64,000 bases of DNA, taken from Brasilonema sp. CT11. GTDB lineage: Bacteria; Cyanobacteriota; Cyanobacteriia; Cyanobacteriales; Nostocaceae. Below, one piece after another: positions 1 through 64,000 of this stretch. The notes beneath the pieces are model-generated. The model made no database searches. It saw only the letters and a list, made by a program, of their open reading frames with translations, and was not told the DNA's origin. Both the position numbers and the translations under genes were made by a program. The DNA lies in assembly GCF_017982655.1 (NCBI RefSeq), contig NZ_JABXYX010000006.1, positions 1-64,000 on the forward strand. The letters run 5' to 3'. Within the stretch, counting starts at the first letter, position 1; each line of letters begins with the position of its first letter.

Positions 1-300
1 TCTGGTGAGACAGCGCTGCAGGAGGTGAGACCAGTGCTGCGGGAGGGTTTCCCTCCGCAGGCATCTGGCGTTAGCGCAGCGGAACCGAAGGTTCTCCCCG
101 AAGGGGTCTCCCGACCTAGGCGACTGCTCCCTTCGCAGCGGAACCGGAGGTTCTCCCCGAAGGGCATCCGGGTTTCCCGACTTGTAGACGCCGGAGGCGG
201 TTTCCCGACTTGTAGACGCCCGGAGGGCGGCTTCCCGATAGCCGTAAGGCGTGGCGTCAGCCATAGAGGTAGCACAAGCGCGTTGTAGGGGTGTAGGGGA
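1..300. repeat. Cluster of dispersed short GC-rich repeats
   Basis: No convincing gene lies here. The stretch is a mosaic of short repeats such as GTTTCCCTCCGCAGG and CCGTAAGGCGTGGCG. A tandem pair at about 176-230 shares CCCGACTTGTAGACGCC. The same modules recur near 10.6, 19.3 and 53.2-53.6 kb. An open frame spanning 25-288 is made only of these repeats and is not believed. Such interspersed repeats are common between genes in large filamentous cyanobacterial genomes. Confidence 0.7.
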
Positions 301-320
301 ACCCTTACCCCCTTACACCC

Positions 321-1529
321 CTAATTGTTGACGCTGCGTAGAATCTTGGCAAAAATGGCGTTGTCACTAAAAAACTTTTTCTGAATCACAGCCCAACCGC
401 CATAATCATCAGTTGTTGCCAAAGTTTTGACCCGAGGGTATTTATCAACGAACTCTTTTGCTTGCGCTACACTCGGATCAATTGGTCGGTAACCAGTTTG
501 GGCAAATATTTGTTGAGCTTCTGACGTATACAAATATTGAATAAACGCTTTTGCCACTTCACGGGTGCCGTGCTTGTCTACATTTTTATCGACAATAGCA
601 ACTGGGTTATCAATTGAGAAATTGACATCCGGAACAACATATAAAGGTTTGTCGCCATTGAGAGCTTTCAGGTAAACTTCATTTTCGTAACTGATCAAGG
701 CATCCCCTTTGCCCCCCTTGAAAAAAGCATCAGTTGCTTCACGGGCGCTTTCAGGCAAGATAGGCACATTTTTATAGACATTAGTGACAAACTCTATTGC
801 CTTAGACTCATTGCCAGAGGCTTTCGTTGCTGCATTCCATAGTGCCAGAAAGTTCCAGCGTGCGCTACCAGACGTTATCGGGTTCGGGGTAATCACACTG
901 ACTCCATTTTTTGCTAAGTCTACCCATGTTTTGATCCCTTTGGGATTGCCTTTACGAGTCACAATTGCAGCTACAGACTTGCTGACGATACTGTTGTTAG
1001 AAAATTCTTTCTCCCAACCTGGTTGAATCAATCCTGCTGTCTCAATCTTTAGAATATCTGGAGCGAGGGATAAATGTACCACATCAGCTTCTATTCCTCC
1101 TTGAATCACCGCAAGAGCTTGAGGGCTAGAAGCGCCATAACTCTGTTTAAAGGTGATATTTTGGTTATGCTCTTTTTTCCACTTTTCTACAAATTTAGGA
1201 ATAATCTTGTCATGGGCAGCTTTCGTGACAGAAAAGGAAACGAGGTTAAGTTCAATATTTTTCTGTTGAGCAACAAGGCTGGGATGATTTCCAGAATCAG
1301 TCGCTCTTAAAGTATTGCTACTATTTGCTGCATAAGCAGCGATCGCCAAGCTCAAGCTGATCCCTACCAAAAAAAGGCACACAAAGCCTTGCAGAGAATG
1401 CCCGTTAGACCAACTTTTTATTGATCTATTACTCCACTGTTTAATTCCTTGCCACACTTGAACAACGTAAGTCTGAATTTTCTCAATCGAGTACGCCTCT
1501 GATTTTTTTGTATATTGCCACTTGCTCAT
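321..1529 (-). CDS. sbpA: Sulfate ABC transporter periplasmic substrate-binding protein
   Basis: This is a 402-residue solute-binding protein of the sulfate/thiosulfate family, which delivers sulfate to a CysTWA-type ABC importer in the periplasm. The mature part begins near residue 90 with LNLVSFSVTKAAHDKI. The family-typical segments YGASSPQALAVIQG and NPITSGSARWNFLALW follow. A hydrophobic segment at about residues 48-67, ending in AYAA, is the signal or anchor and follows an unusually long basic N-terminal extension. The start is supported by GGAG about 8 bases upstream of the ATG. No permease or ATPase gene adjoins it in this window, so it is either an orphan or the end of a cluster lying to the left. 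Confidence 0.9.
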   Translation of the reverse strand: MSKWQYTKKSEAYSIEKIQTYVVQVWQGIKQWSNRSIKSWSNGHSLQGFVCLFLVGISLSLAIAAYAANSSNTLRATDSGNHPSLVAQQKNIELNLVSFSVTKAAHDKIIPKFVEKWKKEHNQNITFKQSYGASSPQALAVIQGGIEADVVHLSLAPDILKIETAGLIQPGWEKEFSNNSIVSKSVAAIVTRKGNPKGIKTWVDLAKNGVSVITPNPITSGSARWNFLALWNAATKASGNESKAIEFVTNVYKNVPILPESAREATDAFFKGGKGDALISYENEVYLKALNGDKPLYVVPDVNFSIDNPVAIVDKNVDKHGTREVAKAFIQYLYTSEAQQIFAQTGYRPIDPSVAQAKEFVDKYPRVKTLATTDDYGGWAVIQKKFFSDNAIFAKILRSVNN

Positions 1530-1699
1530 TAAAATTCTCCGACTTAATTACGGAATATTTTTAGATAAACCGTATTTTAGCGGCATTATAGGTCAGTTAA
1601 GCAGTGGTTTTACCAGGCATTCATCTTTCTTTAACTTGTTCGGCGTAAGTCCCCCACTGTACTTGGGACTCCAAGTCAGTAGCGGGATATAAAGTGATG

Positions 1700-1729
1700 T
1701 GTAGAGACGTAGCATGCTACGTCTCTACA
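1700..1729. repeat. Perfect 30-bp palindrome between sbpA and carB
   Basis: TGTAGAGACGTAGCA is followed directly by its exact reverse complement. The gap 1530-1847 otherwise shows no gene. On the minus strand the palindrome lies about 120 bases beyond the carB stop, so it could act as a transcript end, but no T-run follows it. It looks like a member of a dispersed palindrome family. Confidence 0.75.
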
Positions 1730-1847
1730 TTGCAGTCTTGGTAACAGTTTTGGTCTTATTTGAACCATATTGGCTTATAAATGCCGAAGAACTTCATCCC
1801 GGTTTTGTCTCTTGCCAAAATCTGCCTGCCCCACTTGTCTGATTAAA

Positions 1848-4800
1848 CTAACTCGCTGTTGTGTATTCTTGGATGACTTTTACATCTAAAGTTGTATTTT
1901 GTAAAGAACGGATAGCAGCGACAATCGCTTTTGCTCCCGCAATTGTGGTAGTGATGGGAATTTTGTAAGCCAAGGCTGTGCGACGAATGAGTCTACCATC
2001 ACTTTGGGCTTCTTCCCCAGAGGGCGTGTTGATAATCAATTGAACTCTATGGTTCTTAATTGCATCTAATACGTGAGGACGACCTTCATGCAGTTTCAGC
2101 ACCAACTCTACATCTAAACCATGCTCCTGGAGAACACGACGTGTACCATCTGTCGCCATCACAGCAAAGCCCAAATTGATAAATTCTTTAACAACTGGAA
2201 CTGCAGCCGTTTTATCGCGATCGTTCATAGAGAAGAATACTGTACCACTTAAGGGAAAACGCTCTCCAGCGCCCAATGCTGCTTTGGCAAAGGCGCGTCC
2301 AAAATCGTTGTCAATACCCATCACCTCACCAGTAGAGCGCATTTCCGGTCCTAAAATGATATCAGTACCAGGAAATTTATTAAATGGTAAAACGGCTTCT
2401 TTAACGGCAATGTGGTCTGGAATAACTTCTTGGGTAAAGTTTAGCTCCTCCAATGTTTTACCCGACATAATTAAGGATGCGAGTTTTGCCAGTGGCACAC
2501 CAGTTGCTTTAGACACAAATGGTACCGTGCGAGAAGCACGAGGGTTGGCTTCTAGAATATAAACCTGGGGTGAATAACCTTGCGTGCCAACAACAGCAAA
2601 CTGAATATTCATCAACCCGACAACATTGAGTGCCCTTGCCAACTGCACAGTCCAACTACGGATTTTATCTAAAACGATCGCTGGTAAAGAAATCGAAGGT
2701 ATCACGCAGGCAGAATCCCCAGAGTGAATTCCTGCTTGTTCGATGTGTTCCATAATACCACCAATTACGACGCGTCCGGTGTGGTCGGCGATCGCATCCA
2801 CATCGACTTCAATGGCATTTTCCAAAAACTTATCAATCAGAATTGGATGTTCTGGTTCCACCTGCACGGCATAAGTCATGTAACGTTCTAGTTCAGCATC
2901 GGAGTAGACAATTTCCATTGCCCTTCCCCCCAACACATAACTAGGACGCACCACCACTGGATAACCAATGCGTTGAGCAACAACCAAAGCATCCTCGTAA
3001 GTGCGGGCAATACCATTCGGCGGTTGGGTAATATTCAATTCTTGAAGAATTTTCTCAAACCGCTCCCGGTCTTCTGCTGTGTCGATGGAGTCGGGAGGAG
3101 TCCCCCAAATTCGAGTATGAGTGCTGATCGCTTTTTGGAGAGGAACGGACAGTTTTAACGGAGTTTGCCCACCAAACTGGACAATCACCCCAACTGGGTT
3201 TTCGGCTTCAATGATATTGAGGACATCTTCTTTGGTCAGCGGCTCAAAGTACAGGCGATCGCTCGTATCATAGTCAGTCGAAACTGTCTCAGGGTTCGAG
3301 TTGACCATAATTGTCTCATATCCAGCGTCTTTTAAAGCAAAAGCAGCGTGACAACAACAGTAATCGAACTCGATACCTTGTCCAATGCGGTTGGGACCAC
3401 CTCCCAAAATCATCACCTTGGGTTTATCCGTGGGCAGAATCTCTGTTTCTTCTTCGTAAGTCGAATAGTGATAAGGAGTAAATGCCTCAAATTCCGCAGC
3501 ACAGGTATCCACCGTTTTGTACACTGGAATCACACCCAGTTGTTTGCGATATTGCCGGACTTCATCTTCTGTGGTTTTGGTGGCGTAGGCAATTTGGCGA
3601 TCGCTAAATCCCTGCCGCTTCGCTGCATACATCGCCTCTTTTGTCAATTGCTGCAATGGTGTCCGCTTTAGAAACTTTTCCACCTCCAGTAGTTCGTGCA
3701 TCTTATCTAGGAACCAGGGGTCAATACCCGTTAACTCGTAAACTTCCTCAGTCGTCATCCCTGTGAGTAAAGCATGACGCACAGCAAATATACGGTCAGG
3801 GTTTGGTGTCCGCAGATGAGCGCGAATTTGGTCACCGCTGGGTAATTTTTCTCTTTTGTCACAACCCCATCCAGCGCGTCCAGTTTCTAGGGAACGCAAT
3901 GCCTTTTGGAAGGACTCGTTGAAAGTCCGCCCGATCGCCATCGCTTCTCCTACCGACTTCATTTGTGTTGTCAGTACTTCTTCCGCACCGGGGAACTTTT
4001 CAAAAGCGAACCGGGGAATTTTTGTGACTACATAATCAATCGTCGGTTCAAAAGATGCTGGAGTTTTTTTGGTGATGTCATTTTTAATTTCATCCAGCGT
4101 ATAGCCAACCGCAAGCTTCGCCGCCATCTTGGCGATGGGGAAACCTGTCGCTTTGGAAGCTAAAGCTGAAGAACGAGAAACACGAGGGTTCATTTCAATG
4201 ACAATCACATCTCCATCGACGGGATTAACGGCAAACTGGATGTTGGAACCTCCAGTTTCCACGCCAATCTCGCGGATAATTTTAATTGCCATATCCCGCA
4301 GTCGTTGATATTCTTTATCGGTAAGGGTTTGAGCTGGGGCGACGGTGATAGAGTCTCCGGTGTGGATACCCATCGGGTCAAGGTTTTCGATGGAACAGAT
4401 AATCACAACGTTATCTGCTAAGTCGCGCATTACCTCTAGTTCAAATTCTTTCCAACCGAGGAGAGATTGATCGATAAGAATTTGCGAAACAGGACTCGCA
4501 TCTATACCTGTTTGCGCCATTTCTGCAAATTCTTCTTCGTTGTAAGCAATACCGCCTCCGGTACCACCCATTGTGAAAGCCGGACGGATGATCAGGGGAT
4601 AACTGCCAATTTGTTTGGCGATCGCCTTGGATTCTTCCAGAGATGAAGCTGTCCCACTAGGACACATCTTCACTCCGATCTTTGTCATTGCTTCGTTAAA
4701 AAGTTTCCTGTCTTCGGCTTTCTCGATTGCTGGTAGTTTAGCGCCAATTAACTCAACATTGTATTTCTCCAGCACTCCACTTTTGGCCAAACTTACGGCA

Positions 4801-5093
4801 ATATTCAAGGCAGTTTGCCCGCCCATCGTCGGCAGTAGGGCGTCTGGACGTTCTTTTGCGATGACTTTTTCAACCAATTCCGGTGTCAGCGGTTCGATGT
4901 AGGTACGATTAGCTGTTTCCGGGTCAGTCATAATTGTGGCAGGATTCGAGTTGACCAGCACCACTTCATAACCTTCTTCTCGCAGCGCCTTACAAGCTTG
5001 GGTGCCAGAATAGTCAAACTCGCAGGCTTGTCCAATCACGATTGGACCAGATCCGAGTAGCAGAATCTTTCTGATATCGTCACGACGGGGCAT
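1848..5093 (-). CDS. carB: Carbamoyl-phosphate synthase large subunit
   Basis: CarB makes carbamoyl phosphate from bicarbonate, ammonia (from glutamine via CarA) and two ATP, feeding arginine and pyrimidine synthesis in the cytoplasm. At 1081 residues it has the full family length. Two homologous halves are visible, each opening with a nucleotide-binding-like segment: [20 protein letters not shown] near residue 9 and [20 protein letters not shown] near residue 565. Each half carries an ATP-grasp module ([12 protein letters not shown] and [12 protein letters not shown]). The C-terminal ~140 residues form the MGS-type allosteric domain ([13 protein letters not shown]). No frameshift is seen. 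carA is not adjacent. Confidence 0.98.
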
Positions 5094-5502
5094 AGTTCTT
5101 GGTTTGGAGTAAAAAAATATAAATCCTGATTATTTTAAGGGTCTTCACCCATGACTTACTTTGTTTATTATCAACTTTTGTTAGTTCTTTTATAGACCGG
5201 GAGGTAAAGGGCAGGTTATAGGTTACAGATTTTTCTTTAGGTTCTATCCGTGTCTAGTGTTTTTTGTTCCGCTTTCTTTAGAAGTTTTATTTTATTCATT
5301 CATCATCAGGTATCTCAATATTGTTTGCAACTATTTTTCATTTAGGATCAATATATTTCTCAACAATCAAATAATCAATTTTGACAAACATCTGAAGGAG
5401 AAATTTAGTTTTTTTCAGGCTTTTTTAAGAAAAATCATTACTAACTATTTTTTATAACAACCCTAAAGGTTAAAGATTATATTTTTTGGTTGACTTACAT
5501 GA
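5094..5502. other. AT-rich intergenic region, no gene seen
   Basis: This lies between the carB start and the dps terminator. It is very AT-rich with a low-complexity open frame at 5257-5457 that has no recognisable motif or ribosome-binding site. It presumably contains the carB promoter. No clear Shine-Dalgarno sequence precedes the carB ATG. Confidence 0.5.
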
Positions 5503-5545
5503 AAAATGGCAGAGAGATAAACAATCCTTCTCTCTGCCATTTCTT
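5503..5545 (-). terminator. Rho-independent terminator downstream of dps
   Basis: A 14-bp perfect inverted repeat (AAATGGCAGAGAGA at 5504-5517 with its complement at 5529-5542) encloses an 11-base loop. Read on the minus strand it runs into a T-tract, and it lies about 85 bases past the dps stop codon. Confidence 0.75.
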
Positions 5546-5629
5546 ATAGTTGTTTAAGAACCAGTGCTTACAGCTTTTTTCTAGTCTAGTTAAACCACTC
5601 TCTATTTCTGAGAGTGTGAGTCAAGTCTG

Positions 5630-6184
5630 TTAGTTTGAGGCAGGTTGAACAAATCCCAAAGTTAAACTATCCTTGGCAAGGAAGTGACCCAAGTGGTATG
5701 CTCTTTCTTCTGTTTTTAACAGGATTTTTTCGTATAAATAGCGGGTAGCGCGGTCGCCCAAACTCTCTGCCTGTGCGGCTTGGCGGCGAATGACACCAAG
5801 AATTGCTTGCTCTGCCTTCAGGTCATTTTCTACCATTTGACGGGAAGAATATACGCCATCAGGTTCTTGCTCAAAGCAACATAATTCTGCCAATTTGCGT
5901 AAGTTAGCAACAGGTACTCCACCTAGTCCATCCAAGCGTTCTCCAATGTCATGAACATGTTCTTGGACTTGATCATAACCTTCGTTAAAAAACTCATGTA
6001 AAGAGTAAAATTCTGCACCTTCAACAACAAAATGATGCTTTTGGTACTGTAAGTAAAGTGCCTGAAAACTAGCTAATACAACATTAAATCCTTCACAGAC
6101 TGGCTCGGTTACACTTTTGTCCAAAAGGATAGGGTTGTCATATACTTGACCAAAATTTCGTAACAAAGTTTGCGTTTCAGACAT
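5630..6184 (-). CDS. dps: Dps-family DNA-binding ferritin-like protein
   Basis: This 184-residue protein is a Dps/miniferritin relative. Dps dodecamers oxidise Fe(II) with peroxide, store iron and protect DNA in stress. The core motif is at about residues 50-90: [17 protein letters not shown] then [15 protein letters not shown]. This matches the family's His/Asp/Glu ferroxidase signature, with Phe where many members have Trp after the first His. The four-helix-bundle length is normal. It stands alone with its own terminator downstream and about 500 bases of upstream DNA. Confidence 0.9.
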
Positions 6185-6687
6185 TGTGCTTCTCCTAGCT
6201 TCTGGTAGATATAGTTGCTAACTTCTTAGTCTCTACATCTTAACACTGAAAAAATGATAATAAGCTCGATCTATATCACGAATTTTTGACCTTTTTGTGA
6301 AAAAAAAGCGACAACTTTCATTCCTTTTGAGAGATTTTCACACAAATCTTGCAAAAAGTTCTAAATACTATTGACACTATTTTGTCAATATGCATATATA
6401 AATTTTGAACATAATATAGTTTAAAAATCTTTATTACTCTAATTTTTTTCCAAAATTACTGAGAAAACTTTGCACTTAAGTTATTCTTATGTAAGAGGCT
6501 AAACACACATCACCATAAAACGGGTTCGGAATTGGGTTAAAAGATAATTAATTTCCCTGTTTTGGCATACCTTTGATTTCCGAACCCTAATTAATGATGA
6601 GTTGTGCTCAGTTCCGATTGAAGAAAAAATCATGGGCGTCAAGGGGCACACTTACTGCAAAGCTATTGCACTTTTAGGGGGATTGTT
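6185..6687. other. Divergent intergenic region upstream of dps
   Basis: This AT-rich stretch separates dps (minus) from the small gene at 6688 (plus) and must contain both promoters. It has poly-A/poly-T tracts at 6295-6310 and 6440-6455. No RNA gene or further coding frame is convincing. Confidence 0.5.
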
Positions 6688-6936
6688 TTGAAACCGTCAA
6701 TTGTAGAACCGCAAGTAAAATACACTGTTGAGCTAAACTGGGCAGATAGGTGGCAAATATATCGACGCTTGCAGGAACTAGACATTCCTTGTTGGTGTCA
6801 AACGAACCAGCCGTTAACAGTTGAAATTAGCAATCCTACAGCAGCCATACAACTTTGGAGTGTTGTGCAGCAATTTACAATTTGCCGCAAAGACTCGATT
6901 AGGAATCTCAAGAAATGTTGGCAATATCGCAGTTAA
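6688..6936 (+). CDS. Small conserved-looking cyanobacterial protein, function unknown
   Basis: This predicted 82-residue protein starts with TTG. The start is favoured by a strong AGGGGGAT ribosome-binding site 4-5 bases upstream. It is mixed in composition, with no signal peptide or membrane segment. Visible features are WADRWQIYRRLQELDIPCWC near residues 19-38 and a second Cys near residue 67. I do not recognise the family. It lies 44 bases before the ferredoxin-like gene on the same strand and may be co-transcribed with it. Confidence 0.6.
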   Translation: MKPSIVEPQVKYTVELNWADRWQIYRRLQELDIPCWCQTNQPLTVEISNPTAAIQLWSVVQQFTICRKDSIRNLKKCWQYRS

Positions 6937-6979
6937 TGCTTAGTGTTGCCACAACACAAGTTAATAATTGGTCAAAAAA

Positions 6980-7654
6980 ATGAGTAAATCCTACAAAACC
7001 GACGTTTCAGAATTCTGCCTTGAGGGAAAGTTTCTCGATTTCGTCATCAAAGATGGTTATAAGCTCAAAGGCTTACGACTGGAAACTGCTGAGGGGGAAT
7101 ACTACATCAAACTGGCTAAACATTTACGCGCTGCTTTTGACTTACGGTTAGCACCAGGTACACGGTTGCAAGTTACCGGCGAGAAAAAGTTTGACTTGAA
7201 AACCAAAGAAGTAAAATTAAAAGCACTGCAAGTGATGGCGGCTCGTACTCTTGATAAAGATGGGGAGATTGGGAGATTGGCAGATGCTGACAAAGGAGTT
7301 ACCGCATCACCCAATCACCCCATCACCCCAGCCATTAATAACGCCAAGCCCAAAAAAGCTACTATATTGATCTGTCAAAAGTCTGATTGCATCAAACGCG
7401 GTGGCAAAGAGGTTTGTCAAGCTTTGGAAGCGGCTTTGAGTGCTCGTGGTTTGGAATCAGAAGTCACAATAAAAGGAACTGGCTGCATGAAAGACTGCAA
7501 AGCAGGACCAAACTTGGTGATGCCTGATAAAACTCGCTACAGCCGGATAAAAGCTGCACAAGTCCCTGCACTTATGGATAAATATTTTGCTGCTAACAGC
7601 AGCAATGGCAGGCGGGATAAGGGAAGTGAAGTCACTACGTCTATAGAAGACTGA
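6980..7654 (+). CDS. Protein with C-terminal thioredoxin-like [2Fe-2S] ferredoxin domain
   Basis: The protein has about 224 residues from the ATG at 6980; an in-frame TTG lies 12 bases earlier. Residues 1-85 form a small basic domain (FCLEGKFLDFVIKDGYKLKG). A polar linker follows, then a C-terminal domain with four Cys in the pattern ICQKSDC ... GTGCMKDC near residues 128-172, as in thioredoxin-fold [2Fe-2S] ferredoxins. That family carries electrons or assists cluster handling. The partner is unknown. The final ~20 residues are low complexity. Confidence 0.75.
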   Translation: MSKSYKTDVSEFCLEGKFLDFVIKDGYKLKGLRLETAEGEYYIKLAKHLRAAFDLRLAPGTRLQVTGEKKFDLKTKEVKLKALQVMAARTLDKDGEIGRLADADKGVTASPNHPITPAINNAKPKKATILICQKSDCIKRGGKEVCQALEAALSARGLESEVTIKGTGCMKDCKAGPNLVMPDKTRYSRIKAAQVPALMDKYFAANSSNGRRDKGSEVTTSIED

Positions 7655-7838
7655 GGTGTCATAGCACTTGTGTCACTACTTTTTAATGGGAAGATCTACT
7701 AAGAATTTTATTACTGTTTTTGTTCAAATTTTGACTCGTTATTTTTTGCAAGTTTTTTGTAGTGATCAGTTATCAAACAACTGATCACTGATTAATTTCT
7801 GTTTATTTGCGTTTAAGTACTCCACTTTAGAAAGCGAT

Positions 7839-7960
7839 CTATGCTCCCCGTTCCGCCAAAGCAGCGATAGTGAGCCAGAGGTTTATGCAGCCTGTCAAGC
7901 CTGGGATGAGCGAACCATCAATAACAAATAAGTTACGATCGCCCTGAACCTGCCGAGCTG
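7839..7960 (-). pseudogene. C-terminal remnant of a GMC-family oxidoreductase
   Basis: Read on the minus strand, this short stretch encodes VQGDRNLFVIDGSLIPG followed by CINLWLTIAALAERGA and a stop. That is the characteristic C-terminal end of FAD-dependent GMC oxidoreductases (cholesterol oxidase/choline dehydrogenase type). Upstream the frame meets a stop within about four codons, so the rest of the gene is gone. It sits just beyond the phoD stop. Confidence 0.75.
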
Positions 7961-7985
7961 TTTACAACGAAAAGCAGCAATTCTT

Positions 7986-9572
7986 CTAGATTTTCTGTAT
8001 TCCAGGACGACCATTTTCAACTACAAATGAAGCACGGTTACTGATTGTGCCAGATTGGGTTGTCACGTTTGATAAGACTAGAAAATCTGACTGCCAGGTT
8101 TCGGGAGTCACCACACAACGGACATATCCCCGTTGACCGTTGTAAAATTTAATGTGGGGGTTGTCTGGCAAATACGCTTCAACTGTAGGACTTGAGTCTG
8201 CCCCATCTCCACCGGAAGTAATTGAAGTACAAACAAATTCACTGCCAACCGTAGCGGATTCTGGTTTATTAAAGTCAGCTTTGAGATCCATTGCCCAGTT
8301 GGAATGGATATCGCCTGACAAGACGACTGGATTAGATGGTTTGCGCTGTTCTAGGAAACTCATTAGGCGATCGCGCGAAGCCAAATATCCATCCCACTTA
8401 TCCATACTGAAAGTTGCGCCTTCTCCTGCTTTCATATCTATCTGAGCAACAACAACCTGCTGTGCCACGATATTCCAACGAGCCGTAGAGCGATCTAAAC
8501 CTTGGTATAGCCATTCTTCTTGACGTTTACCAGTAATCGTTGCATTGGGATCAAAATTTTCTGGACAACGTTCTTTGGTACCATCTCCACAAGGCTGATC
8601 TGTGCGATATTGCCGGGTATCTAGCACATGGAAGGTTGCCAAATTTCCGAAGGAAAGCCGACGGAAAAGTTGCATATCCGGTCCTTCAGGCTTTGAGAAG
8701 GGTCGTAACGGCATATGCTCGTAGTAAGCTTGATAAGCAGCCGCCCGACGTTGTAAGAAGACTTGGGGATCTTGATCCGGTTCATTATCGATTTCTGAAG
8801 TGGCATTGGCGTAGTTGTTTTCCACCTCATGATCATCCCAAGTCACAATCCAGGGAAATGCTGCATGAGTTGCTTGCAAATTTGAATCGGTTTTGTAAAG
8901 GGCGTGACGGTTACGATAATCTTCCAGAGTCACAATTTCAGGACTATTGTGTTGTCTAGGACGATTTGCTGTAATTCCTCCCTCGTAGATGTAGTCACCA
9001 ACATGTACCACCAGGCTTAAGTCTTCCTGTGCCAAATATTTGTATGCTGTGTAGTACCCTTGCTCATAGTGCTGGCAGGAAACAAATGCAAAGGCAAATT
9101 TACTTAGGTCGCTACCTGGCTGAGGAGCCGTACGAGTGCGACCAATTGGGCTTTCTTCCGTACCAGAAATGAACCTATACCAGTACCATGTATTGGGTTT
9201 AAGCTTATTTACAACAACTCTCACTGAGTGAGCTAATTCTGGGATAGCAATCTCAGTGCCTTTTGCTACTACATTTCTCATGTTGGGATCAGTTGCCACT
9301 TCCCAACGAATTGGCACATTCACAGATGGCATTCCACCGCCTTGTAAAGGATTGGGAGCCAGACGAGTCCAAAGCACCACGCTATTTGGATAAGGATCAC
9401 CCGACGCCACACCAAGCGTAAAAGGATAACTGGAAAACGGGACTTGAGCTATTGCTCGTTGATTGAATTGGTTGGCGATCGCCAAACCAGTCAATACCCC
9501 AGCCCCAATAATTAAGTTCCGTCGCTTGATTCGGCTATACAAAAACCGCTCAAAATTCTGGTGATCTAACAT
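7986..9572 (-). CDS. phoD: Alkaline phosphatase D (PhoD-type phosphodiesterase/phosphatase)
   Basis: PhoD enzymes hydrolyse phosphate mono- and diesters outside the cytoplasmic membrane using Fe/Ca. The 528-residue protein starts with a twin-arginine signal (SRIKRRNLIIGAGVLTGLA, residues 13-31). An N-terminal Ig-like domain follows (FTLGVASGDPYPNSVVLWTR). The metal-binding core is visible in FVSCQHYEQGYYTAY, VHVGDYIYEGG, TWDDHEVENNYA and VLSGDIHSNWA. Length and motif order are normal. It is monocistronic here. A Pho-type promoter is expected, but I could not define a Pho box in the 9573-9912 gap. Confidence 0.95.
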   Translation of the reverse strand: MLDHQNFERFLYSRIKRRNLIIGAGVLTGLAIANQFNQRAIAQVPFSSYPFTLGVASGDPYPNSVVLWTRLAPNPLQGGGMPSVNVPIRWEVATDPNMRNVVAKGTEIAIPELAHSVRVVVNKLKPNTWYWYRFISGTEESPIGRTRTAPQPGSDLSKFAFAFVSCQHYEQGYYTAYKYLAQEDLSLVVHVGDYIYEGGITANRPRQHNSPEIVTLEDYRNRHALYKTDSNLQATHAAFPWIVTWDDHEVENNYANATSEIDNEPDQDPQVFLQRRAAAYQAYYEHMPLRPFSKPEGPDMQLFRRLSFGNLATFHVLDTRQYRTDQPCGDGTKERCPENFDPNATITGKRQEEWLYQGLDRSTARWNIVAQQVVVAQIDMKAGEGATFSMDKWDGYLASRDRLMSFLEQRKPSNPVVLSGDIHSNWAMDLKADFNKPESATVGSEFVCTSITSGGDGADSSPTVEAYLPDNPHIKFYNGQRGYVRCVVTPETWQSDFLVLSNVTTQSGTISNRASFVVENGRPGIQKI

Positions 9573-9912
9573 CTTTTTCCCCTGAGTAACTCACAAATCA
9601 AGGCAGAGGAACAGATGATCCAAGGCATCCAGGGTAAGAATTAACAAACCACTAAACCAGTATTTCAATCGTCTATATCACACTCTTTTACAGCGAGCGC
9701 CTTTTTTGTGCCTAAATCAACCCGTCGAACTAACGTTAATTCAAAGAACACCAGACGATCAAATTTTCCTGCTGCTTCAAGGTATCAACTGTTGCAAAGC
9801 CCGAGTTTAATTTACCAGTCAGACGTTAATTCCTAGCAAAGGAACAGTTAAGGCTGTTTGATTGAGCAAAATTCAGGGTGTAGGGGTTCTTTGGTAATTT
9901 GTTTTTTGAAAA
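9573..9912. other. Intergenic region, nothing identified
   Basis: This lies between the phoD start and the tsaC stop, which are both on the minus strand, so it should hold the phoD promoter. No hairpin, repeat or coding frame stands out. Confidence 0.4.
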
Positions 9913-10545
9913 TCACCTAAAGATATCTATTTTCGTAGCACCTTGTCGTAAAACTTGCCAATTGTTTCCAGTCCATTTCACAACAGTCGAAGGAACACCA
10001 TCTCCGTGTACCTCGTCTTTTAATTCTGTCGCTGCCAAAGTCAAAACATCAGGAAACTGTGCCGAAATTTCTGCCATTGTTTGTAAAGGAGGTTGACCTG
10101 ATAAATTGGCGCTGGTGGTTACAAGAGGACTTGTTTGCGCCAAGATAGTCTGGGCAATTCTACAATTAGGCACTCGAATTCCAATTGTCCTGTCAGGAGT
10201 AAGCTTATCCTTGTGAGGATCGCAATCTCCATCAGAAATAGAAATTATTTCTTGTGGTACTAGCTCGGAGGCAGGCAACACCAAAGTCAGTGTTCCTGGC
10301 CAATATTTCTTGGCAAGTCTGTGCCAAATTTCATATTCTTCGTCACTACCCGTGGTGAAAGACCAGATTTCTTCAGCAGTCGCTGCCATTAAGATTAAGG
10401 GTTTATCTCGACTACGCTGCTTAGCTGCGTAAATTAACTCTCCTTGTTCGGGTATTGCTGCCAATGCCGGAACAGTATCTGTAGGAAAGCTCACCAATTT
10501 ACCAGCACGTGCGCCTAAGATAAGGCTGTCTAAAGAAACTTGCAT
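9913..10545 (-). CDS. tsaC: L-threonylcarbamoyladenylate synthase (Sua5/YrdC family)
   Basis: TsaC condenses threonine, bicarbonate and ATP to threonylcarbamoyl-AMP, the first step of t6A modification of ANN-decoding tRNAs. The 210-residue length fits the short TsaC form without the C-terminal Sua5 domain. Motifs: VSFPTDTVPALAAI near residues 18-31, KQRSRDKPLILM near residues 42-53 and TSANLSGQPP near residues 144-153. tsaD, acting in the same pathway, lies at 15254-16312 in this window. Confidence 0.92.
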   Translation of the reverse strand: MQVSLDSLILGARAGKLVSFPTDTVPALAAIPEQGELIYAAKQRSRDKPLILMAATAEEIWSFTTGSDEEYEIWHRLAKKYWPGTLTLVLPASELVPQEIISISDGDCDPHKDKLTPDRTIGIRVPNCRIAQTILAQTSPLVTTSANLSGQPPLQTMAEISAQFPDVLTLAATELKDEVHGDGVPSTVVKWTGNNWQVLRQGATKIDIFR

Positions 10546-10611
10546 AAACAGAACTCAGAATTGCGAACTTAAAACTCAGAATTGAGTTATCAGTTATCAG
10601 TGAACCAGCGC

Positions 10612-10722
10612 GCATGAGGAGGATCTCCCGACAGAGGCGACTGCGAACCCGATAGCCGTAAGGCGTGGCGTTAGCCATAGGGCGAACCCGATAGCCGTAA
10701 GGCGTGGCGTTAGCCATAGGGT
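10612..10722. repeat. Tandem copies of a dispersed 35-37-bp repeat
   Basis: Two adjacent copies of a unit beginning GAACCCGATAGCCGTAAGG and ending TTAGCCATAGG occupy 10646-10720, preceded by CTCCCGACAGAGGCGACTG. The same modules occur at 226-268 and, inverted, at 53243-53270. They lie between the starts and stops of tsaC and prmC. The overlapping open frame at 10499-10717 is repeat sequence, not a gene. Confidence 0.75.
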
Positions 10723-10772
10723 TATCAATTCACTGTTGACTGTACTGAGTTCTGAGTTCTTTGTTGATGATA

Positions 10773-11687
10773 TTAGCTCTTTCTATATGCCAGAGCAAAG
10801 CGCTCAATGCCAGCTAAATCTTTATGAATCTGAATGTTACAGTAACTCCCTTGATTGTGCAACATTTCTCCCACAGCATCTGCCTGTCCTTTCATCATCT
10901 CAATCAACCAAACCCCACCGGAGCGTAAATAGGTGGAAGAAATTTCTACCAAATGGCGGATGCAATCTAAGCCATCAATCCCACCGTCTAAAGCTAGATG
11001 TGGTTCATGCTTAACGACTTCAAGCTGTAGGGTCGGTATGATGTTAGTGGGAATATAGGGCGGGTTAGATACCATTCCACTGAATTGACCCTTGAGCGAT
11101 GCTAGAGGTTCCCACCAAGAACCTTGGTAAAATTGAATACGCTCCCCAAAACCTAAATTTTGAGCGTTTGCCTTTGCAACCACTAGCGCCTCATGACTGT
11201 AGTCAACAGCGTGAATGATTGCTGTGGTGAAAACGTCTGCTAATCCAATGGCGATCGCCCCACTACCAGTTCCCAAATCCGCCCAGTGTCTTTGCCCTAA
11301 AGATGGTGTCACGGTACTGTTTCTCGCCGCAGCTACAGCTAAATCTATCAAGTACTCTGTTTCTGGTCTGGGAATCAAAACCGCGTTTGACACAGCGATT
11401 TTATACTTTCGCCAAGGAGTCGCTCCTGCAACATATTGTACTGGCAAGTGTTCATTTAAGCGCTGCTGCCAGAGTTTGTCTAAATCCTCTAAAGATAATT
11501 TCAAAGGAATCTGAGCCTGGTTTTTGTATGATTCCAAGCGTAATGCCAAGCGGTCTAATCCAGCGACTTCTTGTAGTAACCAATCGACTTCAGTAGGTAA
11601 AATAGCAGTGGCGTTGGCAGCTTGAATCGCCACGTTACGCCACTGCCAAAGTTGTAAACCAGTTACTGATAACTGCTTATCTGCCAT
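10773..11687 (-). CDS. prmC: Peptide chain release factor N5-glutamine methyltransferase
   Basis: PrmC (HemK) methylates the Gln of the GGQ motif in release factors RF1/RF2, using S-adenosylmethionine. The 304 residues carry an N-terminal helical domain ending near QYVAGATPWRKYK. The SAM site follows (WADLGTGSGAIAIGLA, near residues 137-152), then the catalytic NPPY motif (MVSNPPYIPTN, near residue 207). The C-terminal ~15 residues run into the area of repeats near 10750. Confidence 0.94.
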   Translation of the reverse strand: MADKQLSVTGLQLWQWRNVAIQAANATAILPTEVDWLLQEVAGLDRLALRLESYKNQAQIPLKLSLEDLDKLWQQRLNEHLPVQYVAGATPWRKYKIAVSNAVLIPRPETEYLIDLAVAAARNSTVTPSLGQRHWADLGTGSGAIAIGLADVFTTAIIHAVDYSHEALVVAKANAQNLGFGERIQFYQGSWWEPLASLKGQFSGMVSNPPYIPTNIIPTLQLEVVKHEPHLALDGGIDGLDCIRHLVEISSTYLRSGGVWLIEMMKGQADAVGEMLHNQGSYCNIQIHKDLAGIERFALAYRKS

Positions 11688-11711
11688 GCCTCTATACTAT
11701 CAGGCATAAGT

Positions 11712-12524
11712 TTATCTTTTGGGTTTGGCAGAGGGGTTTTGATTTGGAGCATTGCCTCGCTTGCTAACGACATACTGCATACTCTCGGTAGATGGTACTA
11801 TGGCGACTTGGCTGAGCCAAGTGTCATTTTTATCTTTCAAAGTTTTAATGACTCCATCTATGTCTACAACCTGAATATCAGCCTTGGGAACTTGTTGCTT
11901 GACTTGGGTTAATAAATTTTGGGCGTCTTTTTGACTCAAGAACAGAGGAATGACTTCCTTGTTGTCAGTCTTCCGTTTGACGGATACATATCCCTTATCC
12001 GGAGATCTAACAATAAAAACAGGTACACTTGGGAATTGCTTAACTTCTTTACCGCTTTGGCGCAGCAATGTTACTGCTCCTTCTAGATCTTGCTTTCCAG
12101 GATTAAAAGCAAACACTAGGTTGTTTGGTTTCTTAGCATTTTCTTGAAGTTTCTGATAAATCATCCCCAAAGGTACTGGCGTCACTTGCAGGCTTTTTAA
12201 CATATCTGCCATTTTTGGATCTTTACCTTTGACATTTCGCAGTTCGTTAATAAAAGCCTGAGCTTCCTGCCCACTCATAAAAACGTCTGTCACCGTAGCT
12301 TGTTTATTTTGAGCGTTTTGCCCATTTTGGGCATTGTTAGGCACTGTACGAGTGAGAGGCACACCCTGGTTGTTAGTAATTAAAAACACTGGTACTGGAT
12401 CTAATTTTTCTTTAATTTGTTGTTCTGTCAATGCCAGCACTGGAGCATTTCCGCTAAAAACTGTTGTTAGCAGAGTACTCCCAACTAAAGTCAATGTTGT
12501 GCCCCAGCGAACTAATAAATTCAT
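11712..12524 (-). CDS. Tic22-like periplasmic protein
   Basis: This is the cyanobacterial relative of the chloroplast import factor Tic22. Cyanobacterial members are periplasmic or thylakoid-lumen chaperone-like proteins linked to outer-membrane biogenesis. From the ATG at 12524 it has 270 residues with a signal peptide (WGTTLTLVGSTLLTTVF, cleaved after PVLA). Two homologous Tic22 lobes follow: VPVFLITNNQGVPL ... FMSGQEAQAFINEL and VPVFIVRSPDKGYV ... FLSQKDAQNLL. An upstream in-frame ATG at 12566 is less likely, because GAGGAG lies six bases before the 12524 ATG. Confidence 0.85.
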   Translation of the reverse strand: MNLLVRWGTTLTLVGSTLLTTVFSGNAPVLALTEQQIKEKLDPVPVFLITNNQGVPLTRTVPNNAQNGQNAQNKQATVTDVFMSGQEAQAFINELRNVKGKDPKMADMLKSLQVTPVPLGMIYQKLQENAKKPNNLVFAFNPGKQDLEGAVTLLRQSGKEVKQFPSVPVFIVRSPDKGYVSVKRKTDNKEVIPLFLSQKDAQNLLTQVKQQVPKADIQVVDIDGVIKTLKDKNDTWLSQVAIVPSTESMQYVVSKRGNAPNQNPSAKPKR

Positions 12525-13135
12525 AACTACTCCTCGCATCAATTTCTCTAAAATCAAGTCTGACAATATAGTTGGATTTGCACAGTATTAACCAGTTCTA
12601 GATATATTACCTTCTTTGCTCATCAACTGTGCTGTTTTTGGTATTTCAATTTCGCCCTACTAAACAATTGCACTTGAACGGTAGATGATTGCTGTAATTA
12701 ACAAAGGCGAAAAATGTGCTTTTTACTTCAAGGGTGTCTTCTGCCATTCTATTGGCTTTTTCAGCTATGGTTGACGACAATAAATATGAGATCGTTCCTT
12801 CTACATTTGCCGCAAAATGTCTCAAGGTTTACAGATTTCCTTTCTTGTGCGTTTATTCAATGCTTGGAAATTGTTTTGCCTAATAGAAAATAAAAAATGG
12901 CAAAGCAACATGATTACTGCTTCAGGGAAAATATGGAATTTCAGTGTACATTGTCTGATAAATCAAACAAATAGTTGCAGCACAATCCAGTTTTGACTTT
13001 TTGATTTAATTTTTTGATGGTATATCCAAAAAATAATGGAAGTCATTTATGTATGCTTGAGTCATTTGCACGCTCAACCTAAGGTAACAGAATTTGAACT
13101 GATATCCTGTTTGCTTACGCTAATTGGTTGCATTA
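12525..13135. other. Intergenic region, no gene seen
   Basis: About 600 bases between the Tic22-like gene and the tRNA terminator. It is AT-rich with many short stops in all frames. I see no repeats or structured RNA. It must include the promoter of the minus-strand Tic22-like gene. Confidence 0.4.
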
Positions 13136-13181
13136 GATGAAAAAACCCTAGACCTGTATTCAGGTCTAGGGTTTTTTCATC
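13136..13181 (-). terminator. Strong hairpin terminator for tRNA-Pro
   Basis: A perfect 21-bp inverted repeat with a four-base loop: GATGAAAAAACCCTAGACCT begins the left arm and its complement ends at 13181. Because A- and T-runs are part of the stem it can terminate in either direction. It starts eight bases beyond the tRNA 3' end on the minus strand. Confidence 0.85.
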
Positions 13182-13188
13182 TATAAGA

Positions 13189-13262
13189 TCGGGATGACAG
13201 GATTTGAACCTGCGGCATCCTGCTCCCAAAGCAGGCGCGCTACCAAGCTGCGCTACATCCCG
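13189..13262 (-). tRNA. tRNA-Pro (anticodon UGG)
   Basis: The 74-base minus-strand sequence folds as a cloverleaf. The acceptor stem CGGGATG pairs with CATCCCG, with A as discriminator. The D arm contains GCGCAGCTTGGTAGCGC. The anticodon stem CCTGC/GCAGG encloses the loop TTTGGGA, giving anticodon TGG. The T arm contains GGTTCAAATCC. The 3' CCA is not encoded. No intron is present. Confidence 0.95.
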
Positions 13263-13437
13263 ATTAACTTGTTATTTTAACTTAGTTGTTGCTTTTTGGC
13301 GACAATCAATAGCTTCTTTTAGATTCTAGTTGATATGTTGCCAAATGTTCATCCATATCATACCATGCTTTGTTGCTTTTTGTAAACTGTTGCGTTCCCT
13401 ATACATAGACTTATAACAGTAATATCTCTGTTAAAAA

Positions 13438-14049
13438 TTAATGAGGGTACCAAAACATACCTTTGATGCCTTCTGGATCGGACATAAACCCCAAACCCCG
13501 ATAAAAATCTAAGACATGGGGGTCAGCAAATAGAGTCACATTACTAATTTCTTCGCTCCTGAGTTTTTTGAGTACATATTTCATAAGTGCCTTTCCCAGT
13601 CCTTTTGCTTGAAAGTCTGGATGAACTACCACATCCCAAATTGTGGCATTAAAGGCATGATCTGACGTCGCACGGGCAAAACCAATAAGTCGCCTTTTGT
13701 TTCCTCGCACTTGCCACATAGAAGCGACAAGAAAACTATGCTCTATAGCTTTTTTCACCTTTCGCAAAGGACGACGCGACCAACCGACGGAATCGCATAG
13801 TTCCTCTAGTTCATACAGGTCGAGATCTCGCTCCGTACTAAAAACTATGCGAGTTTCCTGTTGATGAACTTCGCCAACACCATTCAAGTCTGAGTTACCT
13901 ACAGTTTCAACTGCATACTCTTCTGAGGGTGTTGTCCTAGTTGTTGAGTTAGCTTCTGATGTACTAAACCAAGTTTTCCAAAAACCCATGCCAACGTGGT
14001 TCAGGTAGTATATACGAGGTGGTTTTGACTGATAAGAGTGCTGATTCAC
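13438..14049 (-). CDS. GNAT-family N-acetyltransferase
   Basis: The 203-residue protein has a C-terminal GNAT fold, which transfers an acetyl group from acetyl-CoA to an amine. The substrate is unknown. The acetyl-CoA loop is visible as [20 protein letters not shown] near residues 140-159, preceded by [20 protein letters not shown]. The first ~70 residues are a polar extension without a recognised domain. The enzyme at 62225-62698 is a clear paralog, sharing [11 protein letters not shown] and ATIWDV. Both look like the cyanobacterial GNAT group common near core genes. Confidence 0.85.
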
Positions 14050-14313
14050 TTGTGATTCAACTACCTACGTTGTATTCCGCAACACATACAGTTGTTTTGT
14101 CTGTTGGCGGAATTTTCCGATGACAGTAGTCATCAAGCGTGCATCTTACACTAGTCTTTTTCAACTTTAGCATTTTGTTGTGGAGCTAAGAAGAAATTAG
14201 CTAAAACGGAAACATTTAAGAATAAATTGTGTATGACACCAGAATTCATGTGCCTCCATTTTCCAATCTCCTTATCTTGCCAACTCCCGAACTGAACGGG
14301 GTACGATAGAAAT

Positions 14314-15243
14314 ATGGCAACCATCGAAATCTTGGGCGTTCCACACGCATACGAGCTCACAGCTCCTACGAACTACCCCCACACCTTAGTTTTTATCCAC
14401 GGATGGCTCAATAGCCGTGGATACTGGCAACCTGTAATTTCTCGGTTGTCAGATGATTTTCAGTGTCTGTCTTATGATTTAAGAGGTTTTGGGGAGTCGC
14501 AACAGAAATTAAAAACTGATTTTAGTCAAGAACAAAATTATTTCACCCAAAGTACTAAATCTAGTCGTGCAGTTGTTGATCCCTTTGATTCTGTGTATAC
14601 CCCGGCTGCCTACACTCAAGATTTAGCAGATCTTCTTAAACAGCTAAACGTCAAGAGTGCTTGGTTGATTGGTCACTCTTTGGGAGGCACGATCGCCCTT
14701 TGGGGTGCTGCCCATATGCCGGAATGTATCAAAGGAGTTATTTGTATTAACTCAGGCGGTGGGATTTACCTCAAGGAAGCTTTTGAGCAGTTTCGTTCAG
14801 CAGGTCAGCGGTTTTTACAAGTTCGCCCTAAATGGCTTGGGCAATTGCCTCTGATTGATTTACTGTTTACTAGAGCGAGTGTAGCACGTCCTTTGGAGCG
14901 TAATTGGGCACGACAGCGAGTTATTGATTTTGTTGTTGCTGATCCAGAAGCTGCTTTGGGAGCGTTGCTAGATTCTACAACAGAGGAAGAAATTAACTGT
15001 TTGCCACAGTTGGTTGCTCAACTTAAGCAACCAATTTATTTCTTAGCTGGTGCGGAAGACAAGGTTATGGAACCTAAGTATGTCCGTCATTTAGCTAGCT
15101 TTCACCCTCTTTTTTCTTACTGTGGTGACAATGTGATCGAAATTCCTGATTGCGGACACTTAGCAATGTTGGAACAGCCGAATGCAGTTGCTACTCATAT
15201 TCGCTCTGTTGTCAAGAATCAATCGTCAGTCGTCAATTGTTAA
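14314..15243 (+). CDS. Alpha/beta-fold hydrolase
   Basis: The protein has 309 residues. The oxyanion-hole segment LVFIHGWLNSRGYW is near residues 26-39. The nucleophile elbow LIGHSLGGTIALWG near residues 118-131 places the Ser in GHSLG. The catalytic Asp is probably in AGAEDKVMEP and the His in DCGHLAMLEQP near residue 285. No signal peptide is seen. The substrate cannot be read from sequence. It ends 10 bases from the convergent tsaD stop. Confidence 0.88.
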   Translation: MATIEILGVPHAYELTAPTNYPHTLVFIHGWLNSRGYWQPVISRLSDDFQCLSYDLRGFGESQQKLKTDFSQEQNYFTQSTKSSRAVVDPFDSVYTPAAYTQDLADLLKQLNVKSAWLIGHSLGGTIALWGAAHMPECIKGVICINSGGGIYLKEAFEQFRSAGQRFLQVRPKWLGQLPLIDLLFTRASVARPLERNWARQRVIDFVVADPEAALGALLDSTTEEEINCLPQLVAQLKQPIYFLAGAEDKVMEPKYVRHLASFHPLFSYCGDNVIEIPDCGHLAMLEQPNAVATHIRSVVKNQSSVVNC

Positions 15244-15253
15244 TAAAGTCAAG

Positions 15254-16312
15254 TTAAAGATTATCTCTACCAGTTTGATACAACTCCATAACTTGGCTCA
15301 GCGCTAACCTAGAGTGAACGCCTAAGGTCAGAGGCGAAGTATGACCTCTGTTGAAGTGGTCAGCAGCAGTACAACCAATCATAGCGGCATTATCAGTACA
15401 AAATTTTAGAGGAGGGAATAGCACGCGTAGGTTATGAGTTTGTGCTCCTTGTTGTAAATATTGTCTTAACCCACTGTTGGCTGCTACGCCTCCACCAACA
15501 GCAATGGTGGAAAGACCATAATCTAGAGCACAAGTTATTGCCCTTTTGGTGAGGGAGCGTGCTACAGTTTCCTGAAAACTAGCCGCCACATCTTTTGTTG
15601 GTAAAGACTGTCCATCTTTCTCAAATTGCTGTACCAACCGCAACACTGCTGTTTTTAACCCACTAAAACTCGCATCATACCGATGATATCCACCATCTGG
15701 TAGAGAAATTTTCCCCTCTGGTAATGTAAAAGCTTGCGGATTTCCCTGCTTTGCTAGCTTGTCAATTACGGGTCCCCCAGGATATCCCAAATGTAACAAA
15801 CGTGCTACTTTATCAAACGCTTCACCAGCAGCATCATCACGAGTTTCTCCTAGGGTTTCATACACACCACAATCTTTGACGTGAATCAAGCTTGTATGAC
15901 CACCAGAAACTAGTAAGCTAAGAAAAGGAGGCTCTAAGGTTGGCTCACTTAAATAAGTTGCGTAAATGTGACCTTCGAGATGATGAACACCCAAAAATGG
16001 CTTGTTATGTACCATTGCTAAGGTTTTGGCGGCAGTTAACCCGACTAATAACGCCCCAACCAACCCAGGAGCACAAGTTGCGGCGATACCATCAATTTTG
16101 CCCCAATCTACTTGTGCTTGTTCCAGGGCAAGGGCGATCGCCCCATTTATGGTTTCTAGATGCTGCCGGGACGCGACTTCCGGTACAACTCCACCATACT
16201 GCTGATGAACTGGAATTTGCGAAGCAATAATACTACTACAAACTTGACGATTGTTTACAATTGCCACGGCAGTTTCATCACAGCTCGTTTCTATTGCTAA
16301 AATAGTTGCCAT
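15254..16312 (-). CDS. tsaD: tRNA N6-adenosine threonylcarbamoyltransferase
   Basis: TsaD (Kae1/YgjD) transfers threonylcarbamoyl from TC-AMP to A37 of ANN-decoding tRNAs, working with TsaB and TsaE. The 352 residues open with [16 protein letters not shown]. The metal site is [11 protein letters not shown] near residues 107-117 and the nucleotide-binding segment is [13 protein letters not shown]. Near the C-terminus the protein has [13 protein letters not shown] and [16 protein letters not shown]. Length is typical. The psaF operon is divergent from it. Confidence 0.97.
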
Positions 16313-16617
16313 TGCTACAATAAAGTGGTAAGTACAAAGGAGCGATTCAGCTACAGGTCTTTCTCTTGCACAAAAGGCAGCAGGTTACTGAGTGCCCGGT
16401 TGTGAGTAAAATTCTGGAAAAATTTTACTTATAACTGACTTGTGAACTCAGAACTTCATAAGAACTGGTTTGAGAAGCTTTAACTTTTATTTACTTCAAC
16501 TTTACTCGGTTCACGCGCAAGAGTATCATGACATCCTAGTTCTACAAATCAAGATTGTACAAGCCGCTTCGTTTTGTACAAAAAACTTTTTGTTTCGTAA
16601 TAAAAGGAAACAATTCC
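16313..16617. promoter_or_regulatory. Divergent control region between tsaD and psaF
   Basis: About 300 bases hold the promoters of tsaD (minus) and the psaF operon (plus). I see no definite -10/-35 pair. AAAAGGAA about 10 bases before the psaF ATG is a good ribosome-binding site. Confidence 0.5.
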
Positions 16618-17115
16618 ATGCGTCGCTTGTTTGCTTTAGTTCTAGCTATTTGTGTTTGGTTCAACTTTTCCCCACCAGCTTTAGCGCTTGGGGAGAATCT
16701 TGTACCATGTGCTGAATCCCCTGCCTTTGCGGAGAGAGCAGCATCTGCCCGGAATACGACAGCTGACCCCGAATCTGGGAAAAAGCGGTTTGAGCGTTAT
16801 TCTCAAGCCCTGTGCGGACCAGAAGGTTTACCTCATCTCATAGTAGATGGTCGCTTAGATCGCGCTGGTGACTTTCTGATTCCTAGCATTCTTTTTCTCT
16901 ACATCGCTGGCTGGATTGGCTGGGTAGGTCGTACCTACCTACAGGTCATTAAAAAACAAGGGAGCGATGTTGAACAAAAAGAAATTCAGATTGATGTTGC
17001 TCTAGCGCTTCCAATTATGGCATCAGGCTTTGCTTGGCCAGCAGCAGCAGTACAACAACTACTGTCTGGTCAACTAACAGCCAAAGATGAAGAAGTCCCT
17101 ATTTCGCCGCGTTAA
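16618..17115 (+). CDS. psaF: Photosystem I subunit III (PsaF)
   Basis: PsaF is the lumen-exposed photosystem I subunit on the plastocyanin/cytochrome c6 side. From the ATG at 16618 it has 165 residues. A signal peptide ends at [11 protein letters not shown], followed by the family segments [34 protein letters not shown] and [20 protein letters not shown] with the membrane helix. The open frame reaches back to 16555, but the extra 21 residues lack support. It leads psaF-psaJ-psaL, in the usual heterocystous order. Confidence 0.98.
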
Positions 17116-17154
17116 TTCAACATCAGTCATTCACACATTTTGGAGTATAGATTC

Positions 17155-17289
17155 GTGAACCAAAATCATTTTGTGAAGTTTCTTTCCACAGCACCAGTGA
17201 TCACTACCATATGGTTGTTCATCACTGCTGGTATTTTGATTGAATTTAATCGCTTTTTCCCTGATTTACTTTTCCATCCTCTGCCGTAA
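17155..17289 (+). CDS. psaJ: Photosystem I subunit IX (PsaJ)
   Basis: A 44-residue hydrophobic subunit that starts with GTG and is easily missed. The protein reads [18 protein letters not shown] then a single membrane helix ([16 protein letters not shown]) and ends [10 protein letters not shown], matching PsaJ of other cyanobacteria. TTGGAG lies about nine bases upstream. It sits 39 bases after psaF and 47 bases before psaL. PsaJ helps hold PsaF in the photosystem I complex. Confidence 0.96.
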
Positions 17290-17336
17290 ATTACGGAGAA
17301 AACTGCCAACACTTTATTGAGAGGCACACAGAAAAT

Positions 17337-17852
17337 ATGCAAGCAGTAGATGCATCAAAAAATCTTGCTAGCGATCCTAGAAATCGCGAAGTTGTTTTCC
17401 CTGAATGGCGCGATCCACAACGGGGCAACTTGGAAACACCAGTTAATTCTTCTCCCTTGGTTAAGTGGTTCATCAATAATTTGCCCGCCTATCGCCCAGG
17501 GCTAACTCCATTCAGGAGAGGACTAGAAGTTGGTATGGCTCATGGTTACTGGCTTTTCGGCCCATTCGCCAAACTCGGTCCCCTGCGCGATACAGTTAAT
17601 GCCAACTTAGCGGGATTACTGTCAACCTTGGGCTTCATAGTCCTTATGACTGGAGTCATATCTCTATATGCTGCTAGCAATCCCCCTCAACCAAGCGTCA
17701 CTGTCACTACACCCAATCCTCCAAATGCTTTTAAATCTGGTGAAGGTTGGAATGGCTTTGGCAGTGCTTTGTTAATCGGTGGTATTGGTGGTGCAGTCGT
17801 CGCTTACTTTTTAACTAGTAATCTCAGTCTGATTCAAGGTTTGTTTGGCTAA
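17337..17852 (+). CDS. psaL: Photosystem I subunit XI (PsaL)
   Basis: PsaL sits at the centre of photosystem I oligomers and is needed for trimer or tetramer formation. The 171 residues show the N-terminal segment DPRNREVVFPEWRDPQRGNL, then PVNSSPLVKWFINNLPAYRP and GLEVGMAHGYWLFGPF. Two further membrane helices follow (LLSTLGFIVLMTGVISLYAA and ALLIGGIGGAVVAYFLTSNL). It is last in the psaF operon and is followed by a bidirectional terminator. Confidence 0.98.
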   Translation: MQAVDASKNLASDPRNREVVFPEWRDPQRGNLETPVNSSPLVKWFINNLPAYRPGLTPFRRGLEVGMAHGYWLFGPFAKLGPLRDTVNANLAGLLSTLGFIVLMTGVISLYAASNPPQPSVTVTTPNPPNAFKSGEGWNGFGSALLIGGIGGAVVAYFLTSNLSLIQGLFG

Positions 17853-17917
17853 TAAGTGTTCTGAGGCATGAGGTGATAATACCTCTATCAAAAAGCCGCC
17901 AGACAGATTACAAAAGA

Positions 17918-17965
17918 TAAAGGACGCAAGGAAAAGGTTTACGTAACTTTTTCTTGCGTCCTTTA
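17918..17965. terminator. Bidirectional terminator between psaL and gmk
   Basis: A 13-bp inverted repeat (TAAAGGACGCAAG at 17918-17930, complement at 17953-17965) lies between the convergent psaL and gmk genes, so it probably ends both transcripts. An A/T-rich loop separates the arms. Confidence 0.7.
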
Positions 17966-18015
17966 GTTGTGACTTTACCTCCAACAGCGTCATAGGAGGG
18001 TTTTACCAACGAGTG

Positions 18016-18636
18016 TTAACTCAGTATGGCTGCTTCTATGGAATTGAGAGCGCTTTCAAAATCGTCATTAACAATTTGAATATCAAACTCATCAGCAGCA
18101 TTTATTTCTTCTTGAGCACAGCGCAGACGACGGGCGATCGCCTCGTCTGAATCCTGTGCCCGACCACGTATTCGTTTTTCTAATTCACTCATAGAAGGCG
18201 GCAAAATGAAAATACTCAGGGCGCTAGAATAACAAGTGCGAATTTGTCGTGCTCCTTTTAGCTCAATTTCTAGCACAACCCTTTTGCCAGAGCGAATTTG
18301 GTTCATTACGGCTTCTCGCGGAGTGCCGTAATAATTACCAGCAAATTCTGCCCACTCCAATAATTCGCCAGCAGCAACCAATTCTTCAAACTCTCTACGG
18401 CTGACAAAATAATAATCTTTGCCGTTCGTTTCCCCTGGACGAGGAGAACGAGTCGTCACGGATACAGAATAATGCAGTTGGGGATGACGCTGTAAGAGCG
18501 ATCGCATTAAAGTGCCTTTGCCAACTCCACTTGGACCAGTCAAGATAATTAACTTGCCTGTTGGCGGGCATTCCTTAGTAGTAGCACCACTTTTAGTGCT
18601 TATAACTTGCATCATCCTTTTAACCTGTGAATTCAT
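18016..18636 (-). CDS. gmk: Guanylate kinase
   Basis: Gmk phosphorylates GMP to GDP with ATP. The P-loop is ILTGPSGVGKGTLMRSLL near residues 31-48. The GMP-binding region is SVTTRSPRPGETNGKDYYFV, and the lid/arginine segment RIRGRAQDSDEAIARRL is near residue 155. The open frame gives 206 residues. In-frame ATGs at residues 8 and 9, preceded by AAAAGG, are alternative starts. Its upstream neighbour is the remA-like gene on the same strand, an arrangement also known in Firmicutes and cyanobacteria. Confidence 0.96.
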   Translation of the reverse strand: MNSQVKRMMQVISTKSGATTKECPPTGKLIILTGPSGVGKGTLMRSLLQRHPQLHYSVSVTTRSPRPGETNGKDYYFVSRREFEELVAAGELLEWAEFAGNYYGTPREAVMNQIRSGKRVVLEIELKGARQIRTCYSSALSIFILPPSMSELEKRIRGRAQDSDEAIARRLRCAQEEINAADEFDIQIVNDDFESALNSIEAAILS

Positions 18637-18778
18637 TAGTAGATACTATTCATTAGCCATGAGTCTGACGACTCCTGACTAACGAAATTTTGTAGCCTGG
18701 GTGACATAAAACCACTGTTATTCACATGGTACTGCTGGTATGGCGCAAATAGGCGTGGGACTATAAACCTACCTTTAG

Positions 18779-19048
18779 TCAATTATCTACAGCTTGATGG
18801 TGATCACGTGTGATCACAAAGCGATTCGCTACCGTTTCCGGTTGAATCGCCGAAAGAATAACGTGACTGGAATCAGTGATGATAACAGCCCTAGTACGGC
18901 GACCGTAAGTTGCGTCGATCAGTTGACCGCGATCGCGCGCATCAGTGATGATTCGCTTAATCGGGGCAGACTCTGGACTGACAATGGCAACTACTCGGTT
19001 GGCAGACACGATGTTGCCAAAGCCGATGTTGATTAACTGAATGTCCAT
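18779..19048 (-). CDS. DUF370/RemA-like regulatory protein
   Basis: The 89 residues from the ATG at 19048 read [20 protein letters not shown] and then [36 protein letters not shown] and [16 protein letters not shown] complete the DUF370 signature. Bacillus RemA of this family is a DNA-binding regulator of matrix genes; the cyanobacterial role is not settled. An open frame extends 21 residues further upstream without family support. It is 142 bases ahead of gmk on the same strand and probably linked to it. Confidence 0.88.
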
Positions 19049-19654
19049 AAAAAAACTGACGCTAAACGCGGTGAGAGAAGCTTTAAAAGAACTATTCTTT
19101 ATGTTATCCACAAAAAATAGGAGTTACAACGCTTATACTCACGTCAGTCTTCGTTTTTAAGTTCATCAATCCCTTTTTTAGCTATTTCTGAGCCAAGAAT
19201 ACTAAAAATCTACCTAAAGGAATAGGCTCATATAGAAATCCGGTTTGATTTGGTGAGACCAGTGCGCATTATGAGGGTTTCCGCTCTTACGGCATCTGGC
19301 GTATCTCCTGCCCAGACGCTCTTGCAACGCCGTAAGGTGTGGCCGTTCCCACTAGGGTGAATCCAAAGTAGAGACGCTTAACACGGAGCTGTACCTAGTT
19401 TCACAAAAATCAAATAGGAATCCTATATGAATTAAAAAAAGAATTGCAATTTTTGTATTTTAGCTACAATGCATTAACCCAACACCTACAACGCTTCTAA
19501 AAGTTGGGTTGGGTTTTGCATTGTTCTAGCTAATCTACGCATCTACGTATTTGGAAATCATTTCTAAACTTAAAGAAAATCACGTGCTAGCTATTGCCCG
19601 TTCAGTGCAACTCGAAATCACAAGACCATAGACAATTTTATAATGTTAAGTTTA
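19049..19654. repeat. Intergenic region with dispersed repeats
   Basis: No gene is evident. 19255-19360 carries the GGTGAGACCAGTGCGC, GGTTTCCGCTCTTACGGC and CGCCGTAAGGTGTGG modules also seen at the window start and near 53.3 kb. 19470-19520 holds an inverted GTTGGGTT/AACCCAAC pair resembling the repeats at 42545-42690. The remA-like promoter must lie at the left end. Confidence 0.6.
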
Positions 19655-20311
19655 TCAATTCAAAACTTTGAAGGAGGAGTGTATCTTTTCAAAAATAGGT
19701 ATATAGTTTGAATTGTTCCTTGTGTAAAAAGTAGTAATACAAGCGGTATAGTTATCTTTATAAGGTAATAAAGTAATCATTGTTTCTGTCTCTCCACTAG
19801 AGTACCACATCCTCATACCATTTTTACCATCCACATTAATCTTTTCCTTTTTAACTAGCCTATCTCCATTTTCTTCGGAATAGCTGAGGTTTTCAGAGAA
19901 AGTTGTTTGAATTTTTTCGGAAATAATTTGAACATCAGTTTTAATAAAGTTTTGAGAAATTATTCCTCCACCTCTTTTTGCCATTTTTATATTTGTAATA
20001 TAAGCTAATTCACTACAGCTTCTTGTGAGAAACCACCCTAGTGGATAAGAGATTGAATATACTTTGTTTTCTACATAGGTTTGAAAATTAGTGAAAACTG
20101 AATTACTTTGAGATGCTATAACAGCAGAATGGTTAAGTTTTCTGGTTATCTGTTGATCTGTAGAGAGTGATTGCCCTGTCGTTATTTTAGAAGAAGGCGT
20201 ATCAAGATACTGTTTGAGCTTTGTAGTAGCTAAAGTTGGATTAGCGAAAGTCTGAACACTTACAAGTGTAACTGTGAGCAGAAAAGTGTCTACCCATTTA
20301 ACTATTTTCAT
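19655..20311 (-). CDS. Secreted protein with possible PsbP-like fold
   Basis: This 218-residue protein has a signal peptide (VDTFLLTVTLVSVQTFANPTLA) and GAGGA nine bases before the ATG. After a variable region, the segment VENKVYSISYPLGWFLTRSC and the ending IFEKIHSSFKVLN resemble PsbP-like/DUF1795 proteins, which often end in a segment like this. The match is weak and comes from pattern memory only. It is AT-rich. The substrate or partner is unknown. Confidence 0.6.
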   Translation of the reverse strand: MKIVKWVDTFLLTVTLVSVQTFANPTLATTKLKQYLDTPSSKITTGQSLSTDQQITRKLNHSAVIASQSNSVFTNFQTYVENKVYSISYPLGWFLTRSCSELAYITNIKMAKRGGGIISQNFIKTDVQIISEKIQTTFSENLSYSEENGDRLVKKEKINVDGKNGMRMWYSSGETETMITLLPYKDNYTACITTFYTRNNSNYIPIFEKIHSSFKVLN

Positions 20312-20424
20312 AATTTTTTATCCTCAATCTTTGGGTTGGTAAAATGAATAATTGCTGATCATCTTGAATATTTGATTTGAATCATTAAAGCTGTTGCGTT
20401 TGCAAAATCCTAATTAGATTGTCA

Positions 20425-20520
20425 TTACCCTGCGATACAGAAACGCATGACTTTACCAGTATTGTCATCAAGACGTTCCTTATGAACTGGATAACACTTC
20501 CACTTGCCTAGCGTTTTCAG
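20425..20520 (-). pseudogene. Short coding-like remnant upstream of the PsbP-like gene
   Basis: A 31-codon frame encodes LKTLGKWKCYPVHKERL and DDNTGKVMRFCIAG before a stop. It is immediately preceded in frame by TGA. The composition looks protein-like, unlike the surrounding DNA, but there is no start codon. It may be the end of a broken gene. I cannot name the family. Confidence 0.3.
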
Positions 20521-20621
20521 TCATAGCTTTTAAGGAAGCGAAATCTGATGCTCTCGTCTAGAGATTTGAATAACCGGAACACTCCTCTTTACCTTGTTAG
20601 AGTGCCCAGTGAAAGTGTTGA

Positions 20622-20786
20622 CTATAGTAAAATTGAGCAGATATTTTTTTGATACTCTTTCGGCAATGAGAGTCCTATAGTTATCAGTAGCAAAGTACCA
20701 GCATCTGATTGATTTACAGAAGCATTTTGACTGTGCATCACTGCTTTTAGCACCAGTAAAGCAGCTGTTAAGTTGAATATTTTCAT
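20622..20786 (-). CDS. Possible small secreted peptide
   Basis: From the ATG at 20786 the frame gives about 54 residues, opening with a signal-like segment MKIFNLTAALLVLKAVMHSQ and then a polar stretch. There is no good ribosome-binding site. Upstream codons extend the frame to 20870. It could equally be non-coding AT-rich DNA. It has no recognised family. Confidence 0.25.
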   Translation of the reverse strand: MKIFNLTAALLVLKAVMHSQNASVNQSDAGTLLLITIGLSLPKEYQKNICSILL

Positions 20787-20792
20787 CACCAT

Positions 20793-21287
20793 ATTTCTAT
20801 AAGGTGCTTTCACGATTTGTCCGTTAGTGTATTGATTTGATTCTTGAATAGGTTGGCTAAAAGCAAGCAAATAGTTTTATGATACAAAGTGATTTAAGTA
20901 ACACGCCGATGACAAGTAAACGGGTATCACTTGTAAATAACACCCTAATATCAATGCATCAATATAGATTAAGATTATTACTTTGTTATCACAGAATAAA
21001 AAGTAGAAATTATAACAAAATTTAGGATCAATTCAAGAGCGTACTAATCAGAGGATTCTCCTCCATCAGGTTATAAAACAATACCATTATTGTTAAAGAT
21101 TGTTTTTGGAGATTTCATACCTGTAGAACTCTGGGATGCAACGTAAGATTGGATTGGTTATTGTTCTTGCAAATTATCTTATCAGCAACCGTTCTGAACC
21201 CTCTGTTTGGGTTATAAAAATCCCCCGCAAGCTAAAGCTAAACAGAGGAAAAACGACACATTCTTTGTAAAAATGGAAATAATGCGA
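20793..21287. other. Intergenic region, nothing identified
   Basis: AT-rich sequence downstream of the transketolase-like gene. I see no clear terminator hairpin, repeat family or coding frame. Confidence 0.4.
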
Positions 21288-23201
21288 CTAACCAATAAGT
21301 TCCTTGACTTTATTGATGATGCCTTCAGGGTCAATTCCTTGATAGGGGTACTGTTCCCATAAACCACCACATCCCTCTTTGTGAGTTCCTAAGTGAGCAA
21401 ATTTTGGTGTCAGTCCCCGTTCAAGTAACCAAGTACCAAAACGGCTACCCAATCCTGTGCGGCGGTTGAAAGATTCAACAACCAATACAAACGGGGCTTT
21501 ACCAACTTTTGCCAGCATTTGTTCATCAATAACGTTGAGTGTTGGCTTATTAATTAAGCCGACATCAATTCCTTGCTGTTTGAGACGTTCCACGGCGTCA
21601 AGTGCGCGGTATAGTGCTTCACCAAAGCTGATGATATAACCAGCAGTTCCTTCACGCACAACTTCATCTTTACCGGGAGTAAAGGTGTAGCCTTCGCCGT
21701 GTAAGTCTTTGCCATTGGCATCGAGAATGTTCGGCGTTTTAGACCGGGTGGAGAAAATAAATCTGAGTCCCTGCTCAAAAAATACTGCTTCAACACAAGC
21801 TTTCATTTGAGCTGCGTCAGCGGGGAAATACAGTCGCGTTTCGTAGCCGTCATCTAAGCCATTATCGGCAAAGAAATTGTTTAAACCGAAGTGACAAGTA
21901 TTATCCGCCATGTCATCTATGCCAGAGTGAGAGAAGTGACATAGGACGTTGGAGTAGTTCAGCCGCGCCATTGTGATTTCGGAAACGCACATCTCCAGAA
22001 ATGCGCTGAAGGTGCCGAAAATACCCTGCTTACCTTTTTCCATACCGAAACCAGCAGCGGCGGAGAAGTTTCCTCGCTCCATAATGCCAGAACTGATGAA
22101 GATTTCTGGGTGAGCGTCGTGAATCTTGTTCAGTCCACAGGAGCCTTCGAGGTCACTATCGATACACATGACCTTTTCTTTACGCTCGGTTTCACTCAAG
22201 CGATCAAGGACGGACACCACAGCTTCGCCAAACACGGTGCGGTTGGAACCCAACTTATCGCCAGAACCGATAAAGGTATAGTTGTTTTTGGGTTTTTGAA
22301 TACTTTTGAGGTATCTAACGGCTTCAGTTAGTCCGCGCTTTTCCAAGTAGGCGATCGCCTTATCCGCTGGAATCACATCATGACCATGAGTCGAACCTTC
22401 GATACCTTCAATTCCCACAGCCATCTTGCGCTTGTTGACCAAAGCTACAGGTCCATCACTCGTCACTGCTTCACAGATACGACGATATAAATCATCCAAG
22501 TCTTCGCCGTCTCCTTCATTGACGCTGAGTCCGTGACCAGCTAATGTCTTACCGACACTAAATCCTGGTAAGTATTCCGAAGGATGTCCGGCGATAGTTA
22601 CATCATTATCATCGATAATGAGCTTGACATTAAGATTCTTGGCAACTGCTAAACGTGCTGCTTCCGCATCGTTACCTTCCTGTTGGGAACCGTCAGAGCC
22701 GAGACAGAAAACCACCTTATTCGGATTTGCCAGTGCGACACCATTGATGTAAGGCCAAATGTGTCCGAGGCGTCCGGAACTGAACTTCACTCCAGGAGTC
22801 AAGCCGAGTTCGGGGTGTCCAGGTAGTTTTGCACCAGCTTGGCGGTAATGAACAAGTTGTTCAGCACTTAACTCACCATGCAACACAGCCATAAGGTACT
22901 GGGTAGCAACGCGGTGTCCAGCTTCATCAAAGAAAATTGGCACGAATTTATCTGGTGCCCCCCGGAATAAGGCATCGAGGATAACGACTTCTGGTACTGT
23001 ATCGTAAGGACCGCCAGTGTGACCGCCTACACCGCTAGCAGCTCCTGTGGCTGTGAAGAAAACAATTGCATCACGACAGAGTTGAATATTGGCTTTGAGT
23101 GTCTCCCGTTGTTCATCGCTCAGAGTTGGATTGGCAGGGTTCAGTGCTATTTGCTTATAAGCACTAAGGTTTATAGGAAAGCTAGCTGTAGCAACAGTCA
23201 T
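21288..23201 (-). CDS. Transketolase-family thiamine-diphosphate enzyme
   Basis: A 637-residue ThDP-dependent protein. The transketolase N-terminal domain is clear: GVGGHTGGPYDTVPEVVILD, then HIWPYINGVAL and the ThDP/metal motif CLGSDGSQQEGNDAEAARLA continuing to IIDDNDVTI. The pyrimidine-binding domain has SDLEGSCGLN and FSAAAGFGMEKG. The C-terminal domain has PTLNVIDEQM. Sequence and length differ from classical Calvin-cycle transketolase, so the exact sugar substrates are uncertain. The ATG at 23201 (MTVATASF) with upstream ACAGGA is preferred to an open-frame start 66 bases earlier. Confidence 0.85.
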   Translation of the reverse strand: MTVATASFPINLSAYKQIALNPANPTLSDEQRETLKANIQLCRDAIVFFTATGAASGVGGHTGGPYDTVPEVVILDALFRGAPDKFVPIFFDEAGHRVATQYLMAVLHGELSAEQLVHYRQAGAKLPGHPELGLTPGVKFSSGRLGHIWPYINGVALANPNKVVFCLGSDGSQQEGNDAEAARLAVAKNLNVKLIIDDNDVTIAGHPSEYLPGFSVGKTLAGHGLSVNEGDGEDLDDLYRRICEAVTSDGPVALVNKRKMAVGIEGIEGSTHGHDVIPADKAIAYLEKRGLTEAVRYLKSIQKPKNNYTFIGSGDKLGSNRTVFGEAVVSVLDRLSETERKEKVMCIDSDLEGSCGLNKIHDAHPEIFISSGIMERGNFSAAAGFGMEKGKQGIFGTFSAFLEMCVSEITMARLNYSNVLCHFSHSGIDDMADNTCHFGLNNFFADNGLDDGYETRLYFPADAAQMKACVEAVFFEQGLRFIFSTRSKTPNILDANGKDLHGEGYTFTPGKDEVVREGTAGYIISFGEALYRALDAVERLKQQGIDVGLINKPTLNVIDEQMLAKVGKAPFVLVVESFNRRTGLGSRFGTWLLERGLTPKFAHLGTHKEGCGGLWEQYPYQGIDPEGIINKVKELIG

Positions 23202-23482
23202 GGTTGATATTCCTGTATGTAAATGAATGACACCAACAGAACCGTCTTCTTCGACGGTACACTGCAACGGTAAACTATATTGTTATGGTTGATTGCAACA
23301 AACACTTTGTGAACACTTTTGAATGGTAGGAAACGCTGCGGTTCTCCAAATAAAATAACAAGTTCTTTTTAAGTATAAATGCTCATCATAGTTTCTGAAC
23401 AAGAAAAATAAAGAAAATAAAAAATTTTCACAGCCATAGCCAAGTAGGGTTGGGTCTAAACGTAGAAAAATCTGCCAGCCTC

Positions 23483-23548
23483 CGGAAAAATCGCCCATGT
23501 ATAAATACTCATTTTCTCAGAAAAATCTAGGTTTGGGCGATTTTTCCG
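23483..23548. repeat. Hairpin upstream of the transketolase-like gene
   Basis: CGGAAAAATCGCCCA at 23483-23497 is matched by its exact complement at 23534-23548, with a 36-base AT-rich spacer. The wider gap 23202-24074 shows no convincing gene. Because the hairpin lies about 280 bases upstream of the start codon it could be in the leader or be a dispersed repeat; a related TTTTTCC stretch occurs at 23620. Confidence 0.5.
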
Positions 23549-24074
23549 CCCAGATCGTTGGCGCTAAACCAACTAATTAGTAATGAGGAAGCTCCCCTTG
23601 GGAGCCGCTGCGCTAAGGCAGATTTTTCCGGTTTTAATGAAGCGACATGACAAATGTTTATATCGAAAAATGCACGCTTTTGAACTTCAGTCAATTAGAC
23701 TAGAGAAGTGAATTAAAAATTTATGATAAAGATTTTTGCTCATAAAGATAAAAGCTTCATGAAGTTAGAAATAAGTTGACATTTTCGGTAGAAAAAGGTG
23801 CAAATAATATTTAAGGTGCATACTTTCAAAAAACAACTTCAGCTTTTAAAGCTTCATCAGAGTAAGAGCAAAGAGTGTTAAAAGTTCTTTGACAGTATCA
23901 AGCGAGAAAATGAAAAAACTTGCTTGCCCAGAGTAAATCGACTGAATAACGGGTGTCTACCAAAAGCTAAGCAACTCATGCTTCTTGATCGCTGAAATAC
24001 TAATGCAACGTACAGGTGCTTAGTGTTGTGTCAGTCAAGTATCTGCAGCAAACCCGTAATCACAAGAATTTACT

Positions 24075-24329
24075 ATGTACAGCCAAATGCTTCAGGCTTT
24101 CACTAAAAATACCCCAATGTTGAGTGAGTCTCAACTAGTAAAGGTTCCTTTGCTGATTAAAGGCATGACACCAAAAGCCGAGAGAATTGTCTTGAACACT
24201 ACACACAATAAAAACACACAAGTTGCTAAAGTGTTCATTCCACATTTCAATCTTTCTGGTGTCTCTATTTCGCATCAACAACTAAAAACTCAGCAATCAG
24301 GGACAGTGAAATTCAACAAACAAATCTGA
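24075..24329 (+). CDS. Possible small protein, unrecognised
   Basis: The frame gives 84 residues (MYSQMLQAFTKNTPML ... QSGTVKFNKQI), basic and Ser/Thr-rich, with no signal peptide or membrane segment. No ribosome-binding site precedes the ATG. It is the only frame of any size in this 1.6-kb gap, and the codon pattern is acceptable. Treat it as a candidate only. Confidence 0.3.
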   Translation: MYSQMLQAFTKNTPMLSESQLVKVPLLIKGMTPKAERIVLNTTHNKNTQVAKVFIPHFNLSGVSISHQQLKTQQSGTVKFNKQI

Positions 24330-24359
24330 AATAAAAACCACTCTGCCTCTTAAACCAGT

Positions 24360-24480
24360 GAACAGTGAACAGTACCAGCCGCAGTGAACAAGGGGTGGAC
24401 TCGTCCGTTTCCTGCCTGGTAACTGATAACTGATACTACGCTTCCTTGGTAACTGATAACTGTTAACAAGAGTAGGCAAG
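24360..24480. repeat. Short tandem heptamers and AACTGATAACTG repeats
   Basis: AGTGAACAGTGAACAGT is a heptameric short tandem repeat. It is followed by two copies of TGGTAACTGATAACTG separated by a CGCTTCCT spacer. Such repeats are typical of intergenic DNA in heterocystous cyanobacteria. Confidence 0.6.
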
Positions 24481-24759
24481 AGTTTCAACATCACAGGCAA
24501 GTACCAGACTCTATGGTAGCTCTGTTCGTGCTAAGGGTGACTAAATTTGCCTTTGAGCAAAGCTTGGTATGAGTTAACTAGAGTCAACAGCGCAACTATC
24601 GGTGATGACATAATCAGCGCGTCTATATGAGATCTAACTCATATGATCATGCCTATCAAGTCATGGTCGAATGGTTGTTGTCTATTGCGCTTCATCTCAC
24701 CAATAAGTGTTTTACCTGGATCTAGACCACTTTGTCATTGTTCATGAGTTTTTTGTAGA

Positions 24760-24846
24760 ACTTACGCACGCGCTACTAAAAACAGTGGGTTGCGTTCGCG
24801 TCCCAGAGGTCGCTGCGGACTATGGTTACGTTGTTCGTGCGTAAGT
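24760..24846. mobile_element. Miniature inverted-repeat element (about 87 bp)
   Basis: ACTTACGCACG at 24760-24770 is repeated inverted as CGTGCGTAAGT at 24836-24846. The interior is GC-rich and contains no coding frame. Ends of this sequence type are common at cyanobacterial insertion sequences, so this is probably a non-autonomous element or an internally deleted copy. It lies just upstream of the beta-helix gene. Confidence 0.55.
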
Positions 24847-24889
24847 CCTGATTTGGTCAAGACAAACAACAAACGAGGATTGATGGAAC

Positions 24890-26902
24890 ATGAGTACTAT
24901 TAACGTGATGTCTAATGCTGACAATGGTGCTGGTTCTCTTAGAGAGGCGATCGCTCAAGCAAAATCAGGTGATACCATTCAATTTGGCTCTAACCTCGCC
25001 AATCAAACAATTAACCTTACCTCAGGTGAACTCACTGTAGACAAAAACCTGACAGTTGATGGTGCAGGTACTAGTGGTCTAACCATTAGTGGCAATAATG
25101 CGAGCCGAATTTTCGATGTCACAACACCAGGCTCAAGTTTTACTTTGCGAAATTTGACCCTTGCCAATGGAAAATCCAGTGGTGAAGGTGAAAATGGTGC
25201 CGGAGGTGCAATTCGGACAGTGACTAGTGATAAGCTCACCACTCTCAACGTAGAGAATAGCAAATTTATAAATAACGCCTCTTCAGGAAATGGAGGAGGT
25301 GCAATTTGGGCAGGGTTTAATACAGCCAACACCATCACTAACAGTCTGTTTGAGGGTAACGATGGTACTGCTGGTAAAAGCGAACGCGGTGGCGGAGCGA
25401 TCGCAGTTAATAATAACAGTGCTCTGACGGTCAAAGGTAGTGAGTTCGATAATAACAAGGGAACTAATGGCGGTGCGATCAACACTGTATTGAGCACACT
25501 CACAGTAGAAGACTCTACTTTTCGCAATAATGACTCAACCGCTGGAGGTCCGATTGGTCCCAATACCATAGGTTACGGTGGAGCCATCTATACTGATGGA
25601 GCGAATGCCTCTGGAGCGAATTTCGATCATGGTTCTGTAGGCGGCACAATTACCATTCGCAACAGCAAATTTGAGGGTAACAAAGGTGCTGGACAAGGGG
25701 GAGGACTGTTTCTGTATGCTTATTCCCCAGACAAGATCATCGTTGACAATTCCACAATCACTAAAAATGAGGTCGTTCCGGATAGTCAAGGTGATTCACT
25801 CGGCGGTGGTTTGCGAATTGGTAATGGTGAGTTTACTATCAACAACACCACTTTCACAGATAATCGGGCACTGGAGCAAGGTGGTGGTTTGTGGGTAGGA
25901 GAACAAGCGCCAGGTACCATCACCAAGAGTACGTTCTCTGGTAATCGAGCCGAGAGTACTGATGGCAAAAATGGTCTGGGTGGAGCGATCGCTTTAGCTA
26001 ATGGCTCTAATCCCGTCACTATCGATGGTACGACTGTTGCTAACAACTATGCTGGGTGGCAAGGTGGAGGCATTTCTGGAGGAGGTTCGTCCACTACTGT
26101 TAAAAATTCAACCTTTGCAAATAACGTTGCTTACAATGGTGGTAACAATTGGAACATTAAAAACCAAGTTACTGATCAACTCAGCGATGGTGGAGGAAAT
26201 ACTCAATGGCCAGCTAAGAACTCGAATGACCCCACTGACATCAATGTCACAGCATCTATTAATATTGCACAGCCTGACTTGAGTAATTTGCAGAACACCA
26301 GCCAAAACGTAAGCAATTCAGTTACTGACAATGGTTCTAATCTGGGTACAACCATTACCCCAGCATCTGTGAGTGACAATAGCTCAAGTAAAGGTACTTC
26401 TGTAGACGCCATAAGCAATACTTCCAACAATAATCCTAATGACAACCTTACCCCTGTCGCTGTTAATGGAAATAGCTCTAGCAATGCTTCGGATGGTAGT
26501 CTTACTCAAGTGCCCGGTAACGATAGATCCAGCAGCAGTACCCCTATATTCACTGTCAGTGGTGATAAGCTACTGTGTGGTAATATTACTCAGGCTGATC
26601 ATCTCTACAGTGGTCTTAGCCAGGACACTCTCACACAAGGCAAGGGAATTGACAACTCTGCGCTCACTCCTGGTCAAGGCTCTCAATTAAATTCTCAGTT
26701 GAACTCTGGACAAAACTATGTCGGCTTATTGGACACTCTGACTCCGAGTCATTTTTCAACCAGCCAGCCAGGTCAAGATAGCTCGAATATGGACAACATT
26801 CAGCCTCGGTCACTGGCGAATTTGGAAAAAGTCAATACTCCAACGCTTACCAGTAATCCCCAATTTTTATCTGGACAAAGTTACTCTACTTCAACTCTGT
26901 AA
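24890..26902 (+). CDS. Right-handed beta-helix repeat surface protein
   Basis: The 670-residue protein begins TINVMSNADNGAGSLREAIA, the usual opening of CSLREA/polymorphic-outer-membrane-type beta-helix proteins. About 430 residues of imperfect repeats follow, with GGGAI, GNNGT-like and NSTFxNN motifs (GGGAIWAGFN, SKFEGNKGAGQGGGLFLYA). From about residue 440 it is a Ser/Asn/Thr/Gln-rich low-complexity tail. No classical signal peptide is seen, which suggests type I or another export route. The role is probably extracellular or cell-surface. GAGGA lies 11 bases before the ATG. Confidence 0.8.
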   Translation: MSTINVMSNADNGAGSLREAIAQAKSGDTIQFGSNLANQTINLTSGELTVDKNLTVDGAGTSGLTISGNNASRIFDVTTPGSSFTLRNLTLANGKSSGEGENGAGGAIRTVTSDKLTTLNVENSKFINNASSGNGGGAIWAGFNTANTITNSLFEGNDGTAGKSERGGGAIAVNNNSALTVKGSEFDNNKGTNGGAINTVLSTLTVEDSTFRNNDSTAGGPIGPNTIGYGGAIYTDGANASGANFDHGSVGGTITIRNSKFEGNKGAGQGGGLFLYAYSPDKIIVDNSTITKNEVVPDSQGDSLGGGLRIGNGEFTINNTTFTDNRALEQGGGLWVGEQAPGTITKSTFSGNRAESTDGKNGLGGAIALANGSNPVTIDGTTVANNYAGWQGGGISGGGSSTTVKNSTFANNVAYNGGNNWNIKNQVTDQLSDGGGNTQWPAKNSNDPTDINVTASINIAQPDLSNLQNTSQNVSNSVTDNGSNLGTTITPASVSDNSSSKGTSVDAISNTSNNNPNDNLTPVAVNGNSSSNASDGSLTQVPGNDRSSSSTPIFTVSGDKLLCGNITQADHLYSGLSQDTLTQGKGIDNSALTPGQGSQLNSQLNSGQNYVGLLDTLTPSHFSTSQPGQDSSNMDNIQPRSLANLEKVNTPTLTSNPQFLSGQSYSTSTL

Positions 26903-26942
26903 GGTTATCGCATGACAAAACATGGTGGGTTAATCGCTGACT

Positions 26943-28070
26943 ATGAAGCCTAAAACACCAATAATGGATTCCAAGGTCCAGCAACGCATATCAGTGCAAC
27001 GCCCACACCGCGTCACACGTTATAGGCTTGCACGGCTCGTCCTGCTGGGAGTGATTACTTTTGTCCTGTCCGGCGTGCCGCCAATTATGGCGACTCAGAG
27101 CAAGCCGATCTCAGAAGCTGATTTATCGCCCGTTATATTGGGTAGCAACACGACAGGTGAGACACGTGACCCCGCCTATTGGCCATTTGATGCACACAGC
27201 CCTTGGAATATGCCAATCGGCTCTGAAGCGCAGTTCGAGCCGGTGAGTTCGTCCGAGTGGACGACGCAAGCGTTGAAGTACGGTCTCCAGATCAATACAA
27301 CAGACTGGTCTATCCCGATCTTTATAGCTGATGCATCTGATCCGATGCGCAGCATTTATAGCACCGACTACGACAAACTTGCTTTCGAGATGCACGTGCC
27401 AGACGCCGCTGTACCGGATTCTAGCGAGGACGGTCATCTGCATATCATCGACGAAACCCACAATTTTGTCATAGAGATGCTCTGGGCAAAGAGGCGGGCT
27501 GACGGCAACCTTGAAGCACCGTACCCCAACAAAATTGACTTGAAGGGTCTTGGAGTCTTTGACACCTACCACGGCTCGTGTGCCTACGGTGGCTCGTGTA
27601 CAGCTGGGCTGATCCGCAAGGGGGAACTCCACAACGGGATTCGACACGCACTGCGAATCTCGCTCACAACTGCTGTCTTAAATAAGAACACCCCTAGTGG
27701 AAAGCCTTATGTATGGCCTGCGAACTGGGCTGACGACGACGGCAATGGCAGCAGCTATACTGGGACGGGGAATGTGTACATGGGTTCGTTGCTGGCAATC
27801 CCAACAGACGTTAACATTGAGGCTATTGTCGGACCACCGGGCACACCGATCTACGAGCTGGCTCGCGCCCTCCAAGACTACGGTGCCTATGTAGTGGATC
27901 GGGGTCACCTTAACCTGTACGGTGAACCCTCAGCAGACGAAGAAGTGAAACAGCTTTCATGGGAAGGTCTGCAAGCACTGCCAAAGTACCTTCAGGTGGT
28001 AGCGAACAACAGTTCACAGCGTGTTGGTGGTGGCGGGACACCTCGTCGTCCACTAGCTCCTTCGTTTTAA
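26943..28070 (+). CDS. Secreted protein of unknown function, GC-richer than its surroundings
   Basis: This is a 375-residue protein with a basic N-terminus and a hydrophobic signal segment (LVLLGVITFVLSGVPPIMA, residues 31-49). The mature part contains YWPFDAHSPWNMPIG, LHIIDETHNFVIEMLWAKR, FDTYHGSCAYGGSCTAGLIR and HALRISLTTAVLN, and ends in a Gly/Pro/Arg tail. I do not recognise the family by name. The layout suggests a periplasmic or extracellular enzyme or binding protein. Its coding DNA is visibly more GC-rich than flanking genes, pointing to horizontal transfer. It starts 40 bases after the beta-helix gene. Confidence 0.75.
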   Translation: MKPKTPIMDSKVQQRISVQRPHRVTRYRLARLVLLGVITFVLSGVPPIMATQSKPISEADLSPVILGSNTTGETRDPAYWPFDAHSPWNMPIGSEAQFEPVSSSEWTTQALKYGLQINTTDWSIPIFIADASDPMRSIYSTDYDKLAFEMHVPDAAVPDSSEDGHLHIIDETHNFVIEMLWAKRRADGNLEAPYPNKIDLKGLGVFDTYHGSCAYGGSCTAGLIRKGELHNGIRHALRISLTTAVLNKNTPSGKPYVWPANWADDDGNGSSYTGTGNVYMGSLLAIPTDVNIEAIVGPPGTPIYELARALQDYGAYVVDRGHLNLYGEPSADEEVKQLSWEGLQALPKYLQVVANNSSQRVGGGGTPRRPLAPSF

Positions 28071-28163
28071 GTCGTTGATGGTGCACAGTCCTAAGCAAAT
28101 ACACACTTTTGTTTTGCTTTTTTGTGCTGTTTTCTACCTGATTCCTAAATAACGTGAACAACA

Positions 28164-28196
28164 AGATTCCCGACTTCTTTAAGAAGTCGGGAATCT
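28164..28196. repeat. Perfect palindrome, possible terminator
   Basis: Two 16-base arms (AGATTCCCGACTTCTT and its complement) flank a single T. It lies about 95 bases after the gene ending at 28070. It has the look of a dispersed cyanobacterial palindrome that may double as a terminator. Confidence 0.65.
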
Positions 28197-28211
28197 GAAC
28201 ATGCCCGATGT

Positions 28212-28325
28212 TCACAAATCAAAAATGATACCTGTACCCGTTGCAATATCCAGAATTTTTTGTCCACTTTGGAGTTTGGCCAGTTGAATTAGGCGATTCC
28301 TAGCCCCTAAGAGGGACCGCACTCA
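28212..28325 (-). pseudogene. Remnant of a SAM-dependent methyltransferase
   Basis: On the minus strand the stretch encodes LGARNRLIQLAKLQSGQ then KILDIATGTGIIFDL and a stop. This is the SAM-binding motif I region of UbiE/COQ5-type methyltransferases, truncated right after the glycine motif. No start and no downstream domain remain. Sequence to its right (28326-28460) shows no further coding. Confidence 0.65.
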
Positions 28326-28460
28326 AACGACGGAGAGCTACGCTTAACGCCAATAGGAGCGTAAAATCTGCCTTGGTTGTAATGAGTTCGAGAATTGAAG
28401 TCAGCAAATAGCTGCTGTTTATAATTTTTTCTTTTCTAGTTACTGTTTGTTAACACCATG

Positions 28461-29036
28461 TCAATTTTTCTCGTGCAGGATGTTATTGACATTCTCAGTG
28501 TTCGCCAAATGCACATTACCGGGGGGATGAACCATTATGGCAATGCAGGGTGAGGAGGCGTTTGCTTGTTTTGCAAATTCAAAAGCGATGCCAAGCTTTG
28601 CATCATCATATATGGTCGGGTTTCCATCTACCGGATGCGCGTTGGGGAAGCGGCCCAAGATTTGCACTCTGGTACTCGCAGTAGAGATACCCTCATGCGT
28701 ATGATACCAAGGAGATGTAACTCGAATAACATCAATACTAGAGCCAGAAAGCGGCTGGACGTTCAGTGCACCGTTGCTGACTGTATGAATGAACAGGGTA
28801 TCAGTCCGACTTTTGTTTTTTGAAACCCAGACCCCTCGGAACTGTGACATACCCACATCTACAGCATCTGGTTTGGGGAGTTTGTTGAGGTAGAAATTAG
28901 CATTGCTGCCGAGGTGTGTCTGCCCGATACTTTGACCGGGAATGATCAGATCGGAAGCGGCTTGTGCTGCCACGGGCGGCAGCGCTGCTATAGCCAATGC
29001 AACACCAAGACCGAAAACAGCTAATGCCTGTCTCAT
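28461..29036 (-). CDS. Secreted hypothetical protein
   Basis: From the ATG at 29036 the protein has 191 residues. It opens with a clear signal peptide (VFGLGVALAIAALPPVAAQA) followed by SDLIIPGQSIGQTHLGSNA. The mature part includes MSQFRGVWVSKNKSRTDTLF and VTSPWYHTHEGISTAS. It looks like a small beta-rich periplasmic domain, possibly binding or regulatory. I do not recognise the family. The open frame continues 69 codons upstream through a hairpin, but only the 29036 start gives a proper signal peptide. Confidence 0.65.
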   Translation of the reverse strand: MRQALAVFGLGVALAIAALPPVAAQAASDLIIPGQSIGQTHLGSNANFYLNKLPKPDAVDVGMSQFRGVWVSKNKSRTDTLFIHTVSNGALNVQPLSGSSIDVIRVTSPWYHTHEGISTASTRVQILGRFPNAHPVDGNPTIYDDAKLGIAFEFAKQANASSPCIAIMVHPPGNVHLANTENVNNILHEKN

Positions 29037-29117
29037 ATTTTCATATGGCGTCAAGTTGATTATAATTTCTTCACTAGCGAAAAAGTGAATTACGGATTTG
29101 TGTGAATAACAAATGGC

Positions 29118-29161
29118 AGGGGTACAGGGAACTTTAGTTTTCAAAAGTTCCCTGTACCCCT
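29118..29161. repeat. 18-bp hairpin downstream of rtcB
   Basis: AGGGGTACAGGGAACTTT at 29118-29135 and its complement at 29144-29161 enclose an eight-base loop. It lies between the rtcB stop (minus strand) and the start of the secreted hypothetical gene, and may end the rtcB transcript, though no T-run follows. Confidence 0.6.
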
Positions 29162-29227
29162 TGTAAGAACTGCAAGAACTGCATCCCTCGGGGTGGGGTG
29201 AAACGAGAATTATGGGCAAGCCTAAAT

Positions 29228-29947
29228 TCAACCCTTCACACAAAGGACTTGCTTGAGTGTTGCTGCAACCTCAACCAAATCCGCTTGATTATTCATCACC
29301 TCATCTATCGGCTTATAAGCACTGGGAATTTCATCCAAAACACCTGTATCTTTACGACACTCTACACCTTTTGTTTGCTCAATCAAATCATCAAGCGTGT
29401 AGGTATTTTTCGCCTTACTTCTTGATAGCAAACGTCCGGCACCGTGGGAACAACTGCAAAAACTGTTGGCAGAACCTTTACCCTTAACAATGTAAGATTT
29501 ACTCCCCATCGAACCGGGGATAATGCCATAATCTTCTTCTGTTGCCCGAACTGCACCTTTACGAGTCACGTAGACATCCTCACCAAAATGCACTTCTTTT
29601 TCAGCGTAGTTGTGATGGCAGTTCACTTCCAATAAAGGCTTAGTCGCTTTACCACCCGCTAGATGCTTTTCGACGATGCGCTTAAAACGCCCCATCATCA
29701 CCTCACGGTTGAAACGCGCATAATTCTGCGCCCACTGCAAATCATGCCAGTATGCTTGAAATTCTGGCGTACCAGCGACAAAATGAGCTAAATCGGGGTC
29801 AGGTAATTTATTACCCGCCATTTTTGCTAATTCTTTAGCTGTATTAATGTGGCACTGCGCTAGATTATTCCCGATATGGCGGGAACCGGAATGCAACATC
29901 AGCCAAACTTGGTTCTCTGTATCGAGGCAAACTTCTATGAAGTGATT
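29228..29947 (-). CDS. rtcB: RtcB RNA ligase, exon 2 (C-terminal part)
   Basis: RtcB joins RNA 2',3'-cyclic phosphate or 3'-phosphate ends to 5'-OH ends using GTP and Mn, for tRNA or RNA repair. This exon encodes 239 residues beginning NHFIEVCLDTENQVWLMLHS, which contains the family's GMP-contacting Asn and Mn-binding His. Later come EVNCHHNYAEKEV and the guanylylated-His region FCSCSHGAGRLLSR. It joins in frame to exon 1 (30991-31452), giving a 393-residue protein close to the usual ~400. A TTG at 29950 could be called as a separate start, but that is an artefact of the intron. Confidence 0.9.
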   Translation of the reverse strand, partial: NHFIEVCLDTENQVWLMLHSGSRHIGNNLAQCHINTAKELAKMAGNKLPDPDLAHFVAGTPEFQAYWHDLQWAQNYARFNREVMMGRFKRIVEKHLAGGKATKPLLEVNCHHNYAEKEVHFGEDVYVTRKGAVRATEEDYGIIPGSMGSKSYIVKGKGSANSFCSCSHGAGRLLSRSKAKNTYTLDDLIEQTKGVECRKDTGVLDEIPSAYKPIDEVMNNQADLVEVAATLKQVLCVKG

Positions 29948-30756
29948 CAATTTGTTACTAATTGCTTGTTAAGCTTGCTCAATCTCCACAGTCTCAGTTC
30001 AACACTATTTCGACTTCTGCTTAACACTTTCATCGAGCACTCAACCGAATGGGTAGTAATGAATTCATCTTCTTCAGGTGTCCAAGACTTTCTATTGTTC
30101 ACCTGCTTCATACCAGGAGGACGTCTCCAACTCAGCACTTCACTAGCCTTGATTAACTTTCTAGATAACCCTAGACAACCATCATAGTACAAGTGCCTTG
30201 CTAATATCTGCGCGTCTTCTTTGTAAACCACTATATTGTAAACGTTATCTCTAACATTCCTATTAGAGGTCTTGGCTTTGCCAGTTATCTGGTTAATTAA
30301 TTCTACATACTCAACAGCAATGTGTGAGCTAGACGTAACCAGAGATAGAAAAGGAAATCCTTTTGAGGTAAGCCCTAGTGAGCCATCCCCATCTATCAAA
30401 CCTCTAAAGTAATCTGCTTTAGAAAAGCTACAACTAGGTGGTTTAATCAACTCTGACTTACTACCGTTCGGTAAACCCCATGATTCAAGAGTATCTCTAA
30501 ATCGTTTATCGTATACTCTCCAAACAACTGATGTGTAATTACTACAAAAATTAGTAGTACGTACACGCTCAATAATAGAGGAGTGAAACGGTATCAGACT
30601 CTTGAAAGTCCATAAGATGTCCTCATCTTGCTTGCTGACTTCTATACTTAACTTACCTCGATTTCGAGTGGTATTGTATAGATGTCCATCAGTTTGAATG
30701 AAGCCAAATAAATAGGCATAATGGGGATTTTCGAGGTTGATATCCGTGGCTTCCAT
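29947..30756 (-). CDS. Intron-encoded LAGLIDADG homing endonuclease
   Basis: The 269-residue protein has two LAGLIDADG-type helices, YLFGFIQTDGHL (near residues 14-25) and YFRGLIDGDGSLG (near 116-128), each with the acidic catalytic residue. It therefore probably acts as a single-chain endonuclease that cuts intronless rtcB. The C-terminal ~45 residues (KSWTPEEDEFITTHS ... VELRLWRLSKL) resemble a Myb/SANT-like helix-turn-helix that may add DNA contacts. It lies wholly inside the intron except the last stop-codon base. Its TGA uses the final two intron bases and the first base of exon 2. Confidence 0.9.
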   Translation of the reverse strand: MEATDINLENPHYAYLFGFIQTDGHLYNTTRNRGKLSIEVSKQDEDILWTFKSLIPFHSSIIERVRTTNFCSNYTSVVWRVYDKRFRDTLESWGLPNGSKSELIKPPSCSFSKADYFRGLIDGDGSLGLTSKGFPFLSLVTSSSHIAVEYVELINQITGKAKTSNRNVRDNVYNIVVYKEDAQILARHLYYDGCLGLSRKLIKASEVLSWRRPPGMKQVNNRKSWTPEEDEFITTHSVECSMKVLSRSRNSVELRLWRLSKLNKQLVTN

Positions 30757-30990
30757 TGTTCCACAATATCACAGATGAAAGTTACAATCGACCAAGTCAT
30801 TTCTGCTTGGTTCTATACCTTCCTATTCGGTATAGTTCGGAGCACACCTTCATCCTAATTCATTAGGATGCCCAAGTCCCTCTGCTCTCTACGGGGTGTT
30901 TTACCACTTCCCTCGGTGTTAGCAATCTCAGCTTTCACCGATTTGGACGAGTTTTCATTACTGTATTACTACAGTACGGGGCAATTCTTT
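29948..30990 (-). mobile_element. Group I-like intron interrupting rtcB
   Basis: The 1043-base insert separates rtcB GGG from NHF codons. The 5' exon ends in T and the intron ends in G, as group I introns do. A P1 helix can form between exon GGGGU and intron GCCCC, with the diagnostic U-G pair at the splice site. The adjacent AAUU can pair with exon-2 AAU as P10. Between the 5' site and the endonuclease gene lie core-like elements: CAAATCGGTGAAAGC, ACACCGAGGGAAG, a 9-bp hairpin at 30851-30870, AAGGTATAG and an ACCAAG/CTTGGT hairpin. In-frame stops rule out an intein. The exact group I subclass is not assigned. Confidence 0.82.
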
Positions 30991-31452
30991 ACCCCCTCCT
31001 AGAGAACCCATTTGTTTCATCGCTTTACCTTGCAAATTTTGAACACCTTGATGCAAGTCTTGGAAATCACGCCAGCGTTGCCAGTTAGTGACACTTTTTT
31101 CAACGTCTTTATTTTCGTTGAAACCTGTAGGAATTTCTGCCTCAAGATCCAAGCGAATTTTCTTTAGCTTGCCTTCCAGTTGTTCACCGTTAAATGGTGT
31201 TTTAATGGCGCACATACCGCAACCAATATCCACACCTACAGCCGCAGGAATAATTGCTTCTTTTGTCGCAATGACAGAACCAACTAAGGCACCTTTACCC
31301 AAGTGAACATCTGGCATCAATGCGACGTGCTTATACACAAATGGCAGTGATGCCACATTCTTTGCCATCTTGGTTTCTTCTGAACCCAAAGGGTGATTTG
31401 CCCAAGAGAGAATGGGTGATGGTGTTGAAAGTTTTAACTTTTCGTAAGCCAT
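30991..31452 (-). CDS. rtcB: RtcB RNA ligase, exon 1 (N-terminal part)
   Basis: It encodes the first 154 residues of RtcB, starting MAYEKLKLSTPSPILSWANH. It includes HVALMPDVHLGKGALVGSV and the metal-binding segment GVDIGCGMCAI, with Asp75 and Cys78 at the same numbers as the E. coli Mn ligands. Coding ends ...KAMKQMGSLGGG at the 5' splice site. Reading on into the intron adds KELPRTVVIQ and then stops, so unspliced RNA would give a truncated inactive protein. Confidence 0.92.
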
Positions 31453-31764
31453 AATTCTTTAGAATTTTCAATTTAAAATTTCGGATTCTAGGGGCAGTTT
31501 CACTGCAATTTTAATTTTGCACAGTATTTCATTTTATTTCCTACTTACAAATAGACATGTGTTAGTTAAATGGATAATGCCCACCACAACCAGATAAGGA
31601 TGGGCATTACCTAAGTGCCACTCCCAGCAAGTAGCTGGTTTTGTATTATTTGTATAATACATTATGTATTAACTAGATGACGAGTACTTCTTGTAAAAAA
31701 TATATTAAAATTTGTAAATAAAATGACAATAAATTAAAAAAACCGACAGCTTAAACACAATCTT
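31453..31764. promoter_or_regulatory. Divergent region between rtcB and a methyltransferase gene
   Basis: It holds both promoters. A 9-bp inverted repeat TAATGCCCA/TGGGCATTA sits at 31575-31609. Its position between divergent starts could suit an operator, or it may be a small repeat. The right end is very AT-rich. Confidence 0.45.
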
Positions 31765-32682
31765 ATGACAGTTCGTCAAGATACAATTTGGGAACGTTTT
31801 CTATCCCCTGTAGTACGTTTGCTCATTGATGAGGAAGGGTTACGGCGTTACTTTGAGAGCGTTGATTGGGAAAAAGAAAGCAGCCGCTTTCGACGCGCTG
31901 ATGTCACAGTACCGGCATACTACAGCAGCCAAAATTTTCATGGAATTAAGGATGGATATCTCAAGCCAGGTGCGGCGGTGAGCTACGATCCTATTACCCA
32001 ATATGTTCTTCCGCCTACTGAAACTATAGTGCGTCAGGCAATAATCGATTCGATCAAAGTACAGCCGCGACGTATTCTTGACTTGGGCTGTGGAACAGGT
32101 TCCACAACTTTGATGTTAAAGCAGGCTTTCCCTCAGGCAGAAGTCATCGGCTTGGATTTATCGCCTTATATGTTGGTGCGTGCTTCTCACAAAGCTGAAA
32201 AGACTGGTTTAGACATTAACTGGCGACATGGGGACGCACAGAAGACGGGTTTCCCTGATGCTTCTTTCGACTTGGTTACAGCTTCTTTGTTATTCCACGA
32301 AACACCAACAACAGTAGCTGTGGCAATTTTACAAGAATGTTTCCGCTTGCTGGTAACTGGTGGACAAGTGCTGATTTTGGATGGAAATCAAAACACTTTG
32401 CGTCAATTAGATTGGCTCAATAATGTGTTTGAGGAGCCGTATATTCGTGAATATGCTGCTGGGAGTGTGGATGCGTGGATGGGTGCTGTAGGATTTCAAG
32501 CAGTGCAAACCCAGGATGTATGGTGGATAAATCAAGTTACAAGTGGAGTCAAACCAATTTTATCTGAAGATGGTACTGTGCGAACAGATGTACGACGTTA
32601 CACTTCTGTACAAAGAGACGAGACAGTGGATAATGAAGATTTACAGGGTTTTCCATCTCCAGCTTTTGATACAATGCCATGA
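31765..32682 (+). CDS. Class I SAM-dependent methyltransferase
   Basis: The 305-residue enzyme carries motif I RILDLGCGTGSTTLML (near residue 96), the acidic motif VIGLDLSPYMLVRA, and WRHGDAQKTGFPDASFDLVT. This marks a Rossmann-fold methyltransferase of the UbiE/methyltransf_25 type. The N-terminal 80 residues are family-specific and the acceptor is unknown. Its stop overlaps the next gene's ATG by four bases (ATGA), so the two are translationally coupled. Confidence 0.85.
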   Translation: MTVRQDTIWERFLSPVVRLLIDEEGLRRYFESVDWEKESSRFRRADVTVPAYYSSQNFHGIKDGYLKPGAAVSYDPITQYVLPPTETIVRQAIIDSIKVQPRRILDLGCGTGSTTLMLKQAFPQAEVIGLDLSPYMLVRASHKAEKTGLDINWRHGDAQKTGFPDASFDLVTASLLFHETPTTVAVAILQECFRLLVTGGQVLILDGNQNTLRQLDWLNNVFEEPYIREYAAGSVDAWMGAVGFQAVQTQDVWWINQVTSGVKPILSEDGTVRTDVRRYTSVQRDETVDNEDLQGFPSPAFDTMP

Positions 32683-33398
32683 GTTTAAAGGCAGTTTTAT
32701 TTGATTTTAATGGTGTCATCATTAATGATGAATTAATTCACGAGCGACTGACAGAGGAAATTCTACTTAAGGAGAACCTCATTCTTAAGCCACGTGAGTA
32801 TCGGAAAGTTTGCTTAGGACGTAACGATCGCAGTTGTTTAAAAGATTTGCTTGCTAATCGCGGTCGTGTGCTAAGTGATACTGAATTAACTAAGTTGTTC
32901 AATTCCAAAGCACAAGGGTATGCTTTGGAACTGGAAAAAATAGAAGAACTGCCTTTGTATCCTGGTTTAGATGACTTCATATCTCAAGTGTCTTCTCGCA
33001 ATCTCAAACTCGGGATAGTCAGTGGTGCTATCCGCAAAGAAATAGAACTGGTACTTAAGCGTGCTAAACTAGCTGAACATTTCAAAGTTATTGTCGTAGG
33101 TGATGACGTTACCACCACTAAACCAGAACCTGATGGTTATTTGTTGGCTGTGGAACGCCTGAACCAGGAATATCCTGATTTGAATCTTCAACCACAAGAG
33201 TGTCTAGCGATAGAAGATACTTTTGCGGGTATCCAAGCTGCAAAACGAGCAGGTATGCAAGTGGTTGGTGTGGCGAATACTTACCCTTTCCATATGCTTC
33301 AGCGTTGCTGCAACTGGACGGTAGATGATCTGACTGACTTGGAATTGGAACGGGTGCAGGAAGTTTTTTCTCAAAAAGAATTGCAAAGTACTAAGTAA
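32679..33398 (+). CDS. HAD-superfamily hydrolase (phosphoglucomutase-like subgroup)
   Basis: The 239-residue protein begins SLKAVLFDFNGVIINDE, with the nucleophile Asp9. The usual second Asp of DxD is Asn11. Motif II is KLGIVSGA, the lysine is in the VTTTKPEPDGYLLAVE region, and motif III/IV is AIEDTFAGIQAAKRAGM. This places it with beta-phosphoglucomutase/phosphatase-type HADs having a C1 helical cap. It is coupled to the upstream methyltransferase. The last codons and stop lie inside the terminal repeat of a miniature element, so the C-terminus may have been trimmed or altered by the insertion. Confidence 0.85.
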   Translation: MSLKAVLFDFNGVIINDELIHERLTEEILLKENLILKPREYRKVCLGRNDRSCLKDLLANRGRVLSDTELTKLFNSKAQGYALELEKIEELPLYPGLDDFISQVSSRNLKLGIVSGAIRKEIELVLKRAKLAEHFKVIVVGDDVTTTKPEPDGYLLAVERLNQEYPDLNLQPQECLAIEDTFAGIQAAKRAGMQVVGVANTYPFHMLQRCCNWTVDDLTDLELERVQEVFSQKELQSTK

Positions 33399-33522
33399 GT
33401 CGGCACAAATAAACCTCACTATGTAACAGAATGTAAATAACGATAAAAACCTTGCGATTGCTTCGTTTCACTTCGTTCCACTCGCAATGACATACCTTTA
33501 ATTTTTTACGCCGACTTACTTA
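33392..33522. mobile_element. 131-bp miniature inverted-repeat element, copy 1
   Basis: TAAGTAAGTCGGC at 33392-33404 is exactly inverted as GCCGACTTACTTA at 33510-33522. A second copy of the same length (131 bp) lies at 55294-55424, sharing both ends and about 50 bases of the left half. The interior of this copy carries a small palindromic repeat (33454-33491) related to the one inside the NTPase gene at 34786-34817. Confidence 0.75.
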
Positions 33523-33557
33523 CAGGCACATGATAGGTTTCTCCAAACTGTCGATTG

Positions 33558-33610
33558 CTACATTATTTGTCGTCAACAAATTAATGTCGTCTTAACAAAT
33601 TAGTGTCGTC
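33558..33610. mobile_element. Tn7/CAST-end-like tandem repeats
   Basis: Three spaced motifs end in TGTCGT at 33568-33573, 33585-33590 and 33604-33609. The last two read ACAAATTAATGTCGT and ACAAATTAGTGTCGT. This ACAAATTAnTGTCGTC pattern resembles the TnsB-binding sites at the ends of cyanobacterial Tn7-like and CRISPR-associated transposons. No transposase and no opposite end are seen in the window, so it is probably a remnant end. Confidence 0.5.
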
Positions 33611-33692
33611 GAATTACCTTGATTAAGCGTTCGTTCTCAAGACTTGCGCGAAGTGTAGGCTTGACTCAACGTAAGAAGAAGAAAGTTTTGAT

Positions 33693-33728
33693 AAAATTGT
33701 ATAAAATATCAAAATTGTACAAAATACT
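33693..33728. promoter_or_regulatory. Tandem 18-bp repeats before the antitoxin gene
   Basis: AAAATTGTATAAAATATC (33693-33710) is followed directly by AAAATTGTACAAAATACT (33711-33728), ending three bases before the antitoxin ATG. The position suits an autoregulatory operator for a Phd-type antitoxin and overlaps the probable promoter or translation start. Confidence 0.5.
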
Positions 33729-33731
33729 AAA

Positions 33732-33983
33732 ATGGCAGATACTGTCAGTGCAACAGAAGCCCGTGCAAACTTCCAAGAATTAATAAATCGTGTCGAGTAT
33801 AAAGGCGATCGCATTGTTATTGAACGACACGGTAAAGCCGTGGTTGCGATCGTTGGCTTAGAAGATTTGAAACGGCTGGAAGCTTTAGAAGATTTCATTG
33901 ACTCAGAACAGTTACGACATGCTATTGCCCAAAACGATGGTTTTGTAACCTTAGAATCAATTATTAACAGCCGTAATGAGTGA
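33732..33983 (+). CDS. Phd/YefM-family antitoxin
   Basis: The 83-residue protein opens DTVSATEARANFQELINRVE, followed by DRIVIERHGKAVVAIVGLED, the standard DNA-binding half of Phd/YefM antitoxins. The acidic C-terminal region (LEALEDFIDSEQL) should wrap and neutralise the toxin. It overlaps the toxin gene by eight bases. Confidence 0.9.
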   Translation: MADTVSATEARANFQELINRVEYKGDRIVIERHGKAVVAIVGLEDLKRLEALEDFIDSEQLRHAIAQNDGFVTLESIINSRNE

Positions 33984-34251
33984 ACGCTACACTTTGCGGA
34001 TTGCTAAAACAGCAGAAAAAGACTTATTAGACTTGCAAGCTAAACAATTCAAGCAAGTAGTATCTAAAATCTTCTCACTACAGGGCAATCCCAGACCACA
34101 AGACTGCAAAGCCTTAAAAGGCTATGAAGGTGGTTATCGTGTCGATCAAGGAGAATACAGGATTCTTTACACGATTGACGATGACACTCACCAACTTGAC
34201 GTGTTCCGTGTTGGGAAACGAAACGATGATGAAGTTTACCAAAATCTATGA
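33976..34251 (+). CDS. RelE/ParE-family toxin
   Basis: The 91-residue protein (YTLRIAKTAEKDLLDLQAKQ ... LKGYEGGYRVDQGEYRILYT) is a RelE/ParE-superfamily toxin, most like ribosome-dependent mRNA endonucleases such as RelE/YoeB. The GEYRILYTI and DVFRVGKRNDDEVY segments are typical. The start codon lies within the antitoxin gene, implying coupled translation. It converges on the STAND NTPase operon, 14 bases away. Confidence 0.9.
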   Translation: MSERYTLRIAKTAEKDLLDLQAKQFKQVVSKIFSLQGNPRPQDCKALKGYEGGYRVDQGEYRILYTIDDDTHQLDVFRVGKRNDDEVYQNL

Positions 34252-34265
34252 CAGGAACATTCCGT

Positions 34266-35537
34266 CTAGCAAATACCCTTTTGCTTTGCCAACCAAAGCC
34301 GGAAGTGAGAATGGTAGAAGCTGTAACGGGTTTCTTTACCAATGCGGTGCTGCTGTAGGAACTCAAGCCAATTTTCAAGAATTTCTTCTACATCATATTC
34401 ATCTTCAGCGATCGCCCGACTAATCCCTTTTGCTGAAATTTCTTTAGTTTCCGCACAAGTGAGGACACTCAGCACTTTCAAAACCAAATCAGATAAACCG
34501 TTCGGCTGAGCGCTCACGGCGAAGCCCTCACTTTTCATTTTCTGCCAATGCTGCTGGTAATATGCCTCTAAACCTGGGGGAATGCTATCAAATTGGTAAG
34601 GTTGTGAGTAGAAACCCTCAGCAATGGCATTCAAAGTATGGTGCACGTACATGAAATTATTTTCGCTTGCTGTGGTGAGGCGAGAAACGAATTTTGATCT
34701 GTTTTCCAACTCCTCCTCTGTGAGGGGAGATGAGGTATCTTTATACCAAGTTGTGTTCTGTTGTAGTAGTTTGTGGTTAGGGGAGATTGCTTCGCTCCAC
34801 TCCGTTTCGCTCGCAATGACAGGTGCTACCTTTGATTGCAACTTGGTATTCTCAGGGAAGAGGTAATGGTTTGCTTGAATATACGCTTGCACGTTTTCCC
34901 GGTTTTCTTCTGGATACTCCGATAAATCAAGTATTTGTGAAGGTGCTTCAATCAGTAAACCAGATTTTTCTCTTTTGAAGGGACGGCGAGTGAGAAGAAA
35001 ATAGACTTTATCCGGCAGATATCTGGGAAGATAAAACAGATTTGTACCTGGGGGTTGGCTGTTAGGGTCAATCGCGTCTAAGGCATCAATAGCAATTATC
35101 AGCCGTTGTGATGGTTCTAGCTTGTCGCTGATTTTTTGCAGCAGGAGTGAGAGAAACCAACTTCCCTGTGTGGCGTTGTCGGGTATTGGGTATAGAGACG
35201 TTTCATCTTGTACAGAGATTGCATGTAAGATCTCTACAAGGTTGGTGCAAACTGTTTTGAGAAATTCTTCAACACTATTTTTGCCCACGATTTGGGCATT
35301 GTAATAAATAACGTGGTAATTTTCCGTCACGTACTTGGCAAGTATAGCACTTTTGCCGCTACCAGGAACACCAACAATGGTGAAGTAACCGCGCTTGTGA
35401 CGGTGGAGAAAGTCGGTGATGGCGGTGAAGATAAATTCACGACCGATAAAATTTTGGCTTTTTTCGAGAATGACTTGTTGAAATTCGGTTGGGTAGGAGG
35501 CGGAGTTGATGGGAGTTTGGGAAGGTGGGGTGTTCAT
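34266..35537 (-). CDS. STAND/NACHT-like NTPase without sensor domain
   Basis: The 423-residue P-loop protein has Walker A VGVPGSGKSAILAKYV near residues 55-70, Walker B LIIAIDALDAID near 140 and a sensor segment VYFLLTRRPF near 175. The C-terminal winged-helix-like region (FYHSHFRLWLAKQKG) ends without WD40 or TPR repeats. It is a paralog of the NTPase at 37671-39047 but lacks the HTH. It lies two bases after the WD40 gene, so it is the third gene of a minus-strand operon. A short dispersed repeat is translated in frame near residues 240-250. A role in signalling or defence is inferred from the family. Confidence 0.8.
   Translation of the reverse strand: MNTPPSQTPINSASYPTEFQQVILEKSQNFIGREFIFTAITDFLHRHKRGYFTIVGVPGSGKSAILAKYVTENYHVIYYNAQIVGKNSVEEFLKTVCTNLVEILHAISVQDETSLYPIPDNATQGSWFLSLLLQKISDKLEPSQRLIIAIDALDAIDPNSQPPGTNLFYLPRYLPDKVYFLLTRRPFKREKSGLLIEAPSQILDLSEYPEENRENVQAYIQANHYLFPENTKLQSKVAPVIASETEWSEAISPNHKLLQQNTTWYKDTSSPLTEEELENRSKFVSRLTTASENNFMYVHHTLNAIAEGFYSQPYQFDSIPPGLEAYYQQHWQKMKSEGFAVSAQPNGLSDLVLKVLSVLTCAETKEISAKGISRAIAEDEYDVEEILENWLEFLQQHRIGKETRYSFYHSHFRLWLAKQKGIC
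34786..34817. repeat. Dispersed palindromic repeat inside the NTPase coding frame
   Basis: ATTGCTTCGCTCCACTCCG...CTCGCAAT resembles the repeat at 33457-33488 in the first miniature element. Here it is read through in frame as VIASETEWSEAIS within the NTPase, flanked by other residues not shared with the sister NTPase. Confidence 0.65.
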
Positions 35538-35539
35538 CG

Positions 35540-37684
35540 TTACGCCTCTATGCCTTCAAGTCGGAGGAAATGCAAGCGCCCGGATTGTTCGCCTGCTACG
35601 ATTGTTACGCCATCTGGTGCGACAGCGCAGCATTTGATTTCGCTTTCTCCTGTGAAACTGGCAATTTCTTTACCAGAGTGCAAATCCCAGACTTTGAGTA
35701 TAGAGTCATAGGAACCAGAAATCACGTATTTGCCATCAACAGTGACAGCGACTGCATTCACCCAGTCACTATGACCGCCCAGAGTAAACTTTACTTGACC
35801 AGAGTGCAAATCCCAGACTTTGAGTGTTTTGTCACGCGAACCAGAAATCACGTACTTGCCATCACCAGTGACAGCGACTGCATTCACCGAGTAACGATGA
35901 CCGCGCAGGGTAAACTTTTCTTCACCAGAGTGCAAATCCCAGACTTTGAGTATTTTGTCACGCGAACCAGAAATCACGTACTTGCCATCACCAGTGACAG
36001 CGACTGCATTCACCGAGTAACGATGACCGCGCAGGGTAAACTTTTCTTCACCAGAGTGCAAATCCCAGACTTTGAGTGTAGAGTCATCCGAACCAGAAAT
36101 CACGTACTTGCTATCACCGGTGACGGCGACTGCATTAACCCAGTTACTATGACCGGTGAGGGATTTTCTTGGAGTATTTATTTGTTTTATTAGATTCCAA
36201 AAAAAGTAGAAAAACCGTCTCTCGCGTTGGAAATCCCAGATTTTGAGTGTTGAGTCACCCGAACCAGAAATCACGTATTTGCCATCACTGGTGATGGCGA
36301 CTGCATTCACAGAGTAACGATCATCGCCCAGAGTCAATTTTTCTTCACCAGAGTGCAAATCCCAGACCTTGAGTGTTGAGTCACCCGAACCAGAAATCAC
36401 GTATTTGCCATCACTGGTGACGGCGACTGCATTCACAGAGTAACGATCATCGCCCAGAGTCAATTTTTCTTCACCAGAGTGCAAATCCCAGACTTTGAGT
36501 GTAGAGTCATGCGAAGCAGAAATCACGTACTTGCCATCACCAGTGACAGCGACTGCATTCACCGAGTTACGATGACCGCGCAGGGTAAACTTTTCTTCAC
36601 CAGAGTGCAAATCCCAGACTTTGAGTGTAGAGTCATGCGAAGCAGAAATCACGTACTTGCCATCACTGGTGACGGCGACTGCCTTAACCGAGTAACGATG
36701 ACCGCGCAGGGTAAACTTTTCTTCACCAGAGTGCAAATCCCAGACTTTGAGTGTAGAGCCACCCGAACCAGAAATCACGTACTTGCCATCACCAGTGACG
36801 GCGACTGCATTCACTGACTTACTATGACTGTCCAGAGTAAACTTTTCTTCACCAGAGTGCAAATCCCAGACTTTGAGTGTAGAGTCACCCGAACCAGAAA
36901 TCATGTACTTGCCATCACCAGTGACGGCGACTGCATTCACTGACTTACTATGACTGTCCAGAGTAAACTTTTCTTCACCAGAGTGCAAATCCCAGACTTT
37001 GAGTGTAGAGTCACCTGAAGCAGAAATCACGTACTTGCCATCACTGGTGACGGCGACTGCCTGAACCGAGTCACTATGACCGCGCAGAGTAAACTTTTCT
37101 TCACCAGAGTTCAAATCCCAGACTTTGAGTGTTTTGTCAGATGAACCAGAAATCACGTACTTGCCATCACCAGTGATAGCGACTGCCTGAACCGAGTTAC
37201 TATGACCGTTGAGGGTGCGAACTAACGCGCCACCAGGGGCAGTTAAGCTAGCTGTCAGGGGACGTAACCAAGTAGTTTTAGTTTGCGAAATCTGTTGCAG
37301 CAACCGTTGAATTTCTGGCGCATCAAAGTGCAGCAAACGCCCTGACAATTGCCCTGCTAGTTGCTTTGTATCTTGAATTAAAATATGTGCCGACAGTCGC
37401 AACGCCCCTTGAATTAATTTCAGCGCTTCAACAGTTTGGGCATCGTATTCTGGATGAGTTGATAATTCTGTATCATCAATCAGATCGTAATCTTCAATTA
37501 GCGCCAACACGCCAAATTTAGGATAATTAATTTTTGCTTGTATAAAGTCAAAATCAGTCAACAAACGGCAGATTTTCTGAATTCGACCACTTTCTAACCA
37601 CAAACGAGGAACTTCACCCAAGAAATGTTCTCTTTCTTCCGGTGACTTATCTGCTAACCAGGCGCGAAGATTACTCATAGCCAA
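35540..37684 (-). CDS. WD40 beta-propeller protein of a split STAND system
   Basis: The 714-residue protein has an N-terminal helical region (residues 1-150, RAWLADKSPEEREHFLGEVP; APAF1-like helical linker). Twelve near-identical WD40 repeats of 42 residues (consensus SVNAVAVTGDGKYVISGS...LKVWDLHSGEEKFTL) and one degenerate final repeat follow. Repeat 8 carries an insertion, RERRFFYFFWNLIKQINTP. The near identity at DNA level (126-bp period, about 35630-37215) shows recent amplification. The first 14 bases overlap the upstream HTH-NTPase gene, so the usual single HTH-STAND-WD40 protein appears to be split in two. The propellers probably sense a protein ligand. Confidence 0.88.
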   Translation of the reverse strand: MAMSNLRAWLADKSPEEREHFLGEVPRLWLESGRIQKICRLLTDFDFIQAKINYPKFGVLALIEDYDLIDDTELSTHPEYDAQTVEALKLIQGALRLSAHILIQDTKQLAGQLSGRLLHFDAPEIQRLLQQISQTKTTWLRPLTASLTAPGGALVRTLNGHSNSVQAVAITGDGKYVISGSSDKTLKVWDLNSGEEKFTLRGHSDSVQAVAVTSDGKYVISASGDSTLKVWDLHSGEEKFTLDSHSKSVNAVAVTGDGKYMISGSGDSTLKVWDLHSGEEKFTLDSHSKSVNAVAVTGDGKYVISGSGGSTLKVWDLHSGEEKFTLRGHRYSVKAVAVTSDGKYVISASHDSTLKVWDLHSGEEKFTLRGHRNSVNAVAVTGDGKYVISASHDSTLKVWDLHSGEEKLTLGDDRYSVNAVAVTSDGKYVISGSGDSTLKVWDLHSGEEKLTLGDDRYSVNAVAITSDGKYVISGSGDSTLKIWDFQRERRFFYFFWNLIKQINTPRKSLTGHSNWVNAVAVTGDSKYVISGSDDSTLKVWDLHSGEEKFTLRGHRYSVNAVAVTGDGKYVISGSRDKILKVWDLHSGEEKFTLRGHRYSVNAVAVTGDGKYVISGSRDKTLKVWDLHSGQVKFTLGGHSDWVNAVAVTVDGKYVISGSYDSILKVWDLHSGKEIASFTGESEIKCCAVAPDGVTIVAGEQSGRLHFLRLEGIEA

Positions 37685-39047
37685 AAAGTCCTTCTGTCAT
37701 ATTATCGGCAACTTCAGCGCTGACACCTGGTAAATTCACCCCCGCCGCTTGCACAATATCCTGGCGATGCAAAAAATCTCGGAAACTTTCGTGATAAAAC
37801 CTGTAACGCGGTGGTTGATAATTTTCCTGCTTCTGCAAAAATTGCGCCCAGCCATTAAGAACTTCCTGCACAGCTAAATCATTCTGCTTAGAATATTTGG
37901 CAACCACTTCACGGGAAGCTGCACTACGTAAAGCACACATCACATAAATAATCTTGATTTTATTTTTTGGTAAAGGCTTGGTTATCATGCCCATGATTTC
38001 CCAGTGGCTGTAATAATATCCTTGTAAACCTACAGGTAATTCATCCAGAGGTTTTTTTTCGTAAAAACCATCAGCTATAGCTGGCAACACACAGCGCAAA
38101 TACATAAAATTATTTTCGCTTTTTGTGCCTACTTCTTCCACAAAGTCAGGATTAGAGAGATTTTGCTTTTGAATCCACTGACTCAAACCCTGTTTATATT
38201 CTCCATCATTGAGCAATAGCCAAATATATTCTTTCACATCCTGGCTACTCCTTTCGGCGTAGTCTCTTAAGTCCAATTCCTTGGTGGAAACGCTGGGTGA
38301 AACATTTAACCTTTTCTCATTTTGGTTATAAGGTCGTCTTGTCAGCAGAAAGTAAACCCTTTCTGGAAGAATAGTAGGTAAATATAAAAGGTTTCCGGTC
38401 GATTCTTGGTCAACTTCGTCGAGTGCATCAACAACAATTATCAAGCGATCGCCAACACCAATTCTTTCGCCAGCTTTGGTCAACAAACTTGATAAATCAG
38501 TATCTGCCGCATCCTGCAACTGATAACGACTCATCAATTGTTCGCGGATTTTTTTCAGGAACAATTCCGGGCGATTCATGCCCTCAGCGCGAATATTGAA
38601 AAAGCAAATCGCTGCTGGATTGTCTAATACGTACTTGGCGGCGATCGCACTTTTCCCCATGCCTGCATCACCCACAACAGTAAAGTAGCCGTTGGGGTTA
38701 TTGCTGAAAAACTCTTCAATAGCATCAAAGACAAATTTCCTACCACGAAATGACTCTGTTTTGTCTTTGATTAATCGTTCAAATTCTGCCGGTATTTGTT
38801 GCGGATACCAATCTTTTGGATTTACTATATCAGTTGGTTTAATCTTTAAAACTTTGGCAATCTTTTCAAATTGCCATCTTTCAACTCCATTTGGACAGTC
38901 TTTTGTACCTAATAAACGTTTAATTGTGTCCTGAGAAACATTTGCTTTTTCTGCAAGTTTTTCTATAGTCAAACCTGCTTCTTTATAGGCATTCCTCAGT
39001 CGAATTTTGCCTTCTTCGCTAGATTGAACCTTATCCGATTGCGGCAT
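37671..39047 (-). CDS. HTH-STAND NTPase (first gene of WD40 system)
   Basis: The 458-residue protein has an N-terminal Cro/C1-type helix-turn-helix (RLRNAYKEAGLTIEKLAEKANVS... in residues 16-75). A STAND/NACHT-like NTPase follows: RGRKFVFDAIEEF, Walker A VVGDAGMGKSAIAAKYV near residue 125, Walker B LIIVVDALDEVD near 203 and VYFLLTRRPYN near 232. A C-terminal winged-helix region ends FYHESFRDFLHRQDIV. In related proteins the WD40 propeller follows in the same chain; here it is encoded by the next, overlapping gene. Such proteins act as regulated molecular switches in signalling or conflict. Confidence 0.87.
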   Translation of the reverse strand: MPQSDKVQSSEEGKIRLRNAYKEAGLTIEKLAEKANVSQDTIKRLLGTKDCPNGVERWQFEKIAKVLKIKPTDIVNPKDWYPQQIPAEFERLIKDKTESFRGRKFVFDAIEEFFSNNPNGYFTVVGDAGMGKSAIAAKYVLDNPAAICFFNIRAEGMNRPELFLKKIREQLMSRYQLQDAADTDLSSLLTKAGERIGVGDRLIIVVDALDEVDQESTGNLLYLPTILPERVYFLLTRRPYNQNEKRLNVSPSVSTKELDLRDYAERSSQDVKEYIWLLLNDGEYKQGLSQWIQKQNLSNPDFVEEVGTKSENNFMYLRCVLPAIADGFYEKKPLDELPVGLQGYYYSHWEIMGMITKPLPKNKIKIIYVMCALRSAASREVVAKYSKQNDLAVQEVLNGWAQFLQKQENYQPPRYRFYHESFRDFLHRQDIVQAAGVNLPGVSAEVADNMTEGLFGYE

Positions 39048-39082
39048 AGATAAAAGAGATTGATGAATCCAGGTATTTAATA

Positions 39083-39208
39083 CAATACGGTTCAGTTAGT
39101 AATGTTAATCCTTAAAGATCCCCCAACCCCCTTAAAAAGGGGGCTTTTAAGATTCCCCCCTTAAAAAGGGGGGTTAGGGGGGATCTAGCTTTATCACCAA
39201 CCGTATTG
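39083..39208. mobile_element. Miniature element B, copy 1 (126 bp)
   Basis: It starts CAATACGGTT and ends with the exact complement AACCGTATTG. The interior holds GATCCCCC/GGGGGATC and AACCCCCTTAAAAAGGGGG palindromes. ATTTAATA occurs at both flanks (39075-39082 and 39211-39218), consistent with a target duplication. Related copies are at 39779-39911 and, truncated, at 46313-46379. Confidence 0.65.
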
Positions 39209-39436
39209 GCATTTAATAAAGCATAGCGAATCTTTAATTTACCTGTGTAGGGCAATTAGGTTTTATTCACTTGCCCTATCTGCCCCAAAACATAGGGCAA
39301 ATCATAAATCTACACTGAACCTATCTGCTCTCGAATTTGAATTGTTGCCTCTACATAATACGAATATGCAAGTTTAAAAAACCTTGCGCTTACCAGTCAA
39401 TCAACACACAACACATACCAAAAAAGGCAACAACTC
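39209..39436. other. Short intergenic region before the two-TM gene
   Basis: It contains the promoters of the HTH-NTPase operon (with the adjoining element) and of the gene at 39437. AGGGCAAT/TGCCCT short repeats (39245-39300) are visible. No further gene. Confidence 0.4.
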
Positions 39437-39736
39437 ATGAACTTCAATATTTCTTCACAACTACAACCCAACAATAATGAAGCTGCACAAGAGATGAAAA
39501 AAAATATAATTGAAGAATTACTACGCCAAGCACGTCTCACCTTCAACCTTGCTTTAGGCGTAACCGCAGCATCTGCGATGATGACATTATCTGGTGTAGG
39601 GCTTCTCTACTTAAATAAAATACCAGAAGCCAGCCTCACCGCAGGAGCAGGAATTCTTGCCAGTATTAGTAGTGTTCAGTTTGCCAAAGATGCAAAAGAA
39701 GAACTGTGCGAGATGGTAGACAAGTTAGAGGAATAA
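39437..39736 (+). CDS. Small two-transmembrane protein, TRADD-N-associated-type
   Basis: The 99-residue protein has an N-terminal polar helix (EMKKNIIEELLRQARLTFNL). Two membrane segments follow (LALGVTAASAMMTLSGVGLLY and ASLTAGAGILASISSV), then an acidic amphipathic C-terminus (DAKEELCEMVDKLEE). The shape and sequence recall the cyanobacterial two-transmembrane domain described beside TRADD-N and STAND NTPase conflict systems; that assignment is from memory and not certain. It is divergent from the STAND operon and flanked on both sides by copies of the same miniature element. Confidence 0.6.
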   Translation: MNFNISSQLQPNNNEAAQEMKKNIIEELLRQARLTFNLALGVTAASAMMTLSGVGLLYLNKIPEASLTAGAGILASISSVQFAKDAKEELCEMVDKLEE

Positions 39737-39768
39737 TCTTAGAGGTTGAGAGAACTCTTTGAGGCGGT

Positions 39769-39921
39769 GATACCGCCCGCAATGCAGTTCGGTTAAGATC
39801 CCCCCGCCTGCGGCGACCCCCTTAAAAAGGGGGTAAAAGAGGGTTAAAAGCCCCCTTTTTAAGGGGGTTGGGGGGATCTTCAAAATATTAAAACGTTAAC
39901 CGAACCGTATTGATACCGCCC
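39769..39921. mobile_element. Miniature element B, copy 2, with 10-bp flanking duplication
   Basis: GATACCGCCC at 39769-39778 is repeated directly at 39912-39921. Between them lies a 133-bp element whose left end GCAATGCAGTTCGGTTAA and right end TTAACCGAACCGTATT are imperfect inverted repeats. The interior is a GATCCCCC...GGGGGATC palindrome. The duplication is good evidence for insertion by transposition. Confidence 0.7.
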
Positions 39922-39975
39922 CGAAGCCAGCAATACCGAACAAAAAACGTGGGGAAGAGTGGCTTCCCCATTCCT

Positions 39976-40848
39976 TCACCGCCTCTGTCTATCTTCTTGA
40001 GGGCTGGAGATGACATCTGGTAAAGGACGTTTGGCTATGTAAATCCAAGCCAACCCAGCTAAACCGAAGATTATTCCCAGTAAACTCACAACTTGTGCTA
40101 TTCGTAAAGGTCCAAGCATCAAACTATCTGTCCGCAGACCTTCTATCCAGAAGCGTCCTAAGCTGTAAGCTGCCAAATAAACTAGAGACAGCGTGCCTGT
40201 TTTCAAAGCCGGTTTACCTGACAAACTTCTAAAAAATAAAGTGATCAGCAAGGCGAACACCATAAGATCCCACAAAGATTCATAAAGAAAAGTGGGATGG
40301 AAATACTCAAAATTAGCCAGTTCTGGGGGACGGTGTTCTGGTGGAATATGTAGCTTCCAAGGTACATTTGTCGGACTGCCAAATGCCTCAGAGTTGAAGA
40401 AATTGCCCCAGCGTCCTATTGCTTGACCTAAAATCAGCGAAGGAGACACCAAGTCAGCCAATTGCCAGAAAGAAATCTGGTTTCTTTTGGCGAATATTAA
40501 TGCTGCGGTAACACCACCGATAATTGCTCCATGAATTGCTATCCCTCCTTGCCAAATAGCAATAATGCGTTCTGGGTGCTGGGCATATTCTGACCATTGA
40601 AACAAAACGTAATATATCCGTGCTGCTGGAATTGCCCCAATCACCAGCCAAATTGATAAATCGCTAATTAAATCTGGATTAACGTTACGGCGCTTTGCCA
40701 AGAACTGAGAAAGCGTAACGCCAATCAATACTGCTGAAGCAATTAATAAGCCATACCAACGGATTGTTAATGGTCCTATTTTCACCAGAATCGGTCCTGG
40801 AGAAGAAAATTCAAATGCCAAGGGCAAGGTGGAAATATCCAGTGCCAT
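39976..40848 (-). CDS. lgt: Phosphatidylglycerol-prolipoprotein diacylglyceryl transferase
   Basis: Lgt adds diacylglycerol to the lipobox Cys of prolipoproteins in the inner membrane. The 290 residues show seven membrane segments. The Lgt signature is [25 protein letters not shown] near residues 138-162, and [15 protein letters not shown] and [13 protein letters not shown] also match. Length is normal. Element B lies just past the stop on the minus strand. Confidence 0.96.
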
Positions 40849-41228
40849 GTAAAAGTACCTAGAAGACTAAAAAAAGGTAATGTAGATTTAAGTTGTGCTT
40901 GTTAACAGCGCCCTACGGGGAGCGATTGTAACCCGTTACGAATGAAAGAAACACTCTTAACAGGGAACAGGGAACACGGGAACGACAGTCAAAAATTGTT
41001 GCAAAAGCCAAACTATTGATTTTAGATCGCTGTGAGTAGAAAAGGCAGTAGAGGTAGTGTATTTATCCAGAATTTTCTTTTGAAAGTAGATAAATAAAAC
41101 TATGGCAGTAGGTGGGCTAAAGCTCACAAAAACTAACATATTGAATTTCTAACTGAGAACTTGTACTTTGTTACAAATCACGATTGGTTAGATATAATCA
41201 CCTAAACAACTGTGAGGCATCTGTGATC
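40849..41228. other. Divergent intergenic region lgt/coaD
   Basis: It holds the lgt promoter (minus) and the coaD promoter (plus). ACAGGGAACAGGGAACACGGGAAC at 40960-40983 is a small tandem heptamer-type repeat. No gene is seen. Confidence 0.45.
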
Positions 41229-41723
41229 ATGATTGCCATTTATCCAGGAAGTTTCGATCCTGTTACCTTAGGACATCTTGACATTATCCAACGCGGCAGT
41301 CGTTTGTTTACTCAAGTGATTGTCGCGGTATTGCGGAATCCAAACAAAACTCCGCTGTTTACAGTGGAAAAACGGTTAGAACAGATTCGTCTGTGTACAA
41401 AACATCTCACGAATGTGGAGGTAGACGCTTTTGCTGGTTTGACTGTAAAGTATGCCCAAATGCATGGAGCACAAGTGCTATTGCGCGGTTTACGAGCAAT
41501 TTCTGACTTTGAGGTAGAACTTCAGATGGCTCACACAAATAAAACCCTTTCTCATGATATAGAAACCGTTTTCTTAGCAACGTCAAATGAATATAGTTTT
41601 TTAAGTAGTAGTGTGGTGAAAGAGATTGCTAAGTTTGGTGGCTCTGTTGATCATCTTGTCCCCCCGCACGTTGCTTTAGATATTTACCAATGCTACGCCC
41701 AAAACCATCACGTATCGAACTAA
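41229..41723 (+). CDS. coaD: Phosphopantetheine adenylyltransferase
   Basis: CoaD makes dephospho-CoA from 4'-phosphopantetheine and ATP. From the ATG at 41229 it has 164 residues. The nucleotidyltransferase motif [19 protein letters not shown] includes the TxGH site. Later segments are [18 protein letters not shown] and [21 protein letters not shown] six bases upstream has better spacing from GAGG and could be the true start. The 3' end overlaps the next gene by 34 bases. Confidence 0.95.
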
Positions 41724-42385
41724 ATCAAAACGGAAGCACTCCTCCCCCACAAGAGTATCCTGCTGGAATATCCGATAATCCAGATGCTACGCGAACAACA
41801 AGTGTAGACATACAGATGGAACTCAACCGCTTGGAGGAGATGATTCTTGCTGGTTTCAACATTCCACTGACGCGACGCACGATAGTAGATGAAGACAAGC
41901 TGCTTGATCAGCTTGATGAAATACGGCTTTCTTTACCTGAAGTTTTTCAGGAAGCAGCAACAATTATCCAACAAAAGGAAGATATTCTCCTGGAAGCAGA
42001 AGAATATGGACAACAAATTGTTGATGCAGCGCAAGCCAAGCGATCGCAAATCTTGGATGAAAGCGACATTATCATACAAGCAGAACGGGAAGCCGCTGAA
42101 CTGCGGCGACAAGTTCAACAAGAATGTGAGCAGATGATGCAAGACACTCTTGAAGAAATTGATCGCAAACGACGCGCCTGTCAGCAAGAAATAGAGGAAA
42201 TGCGGCGTCAAGCTGTTGCAGAAGCAGAAGCCGTTGAACAAGGTGCTGATGACTACGCTGACGGTGTACTAGAAAATATTGAGCAGAATCTTCAGGATAT
42301 GTTGCGAATCATCCGTAACGGACGTCAACAACTACTACCAGAAGCTTCTAGTGAAGATAATTCTCAATTTCCTAAAAAAAAATAA
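41690..42385 (+). CDS. Coiled-coil protein, DivIVA/ATP-synthase-b-like
   Basis: The 231-residue protein has a polar N-terminus and [20 protein letters not shown]. From about residue 80 to 210 it forms a long charged coiled coil ([40 protein letters not shown]). There is no membrane segment. Cyanobacterial genomes often carry such a gene next to coaD. It may belong with DivIVA/Cdv3-like division or scaffold proteins, but the family signature is not decisive. It overlaps coaD, implying coupled expression. Confidence 0.7.
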
Positions 42386-42734
42386 TTCTAAATTATAGTT
42401 TCTTGAACTCTCAGCTTTCCACGGTTCAAAAGCCAACTATGCCATATTATCAGGATGAGCAGACTATGACTACCGACGACTAATATAAAGTTTAATTATT
42501 TACCATAAACAGACACTTCTGTCAAAGCAAATTATGGAAGCTAGTAGGTTGGGTTGACGCAAGGAAACCCAACATTTTCCAAAACAAACGATTTCTCAAA
42601 TATTCCAATGTGTTTTTAAATATTTCGCCAACAACATTAGGAACGAAACCCAACACCTAGCTGATTTCGTTGGGTTGCGCTTCGCTTAACCGAACCTACA
42701 ATTCTGAGTCAATTGACAGGAAATAAGCAATAAC
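42386..42734. repeat. Intergenic region with GTTGGGTT repeats
   Basis: GGTTGGGTTGACGC and AACCCAAC (42546-42572) and a second pair, CGAAACCCAACACC / CGTTGGGTTGCGC (42643-42680), form nested inverted repeats. These match the set at 19470-19520. They separate the coaD operon (plus) from the T4SS-like locus (minus). No gene. Confidence 0.6.
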
Positions 42735-44582
42735 CTAAAACCGCGTTATTTGATTAGCAACGACTTCAACCTGTGTACCCGCTGGCAAATACCAAACGTT
42801 ACTTTTTTGAATCATCTCGTTGATTGCTTGTTGGTTACGCTGGTTAAGTTGGGGTACAAGGGCATTCATACCGCCTTCTAAAACTGCAGCAGGGATGTTT
42901 CTTTGTTGCTCAGTTTCCTGAATAGAGGGACAATACCCAATAGTAGTATTACTAGTATTCGCCCTAATAGACGCCAGACACGCTTCATCCGGTTTAATCT
43001 TTGTCTCAGGACGATTAAGTACCTCTCCTATTTTCCCAGCCCCCCCCAAGCCGAAGATGAATGTGTCCATAGCTGAGATCTTTCCAGATTTGTCAGGATA
43101 TTTCTTGGCAAGTAAAGGTCTTCCGCCTGGTGCGCGAACTTTCATTGCACTTTGACGTAGGCGAGTTTCTGTGAGATTACTTTTATTTTGAGAAATAACT
43201 GAAACGACTGTTAGGTTAAACATTCCGGTTTCAGAAACTTGGTCAAGTTGAGCTAATAATTCAGTATTTGCAGGTAGTGCGATCGCCCCATCAACAGACT
43301 TCAATGGTTGCTGCAGACGCACGACAAATTGACTATCATTCTTATTATTATTGTTATTGTTATTACTATTACTACTACTATAATTACTATTACTTCCTAT
43401 TCTATTTGATTCCCCAAATATAGCCGTTGCTAACACAGCTTTGGCACTAGTTCCCACCGCAATAGATTTACCAGTATACTGAGTAGTTTGGTTTGTTGTT
43501 TCTGGTGTCTGTTGAGGATTTGCGGTTGTATTTGTCCGATTTGGAACAGGTAAAGTTTGTACATTATCTCTAGCCCTGGAATTCAATTGAGAACCCAAAG
43601 TAGATGGAGGGGAATTTGCGACTGTTGGTAGGTTTGGTGTTGAAGTGGGAGTGGGAGTGGCTGTTGGGGTGGGAGTAGGTATTGATAAAGACAATGGAAT
43701 TTGTGCTAACTCCGATGGCTTTAATCCTGGAGTTGATAACTCAAAGGATGGAGATATTGAAGGTTTAGCTGTTGGTTGAGGAGTCTGCCGAATAGATTGA
43801 GGAGTTTGCTGCGGCTGAGGAGGCTGAGTATAAGTTGGTTTTGGCTGCTGTGCTACAACACGTTGAGGAACTCTGACAATTCGTTCGACAACACGAGGTA
43901 CGTAAACAGTTTGTGCTGGTGTGGGTACTCTTTGAATCACCACCCGCGTCACAGTTTGTGGTCTAATTCTTGGTTGTGCTGGAGTTGGTTTTGGCTGAGT
44001 TTGAGTAGGTCTTACAGTTTTTAATTGAAGCTGTGCTAATTTTACAGCTTTTGCTTGTTCAGCTAATGCTAGTTTTGTTTTTAATATCTCAATTTCTTGT
44101 TGTGGTTTTAATTGCTCTATTTTGTTCGATTCATTCTCCTTACGAGTTATTTGTGGAAAATTCTTCGGCGTTTGTTTGTTTGTTCCACTCATAAGTTGAG
44201 TGAGAAACGCACCTGCTACTAAAGCCACACTCAAGGTAGCAGCACCCACCACACCTACCTTGGCAAAAGGGTTAGATGACAATGCTTGTTTTGTTTTCTG
44301 TGAGGATGGATGAGAAGGTGGTACTTCGTCAGGATTAGTACTTGAAGTCTCTGAAGGACTGCTTTCTGGATGAGATGGGGGAAATTGTTCTTCTAAACCA
44401 ACTAAATTAGCCATCCGTTGATGCCAATCTGATGGTTGTACTTCATGCGAATGATGATTGTTAGATTCTGGGTCTGAATTATTATGATTGTTATGATTAT
44501 TATGACCGTTAGGATTGTTATGATTATTATGATTGTGATTGTTAGAATTATTGGAATTATGAGAGTTCGGTAGGTTGTTCAT
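42735..44582 (-). CDS. TrbI/VirB10-like channel protein
   Basis: From the ATG at 44582 (AAAGGAA upstream) the protein has 615 residues. It opens with a His/Asn-rich repeat tract (NNHNNHNN type). One membrane segment (VGVVGAATLSVALVAGAFLT) and a long Pro/Thr/Gln-rich periplasmic stalk follow. The C-terminal domain begins near QPLKSVDGAIALPANTELLA and ends VWYLPAGTQVEVVANQITRF, as in TrbI/VirB10 outer-membrane-spanning core proteins. It is the last gene of the T4SS-like operon. An in-frame ATG at 44609 is less likely. Confidence 0.75.
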   Translation of the reverse strand: MNNLPNSHNSNNSNNHNHNNHNNPNGHNNHNNHNNSDPESNNHHSHEVQPSDWHQRMANLVGLEEQFPPSHPESSPSETSSTNPDEVPPSHPSSQKTKQALSSNPFAKVGVVGAATLSVALVAGAFLTQLMSGTNKQTPKNFPQITRKENESNKIEQLKPQQEIEILKTKLALAEQAKAVKLAQLQLKTVRPTQTQPKPTPAQPRIRPQTVTRVVIQRVPTPAQTVYVPRVVERIVRVPQRVVAQQPKPTYTQPPQPQQTPQSIRQTPQPTAKPSISPSFELSTPGLKPSELAQIPLSLSIPTPTPTATPTPTSTPNLPTVANSPPSTLGSQLNSRARDNVQTLPVPNRTNTTANPQQTPETTNQTTQYTGKSIAVGTSAKAVLATAIFGESNRIGSNSNYSSSNSNNNNNNNKNDSQFVVRLQQPLKSVDGAIALPANTELLAQLDQVSETGMFNLTVVSVISQNKSNLTETRLRQSAMKVRAPGGRPLLAKKYPDKSGKISAMDTFIFGLGGAGKIGEVLNRPETKIKPDEACLASIRANTSNTTIGYCPSIQETEQQRNIPAAVLEGGMNALVPQLNQRNQQAINEMIQKSNVWYLPAGTQVEVVANQITRF

Positions 44583-44599
44583 AGGTGTCTTTCCTTTCG

Positions 44600-45277
44600 C
44601 TAGGGGCATTTTTTTTGTTGAATGTCACAAATATTCGCAACTTCTAACCTCGCTTCATTAAGACGGTATATTGCTGAGTATAAAGGATTTTCTACATTTG
44701 GGATAGAAATCGCTTGTGTATCTAACGCCCGAATCAATATTTTCTTATTAAAAGGAATTGCCTCCCCGTCTTTGCTATTATAACCTGCGAAAATTAAGCG
44801 ATTAGCAACGATTTCTAATTGCCATTGACCATCTGCTATTTTTTCTGGTTGAGAAATTCTGCGAATCAATAATAAGCTTTCTGCATTTCCACCAGGATTG
44901 GCTAAAACACTTTTAGGAATTCCCTGTGTCGTTTCCACTTCAAATTTTCGTCTCATATCACCAGATAAAAGTTCGGAAGTTGCTTGCCAAACTATTTGCG
45001 GTGGTTGTTTGTCTGACCAAGTAAACATCATGGTCATTGTTTCACCAACAAAACGCCGAATCGTTTCTGGATTGCGTTCTAAATTTTCTTGGGAACCTAT
45101 TGTGATGGCACGACCATCAACAAGTTGCACTAAACTTTGTGGTAATTGACCACTCAGCCTTTTGAGCATAGACTGGTGAAACATTAGCAACAATATAGTT
45201 AACACATTCAACCCAAATGTTGCGACAACGAACACAGGCAGAAAATTATTTTTCTTATTTGTTTGATTAAATAGCAT
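44600..45277 (-). CDS. VirB8-like bitopic membrane protein
   Basis: The 225-residue protein has a short cytoplasmic N-terminus and one membrane helix (FLPVFVVATFGLNVLTILLLMF, residues 13-34). A periplasmic domain follows (QLVDGRAITIGSQENLER ... TIRRFVGETMTMMFTWS). It is a tandem paralog of the next gene upstream, sharing VQLVDG and IR.FV..TM..MF.WS. The topology and place beside TrbI suggest a VirB8/TrbF-like bridge protein, but the sequence alone does not prove it. Confidence 0.6.
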   Translation of the reverse strand: MLFNQTNKKNNFLPVFVVATFGLNVLTILLLMFHQSMLKRLSGQLPQSLVQLVDGRAITIGSQENLERNPETIRRFVGETMTMMFTWSDKQPPQIVWQATSELLSGDMRRKFEVETTQGIPKSVLANPGGNAESLLLIRRISQPEKIADGQWQLEIVANRLIFAGYNSKDGEAIPFNKKILIRALDTQAISIPNVENPLYSAIYRLNEARLEVANICDIQQKKCP

Positions 45278-45290
45278 TATCTTGTTCTAC

Positions 45291-46115
45291 CTATCGTGTA
45301 AAGCTACCAGAATTAAGAATATCTCCACAGCGTTGAGACTGACTTTTTGACGAAGAATCATAGCCATTGGTTAGACAGAAATCACTGACTTCGTAAATTT
45401 CTAACTTTTGGGCGCGGACACTATAAACAGCTTTCTGCAATGGAGTCAGACCGTTTGAGAGAGGATGTCCATAAGAATCTACTGATCGTACTAAAAAATC
45501 CTTATTAAAAGGAGTTAATAACTTTTTATTGTCAGTACGTCTCACCTGCACAATATTAGCAACCATACCAACTCGCCATTGACCTGGCGCGATTTTTTCA
45601 GGAGGATAAACCCGTTGGATAACTAACTGCCCTGTTAACGCTTGCTTATTGTTTTGAGAAAAAATTTCTAGCGGTGTCATATCCGCAATTTGTGCCAAAA
45701 AACCTTGACGAAAATCTTCTGAAAGTGCAAAACTTGCTACCCAACTACTGGTAGAAACTTTTTTTGTCAAACCTTGTAAAGTATTAACAGCTATTCCAGC
45801 ATCAGGTTTGGGGTTAGTTGCTTCTTCAACGGTCGCTGGTGGAAGTGTTCCAGACCAGTTGAACATCGCCGCCATTGTTTTAGCAACAAATTGGCGAATG
45901 ACTTCTGGTTCTCGTTCAAGACTGTCCGTTTGAGAGACTACTTTACCATCAACAAGTTGGACAAACGTCAGAGGTTTTTTATGAATGAGACCGTAGATAC
46001 GTAAACCTTCAAATAATAAGAAAATTGCTGCCAATAAGTGTAGACTGAAGGTAAAAATAGCAAAGAGCGTTAAAAGATTGATAGAGGATTTCTTTTCTTG
46101 TAATAACTTGGTCAT
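45291..46115 (-). CDS. VirB8-like bitopic membrane protein, paralog
   Basis: The 274-residue protein has one membrane helix near residues 15-36 (LLTLFAIFTFSLHLLAAIFL). The periplasmic domain reads TFVQLVDGKVVSQTDSLERE and FVAKTMAAMFNWSGTLPP, clearly homologous to the gene at 44600. It has an extra C-terminal Cys-containing tail. Thirteen bases separate the two genes, so they are co-transcribed and probably arose by tandem duplication. Confidence 0.6.
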   Translation of the reverse strand: MTKLLQEKKSSINLLTLFAIFTFSLHLLAAIFLLFEGLRIYGLIHKKPLTFVQLVDGKVVSQTDSLEREPEVIRQFVAKTMAAMFNWSGTLPPATVEEATNPKPDAGIAVNTLQGLTKKVSTSSWVASFALSEDFRQGFLAQIADMTPLEIFSQNNKQALTGQLVIQRVYPPEKIAPGQWRVGMVANIVQVRRTDNKKLLTPFNKDFLVRSVDSYGHPLSNGLTPLQKAVYSVRAQKLEIYEVSDFCLTNGYDSSSKSQSQRCGDILNSGSFTR

Positions 46116-46312
46116 AATGCTATAGCAATCCTAGATAAGTCGTGAACAAAAAAAACGAACCGCAAAGGCGCCAAGAGTGCAAAGAAAAGAAAGAGAAGGC
46201 GAGGAGGGTGTTCACATCCTATTTAGGAAGGCTGTAGTTACCTAGTGGTTATTTCATTCTTCTAGCCCCATAGCCCACCCGGAAATGAATTTACCGGCTA
46301 ATAATTCAAGTC

Positions 46313-46420
46313 CCAATACGGTTCGATTAGCTTGTTTCTCTCAAGGGAGATCCCCCCAACCCCCCCTAAAAAGGGGGCTATTTTACTGTTGCCTGTTGCC
46401 TGTTGCCTGTTGCCTGTTCC
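46313..46420. repeat. Truncated element B plus heptamer repeat
   Basis: CAATACGGTTCGATTA begins a copy of miniature element B, with the GATCCCCCCAACC/GGGGG palindrome but no right end. It is followed at 46386-46420 by five copies of CTGTTGC, the last varied to CTGTTCC. The surrounding gap 46116-46448 shows no gene and interrupts the T4SS-like operon. Confidence 0.65.
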
Positions 46421-46448
46421 GTCTTAATATTTTAAACTCCTAACTTTT

Positions 46449-47501
46449 CTAAACTTTTTCCTGTACCCATACAGCAGTATTGCTGATGCCGTTGAAAACG
46501 GCAAATCCTCCAGCAGCAGCCAAAGCTAAAGACATAATCGGTGCGAGAACTCCTAACAGAATCAGAAACCACATTAAGTCTGGATCAGCTTCGAGATTTT
46601 GTGCTGGACCATTCACAATCACTGCGGCTGATATGACAGCAACAATATTAAAAGAAATCTTGGCAATACCCATAGACAGTAATCCCGTAAGCCATGCAAA
46701 AATTGGTTTACCAGCGACTGGTAGCAAAGACCCTCCTACTGCTACAGGTCCTAAAGCTGCTATCAGTAACATTGCCACTTCTATTAAGTTTTGAAAAGCA
46801 GACTGCAAGGAAACTAAAAGATTTTTGATAATTGTTTGAGTTGTAGAACCCAACAGAGAGTTAAAACTGAATTCTGCTACATTCCCAGTGGTGATCACTA
46901 TCTGACTAACTTTAAGTTCAAGTCTGTCTATCCAAGGTTGGAGACCGTATGTATTTCTGTACTGTTGTAAGAGGACATCTATTTTCTCCTTTGCTTTAAT
47001 CAAACAATTAATTTGTTGTTGACCTGTCAGAGATTGACAAGGACGCAATAAACCACCAACAACTTCTTCAGCAACAGTCATATTCAGTGCTTGCTGATAA
47101 GTTTGATTGACATCAGCTGCTTGTACAACTTCCTGATTGATTGTGTTGAGAAAATCTCTTAATCCCAGTGTCAAATTAGACAGTGCAGTGCCATTGCCCG
47201 GATTAGCGAGTAAGATGACTACTATAAAAGGCCAAATCAAAGCAGATAGAGGACGAGAATATTCATTATTCAAGACATCTCTAATCCATTGCGCCATGAA
47301 GAAAAGCAAAGTTCCTACGGCAAAGAATATACCTAAATTAGTGAGTGCACCGTATAAGTTATTATTCGTGTTATTTTGTAATAAATCAATCCATTGTTTA
47401 TCCCAACCCTCAGCAATAGTTTGTGCAGTCACGACACCATTTGTTAAAACATTACTGGTGTCCAGTTGAGCCAAAAAAAGTTTTAAATTATAAATCCACA
47501 T
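46449..47501 (-). CDS. TrbL/VirB6-like polytopic membrane protein
   Basis: The 350-residue protein has an N-terminal soluble part and about six membrane helices, among them LGIFFAVGTLLFFMAQWI and LIWPFIVVILLANPG. LIEVAMLLIAALGPVAVGGS, ISFNIVAVISAAVIV and ILLGVLAPIMSLALAAAGGF follow. The pattern fits the TrbL/VirB6 inner-membrane channel component. A Cys pair (CQSLTGQQQINC) lies in a loop near residues 153-165. Confidence 0.7.
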   Translation of the reverse strand: MWIYNLKLFLAQLDTSNVLTNGVVTAQTIAEGWDKQWIDLLQNNTNNNLYGALTNLGIFFAVGTLLFFMAQWIRDVLNNEYSRPLSALIWPFIVVILLANPGNGTALSNLTLGLRDFLNTINQEVVQAADVNQTYQQALNMTVAEEVVGGLLRPCQSLTGQQQINCLIKAKEKIDVLLQQYRNTYGLQPWIDRLELKVSQIVITTGNVAEFSFNSLLGSTTQTIIKNLLVSLQSAFQNLIEVAMLLIAALGPVAVGGSLLPVAGKPIFAWLTGLLSMGIAKISFNIVAVISAAVIVNGPAQNLEADPDLMWFLILLGVLAPIMSLALAAAGGFAVFNGISNTAVWVQEKV

Positions 47502-47690
47502 TTTTCTTCCTCGTTCCGTGGCTCTACTTTCTTCCTCGTTCCCTGGCTCAGCCAGGGAATGCTACACTGGAGGCTCAGCCTCAACACAAAAGGCAGAGCC
47601 TTTGAGAATGCGTTCCCACGCAGAGCATGGGAACGAGAATGACGAGAATGAGAAATTAGAAAGCCACATTTTTTCACCATCACTTGAGCT
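47502..47690. repeat. Dispersed repeat with nested palindromes
   Basis: CTTCCTCGTTCCCTGGCTC, GGCTCAGCC and GAGGCTCAGCCTC motifs face GGGAACGAG at the right, so the ends are inverted (CTCGTTCC/GGGAACGAG). It is a common type of intergenic repeat in large cyanobacterial genomes and lies between T4SS-like genes. Confidence 0.6.
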
Positions 47691-47699
47691 TGATTTCTT

Positions 47700-48623
47700 C
47701 TATGGTGCTGTCAAGGGAGAAGGGATATTCTCTGAGGAAGGAGGATTAGTTTCTGTAGGAGAAGGATTAGTTTCTGAAGCAGGAGGATTACTTTCTGAAC
47801 CAAGATTAGTTTGTAAAGGAAGAGGATTACCGCTTTTTCTAAACAAATCTGTTTGAGAAGTGACTCGCAAAAGTCGTGCGACTTCTGCTGATGTACCCAC
47901 TCTTCTTGCACGATTCGCCTCATTCATTTGCTGGGAGATATCTGCTAAATTCAAGTTGGAATATTGGATATCATTACGCAGTTGGATTGTATTTCCTAGG
48001 GTTTCACCCATCATCTTGGATTGGTCTGCTTGAAGCCGGAAATTTTGAAATGACACCTCTAATAAGCTTTTCGTTGCCTGACACGTGGCGTCCGGTACCC
48101 CTGAGCTACCAACGGGTAGGCATGGTTGTTGTGCGTTACTGTTTGCCTGCCGAGCTTGTTGAGTTAATTGATTGACTCTTTTAACAGTGTTCTCAGTATC
48201 CTGTAACTTACCTTTTAACCGAGTTTGTCCATCTCTCCCGAAAACACCTTCAACTGCACTACGGGTAATATATCGATTAACTTCACTACTCACGTCTTTA
48301 CCATATACTGCTGGGTTATTCTCAAATTTATCCGAAACTGAGTACTGAGTAATCTGGTCACGAGTATACTGACTAGCATAATTAGGATTAGGAAGATTGA
48401 GGTCACCTGATGAACTTGTGATTGCTGATTGTGTCTGAAGTTCTACAGGGTTTAAAGTCTCGGAAATGTTGTTTGTAATATAATTTGTAAAATCAGTTGT
48501 GTACAATTGAAAATCAGTCCAAACGGTTCCCAATTCTGCTATGGCTGGTAAGGTTCCTAAAAATGCCACGACAAAAAAAGAAGTCATGATGATTTGAGGT
48601 TTGGCAATTTTTTTGAGGGTCAT
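47700..48623 (-). CDS. TrbJ/VirB5-like periplasmic protein
   Basis: The 307-residue protein has a signal peptide (IIMTSFFVVAFLGTLPAIAE). A mainly helical mature region follows (VWTDFQLYTTDFTNYITNNI, RLKGKLQDTENTVKRVNQLT, LGNTIQLRNDIQYSNLNLA), and the tail is Pro/Ser/Asn/Thr-rich with short repeats. A helical secreted protein in this operon position suggests TrbJ/VirB5, a pilus-tip or channel-associated factor. Two Cys near residues 170-182 may form a disulfide. Confidence 0.62.
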   Translation of the reverse strand: MTLKKIAKPQIIMTSFFVVAFLGTLPAIAELGTVWTDFQLYTTDFTNYITNNISETLNPVELQTQSAITSSSGDLNLPNPNYASQYTRDQITQYSVSDKFENNPAVYGKDVSSEVNRYITRSAVEGVFGRDGQTRLKGKLQDTENTVKRVNQLTQQARQANSNAQQPCLPVGSSGVPDATCQATKSLLEVSFQNFRLQADQSKMMGETLGNTIQLRNDIQYSNLNLADISQQMNEANRARRVGTSAEVARLLRVTSQTDLFRKSGNPLPLQTNLGSESNPPASETNPSPTETNPPSSENIPSPLTAP

Positions 48624-48749
48624 ATTAGCTTCGGTTTAATGACTTGCTATTCTCTTGGTGGATGTTTTAGAAGTATTTTTCTGTCATTATGAGTGGGGGT
48701 AAGCGGAATGCATTGGTGTTGATTTAACGTTGAATTTTTTATGCCGCGT

Positions 48750-48985
48750 TGGTTTGACCTCACCCTGCCCTGTCGGGCATCCCTCTCCTTATTAAGGAGA
48801 GGGAAAGATTTTAGTGCAGCCGACAGAGTGTGGAAGACATTGGTGTGAATTTAAGGTTCAAAGGTTTATCCGACGTTAGTTTGACCTCACCCTGCCCTGT
48901 CGGGCATCCCTCTCCTTGCTAAGGAGAGGGTTAACCCTGAGCGTTTGCGCAGCGCCCCCTTAGGGGCTAGCCGAAGGGAAAGATT
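48750..48985. repeat. Duplicated GACCTCACCCTGCCC repeat
   Basis: Two copies of a unit beginning TTTGACCTCACCCTGCCCTG, then CGGGCATCCCTCTCCTT, occur at 48748-48805 and 48879-48935, each with an AAGGAGAGGG hairpin partner. The gap 48624-49026 has no gene. Confidence 0.65.
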
Positions 48986-49026
48986 TTAGCGCCGATTCAA
49001 GCGAGGGTGAGGTTTTGAGCGTGACC

Positions 49027-51774
49027 TCAATAACCACGAATTGACCCGATCAATTGACGCGCAAAATGAGAAACAGCCTCAAATTTATCTCCATATCGTT
49101 GCATTGCTTGATTACGTGCAGCTTGTTCATCAGGATTATTCGCCACGACAGCTAACTGTTCGTAGCCTGGGTAATAACGACAGTAAGTATAAACGCCATT
49201 ATCATCAAGCAGCCATTGACTATAAATATCTTCTTTACGAGGGAAAAAACCTTCTGACGCATTGCGCGCAATAATTTCGCGAGGATATTTTAAGATATCT
49301 ACGAAACTATCAACAGCAACCGGTTGAATCCGACCAATTAATCTTGTTGATAAGTTTTGCAGAATCTTAGAAGAAGCTTTAGATTTGGCGATTGTATCAG
49401 GATCTTGTCCTGATAAAATAACTCTAACCCCTGCTTTTGCTCCGTTCGCGCAAAGTCTACCTACCAAATCAGAAATTTGGTCGAATTCAAACAGAATTGG
49501 TGCTTCATCAATAAAGAATATCGAGGCGGGACTACTCAAAGCACGTCGCAGTGCTGCAGAATAAGCACTTAAAGACAGCAATGCTGCATCTTCATTATCT
49601 GATAAGTTTCTCAATGCAAAAACTAACAATTGAGCATCAGTTGGAAAACTCGAAGGTGCAGAAACAGCTTGTCCGACTCGACTTTCCACCCAGAAGCGCA
49701 AACGGAGATTGATAACTTCGAGTGCATCATCAATTCTGCCACCTATAGTATTGAGGTTAAGATGATCGCGCGAACAGAAGATGAGAAAATCTTTTAAAGT
49801 CGGAGTTTTTTGCCAAGCTTCAGTCCCAAATCCTTCTAATATCGCTGCATGATAGCGCTTTTGAATTCCCTCGTCGGCGAAGAAGGTGTTTAAGGCTAAA
49901 TTCAGAAGCGATCGCACTGTTTGCGCCAGCAGTTGATTACCAGTGGATGAACCCAGTACCATTGTCATCAACGCCGACTCAAGAAACGCGGCGTAGTCTT
50001 GAAAGCGTTCTCGCTGTTCTTCTTCATTCAAGAACCGCAAGTCTGGCTGTTCAAACAAATTATTGGATTGTTTGGAAATATCAAAATAAGCTCCTTTCTC
50101 TCCAACAAATTCTGTATAGTCGGTAAAGGTAGAGGTACCATCTGGTTTCGGAAAGTCCAAGGCTACGACAGGCATATTATGTGCCAAAGCCTGGGTTAAA
50201 ATTCCTGACACCAATACCGATTTACCCGCGCGAGTTGTGGCAAATAACGCTAAATTTTTGTGCTGCTTAAATAAATCTAGATGAAGTGGTGTACCTCCTT
50301 CGTCAGCAATTAATTCAAAACCTGTGCGATCGCCCGCCCTCGTCGTCACCAAAGGTATCAATCCCCACACTTCGTTTGTGAGATACAATTGACGACGGTT
50401 GAAGGGTTTAGCTAACAGTATGTCCCAAACAATTGGTAGTGTTTGCAACCAAATTCTCCAAGCATATTCAGTTTCTCGAATAACTTGTGCTGGACGTTGA
50501 AAACAGTTTTCTATATACCTGCACGCTTCATCCAATTTGTCTCGGCTTTGGCGATGAACGAGAATAGCAATTCCTGTATAAATTGGCAACGCTCCTTCAT
50601 AAATTTGTTCTTGCGCCGCCACAGATTTTCTCAATTTTAATTGTGCGCCAACATCAATTGTATTACCTTTTTCTTGTGCAACTTTTGACGTTACATTCGA
50701 CTGTTTCAGCACCCGTTGTAATGTCGTTTTGACTATTGCTGGGTTCGCTGCAGTTAACTCACAAAAAATCTCCGTATCGACAATTGCATCCCTAGCAAGC
50801 AGTTCCCATAAATAACGCAGTTGCGATGCTTTATTCAGCCATCCTCCCGGTTTTTCGAGAAACGTCATCACGCCAACATAGCGATTTTTAATATTCACCC
50901 ATTCACGGTCAGCAACAGGTACATTTGACTCCATCAATAATGTGGTGCTATGGATATTTTCTAATAGTAATTTGCAGCTAGATAAATCAGAATAAATTTC
51001 TTCATGCAGTCCCTTGTCATCGAAAACCAGTAGTTGGGGAATATCTATCGGTTCAGTACTATTAAATCGTCGCCAAGCTTCCTGCCATAAGTCTTTTGCA
51101 GTCAACGCTTTAATATCCAAACCCCATTTGTTAGATAAAATCTGTTCCCAACGCCGAAATCCTTCAGTATAAGCATTAGAAATCAAAGTTTCTAATCGTT
51201 GGTTTTCTCTTTCTGCTGCTTCACCTTTAAATGATAACCACCAAGACTCAGCCCTTGCCAAAAACTTCTCAATCCAATCATCAGCAGCAGAAGCATCTGG
51301 TTCTACAGTATATGTTACATATACCCGCAGAAATTTTGGTTTTCGGATACCAGCGCGAGTCAGTTGTTGTGTTCTGGCTCTTTCAGATGTCAGCAAGTAC
51401 TGTATACTAGGCGATGGGGTTTTCTGTACAAGAGATGCTAGCTCTTGTTGGCGTTTGTTATCTGTAGAAAAAGACCCCAAATGAAAAGTCACTCTTTCTT
51501 CTGGTGGAAGGTCTTTTAAACCAGCTTCTATATTGTTACAAATTGCATCTATTTGCTCTGTTCTTAAAGTGGTATGAATGCCTCTGCATTCAAATCCAAA
51601 AACAAAGCAAAATCTATCCCTTTGGCTACCTTTGGTCAAAATGTAAGCACCAACATCTCTGCCATCAACTGCAATACGCAGCATGGTGGCAAGATTTAAA
51701 GCGTCTTCAAAAGGTGTTAGTCTATTTTCTTGACCTGCGATGCCTACGCTTTGTTTTCCTATTTTTTCTTTCAT
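49027..51774 (-). CDS. VirB4/TraC-like conjugation ATPase
   Basis: The 915-residue protein has an N-terminal CagE/TrbE-like region and a C-terminal RecA-type ATPase. Walker A is ALFATTRAGKSVLVSGIL (near residues 505-522), Walker B is FFIDEAPILFEF near residue 755, and VRVILSGQDPDTIAKSKASS follows. VirB4 is the energising ATPase of type IV secretion and pilus assembly. The first residues overlap the upstream gene by 53 bases; an ATG at residue 31 is an alternative start. A decayed fragment of a second copy lies near 57.9-58.0 kb. Confidence 0.85.
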   Translation of the reverse strand: MKEKIGKQSVGIAGQENRLTPFEDALNLATMLRIAVDGRDVGAYILTKGSQRDRFCFVFGFECRGIHTTLRTEQIDAICNNIEAGLKDLPPEERVTFHLGSFSTDNKRQQELASLVQKTPSPSIQYLLTSERARTQQLTRAGIRKPKFLRVYVTYTVEPDASAADDWIEKFLARAESWWLSFKGEAAERENQRLETLISNAYTEGFRRWEQILSNKWGLDIKALTAKDLWQEAWRRFNSTEPIDIPQLLVFDDKGLHEEIYSDLSSCKLLLENIHSTTLLMESNVPVADREWVNIKNRYVGVMTFLEKPGGWLNKASQLRYLWELLARDAIVDTEIFCELTAANPAIVKTTLQRVLKQSNVTSKVAQEKGNTIDVGAQLKLRKSVAAQEQIYEGALPIYTGIAILVHRQSRDKLDEACRYIENCFQRPAQVIRETEYAWRIWLQTLPIVWDILLAKPFNRRQLYLTNEVWGLIPLVTTRAGDRTGFELIADEGGTPLHLDLFKQHKNLALFATTRAGKSVLVSGILTQALAHNMPVVALDFPKPDGTSTFTDYTEFVGEKGAYFDISKQSNNLFEQPDLRFLNEEEQRERFQDYAAFLESALMTMVLGSSTGNQLLAQTVRSLLNLALNTFFADEGIQKRYHAAILEGFGTEAWQKTPTLKDFLIFCSRDHLNLNTIGGRIDDALEVINLRLRFWVESRVGQAVSAPSSFPTDAQLLVFALRNLSDNEDAALLSLSAYSAALRRALSSPASIFFIDEAPILFEFDQISDLVGRLCANGAKAGVRVILSGQDPDTIAKSKASSKILQNLSTRLIGRIQPVAVDSFVDILKYPREIIARNASEGFFPRKEDIYSQWLLDDNGVYTYCRYYPGYEQLAVVANNPDEQAARNQAMQRYGDKFEAVSHFARQLIGSIRGY

Positions 51775-52099
51775 AGTGGAATTCTAGAAAACTTTTATAA
51801 CGAGCAGTACCTCTTGTCCAGGTCGGAACACCGATAAATTTGCTCAAAAATCGCCAACTTCTACCACCTGTTAATATCCACCAAGTTGCTATTCCCCACC
51901 CTGCAATTAAAACTGTCCACAACCATTTTTGCCATTCATCTGAGAAGACACCTCCAAAGATGCCATTCACAATCATGTAGGAAACTAGAGCTATAATCGT
52001 CCAAGGAAAAATTTGGTCAGCAGGAATTGGTCCTAAGGAAGGTTGGGTTCCCAGAATTTGGTTGACAGGTCGAAATTCTTTATCTCGCTCATCAGCCAT
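51722..52099 (-). CDS. Small two-helix membrane protein of the T4SS-like locus
   Basis: The 125-residue protein has two membrane segments (FPWTIIALVSYMIVNGIFGG and WLWTVLIAGWGIATWWIL) and a very basic C-terminus (ERKNRKTKRRHRRSRK). Position immediately before VirB4 is where VirB3 usually sits, so a VirB3-like role is plausible but not shown by sequence. Confidence 0.6.
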   Translation of the reverse strand: MADERDKEFRPVNQILGTQPSLGPIPADQIFPWTIIALVSYMIVNGIFGGVFSDEWQKWLWTVLIAGWGIATWWILTGGRSWRFLSKFIGVPTWTRGTARYKSFLEFHYERKNRKTKRRHRRSRK

Positions 52100-52113
52100 A
52101 ACAAATTCCTGAC

Positions 52114-52677
52114 TTAACTATTACTACCAACGATAAAGCTCGTCAACACATCAGCAACAGTCACAGCAATCACTACCAACAACGGTGTTCTGGCGACGAC
52201 TTGCCAATCTTCGTCTTTGCGAACGGCGTTAATCACACCAATCAGAGCAACAGCAATGTAGAGTAAGTAAAGTGCTCTTAAAACATTAAACACCAAACTT
52301 ACTGCGGCAGCTGCACCGCTTTGTTGGGAACCTTGGGTTAAATTGTTTTTGAAAAATGTTTCTGCTTTTCCGAAAAATTGAGCTGCTGCTGGATCACTAA
52401 AGTAGTCTATCCAAAAGAAACTGAGTATTGCTGAAAATACGAGAGTTTGCAGTAATATGAGCCAAGGTTTCGGTAGAGCGATCGCTTGTCCTATTTGCTG
52501 AATAAATGCTACTGCGATCGCGCCCACTATCAAGCAAAGTAGCAGACTCGGGCTTTGAGAGCAAATCACACTTAAAAAGACAGCAGAAGCAAGCAACAAG
52601 GGCACAGATGCCAACACATGAGTGAATCGGTGTTTGAGTTGATACGGTACTTTTAGCTGAGTAGGTCTTAGAGGCAT
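52114..52677 (-). CDS. Polytopic membrane protein, first gene of the T4SS-like locus
   Basis: The 187-residue protein has four to five membrane helices: LASVPLLLASAVFLSVICS, LCLIVGAIAVAFIQQIG, ILLQTLVFSAILSFFWI, LYLLYIAVALIGVINAV and LVVIAVTVADVLTSFIV. The last two resemble a VirB2-type pilin hairpin, but the protein is longer than pilins. It heads the eight-gene minus-strand set. The shared 51-bp element lies 340 bases upstream. Confidence 0.6.
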   Translation of the reverse strand: MPLRPTQLKVPYQLKHRFTHVLASVPLLLASAVFLSVICSQSPSLLLCLIVGAIAVAFIQQIGQAIALPKPWLILLQTLVFSAILSFFWIDYFSDPAAAQFFGKAETFFKNNLTQGSQQSGAAAAVSLVFNVLRALYLLYIAVALIGVINAVRKDEDWQVVARTPLLVVIAVTVADVLTSFIVGSNS

Positions 52678-53016
52678 GGACTAACTTTCCTAACTTCTTT
52701 AACAGGAACCACTTGTAGATAGTAGTTCATCTATAACTCTTTGTTGATAATGTATCATTACAATTTCAGAAAAGCTTGGTTTCGCCATTCTTCATTGGAT
52801 ACCTCTCAATTTGAAGTGCTGTATTATACACGAAGCCAGAGCAAATGATCAATGGCTAATATAACACACTTAAGAATAATCTTGTGTTGATGGATACGAT
52901 TTTCGTTTATCAATCTGATAACTATAGATAGATAGCATCAAATAGGGAACGATTTTCATCAATTCACTTTTTCGTTTATCTAATATTACTATTTTTAGGA
53001 AAAAACTTACATAAAG
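52678..53016. promoter_or_regulatory. Upstream region of the T4SS-like locus
   Basis: AT-rich DNA presumed to contain the locus promoter. A frame at 52870-53061 encodes the 51-bp element plus low-complexity sequence and is not accepted as a gene. Confidence 0.4.
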
Positions 53017-53067
53017 ACTGTTATTAATTATTAGATTACCTTGTCTTAACTTAAACGTCATACATTC
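53017..53067. repeat. 51-bp element shared with 58174-58224
   Basis: It begins ACTGTTATTAATTATTAGAT and contains ACCTTGTCTTAACTTA. Only two bases differ from the copy at 58174-58224. It lies upstream of the T4SS-like locus; the other copy sits upstream (on the same strand sense) of a VirB4 remnant. It may be the promoter-proximal or leader segment of the operon, or an element end. Confidence 0.75.
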
Positions 53068-53240
53068 ATCTTTCTTTGTCTTATACGAATTTTGCTTTCA
53101 GGTTTTTGAGGCATAACTCCTATTTCCGGCAATGGTTTTTTAATTTTCTTATGTTGAAAAAATTCAATCATTAAAAAGAAGTCAGAAGTCAGAATTCAGG
53201 AGTCAGCTTGGGGATTTAAACCCTAACCGATTGTAGACAA

Positions 53241-53560
53241 CGCCCTATGGCTAACGCCACGCCTTACGGTGAGTCCAGCGCTGCGGGAGGGTCTCCCTCC
53301 GGAGCCACTTCTGTGCGGGGGTTCCCCCCGTTGAAGAATGTGGCGTCAGGCGACTGGCGAACCCGGAGGGCTATCGGGGAAGACCTCCGGTCTCGCTGCG
53401 CTTTAGACCTCTGGGCGTGCGCAAAGCGCATACGCCAGTCGTCTCTGTCGGGAAACCCTCACTTCGACCACGCTCAGTGCATAACCTGCGCCGTGCTGGT
53501 CTCACCAGATACCTCTGTCGGGAAACCACCAAGACCTCGGCGACTACCCACTGCACTGGC
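53241..53560. repeat. Large cluster of dispersed GC-rich repeats
   Basis: It has the same modules as the window start: CCACGCCTTACGG, AGCGCTGCGGGAGGG, TCTGTCGGGAAACC (twice) and GGAGGGCTATCGGG. Open frames on both strands are made of repeats. No gene. Confidence 0.75.
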
Positions 53561-54022
53561 TCACTTTTGACTCTTGTTAAAAGCCTGATTTTCCAAAAAA
53601 TACATCATTTTGACAAGTATACCGTTGTTTTGAGGAAAGCTAATGTGCAATTAAGTGGCAGAAAACGGGTGCAGCAAACCATTGCCACTTAAATTGCTTA
53701 GCACTGTTATGGCAAGCGATCGCTTTTCTTTGCTCGACAAAATCCATTTGCTTGAATGATGAGGGTATACGCCCAAAGGCGTAATTAGCAATGCTTTGAA
53801 CTTTTTCAATTTTGGGTGTTTCAGGCAAAATTGAAAAATTTTGTTGCCTGGTGGGAAAAGTATTGACCAATAATGAGCCTTTCATAGTTTTATTTGGATT
53901 TTGTCGAGCTTAGAACCAAGCTCATTGGTAAGTACTTAGGCAAAATTAATTTCACACTCGCTCCTTACTGAATAAGCTTTTGAGTCGCTTTTGATAGGTA
54001 ATTTAATTTGCACAAGTACTTA
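53561..54022. other. Intergenic region with one doubtful small frame
   Basis: A minus-strand frame at 53640-53885 (81 residues, MKGSLLVNTFPTRQQNFSIL...) has no ribosome-binding site or known motif. TTTTTCAATTTTGGGTG and CAAAATTGAAAAATTTTG (53803-53840) form an inverted repeat inside it. I do not accept it as a gene with any confidence. Confidence 0.35.
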
Positions 54023-55048
54023 TCAGTTTTTTTCAGGAGTTATTTTCTCTCCTTCGTAAGCAAGAGCTTTGTCACCTGCTTCTGCGAATGCTTTGGCAAC
54101 TTCAATCAGCTGTTGTCGCTTTTTATCATCAATAATCCCAGCCGGAGGGGGCATCAGTTTCTCTTCGATTTGGCGCACCGTTTCGTGCCGTAAGGAGAGC
54201 GCCTGATTTGGATAACTAAGGAGTAATAAGGGATTCTGCTTGCTGGCATTGTCAGGACTGTGGCAGACAACGCAGGTATGCTCCCGCAGCTTGACTTCAA
54301 ATGCACGATAAGCAGCATCAACTTTGGTGATGTGTGGGTTCGATGGAGAAAATAAACGGGTATAAAGTGACGCAAAAGGCTCCTGACCACGAGCATCAGT
54401 CCAAACCCAGTTACCGTCCCATGTGTGCTCAACCTTCGGACGTTGTTTGTCAACTACAGCTGAGCGTAGCGCTCCTTTGACCTTCTGCTGCTCCATAAAC
54501 AGAAGTAATTCAGTAGTTTGCTGGTAGGAATCCCACTTTTTCGATGAATGCCAGAACGGATAAGGATAAGCTCCAATATCAAACTGATTGCGGAACTGAG
54601 TGGGGAGGTGGATGACAATCAGGTTGTTTACCTGTTCAACTTTGGGTTCACCTTTGAACATAAAAGTAGCGAGGTAAATACGACGCCAGACAAATGGCTC
54701 AAATGCAGTTGTGTTACTTTCTTTGATATTGTAGTTACCAGCCTCTTTTTGAGCACCCCATAAGAATGGTGAACTCATAGTATTGCGAAGGATTTTCAGG
54801 TTAGAGAGTTTTTCAGAGCATGAGTTGTAGGCATCTACATTTTTAACATTAGAGACAACGGGGCAGGTAGCAATGATTTCTTTGCCCACTTTCTTCGCTA
54901 GTTCTATGTCCTTCGATGTTTGTAGTGCTGATACTGCATTCTTTGCGGTAGGTGCTTGTAGTGTGCCGCCAAGAAAAAGCGTGATTGTTAACACTATGCC
55001 TAGAAGCACAAACTGCAATCGAGAGTAAAACTTCCGAAGATTAGACAT
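54023..55048 (-). CDS. Membrane-anchored or periplasmic c-type cytochrome
   Basis: From the ATG at 55048 the protein has 341 residues, with an N-terminal hydrophobic segment (LQFVLLGIVLTITLFLGG). One heme-binding motif, CVVCH, lies near residue 268, and a likely Met ligand is in EEKLMPPPAG. The larger N-terminal half (FEPFVWRRIYLATFMFKGEP, GNWVWTDARGQEPFASLY) is not a standard cytochrome c domain, so this is a c-type heme protein with an unassigned extra domain. The open frame begins at a TTG 48 bases earlier. It is followed on the same strand sense, with a miniature element between, by the haloperoxidase-like gene upstream. Confidence 0.75.
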   Translation of the reverse strand: MSNLRKFYSRLQFVLLGIVLTITLFLGGTLQAPTAKNAVSALQTSKDIELAKKVGKEIIATCPVVSNVKNVDAYNSCSEKLSNLKILRNTMSSPFLWGAQKEAGNYNIKESNTTAFEPFVWRRIYLATFMFKGEPKVEQVNNLIVIHLPTQFRNQFDIGAYPYPFWHSSKKWDSYQQTTELLLFMEQQKVKGALRSAVVDKQRPKVEHTWDGNWVWTDARGQEPFASLYTRLFSPSNPHITKVDAAYRAFEVKLREHTCVVCHSPDNASKQNPLLLLSYPNQALSLRHETVRQIEEKLMPPPAGIIDDKKRQQLIEVAKAFAEAGDKALAYEGEKITPEKN

Positions 55049-55293
55049 AACTGCTCGAATTCTTCGATCTATATAGACTGGGTGTGAGTTAAGCAAAACT
55101 TTGAGATGTAGCGATTCTCAGGTAAAGAAAATACACTCAACTTAAAAGAGTCAAGAGTCAGGAATCAGAATTTATCTAGATAACTCTTGAATTCTGACTT
55201 CTAACTCTCCAAGCAAGAGCATATTGCAAGCAATTGAGAACCGCTACATTCTTCTTCTAAGAAAACAGGATGGTTTCTTGAAACAGGGATATA

Positions 55294-55424
55294 TAAGTAA
55301 GTCGGTGCAATAAAACCAAACTGTGTGAAGAAAAGTAAATAAGGCTCAAACTCTTTCTCTCCCTGCTCCCTACTCCCTGCTCCCTGCTTTCTTCTAAGAA
55401 GAATTATTTACGCCGACCTACTTA
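55294..55424. mobile_element. 131-bp miniature inverted-repeat element, copy 2
   Basis: TAAGTAAGTCGGT at 55294-55306 faces GCCGACCTACTTA at 55412-55424. It is the same length as copy 1 at 33392-33522 and similar over both ends. The centre differs: here it carries CTCCCTG/CTCCCTA heptamer repeats (about 55364-55390) instead of a palindromic repeat. Confidence 0.75.
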
Positions 55425-55463
55425 GGTGCTACAAAACAATCTCAAGTCACGAACCAATGGCAG

Positions 55464-57287
55464 CTAAATCGTGATCTTTGTCCCGTCAAACTTGGTCAAC
55501 CTGAAGCCGTCAAATTTTTCGACGTACCCCAGCTTTTCGTCTCTGAGGATGCCAATGGCAACCTCTTCTCCCAAAGCCAAGGCAGCTGCAACATCCGAAC
55601 GCCAATGTATACCGCCAATATCGCGACCAATGGCATAGTTAGCTGCCAGCTTGTTCAACTCGCCACCCACTGTTAGTTGCGATCCGTTGTAGGGAATCAC
55701 TTTTGTGGGGTCATTGGGGTCAGGCACTACGGGATTGGGGATGACAAAGTCCTCGTTAAAGGCTGCTTTCAACAGTGTGGCTTGGACACCAGCAATAGCA
55801 CCAGCACCACTAGTGTAGGCTGGATGGAACGGTGCTCCTTCCGGGTATGCCTGGGGCAATAGATAAGTGCCAAAGGTGCTAAAGGTTTGAGCTAAAGCTT
55901 TGGAATTTAAGAGTTCGGAATTAATCGGATATTGAGTTTTATTGACAAGGTTGTTGTAGACCAGTCCACCATATGCTTCCGGTCGCAGACGGCGGGATAC
56001 GTAGTACTTCCGCCAGTAGGAAGCTCTGATTGCCCGCGAGGGAGCCAAAAGGAGTAGGGTTTGAAAATACCCTGTTGCAAATGTACCGATACCAGGTGTT
56101 AGGGTCTTTGAGTTGTTGTATGGATTCGTCGGACTCAAGGGTGCGTTAATACCACTCAGAATCAACAAGGCTCCAAAGAACAAAGCCCCACCGATATGAG
56201 CTAACTCGCCAAGATCGCGAACAGTGGATACGTAACGGCGTTTCGGGTCATAATTAATAGACCTGCCAGAATCGCTGCCATTTTGAACAAGCAACCATTC
56301 GTCGAAAGTGGTGAGGAAGTCATTGCCAGGGAGAGCAGTACGAATCAGGGGCGAAATAACCTGAGTGTTGAAAGGAATTTCCCGCAACAGAAACTGTGAA
56401 ATGTAAGGACCGTCTAATACCCCAGGTGGAGTAACGTATCGTGTTGTTCTGCCTGAGGCGTCACTTTTATCGATATAGTTGGCGCTGCCACGAAACAAGG
56501 TTTGGGGGGTGACATAACCATTCTGTTTTGGTCCGCGGAATGCTGAAAGCTTGTTGAGGTCTTCGACAGCTGCTAAGACTTTGTGATCGTCAGTGTTGTC
56601 ATGGAACTTGTTAAAAGGTACATCCCGTAGCAAAGCATGCCAGTAGAGTTCAACTGCCTCAGCCGCTTGTTCTGCACTATCGAGAACTGGTGGTACCGGA
56701 ATTCCTAGCTGATCTGCATTGGGTCCTTCCAGGCTGATTGCCAGTGGTCCTAGAGGACTGACCAGCTTCCTCCCGCCACCCAAGATAATCTTTTCAAAGT
56801 CATTTGGGTCAAGCGTTGTCAGTGGTTTTGTCACAGAATTGTAGGCTTCGAGGTTGACTTCGCCTCGCTTGTCGTGCGGTAATCCCCTACTGTCACTGGC
56901 GATTTTATTGGGGTAACGTTCCTCATCACCGTTAGTTGGTTGCGGCACAACGCCAAGATCCAGCTGTTGTTTCGCTGCTTGGACACGTACGTTATAGGCT
57001 TTCTGGACAAAATTGTTATCGTCGAACACCCGCTCACTCCCGACAACATTCTGTGCCTGGACGATGTCTCCTTTCCTCGTGGAGGAGAGGAGCGGAGACA
57101 TCACCCCCGCAGTAACGCCAGTAGCAGTTAACACACCAGCACGACCGAGAAATGAGCGTCTACTAAAGCGACCGAGTAATGAGCGCTTACGGCTTCCATC
57201 AGCGTGACCAGTTTCGGGATTTGTGATTTTGCTTTGGGCTTGTGTCTCTGTTTGAGAAGCTTGATGAAAATTGGGATCGGATTGCAT
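55464..57287 (-). CDS. Tat-exported vanadium-haloperoxidase-like protein (PAP2 superfamily)
   Basis: The ATG at 57287 is preceded by GAGGAG and gives 607 residues. A twin-arginine signal is present (GRFSRRSFLGRAGVLTATG). The C-terminal half has the vanadate/phosphate-binding elements KYYVSRRLRPEAYGG and GGIHWRSDVAAALALGE (Arg/His). Between them, PAYTSGAGAIAG aligns with the family's PSGHA-like motif, but the expected acid-base His is absent. Active members oxidise halides with peroxide; this one may have altered or lost haloperoxidase activity. It adjoins a cytochrome c gene on the same strand. Confidence 0.85.
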   Translation of the reverse strand: MQSDPNFHQASQTETQAQSKITNPETGHADGSRKRSLLGRFSRRSFLGRAGVLTATGVTAGVMSPLLSSTRKGDIVQAQNVVGSERVFDDNNFVQKAYNVRVQAAKQQLDLGVVPQPTNGDEERYPNKIASDSRGLPHDKRGEVNLEAYNSVTKPLTTLDPNDFEKIILGGGRKLVSPLGPLAISLEGPNADQLGIPVPPVLDSAEQAAEAVELYWHALLRDVPFNKFHDNTDDHKVLAAVEDLNKLSAFRGPKQNGYVTPQTLFRGSANYIDKSDASGRTTRYVTPPGVLDGPYISQFLLREIPFNTQVISPLIRTALPGNDFLTTFDEWLLVQNGSDSGRSINYDPKRRYVSTVRDLGELAHIGGALFFGALLILSGINAPLSPTNPYNNSKTLTPGIGTFATGYFQTLLLLAPSRAIRASYWRKYYVSRRLRPEAYGGLVYNNLVNKTQYPINSELLNSKALAQTFSTFGTYLLPQAYPEGAPFHPAYTSGAGAIAGVQATLLKAAFNEDFVIPNPVVPDPNDPTKVIPYNGSQLTVGGELNKLAANYAIGRDIGGIHWRSDVAAALALGEEVAIGILRDEKLGYVEKFDGFRLTKFDGTKITI

Positions 57288-57879
57288 TTCTCTTTTCTCC
57301 TCACCTAGAAAGTGAACCATGAGATTGTGCCACAGGAAGGGAAATACCTGTAGACATGAAGTATTGCGACTCTTGGCTAAATCGCATGAGTATTGTGCTG
57401 ATGATGAAGCATATCAACAGTGCAATAACGCGTTGTGCTACACTCTAAGGAGCAATTGCACGGAACGCAGCGCCCTCAAGGATAATTAGCCTATAGTTTG
57501 GGTTCAAGAATTGCTAGTCAATGCAAACAATTCTTGGCTACACATAAAGCTATCTGCCACCCAGCTTGTGTAAAGAAACCATCTATACATAAGTTAGATA
57601 GACATCAATAAATTAATCATCTCAAAAAATACAATTAATCGATAAGGTAACCGTAGATTTTGTAGATGAATTATAATTTTGCACAAAAGAATGTGAAAAG
57701 CAAGAGAAAATTGTACAATTTCCCACAATGCTTACAGTGTCGGAAGCAGAACGCCCACAACTTCTGGGATATTGGAGCGCGAATGACTGAAAATCTTAGT
57801 TTGTAGGCTGGGGACTGTCCTCACGGCACACCAATGACATAGAAAGGCAAGCAGTGCCCACCCTACGTTAGATTCTACG
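57288..57879. other. Intergenic region, no intact gene
   Basis: AT-rich upstream region of the haloperoxidase-like gene. CTACGTTAGATT is tandemly repeated at 57863-57886. Otherwise only short frames. Confidence 0.4.
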
Positions 57880-58027
57880 TTAGATTCGCCAACTAGAAAA
57901 TCTTACCAAAAAATTGGCACAATCCAACTCTCTAAGTATACTCGGTTTCTCTAAACACTCCTGTTGGATATTGAAAACTGTTATTGATATATCTGCACAC
58001 CTTTTGAAAGTCATTTCGTCGTCTTGA
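57880..58027 (-). pseudogene. Decayed VirB4-like fragment
   Basis: On the minus strand one frame reads CRYINNSFQYPTGV then FRETEYT, a stop, and RVGL. The intact VirB4 at 49027-51774 has CRYIENCFQRPAQV, IRETEYA and WRIWL in the same order (about residues 416-440). The flanking codons (RRRNDFQKVC) also match loosely. Stops interrupt it, so it is a relic of a second T4SS-like locus or of a partial duplication. Confidence 0.7.
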
Positions 58028-58173
58028 GGAATATCACCTTTGTTCCTCAATCTAATATATAAAAAAGAAATCTCAGAATAATATCACAAAATTAGAAAAA
58101 ACTTTCCTCCACTCTCCTGAAATTTACTAAAAACTGTTCTTGACATTAAAAAAAATAAAATAATAGAAAGAAT

Positions 58174-58224
58174 ACTGTTATTAATTATTAGATTACCTTG
58201 TCTTAACTTAGACATCATACATTC
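58174..58224. repeat. 51-bp element, second copy
   Basis: It is nearly identical to 53017-53067, in the same orientation. It lies about 210 bases upstream of phoX (plus strand) and about 150 bases from the VirB4 relic (minus strand). The CTTAACTTA/ATTACCTT segments loosely resemble cyanobacterial Pho-box repeats, but the link to the T4SS-like copy makes shared ancestry the simpler reading. Confidence 0.7.
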
Positions 58225-58432
58225 TCGTATATGCTCATGTTGTGTGGATTTCGTTCTAAGCTTTTTGAAAGCAAATTTCGTATCCACTGGATATTTGTTT
58301 TTTAATCTAGGCGAAACCAATGAAACCTTCGCCTAGAATTTTGCTGGAAATGATTAGGCTTTATTGTCATTGGTTTGTCTTATTAAGACAACTCCTTAAA
58401 GAAGTGGAGACTGCACTGAAAAGGAAATTCTT

Positions 58433-60793
58433 ATGTCTAAATTGAATCGTAGACAAGTACTTATATTTTTTGCAGGTGCTGCAGGTGCTGTACTGGCAGA
58501 TCAAGTTTTAGGTGGTACTGTCGATGCAAGAGAAGTAAAATTCGCACCTCTAGGTTTTACACCTGTACGCTTACCACATCCTCTGCCAATTTACAAGCAA
58601 CAGAAGAACTACTTACCCACAGAAATTGGACAGGGAAAAACTCTTGATGCTTCACCTGATGTGAAGTTAGCTAGCTACAACGTCGTTGATGACGTTGTGG
58701 TAGCTCCAGAGTATGAGCGGTACGTTATTGTTAGTTGGGGCGATCGCGTGTTCCCAAACCCCGAAGAGTATTTCGGCTACAACAACGACTACACCGGCTT
58801 TATTCCTGTTGGCAAAGGCAAAGCAGTCGATGGTTATTTGTGGGTGAATCATGAATATGTCAGCTACCCAATTTCTGGTTTAGCACCAGGGATACCTACA
58901 AATCTCAAAGAAACTCCTGGTGTCTTTGCTCAAGTGATTGGGCGCGCTTTACCTACCACCAGAAATCTTGAAGTTGATGGAGAATTTTTATACAACGTCG
59001 GTGGCTCGATTGTCCGCATTTCTCGACGCGGTAACGCTGATGGGCGTTTCTCTGTCGTCAAAGACTCCAAGAACCGTCGTGTTCACGGTCTTTCTGGCTT
59101 AGGAATCAACAAAGAACGCAAAGATGGCTATGAGAAAGTCACCTCTTGGGGAGGTTTGAGTTACCAACAAGGTGATGACAAGTATCTCATTGGAACTGGA
59201 CCTGCTGCGAAGGAAGTTTTTCCTCTCAGTTCCGATGGACTGGGTGACAAAATCATTGGTACAGGGTTTAACTGTTCTGGTGGTACAACTCCTTGGGGTA
59301 CAATCCTCTCTGGAGAAGAAAACTTCCAAGGAAGTGAGGAATCTTTCGTTGGTGTCACAGAGTTTGTCAAACCTGATGGCACACAAACAAGCTACACCAA
59401 AGGAACTACTGGTGAAACCTTTGGTTTAGTTGGAGAAAAATACGGATGGATTGTAGAAGTTGCTCCTGAAGACCCCAATTTCCGTCCACGTAAACATACA
59501 TCCTTAGGTCGCTTCCGCCACGAAAACGTTGGTGTCCGTGCTGAAGCGGGAAACAAGTTAGTCGCCTACATGGGAGATGACAGACGCGGGGGACACACCT
59601 GGAAATTTGTCAGCAATGGTACAATCTCCTCACTGGAAGATAAAAGCAATAGCCAGTTGTGGGAAAGTGGTACTCTCTACGTTGCTCGTTTCAATCCAGA
59701 TGGTACTGGCGAGTGGATCGCTTTAAACCTACAGACTCCTACCAATCCGATTGCGCCATCAGTCATATCTTCTGTAGAATACGACGCTTTAGGCTCAGCA
59801 CAAAGAGACGGACTGCTGAAACTACCCAGACGTAAAGGCATTGCTGAACAAACAACTGATGGTGGTGCTTTCAACTGCGATCGCAAAAACGAAGCAACTG
59901 CCCTCAGCGATTATCAAAACAAAAAGCTTTCCGACTTCTACCCCACTCAAGGTGCTGTTCTTGCTGACGCCTTCTTAGCTGCTAACTTAGCTGGAGGTAC
60001 CCCCACAGCACGTCCCGAAGATTTAGAAATACATCCGCACACCAAAGAAGTGTTTATTGCTTACACCGACGGCGCACCTGGAAGCGACGGTTACCCTGAT
60101 TCGCGTATCTTCCAAGTTGCCAAGTTAAGTGCTGCACCTAATGCGACTCAACAATCTGGGGGACTTTACAAGATTATTGAAAATAGTCAAGACGGTACAG
60201 GTACGACTTTCCGCTGGGAGAGATTCGCCCAGGGCGGGGAAGCTGGTTCTGAGTATGGCGCTGGTTTTGCCAATGTGGATAACCTCGTAATTGACGATCA
60301 AGGAAACGTCTGGGGTTGTATTGATATGTCCACCGATACCCACAACGGTTTTACAGTTGGTGCAATTCCAACTGAAAATAAAATTGACCACTCTGCCACA
60401 GGTAACGTTTCCACTTTTACTGGTGTCTTCGGTAATAACTGGTTTTTCTGCATTCCCACCAGTGGTCCCAATGCAGGAGTTGTGATACCCTTCGCTCAAG
60501 GTCCAGTTCGTTGTGAGATGACCGGACCAACTTTAGTCGGTGATACACTGTTTCTTTCCGTACAGCATCCCGGCGAAGACTCTCCAGTGAACGATGGTAC
60601 ACAACTGAGTCGCAGTATCCAGCTATTGGATTTGAGCGGTACTACCTTCGACCAGACACGCACGGTACCCCGTGGTAGCAGCTGGCCAAGCAATATTCCT
60701 GCTAGTGATGGTGGTAGCAATCAAGCAACTGGTATACCGCGTCCAGCAGTCATTGGTATTCACCGTAAAAATTCTAAGGGCAGATTTTTCTAA
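58433..60793 (+). CDS. phoX: PhoX-type alkaline phosphatase (DUF839)
   Basis: PhoX hydrolyses phosphate esters outside the cytoplasm using Ca/Fe. The 786-residue protein has a twin-arginine signal (SKLNRRQVLIFFAGAAGAVL). Family segments include NPEEYFGYNNDYTGFIP, GYLWVNHEYVSYP, NCSGGTTPWGTILSGEENFQ, YGWIVEVAPEDPNF, RFRHENVGVRAEAGNKLVAY and RPEDLEIHPHTKEVFIAYTD. Length fits the family. AAGGAAA precedes the ATG. It is followed by two hairpin terminators. Confidence 0.94.
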   Translation: MSKLNRRQVLIFFAGAAGAVLADQVLGGTVDAREVKFAPLGFTPVRLPHPLPIYKQQKNYLPTEIGQGKTLDASPDVKLASYNVVDDVVVAPEYERYVIVSWGDRVFPNPEEYFGYNNDYTGFIPVGKGKAVDGYLWVNHEYVSYPISGLAPGIPTNLKETPGVFAQVIGRALPTTRNLEVDGEFLYNVGGSIVRISRRGNADGRFSVVKDSKNRRVHGLSGLGINKERKDGYEKVTSWGGLSYQQGDDKYLIGTGPAAKEVFPLSSDGLGDKIIGTGFNCSGGTTPWGTILSGEENFQGSEESFVGVTEFVKPDGTQTSYTKGTTGETFGLVGEKYGWIVEVAPEDPNFRPRKHTSLGRFRHENVGVRAEAGNKLVAYMGDDRRGGHTWKFVSNGTISSLEDKSNSQLWESGTLYVARFNPDGTGEWIALNLQTPTNPIAPSVISSVEYDALGSAQRDGLLKLPRRKGIAEQTTDGGAFNCDRKNEATALSDYQNKKLSDFYPTQGAVLADAFLAANLAGGTPTARPEDLEIHPHTKEVFIAYTDGAPGSDGYPDSRIFQVAKLSAAPNATQQSGGLYKIIENSQDGTGTTFRWERFAQGGEAGSEYGAGFANVDNLVIDDQGNVWGCIDMSTDTHNGFTVGAIPTENKIDHSATGNVSTFTGVFGNNWFFCIPTSGPNAGVVIPFAQGPVRCEMTGPTLVGDTLFLSVQHPGEDSPVNDGTQLSRSIQLLDLSGTTFDQTRTVPRGSSWPSNIPASDGGSNQATGIPRPAVIGIHRKNSKGRFF

Positions 60794-60825
60794 CCTATAT
60801 AGGTTTAGTGAACCGTTCACTTGAG

Positions 60826-60850
60826 CATGGAAGATGACTTCCATGTTTTT
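60826..60850 (+). terminator. Hairpin terminator after phoX
   Basis: CATGGAAG at 60826-60833 pairs with CTTCCATG at 60838-60845 around a four-base loop, followed by TTTTT. It lies 33 bases after the phoX stop. Confidence 0.8.
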
Positions 60851-60868
60851 AAGGAAAATCCAAAAAAT

Positions 60869-60903
60869 AAAAATCCAGCCGTATCCTACAGCTGGATTTT
60901 TTG
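60869..60903 (+). terminator. Second terminator hairpin after phoX
   Basis: AAAAATCCAGC (60869-60879) and GCTGGATTTTT (60891-60901) form an 11-bp stem with a T-run. It could terminate in either direction. The following 60904-61341 shows no convincing gene; the minus-strand frame at 60937-61212 has no motif. Confidence 0.75.
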
Positions 60904-61341
60904 TTACTTGTAACCCACATTCCGCACCCTAAAGTCTCACACTAGGAATTTTGAACCTTTGAAGATTTGGAAATTGGCGATAGGCATTCCAAATGACTCC
61001 ACGTTCGTATAAAATAAATCCATAATTCTAAATATAAATACGAAAAAACAGATTGTGGCAGTGGGGAGTGGGGAATGTCGGATGTAAGCTTGGTTTGTCG
61101 GATGCTCCCCAATCAACTCAGTATAAAGAATAAAGATCATCGCAGTGTTCGGGACAAAGTGCTGTGTGTAAACAATTTCAGGTTTTCTGTTCAACCTCAA
61201 ACTGGGTGACAAACAGATGAACTTTCATCTGTACCTAGAAATTTAGTCTTTGAGGACTTTGTTGAAAACTGGTGAAATGGAAACTCTGGAACTAAGTCTA
61301 GTGTCTGTATGGTCAATGAAAAAGGTCATTATTGCTAAATT

Positions 61342-62265
61342 ATGAATGAAAACTGGGTCTATCTAGGAGCAGGACTAGCAATAGGGATTGCTGTTCGTGG
61401 GTTCTTTGCACAAACAAAGGTATCTTCTAGCTCATCGACAGTCTTATCGCAAGATGAACAACAACAGGCTACGCCAATACTCCAGCAGCAGATGAAGCAA
61501 ACGCAGCTAGCGTATTATATGGCACGAGAAATAAGCCAGTTTAAGGCGGGGTTTTTGGCGCGAACGACTCATGTGTTGCGATCGCCTTTAAATGGTCTGA
61601 TTGGTTTGCATCAGTTAATCTTATCTGATCTATGTGAAAATCCAGAGGAAGAACGAGAATTTATCGCTCAAGCTCATGAGCGAGCGCTAAAATTACTCAA
61701 GCTGATTGATGAAATTCTTAGGGTTGCTAGAGTTGAACATGGTACAAACAAATTACACATTCAGCCTTTAAACTTATCCGAATTGTTGCAAGAAGTTCAC
61801 GATTTGACTTATATGCTGGCGGAAAATCGCAATTTTCCCTTTCAAGTTCTACCGCCAAATCCAGAAATATATATACTTGCAGATCCCTACTGGCTGCGAC
61901 AAGTATTAGTCACTTTAGTGGAAAGTTGCATTGCTCAAATGGAGGAAGGCAGCATCTGTATTTCTGCTCATGTTGGGCACACAAGTGATTGCGTTCATAT
62001 TTGGTTGGATGTACCAACCCATGCAACTTCTCTAAGTGAGCCGATAGATTTCATGACACCGAAAAACAACTCACCTGAAGCTGACAAGAAAAATGATATT
62101 CTCTTGCCAGGAATGAAGCTTCTACTCAATCAAACTCTTTTGGAAGTCATGGCGGGAAAGTTAGAAGTAGTTCCCTCTCCCGCCCTTGAGGAACAAGCTG
62201 ATGATGTGACGAGGCTACAAGTCTCTATCCCCCTAGTGATTCCTGAAGTTGAGCATCTACACTAA
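61342..62265 (+). CDS. Degenerate membrane-linked histidine kinase
   Basis: The 307-residue protein has a short N-terminal hydrophobic segment (VYLGAGLAIGIAVRGFFA) and a HisKA-type dimerisation helix with the phospho-acceptor-like H box (ARTTHVLRSPLNGLIGLHQL, near residues 74-93). The following ATPase-like domain (LADPYWLRQVLVTLVESCIA) lacks the Asn of the N box. No glycine-rich G boxes are visible. It may be a phosphotransfer or scaffold pseudo-kinase. No response regulator adjoins it. It overlaps the convergent GNAT gene by 41 bases. Confidence 0.72.
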   Translation: MNENWVYLGAGLAIGIAVRGFFAQTKVSSSSSTVLSQDEQQQATPILQQQMKQTQLAYYMAREISQFKAGFLARTTHVLRSPLNGLIGLHQLILSDLCENPEEEREFIAQAHERALKLLKLIDEILRVARVEHGTNKLHIQPLNLSELLQEVHDLTYMLAENRNFPFQVLPPNPEIYILADPYWLRQVLVTLVESCIAQMEEGSICISAHVGHTSDCVHIWLDVPTHATSLSEPIDFMTPKNNSPEADKKNDILLPGMKLLLNQTLLEVMAGKLEVVPSPALEEQADDVTRLQVSIPLVIPEVEHLH

Positions 62266-62698
62266 GAGAATTAAATTTAGGTTGGTTATATAAGACCATT
62301 GTGGTGGTAGAATTCTGTTGGAAACCAATCCTTTCGTAGAACCGCTGCTTGTGAGTTGTCATCAAATAGACACGCTCAACACGATTCATGCGCGGGTGAC
62401 TCAAAACAGTTTCCACCAACTTACTTCCCAGTCCAGTATCACGGTACTCTGTATGAATGGCAACATCCCAAATAGTTGCGCGATAAACACAATCAGATGT
62501 TGCTCTGGCAAAGCCAATTAATCGTTCTCCATCCCAAACGGTAATCACAGGGTCGCTGTTTGCAATGGCGATGCCTAAATCTTCAATGCTGCGATTATTT
62601 GCCCAGAAAGCAGAAATGTTTAGCAGCTGTTGGATCTGATAAAGGTCCATTTTAGACTTGCGATCGCTAAATCGAATCTGATTGTGACTAGAGTTCAT
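62225..62698 (-). CDS. GNAT-family N-acetyltransferase, paralog of 13438-14049
   Basis: The 157-residue protein shows [20 protein letters not shown], the acetyl-CoA loop AIHTEYRDTGLGSKLVETVL, and a C-terminal RFYERIGFQQNSTTTMVLY. It is a single-domain acetyltransferase with unknown substrate. An ATG at residue 17 is an alternative start. Its 3' end overlaps the kinase-like gene convergently. Confidence 0.85.
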   Translation of the reverse strand: MNSSHNQIRFSDRKSKMDLYQIQQLLNISAFWANNRSIEDLGIAIANSDPVITVWDGERLIGFARATSDCVYRATIWDVAIHTEYRDTGLGSKLVETVLSHPRMNRVERVYLMTTHKQRFYERIGFQQNSTTTMVLYNQPKFNSLSVDAQLQESLGG

Positions 62699-62805
62699 GG
62701 ATGTTACCGAATCGTTGGAGTTTATTCGCTACCTTTTTATCCGATTTTGTAAGATAGTGCTATACCTGTATCAATTGTAATCTTAAAAAAAGTTAATATT
62801 TTCAT

Positions 62806-63219
62806 TTAACTACAAACCCATTTCCAGAAAGGATGACTTGGTCCTTGCTGACGTATTCGGAAAACCTGTTGTTCTAGGCGTTCCTTTTCCTGCGGTGGTA
62901 GTCCGAATAAAATATTCCGACTTTGCCAAATCAGAACAGCAACGGTCATACCGAGACAAAAAAATAGACCAAGACTAGCCAAGAAATTGTAGTATAGCCC
63001 GTATCGGACAGCTACCCAGGTAAAATATTGTCGCCACAGAACAATTTCGCCTCGTAACTCCCATACACAAAAAGGCGCGATTGTCAACCATAAAAAGCCA
63101 ACAAATAACCATCTGCTATACACCTCTAGCTGGTGTAGCTTTTGTACTTGTTTTGCAAAAGACGCATCACTTTCGTCTGTGTACCAGCTAGTTTTTGGTG
63201 GTTCTTCCGGTTGATCCAT
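62806..63219 (-). CDS. Small conserved-looking membrane protein near secF
   Basis: The 137-residue protein has a charged N-terminus, a helix (LHQLEVYSRWLFVGFLWLTI) and a second membrane segment (NFLASLGLFFCLGMTVAVLIW). The basic C-terminal tail reads PPQEKERLEQQVFRIRQQG. I do not recognise the function. It follows secF on the same strand by 42 bases, so it may share its transcript. Confidence 0.65.
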   Translation of the reverse strand: MDQPEEPPKTSWYTDESDASFAKQVQKLHQLEVYSRWLFVGFLWLTIAPFCVWELRGEIVLWRQYFTWVAVRYGLYYNFLASLGLFFCLGMTVAVLIWQSRNILFGLPPQEKERLEQQVFRIRQQGPSHPFWKWVCS

Positions 63220-63261
63220 AGATTAAGGAGTAACTAATAACTAATAAAGATGAATCATCTA

Positions 63262-64000
63262 CTATGTCTGATTGGTTCGCGTTGGTGATCTCCCCCGCCA
63301 CAAAGCGAGCAACGGACCAGCGACAAAAATACTAGAATAAGCGCCCACTGCAAAACCAATAATCAAAGCGAGGGCAAAGTTTCTCAAAGTTTCGCCGCCA
63401 AATATGAATAAGGCAAACAACGTCAGCAGCACGGTGAAAGTGGTGTTAAGCGATCGCGTCAGCGTCTGATTGATGGCATCATCTACAACTTGGTTAATAG
63501 GGTCATTGGGATGTTGGTTGAGAATTTCCCGAATCCGGTCATAAATGACTACCGTATCTGTCACCGAAAAACCAGTAATCGTCAATATCGCAACGACAAA
63601 CAGGCTGTCAACCTCAACACCTTGTACTAATCCTAAAATCGAGAAAATTCCCGTCGTAATGAGGACATCATGCAACAAGGCAATAATCGCAATCACGGCA
63701 TAATCGGTTTTGAAGCGCACGCTCAGGTAAATAATAATGCCGATAAACGAGACAATTAAAGCGGTTATTCCACTGGTAAACAATTCCTGACCCAGAGTAG
63801 GACCAACAGTCTCAATCTGAGTTGCTTTGGGGTCAAACCCTCCCAATTTTTCGCTCAATGCTGTTTGTAACTTTGTGCGTGCCTCAACATTTAACGTCTC
63901 AGTGCGGACTGATACTGCCTGTTGGTTTTGACCGACAACTTGGATGCTGCTGTTGCCTAATCCTTGAGCATCGATTACTTCCCGCACAGATGAAAGTTCA
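63262..64000 (-). CDS. secF: Protein translocase subunit SecF, 5' end outside the window
   Basis: SecF with SecD uses the proton-motive force to aid Sec-dependent export. The visible ~246 residues are the C-terminal part: a periplasmic P-like segment (SIQVVGQNQQAVSVRTETLN), then TM helices with GPTLGQELFTSGITALIVSF, YAVIAIIALLHDVLITTGIF, ILTITGFSVTDTVVIYDRIR and NTTFTVLLTLFALFIFGGET. The frame is open to the window edge, so the start is missing; the GTG at 63987 is not the true start. Confidence 0.95.
   Translation of the reverse strand, partial: ELSSVREVIDAQGLGNSSIQVVGQNQQAVSVRTETLNVEARTKLQTALSEKLGGFDPKATQIETVGPTLGQELFTSGITALIVSFIGIIIYLSVRFKTDYAVIAIIALLHDVLITTGIFSILGLVQGVEVDSLFVVAILTITGFSVTDTVVIYDRIREILNQHPNDPINQVVDDAINQTLTRSLNTTFTVLLTLFALFIFGGETLRNFALALIIGFAVGAYSSIFVAGPLLALWRGRSPTRTNQT

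Follow-up and report, generated by a model that had tools for sequence, protein, structure and literature searches.

In Brasilonema sp. CT11, an insert of 1,043 nt interrupts the gene for the RNA ligase RtcB within the 64,000-nt stretch of contig NZ_JABXYX010000006.1 analysed here (the window), which raises the question of what kind of element the insert is and how it came to lie there. In the passages on group I introns of PMC3984707, flagellin, recA and nrdE are the bacterial protein genes that carry such introns, and the corresponding passages of PMC4853749 add dsrA of Thiomargarita; rtcB does not occur in these passages of either paper. In the open literature on rtcB with intron or intein terms, the passages concerned of PMC5871332, PMC6690015 and PMC7824862 report no rtcB intron. 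Our analysis indicates that the insert is very probably a mobile group I intron that encodes a LAGLIDADG endonuclease, and suggests that endonuclease and ribozyme have separate histories. If true, rtcB joins the host genes of such introns, with copies from every stage of the homing cycle in a single order, so that gain, decay and replacement of the endonuclease become testable, and one site with related endonucleases and two ribozymes would represent a clean natural partner exchange in group I introns.

Architecture of the interrupted gene

The insert at 29948-30990 splits a minus-strand rtcB, and its excision joins 154 codons (31452-30991) and 239 codons plus stop (29947-29228) into one RtcB frame, which reads ...SLGGG/NHFIEV... 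across the junction (Table 1). Aligned with Pyrococcus RtcB, the junction falls at 201/202, ahead of the Asn-His pair; His203 of the Pyrococcus protein is a Mn ligand. The first-pass annotation, made from the DNA letters, had described two halves of 154 and 239 residues joining in frame once 29948-30990 is removed, directly before Asn-His, and its coordinates, lengths and junction are right; the P1 pairing of exon GGGGT with intron GCCCC ending in U.G and the terminal G at 29948, which it also proposed, hold. An intact rtcB elsewhere had been considered as evidence against an intron, and a PF01139 search of the 8.79-Mb assembly (411 contigs, 96% complete) finds only the two halves, the sole rtcB. 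The exons are under strong constraint (rtcB dN 0.018-0.163, pS 0.22-0.86). In the neighbourhood, a 260-aa ORF without Pfam match (28461-29243, minus strand) overlaps the rtcB end by 16 bases, and two adjacent small ORFs of 83 and 91 aa on the plus strand (33732-34251) look by eye like a RelB/RelE-type toxin-antitoxin pair.

Table 1. Features of the interrupted rtcB in the window
Feature	Position	Strand	Remarks
rtcB exon 1	30991-31452	-	154 codons, ATG at 31452, ends ...GGAGGGGGT; PF01139
Group I intron	29948-30990	-	1,043 nt
P1 exon strand GGGGT	30991-30995	-	U of U.G pair at 30991
P1 intron strand, internal guide sequence GCCCC	30978-30982	-	
P10 intron strand ATT	30983-30985	-	partner AAT 29947-29945; first three pairs in 17/19 copies
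P2 hairpin	30958-30977	-	double changes in 5/7 pairs; outermost pair mismatched in CT11 copy
Ribozyme core P3-P9 including P3/P7 pseudoknot	30812-30955	-	
P9.1 hairpin	30791-30811	-	loop GCAGAAATGAC
P9.2 5' strand GATTGT	30784-30789	-	precedes endonuclease ORF
LAGLIDADG endonuclease ORF	29947-30756	-	269 aa; TGA stop spans 3' splice site (TG/A)
First LAGLIDADG motif LFGFIQTDG	30685-30711	-	
Second LAGLIDADG motif RGLIDGDG	30382-30405	-	
P9.2 3' strand GCAATT	29960-29965	-	within last codons of endonuclease; 6/6 pairs in 18/19 copies
Intron terminal G	29948	-	
rtcB exon 2	29228-29947	-	239 codons plus stop, starts AATCAC; PF01139

The insert as a very probable group I intron

The insert has the marks of group I, i.e., a match to RF00028, a P1 with U.G, a terminal G and a P3/P7 core. 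The Rfam search proposed by the first-pass annotation came out divided, since cmscan aligned RF00028 over its full length (model 1-253) at 31000-30813 with E 1.1e-4, but with 28.6 bits it falls short of the gathering score (50); a window-wide Rfam search at gathering thresholds returned only a tRNA and no group I intron. Rfam alone is thus not decisive, and therefore 15 copies were aligned and a group I structure was assigned.

This covariation alignment covers P1-P9.1 in 15 of the 20 copies described below; two with long P5-loop inserts (G318, G354) and three that were completed or found separately (G021, G091, G242) were omitted. Across 58 pairs in 15 copies, 99.9% of the 870 cells are paired and eight pairs show compensatory double changes (five in P2, one each in P6, P7 and P9.1), compared with 36.6-45.3% paired and 0-2 pairs with double changes when partners were slid by 1-3 columns. 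One P7 pair changes from C-G to U-A in 4/15 copies, while covariation in P3, P4 and P8 says little because these helices hardly vary. The U.G pair of P1 at the 5' splice site is present in all 15 aligned copies and in 19/19 in a wider check, and the terminal G in 17/17 introns and additionally in G021, G242 and G091. Departures are few: the third P10 pair is missing in two of 19 copies, and P9.2 is short of one pair in one of 19 copies. Pairing in P10 includes a C-G in place of U-A in two genomes of one genus. The RF00028 E value, the shared junction in 20 copies and the covariation support, at the level of sequence comparison, the group I intron in rtcB that had been put forward.

The LAGLIDADG endonuclease

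The endonuclease noted earlier in the insert is borne out by a match of the ORF to LAGLIDADG_3 (PF14528) in two stretches (39.1 bits, E 9.1e-10, cut-off 22.5), and its profile also matches 2dch, I-HjeMI and I-AniI. The motif residues, aspartates included, are invariant in 15/15 endonucleases, and pairwise dN/dS is 0.104-0.239 among the nine full cyanobacterial ORFs and 0.055-0.200 in phages. In 36/36 pairs from nine genomes, the endonuclease shows a smaller proportion of synonymous differences than rtcB does, as lateral spread predicts, with the caveats that the pairs are non-independent, that the two genes may not share the same codon bias and that one pair is near-equal (0.39 vs 0.38). The TGA stop straddles the 3' splice site in 7/9 full ORFs and takes its A from the start of exon 2, therefore the excised intron would lack the stop; this suggests that the endonuclease may be translated from unspliced RNA. 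The protein has a basic C-terminal segment, for which the phage relative shows a weak likeness to a helix-turn-helix that stays under the Pfam cut-off. AlphaFold2 models of two endonuclease sequences had a mean pLDDT of 38.7, too low for use.

No match to the endonuclease was found outside the order in 329 genomes of the phylum. A 29% match in one genome (G206) is a distant endonuclease with no rtcB within its 2.3 kb. In IMG/VR, a single-protein query gave no relative and an alignment query one weak match of 27%; seven phage records were returned by tblastn, and plasmids gave one record. The Jeotgalibacillus plasmid relative (44%) ends after 217 residues without the C-terminal segment, and that of the uncultured jumbo phage LR745208 (47%) begins at query residue 32, so that it has no first motif, and is truncated where the record stops. 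Both lie directly behind an intact rtcB. We considered these two as working free-standing endonuclease genes and rejected the idea as both are damaged, and their support for rtcB targeting is weaker for it. Their place behind rtcB fits a putative long tie of the endonuclease to this gene.

The same site with another ribozyme in Bacillus phages

The five Bacillus phages BSP36, Goe17, 278BB001, Goe20 and Goe27 encode an endonuclease 50.8-52.4% identical to that of CT11 over 94%. In 5/5 cases it lies in an insert of 1,120 nt that interrupts rtcB at the junction used in CT11, while three sister phages examined have an unbroken 1,206-nt rtcB. Two phage introns scanned with RF00028 score 72.6 and 68.3 bits, above gathering, and over the 5'-most 324 intron nucleotides the other four phages are 98-99% identical to BSP36. 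This bears on annotation as well: phage entries record the interrupted rtcB as two genes or hypothetical proteins, and in the entry of 278BB001 the two parts are labelled as N and C terminus of RtcB and the endonuclease as an HTH homing endonuclease.

Gene, junction and endonuclease thus tie the phage intron to the cyanobacterial one, but its ribozyme core is of another kind and it resides in phage genomes. Core alignment of the CT11 intron with the phage rtcB intron stays at the level of shuffled sequence (z 0.5 and 0.3), the BSP36 core reaches z up to 2.4 with two other cyanobacterial copies, and the phage intron receives 14.7 bits from the cyanobacterial model, in P8-P9 only. The phage core is also only weakly similar (z 0.9-4.2) to the five reductase introns and three other introns described next. 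At the DNA level it has relatives in 263 further phage records (155 of the 268 in total from Staphylococcus), one of them within recA of phage 812, upstream of an intron-encoded endonuclease. This Staphylococcus phage 812 intron, with I-812II, is a relative of the phage rtcB ribozyme, differing in the gene that it occupies.

Among the introns examined, the nearest cores for the cyanobacterial ribozyme are those of cyanobacterial reductase introns. The CT11 core aligns with five of them at z 7.3-12.8, the rtcB model scores 37.6-67.7 bits on the reductase introns examined, and 3' ends are similar, such as GTAACAAAACTG; gene and target site differ, and their P6 is extended. Three introns that look tRNA-borne from their flanks (L124, L132, L133) align with the CT11 core at z 7.0-7.6, which makes the tie to reductase introns the strongest, not an exclusive one. 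The host genes of two reductase introns (L109, L114) match TIGR02505 (adenosylcobalamin-dependent reductase) above the cut-off, and six more (L122, L123, L125, L126, L128, L129) were called reductase introns from flanking sequence alone. According to the passage of PMC12702839 that cites Meng et al. 2007, the RIR intron of Nostoc punctiforme is a group I intron in a B12-dependent ribonucleotide reductase gene; the introns examined here are probably of this published kind, judging by gene and clade. Group I introns recur in class II ribonucleotide reductase genes of the order (L109, L114, L122, L123, L125), and in L114 the gene part downstream of the intron also looks intein-bearing. The P9.1 loop was considered as a mark of a shared module and dropped, a similar loop being present in a hairpin upstream of the core in L132.

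Endonucleases that are kin, at one site, with ribozymes that are not close kin, imply that the two components have had separate histories, a conclusion that similarity supports. Group II introns that acquired LAGLIDADG endonucleases, as described in the relevant passage of PMC13190283, are alike in that endonuclease and RNA backbone have separate histories; the rtcB case differs in being group I with one shared target gene. We lean slightly towards the reading in which the constant is an endonuclease lineage aimed at the invariant Gly-Gly-Asn-His codons, and the ribozyme is replaceable, reductase-type in cyanobacteria and recA-type in Bacillus phages, with a putative exchange of the ribozyme partner between the phage and cyanobacterial forms. 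Each ribozyme would then have to splice at the position of endonuclease cleavage, which would account for the insertion nucleotide that they share. The main competitor is one composite intron ancestral to phage and cyanobacterium, the phage ribozyme having diverged beyond recognition. Its attractions are the identical insertion nucleotide, the related endonucleases, a P9.1 loop GCAGAAATGAC common to both and a resemblance of the intron termini, GTAACAAATTG and GTAACAGATTG, yet we regard it as rather unlikely in view of the shuffle-level core similarity to the phage set against that to the five reductase introns, the confinement of the model match to P8-P9, and the DNA-level kinship of the phage core to so many other phage records. 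A vector carrying the cyanobacterial core was sought, with none in plasmids and no cyanophage found; in phages this core gave two short matches, of 18-22% coverage, in Clostridioides phages.

Distribution and decay within the order

We searched 388 genomes of the order with a covariance model of P3-P9 (at least 96 bits) and found 19 places in 19 genomes of five families, 19/19 in rtcB and at the same junction, one copy (G021) being divided between two contigs. Including Nostoc sp. FACHB-152, the copies number 20. A scan of 386 genomes of the phylum, some of them shared with the 388, showed no rtcB-type match beyond the order. A full endonuclease ORF (266-269 aa) is present in 9/20 copies, eight of them among the 19 from the 388 genomes, a remnant in 5/20 (introns of 304-514 nt), and none in another 5/20 (238-358 nt). 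In the copy of G354, the LAGLIDADG gene is reduced to a C-terminal remnant and an HNH gene lies in the P5 loop (HNH_5, E 3.3e-11). Close relatives are unlike, e.g., G282 with the intron and the congeneric G385 without it, and likewise G365/G309 and G292/G298. On an RtcB tree of 73 rows, the intron label requires 13 changes against a shuffled mean of 16.9, of which well-supported branches force only 2.

From the anatomy of the intron, we expect the RNA to fold into P1-P9.2, guanosine to attack after the U of the P1 U.G pair, and the exon end then to attack after the terminal G, which would restore the Gly-Gly-Gly-Asn-His codons. Judging by its family, the endonuclease encoded in the P9.2 loop would cleave intron-free alleles of rtcB at the junction, after which repair would copy the intron into the cut gene. 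In lineages where the site is full the endonuclease then decays, as seen in the gradation of the copies from full through partial to empty introns.

The persistence of endonuclease-free introns in 5/20 copies means that the intron outlives its endonuclease, which could be taken as a sign that it is kept to regulate rtcB with splicing as a switch. We consider this very unlikely, since such persistence is expected anyway because loss needs precise deletion, and the intron is absent from most genomes of the order. Slightly less probable still is a dead insertion, with rtcB a pseudogene and nothing spliced. The gene does look dispensable, in that a PF01139 match is absent from 69/388 genomes, and in G333 rtcB is apparently decayed: five stops interrupt its frame, and a weak match to the N-terminal part lies roughly 12 kb away on the opposite strand. 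Against this, the exons of interrupted alleles are intact and conserved, the exon bases of P1 are held, and ribozyme pairs are kept by compensatory change.

The junction and the choice of site

The two wobble bases of the P1 glycine codons are G and T in 20/20 interrupted alleles, and GGGGGT occurs in 2/51 uninterrupted alleles (54 were fetched, three without the searched motif). The wobble base at -7 is variable among interrupted and uninterrupted alleles alike. Kinship and homing co-conversion may contribute to the difference at the P1 wobble bases. In phage rtcB, 5/5 interrupted genes have T immediately before the junction, and the two uninterrupted ones in which the pattern was found have A.

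The first-pass annotation had seen significance in the host protein being itself an RNA repair enzyme, an idea that finds no mechanistic support. Group I splicing leaves a 3'-OH and a 5'-phosphate, while RtcB seals a 3'-phosphate or cyclic phosphate to a 5'-OH, and because the ends are not those that RtcB seals, we reject its RNA ligation as the cause. It is more likely that the site was chosen as it encodes invariant active-site residues, and inteins lie at two other such motifs. The RtcB inteins resemble the intron in being mobile and in occupying conserved active-site motifs of RtcB, and differ in splicing as protein, in frame and at other sites. That the rtcB insert is itself an intein, removed from the protein, can be dismissed with near certainty, although RtcB inteins exist in this order and inteins too carry LAGLIDADG endonucleases, because an in-frame stop follows exon 1 within 11 codons in 19/19 introns, the intron length is not a multiple of three in 12/17 copies, exon 2 and the endonuclease ORF use different reading frames, and the RNA fold covaries. 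Dual coding, with 749-aa open frames through the intron in two genomes (G035, G139), was likewise ruled out, as direct translation stops at codons 10-11.

RtcB is thus parasitised at three motifs. The inteins of the order are located at GVDIG/C and FCS/C-SHGAGR (eight loci: L081, L082, L083, L084, L120, L060, L063, L056). The first of them occurs together with the rtcB intron in four genomes (G125, G343, G361, G091), and one genome (G229) carries both RtcB inteins.
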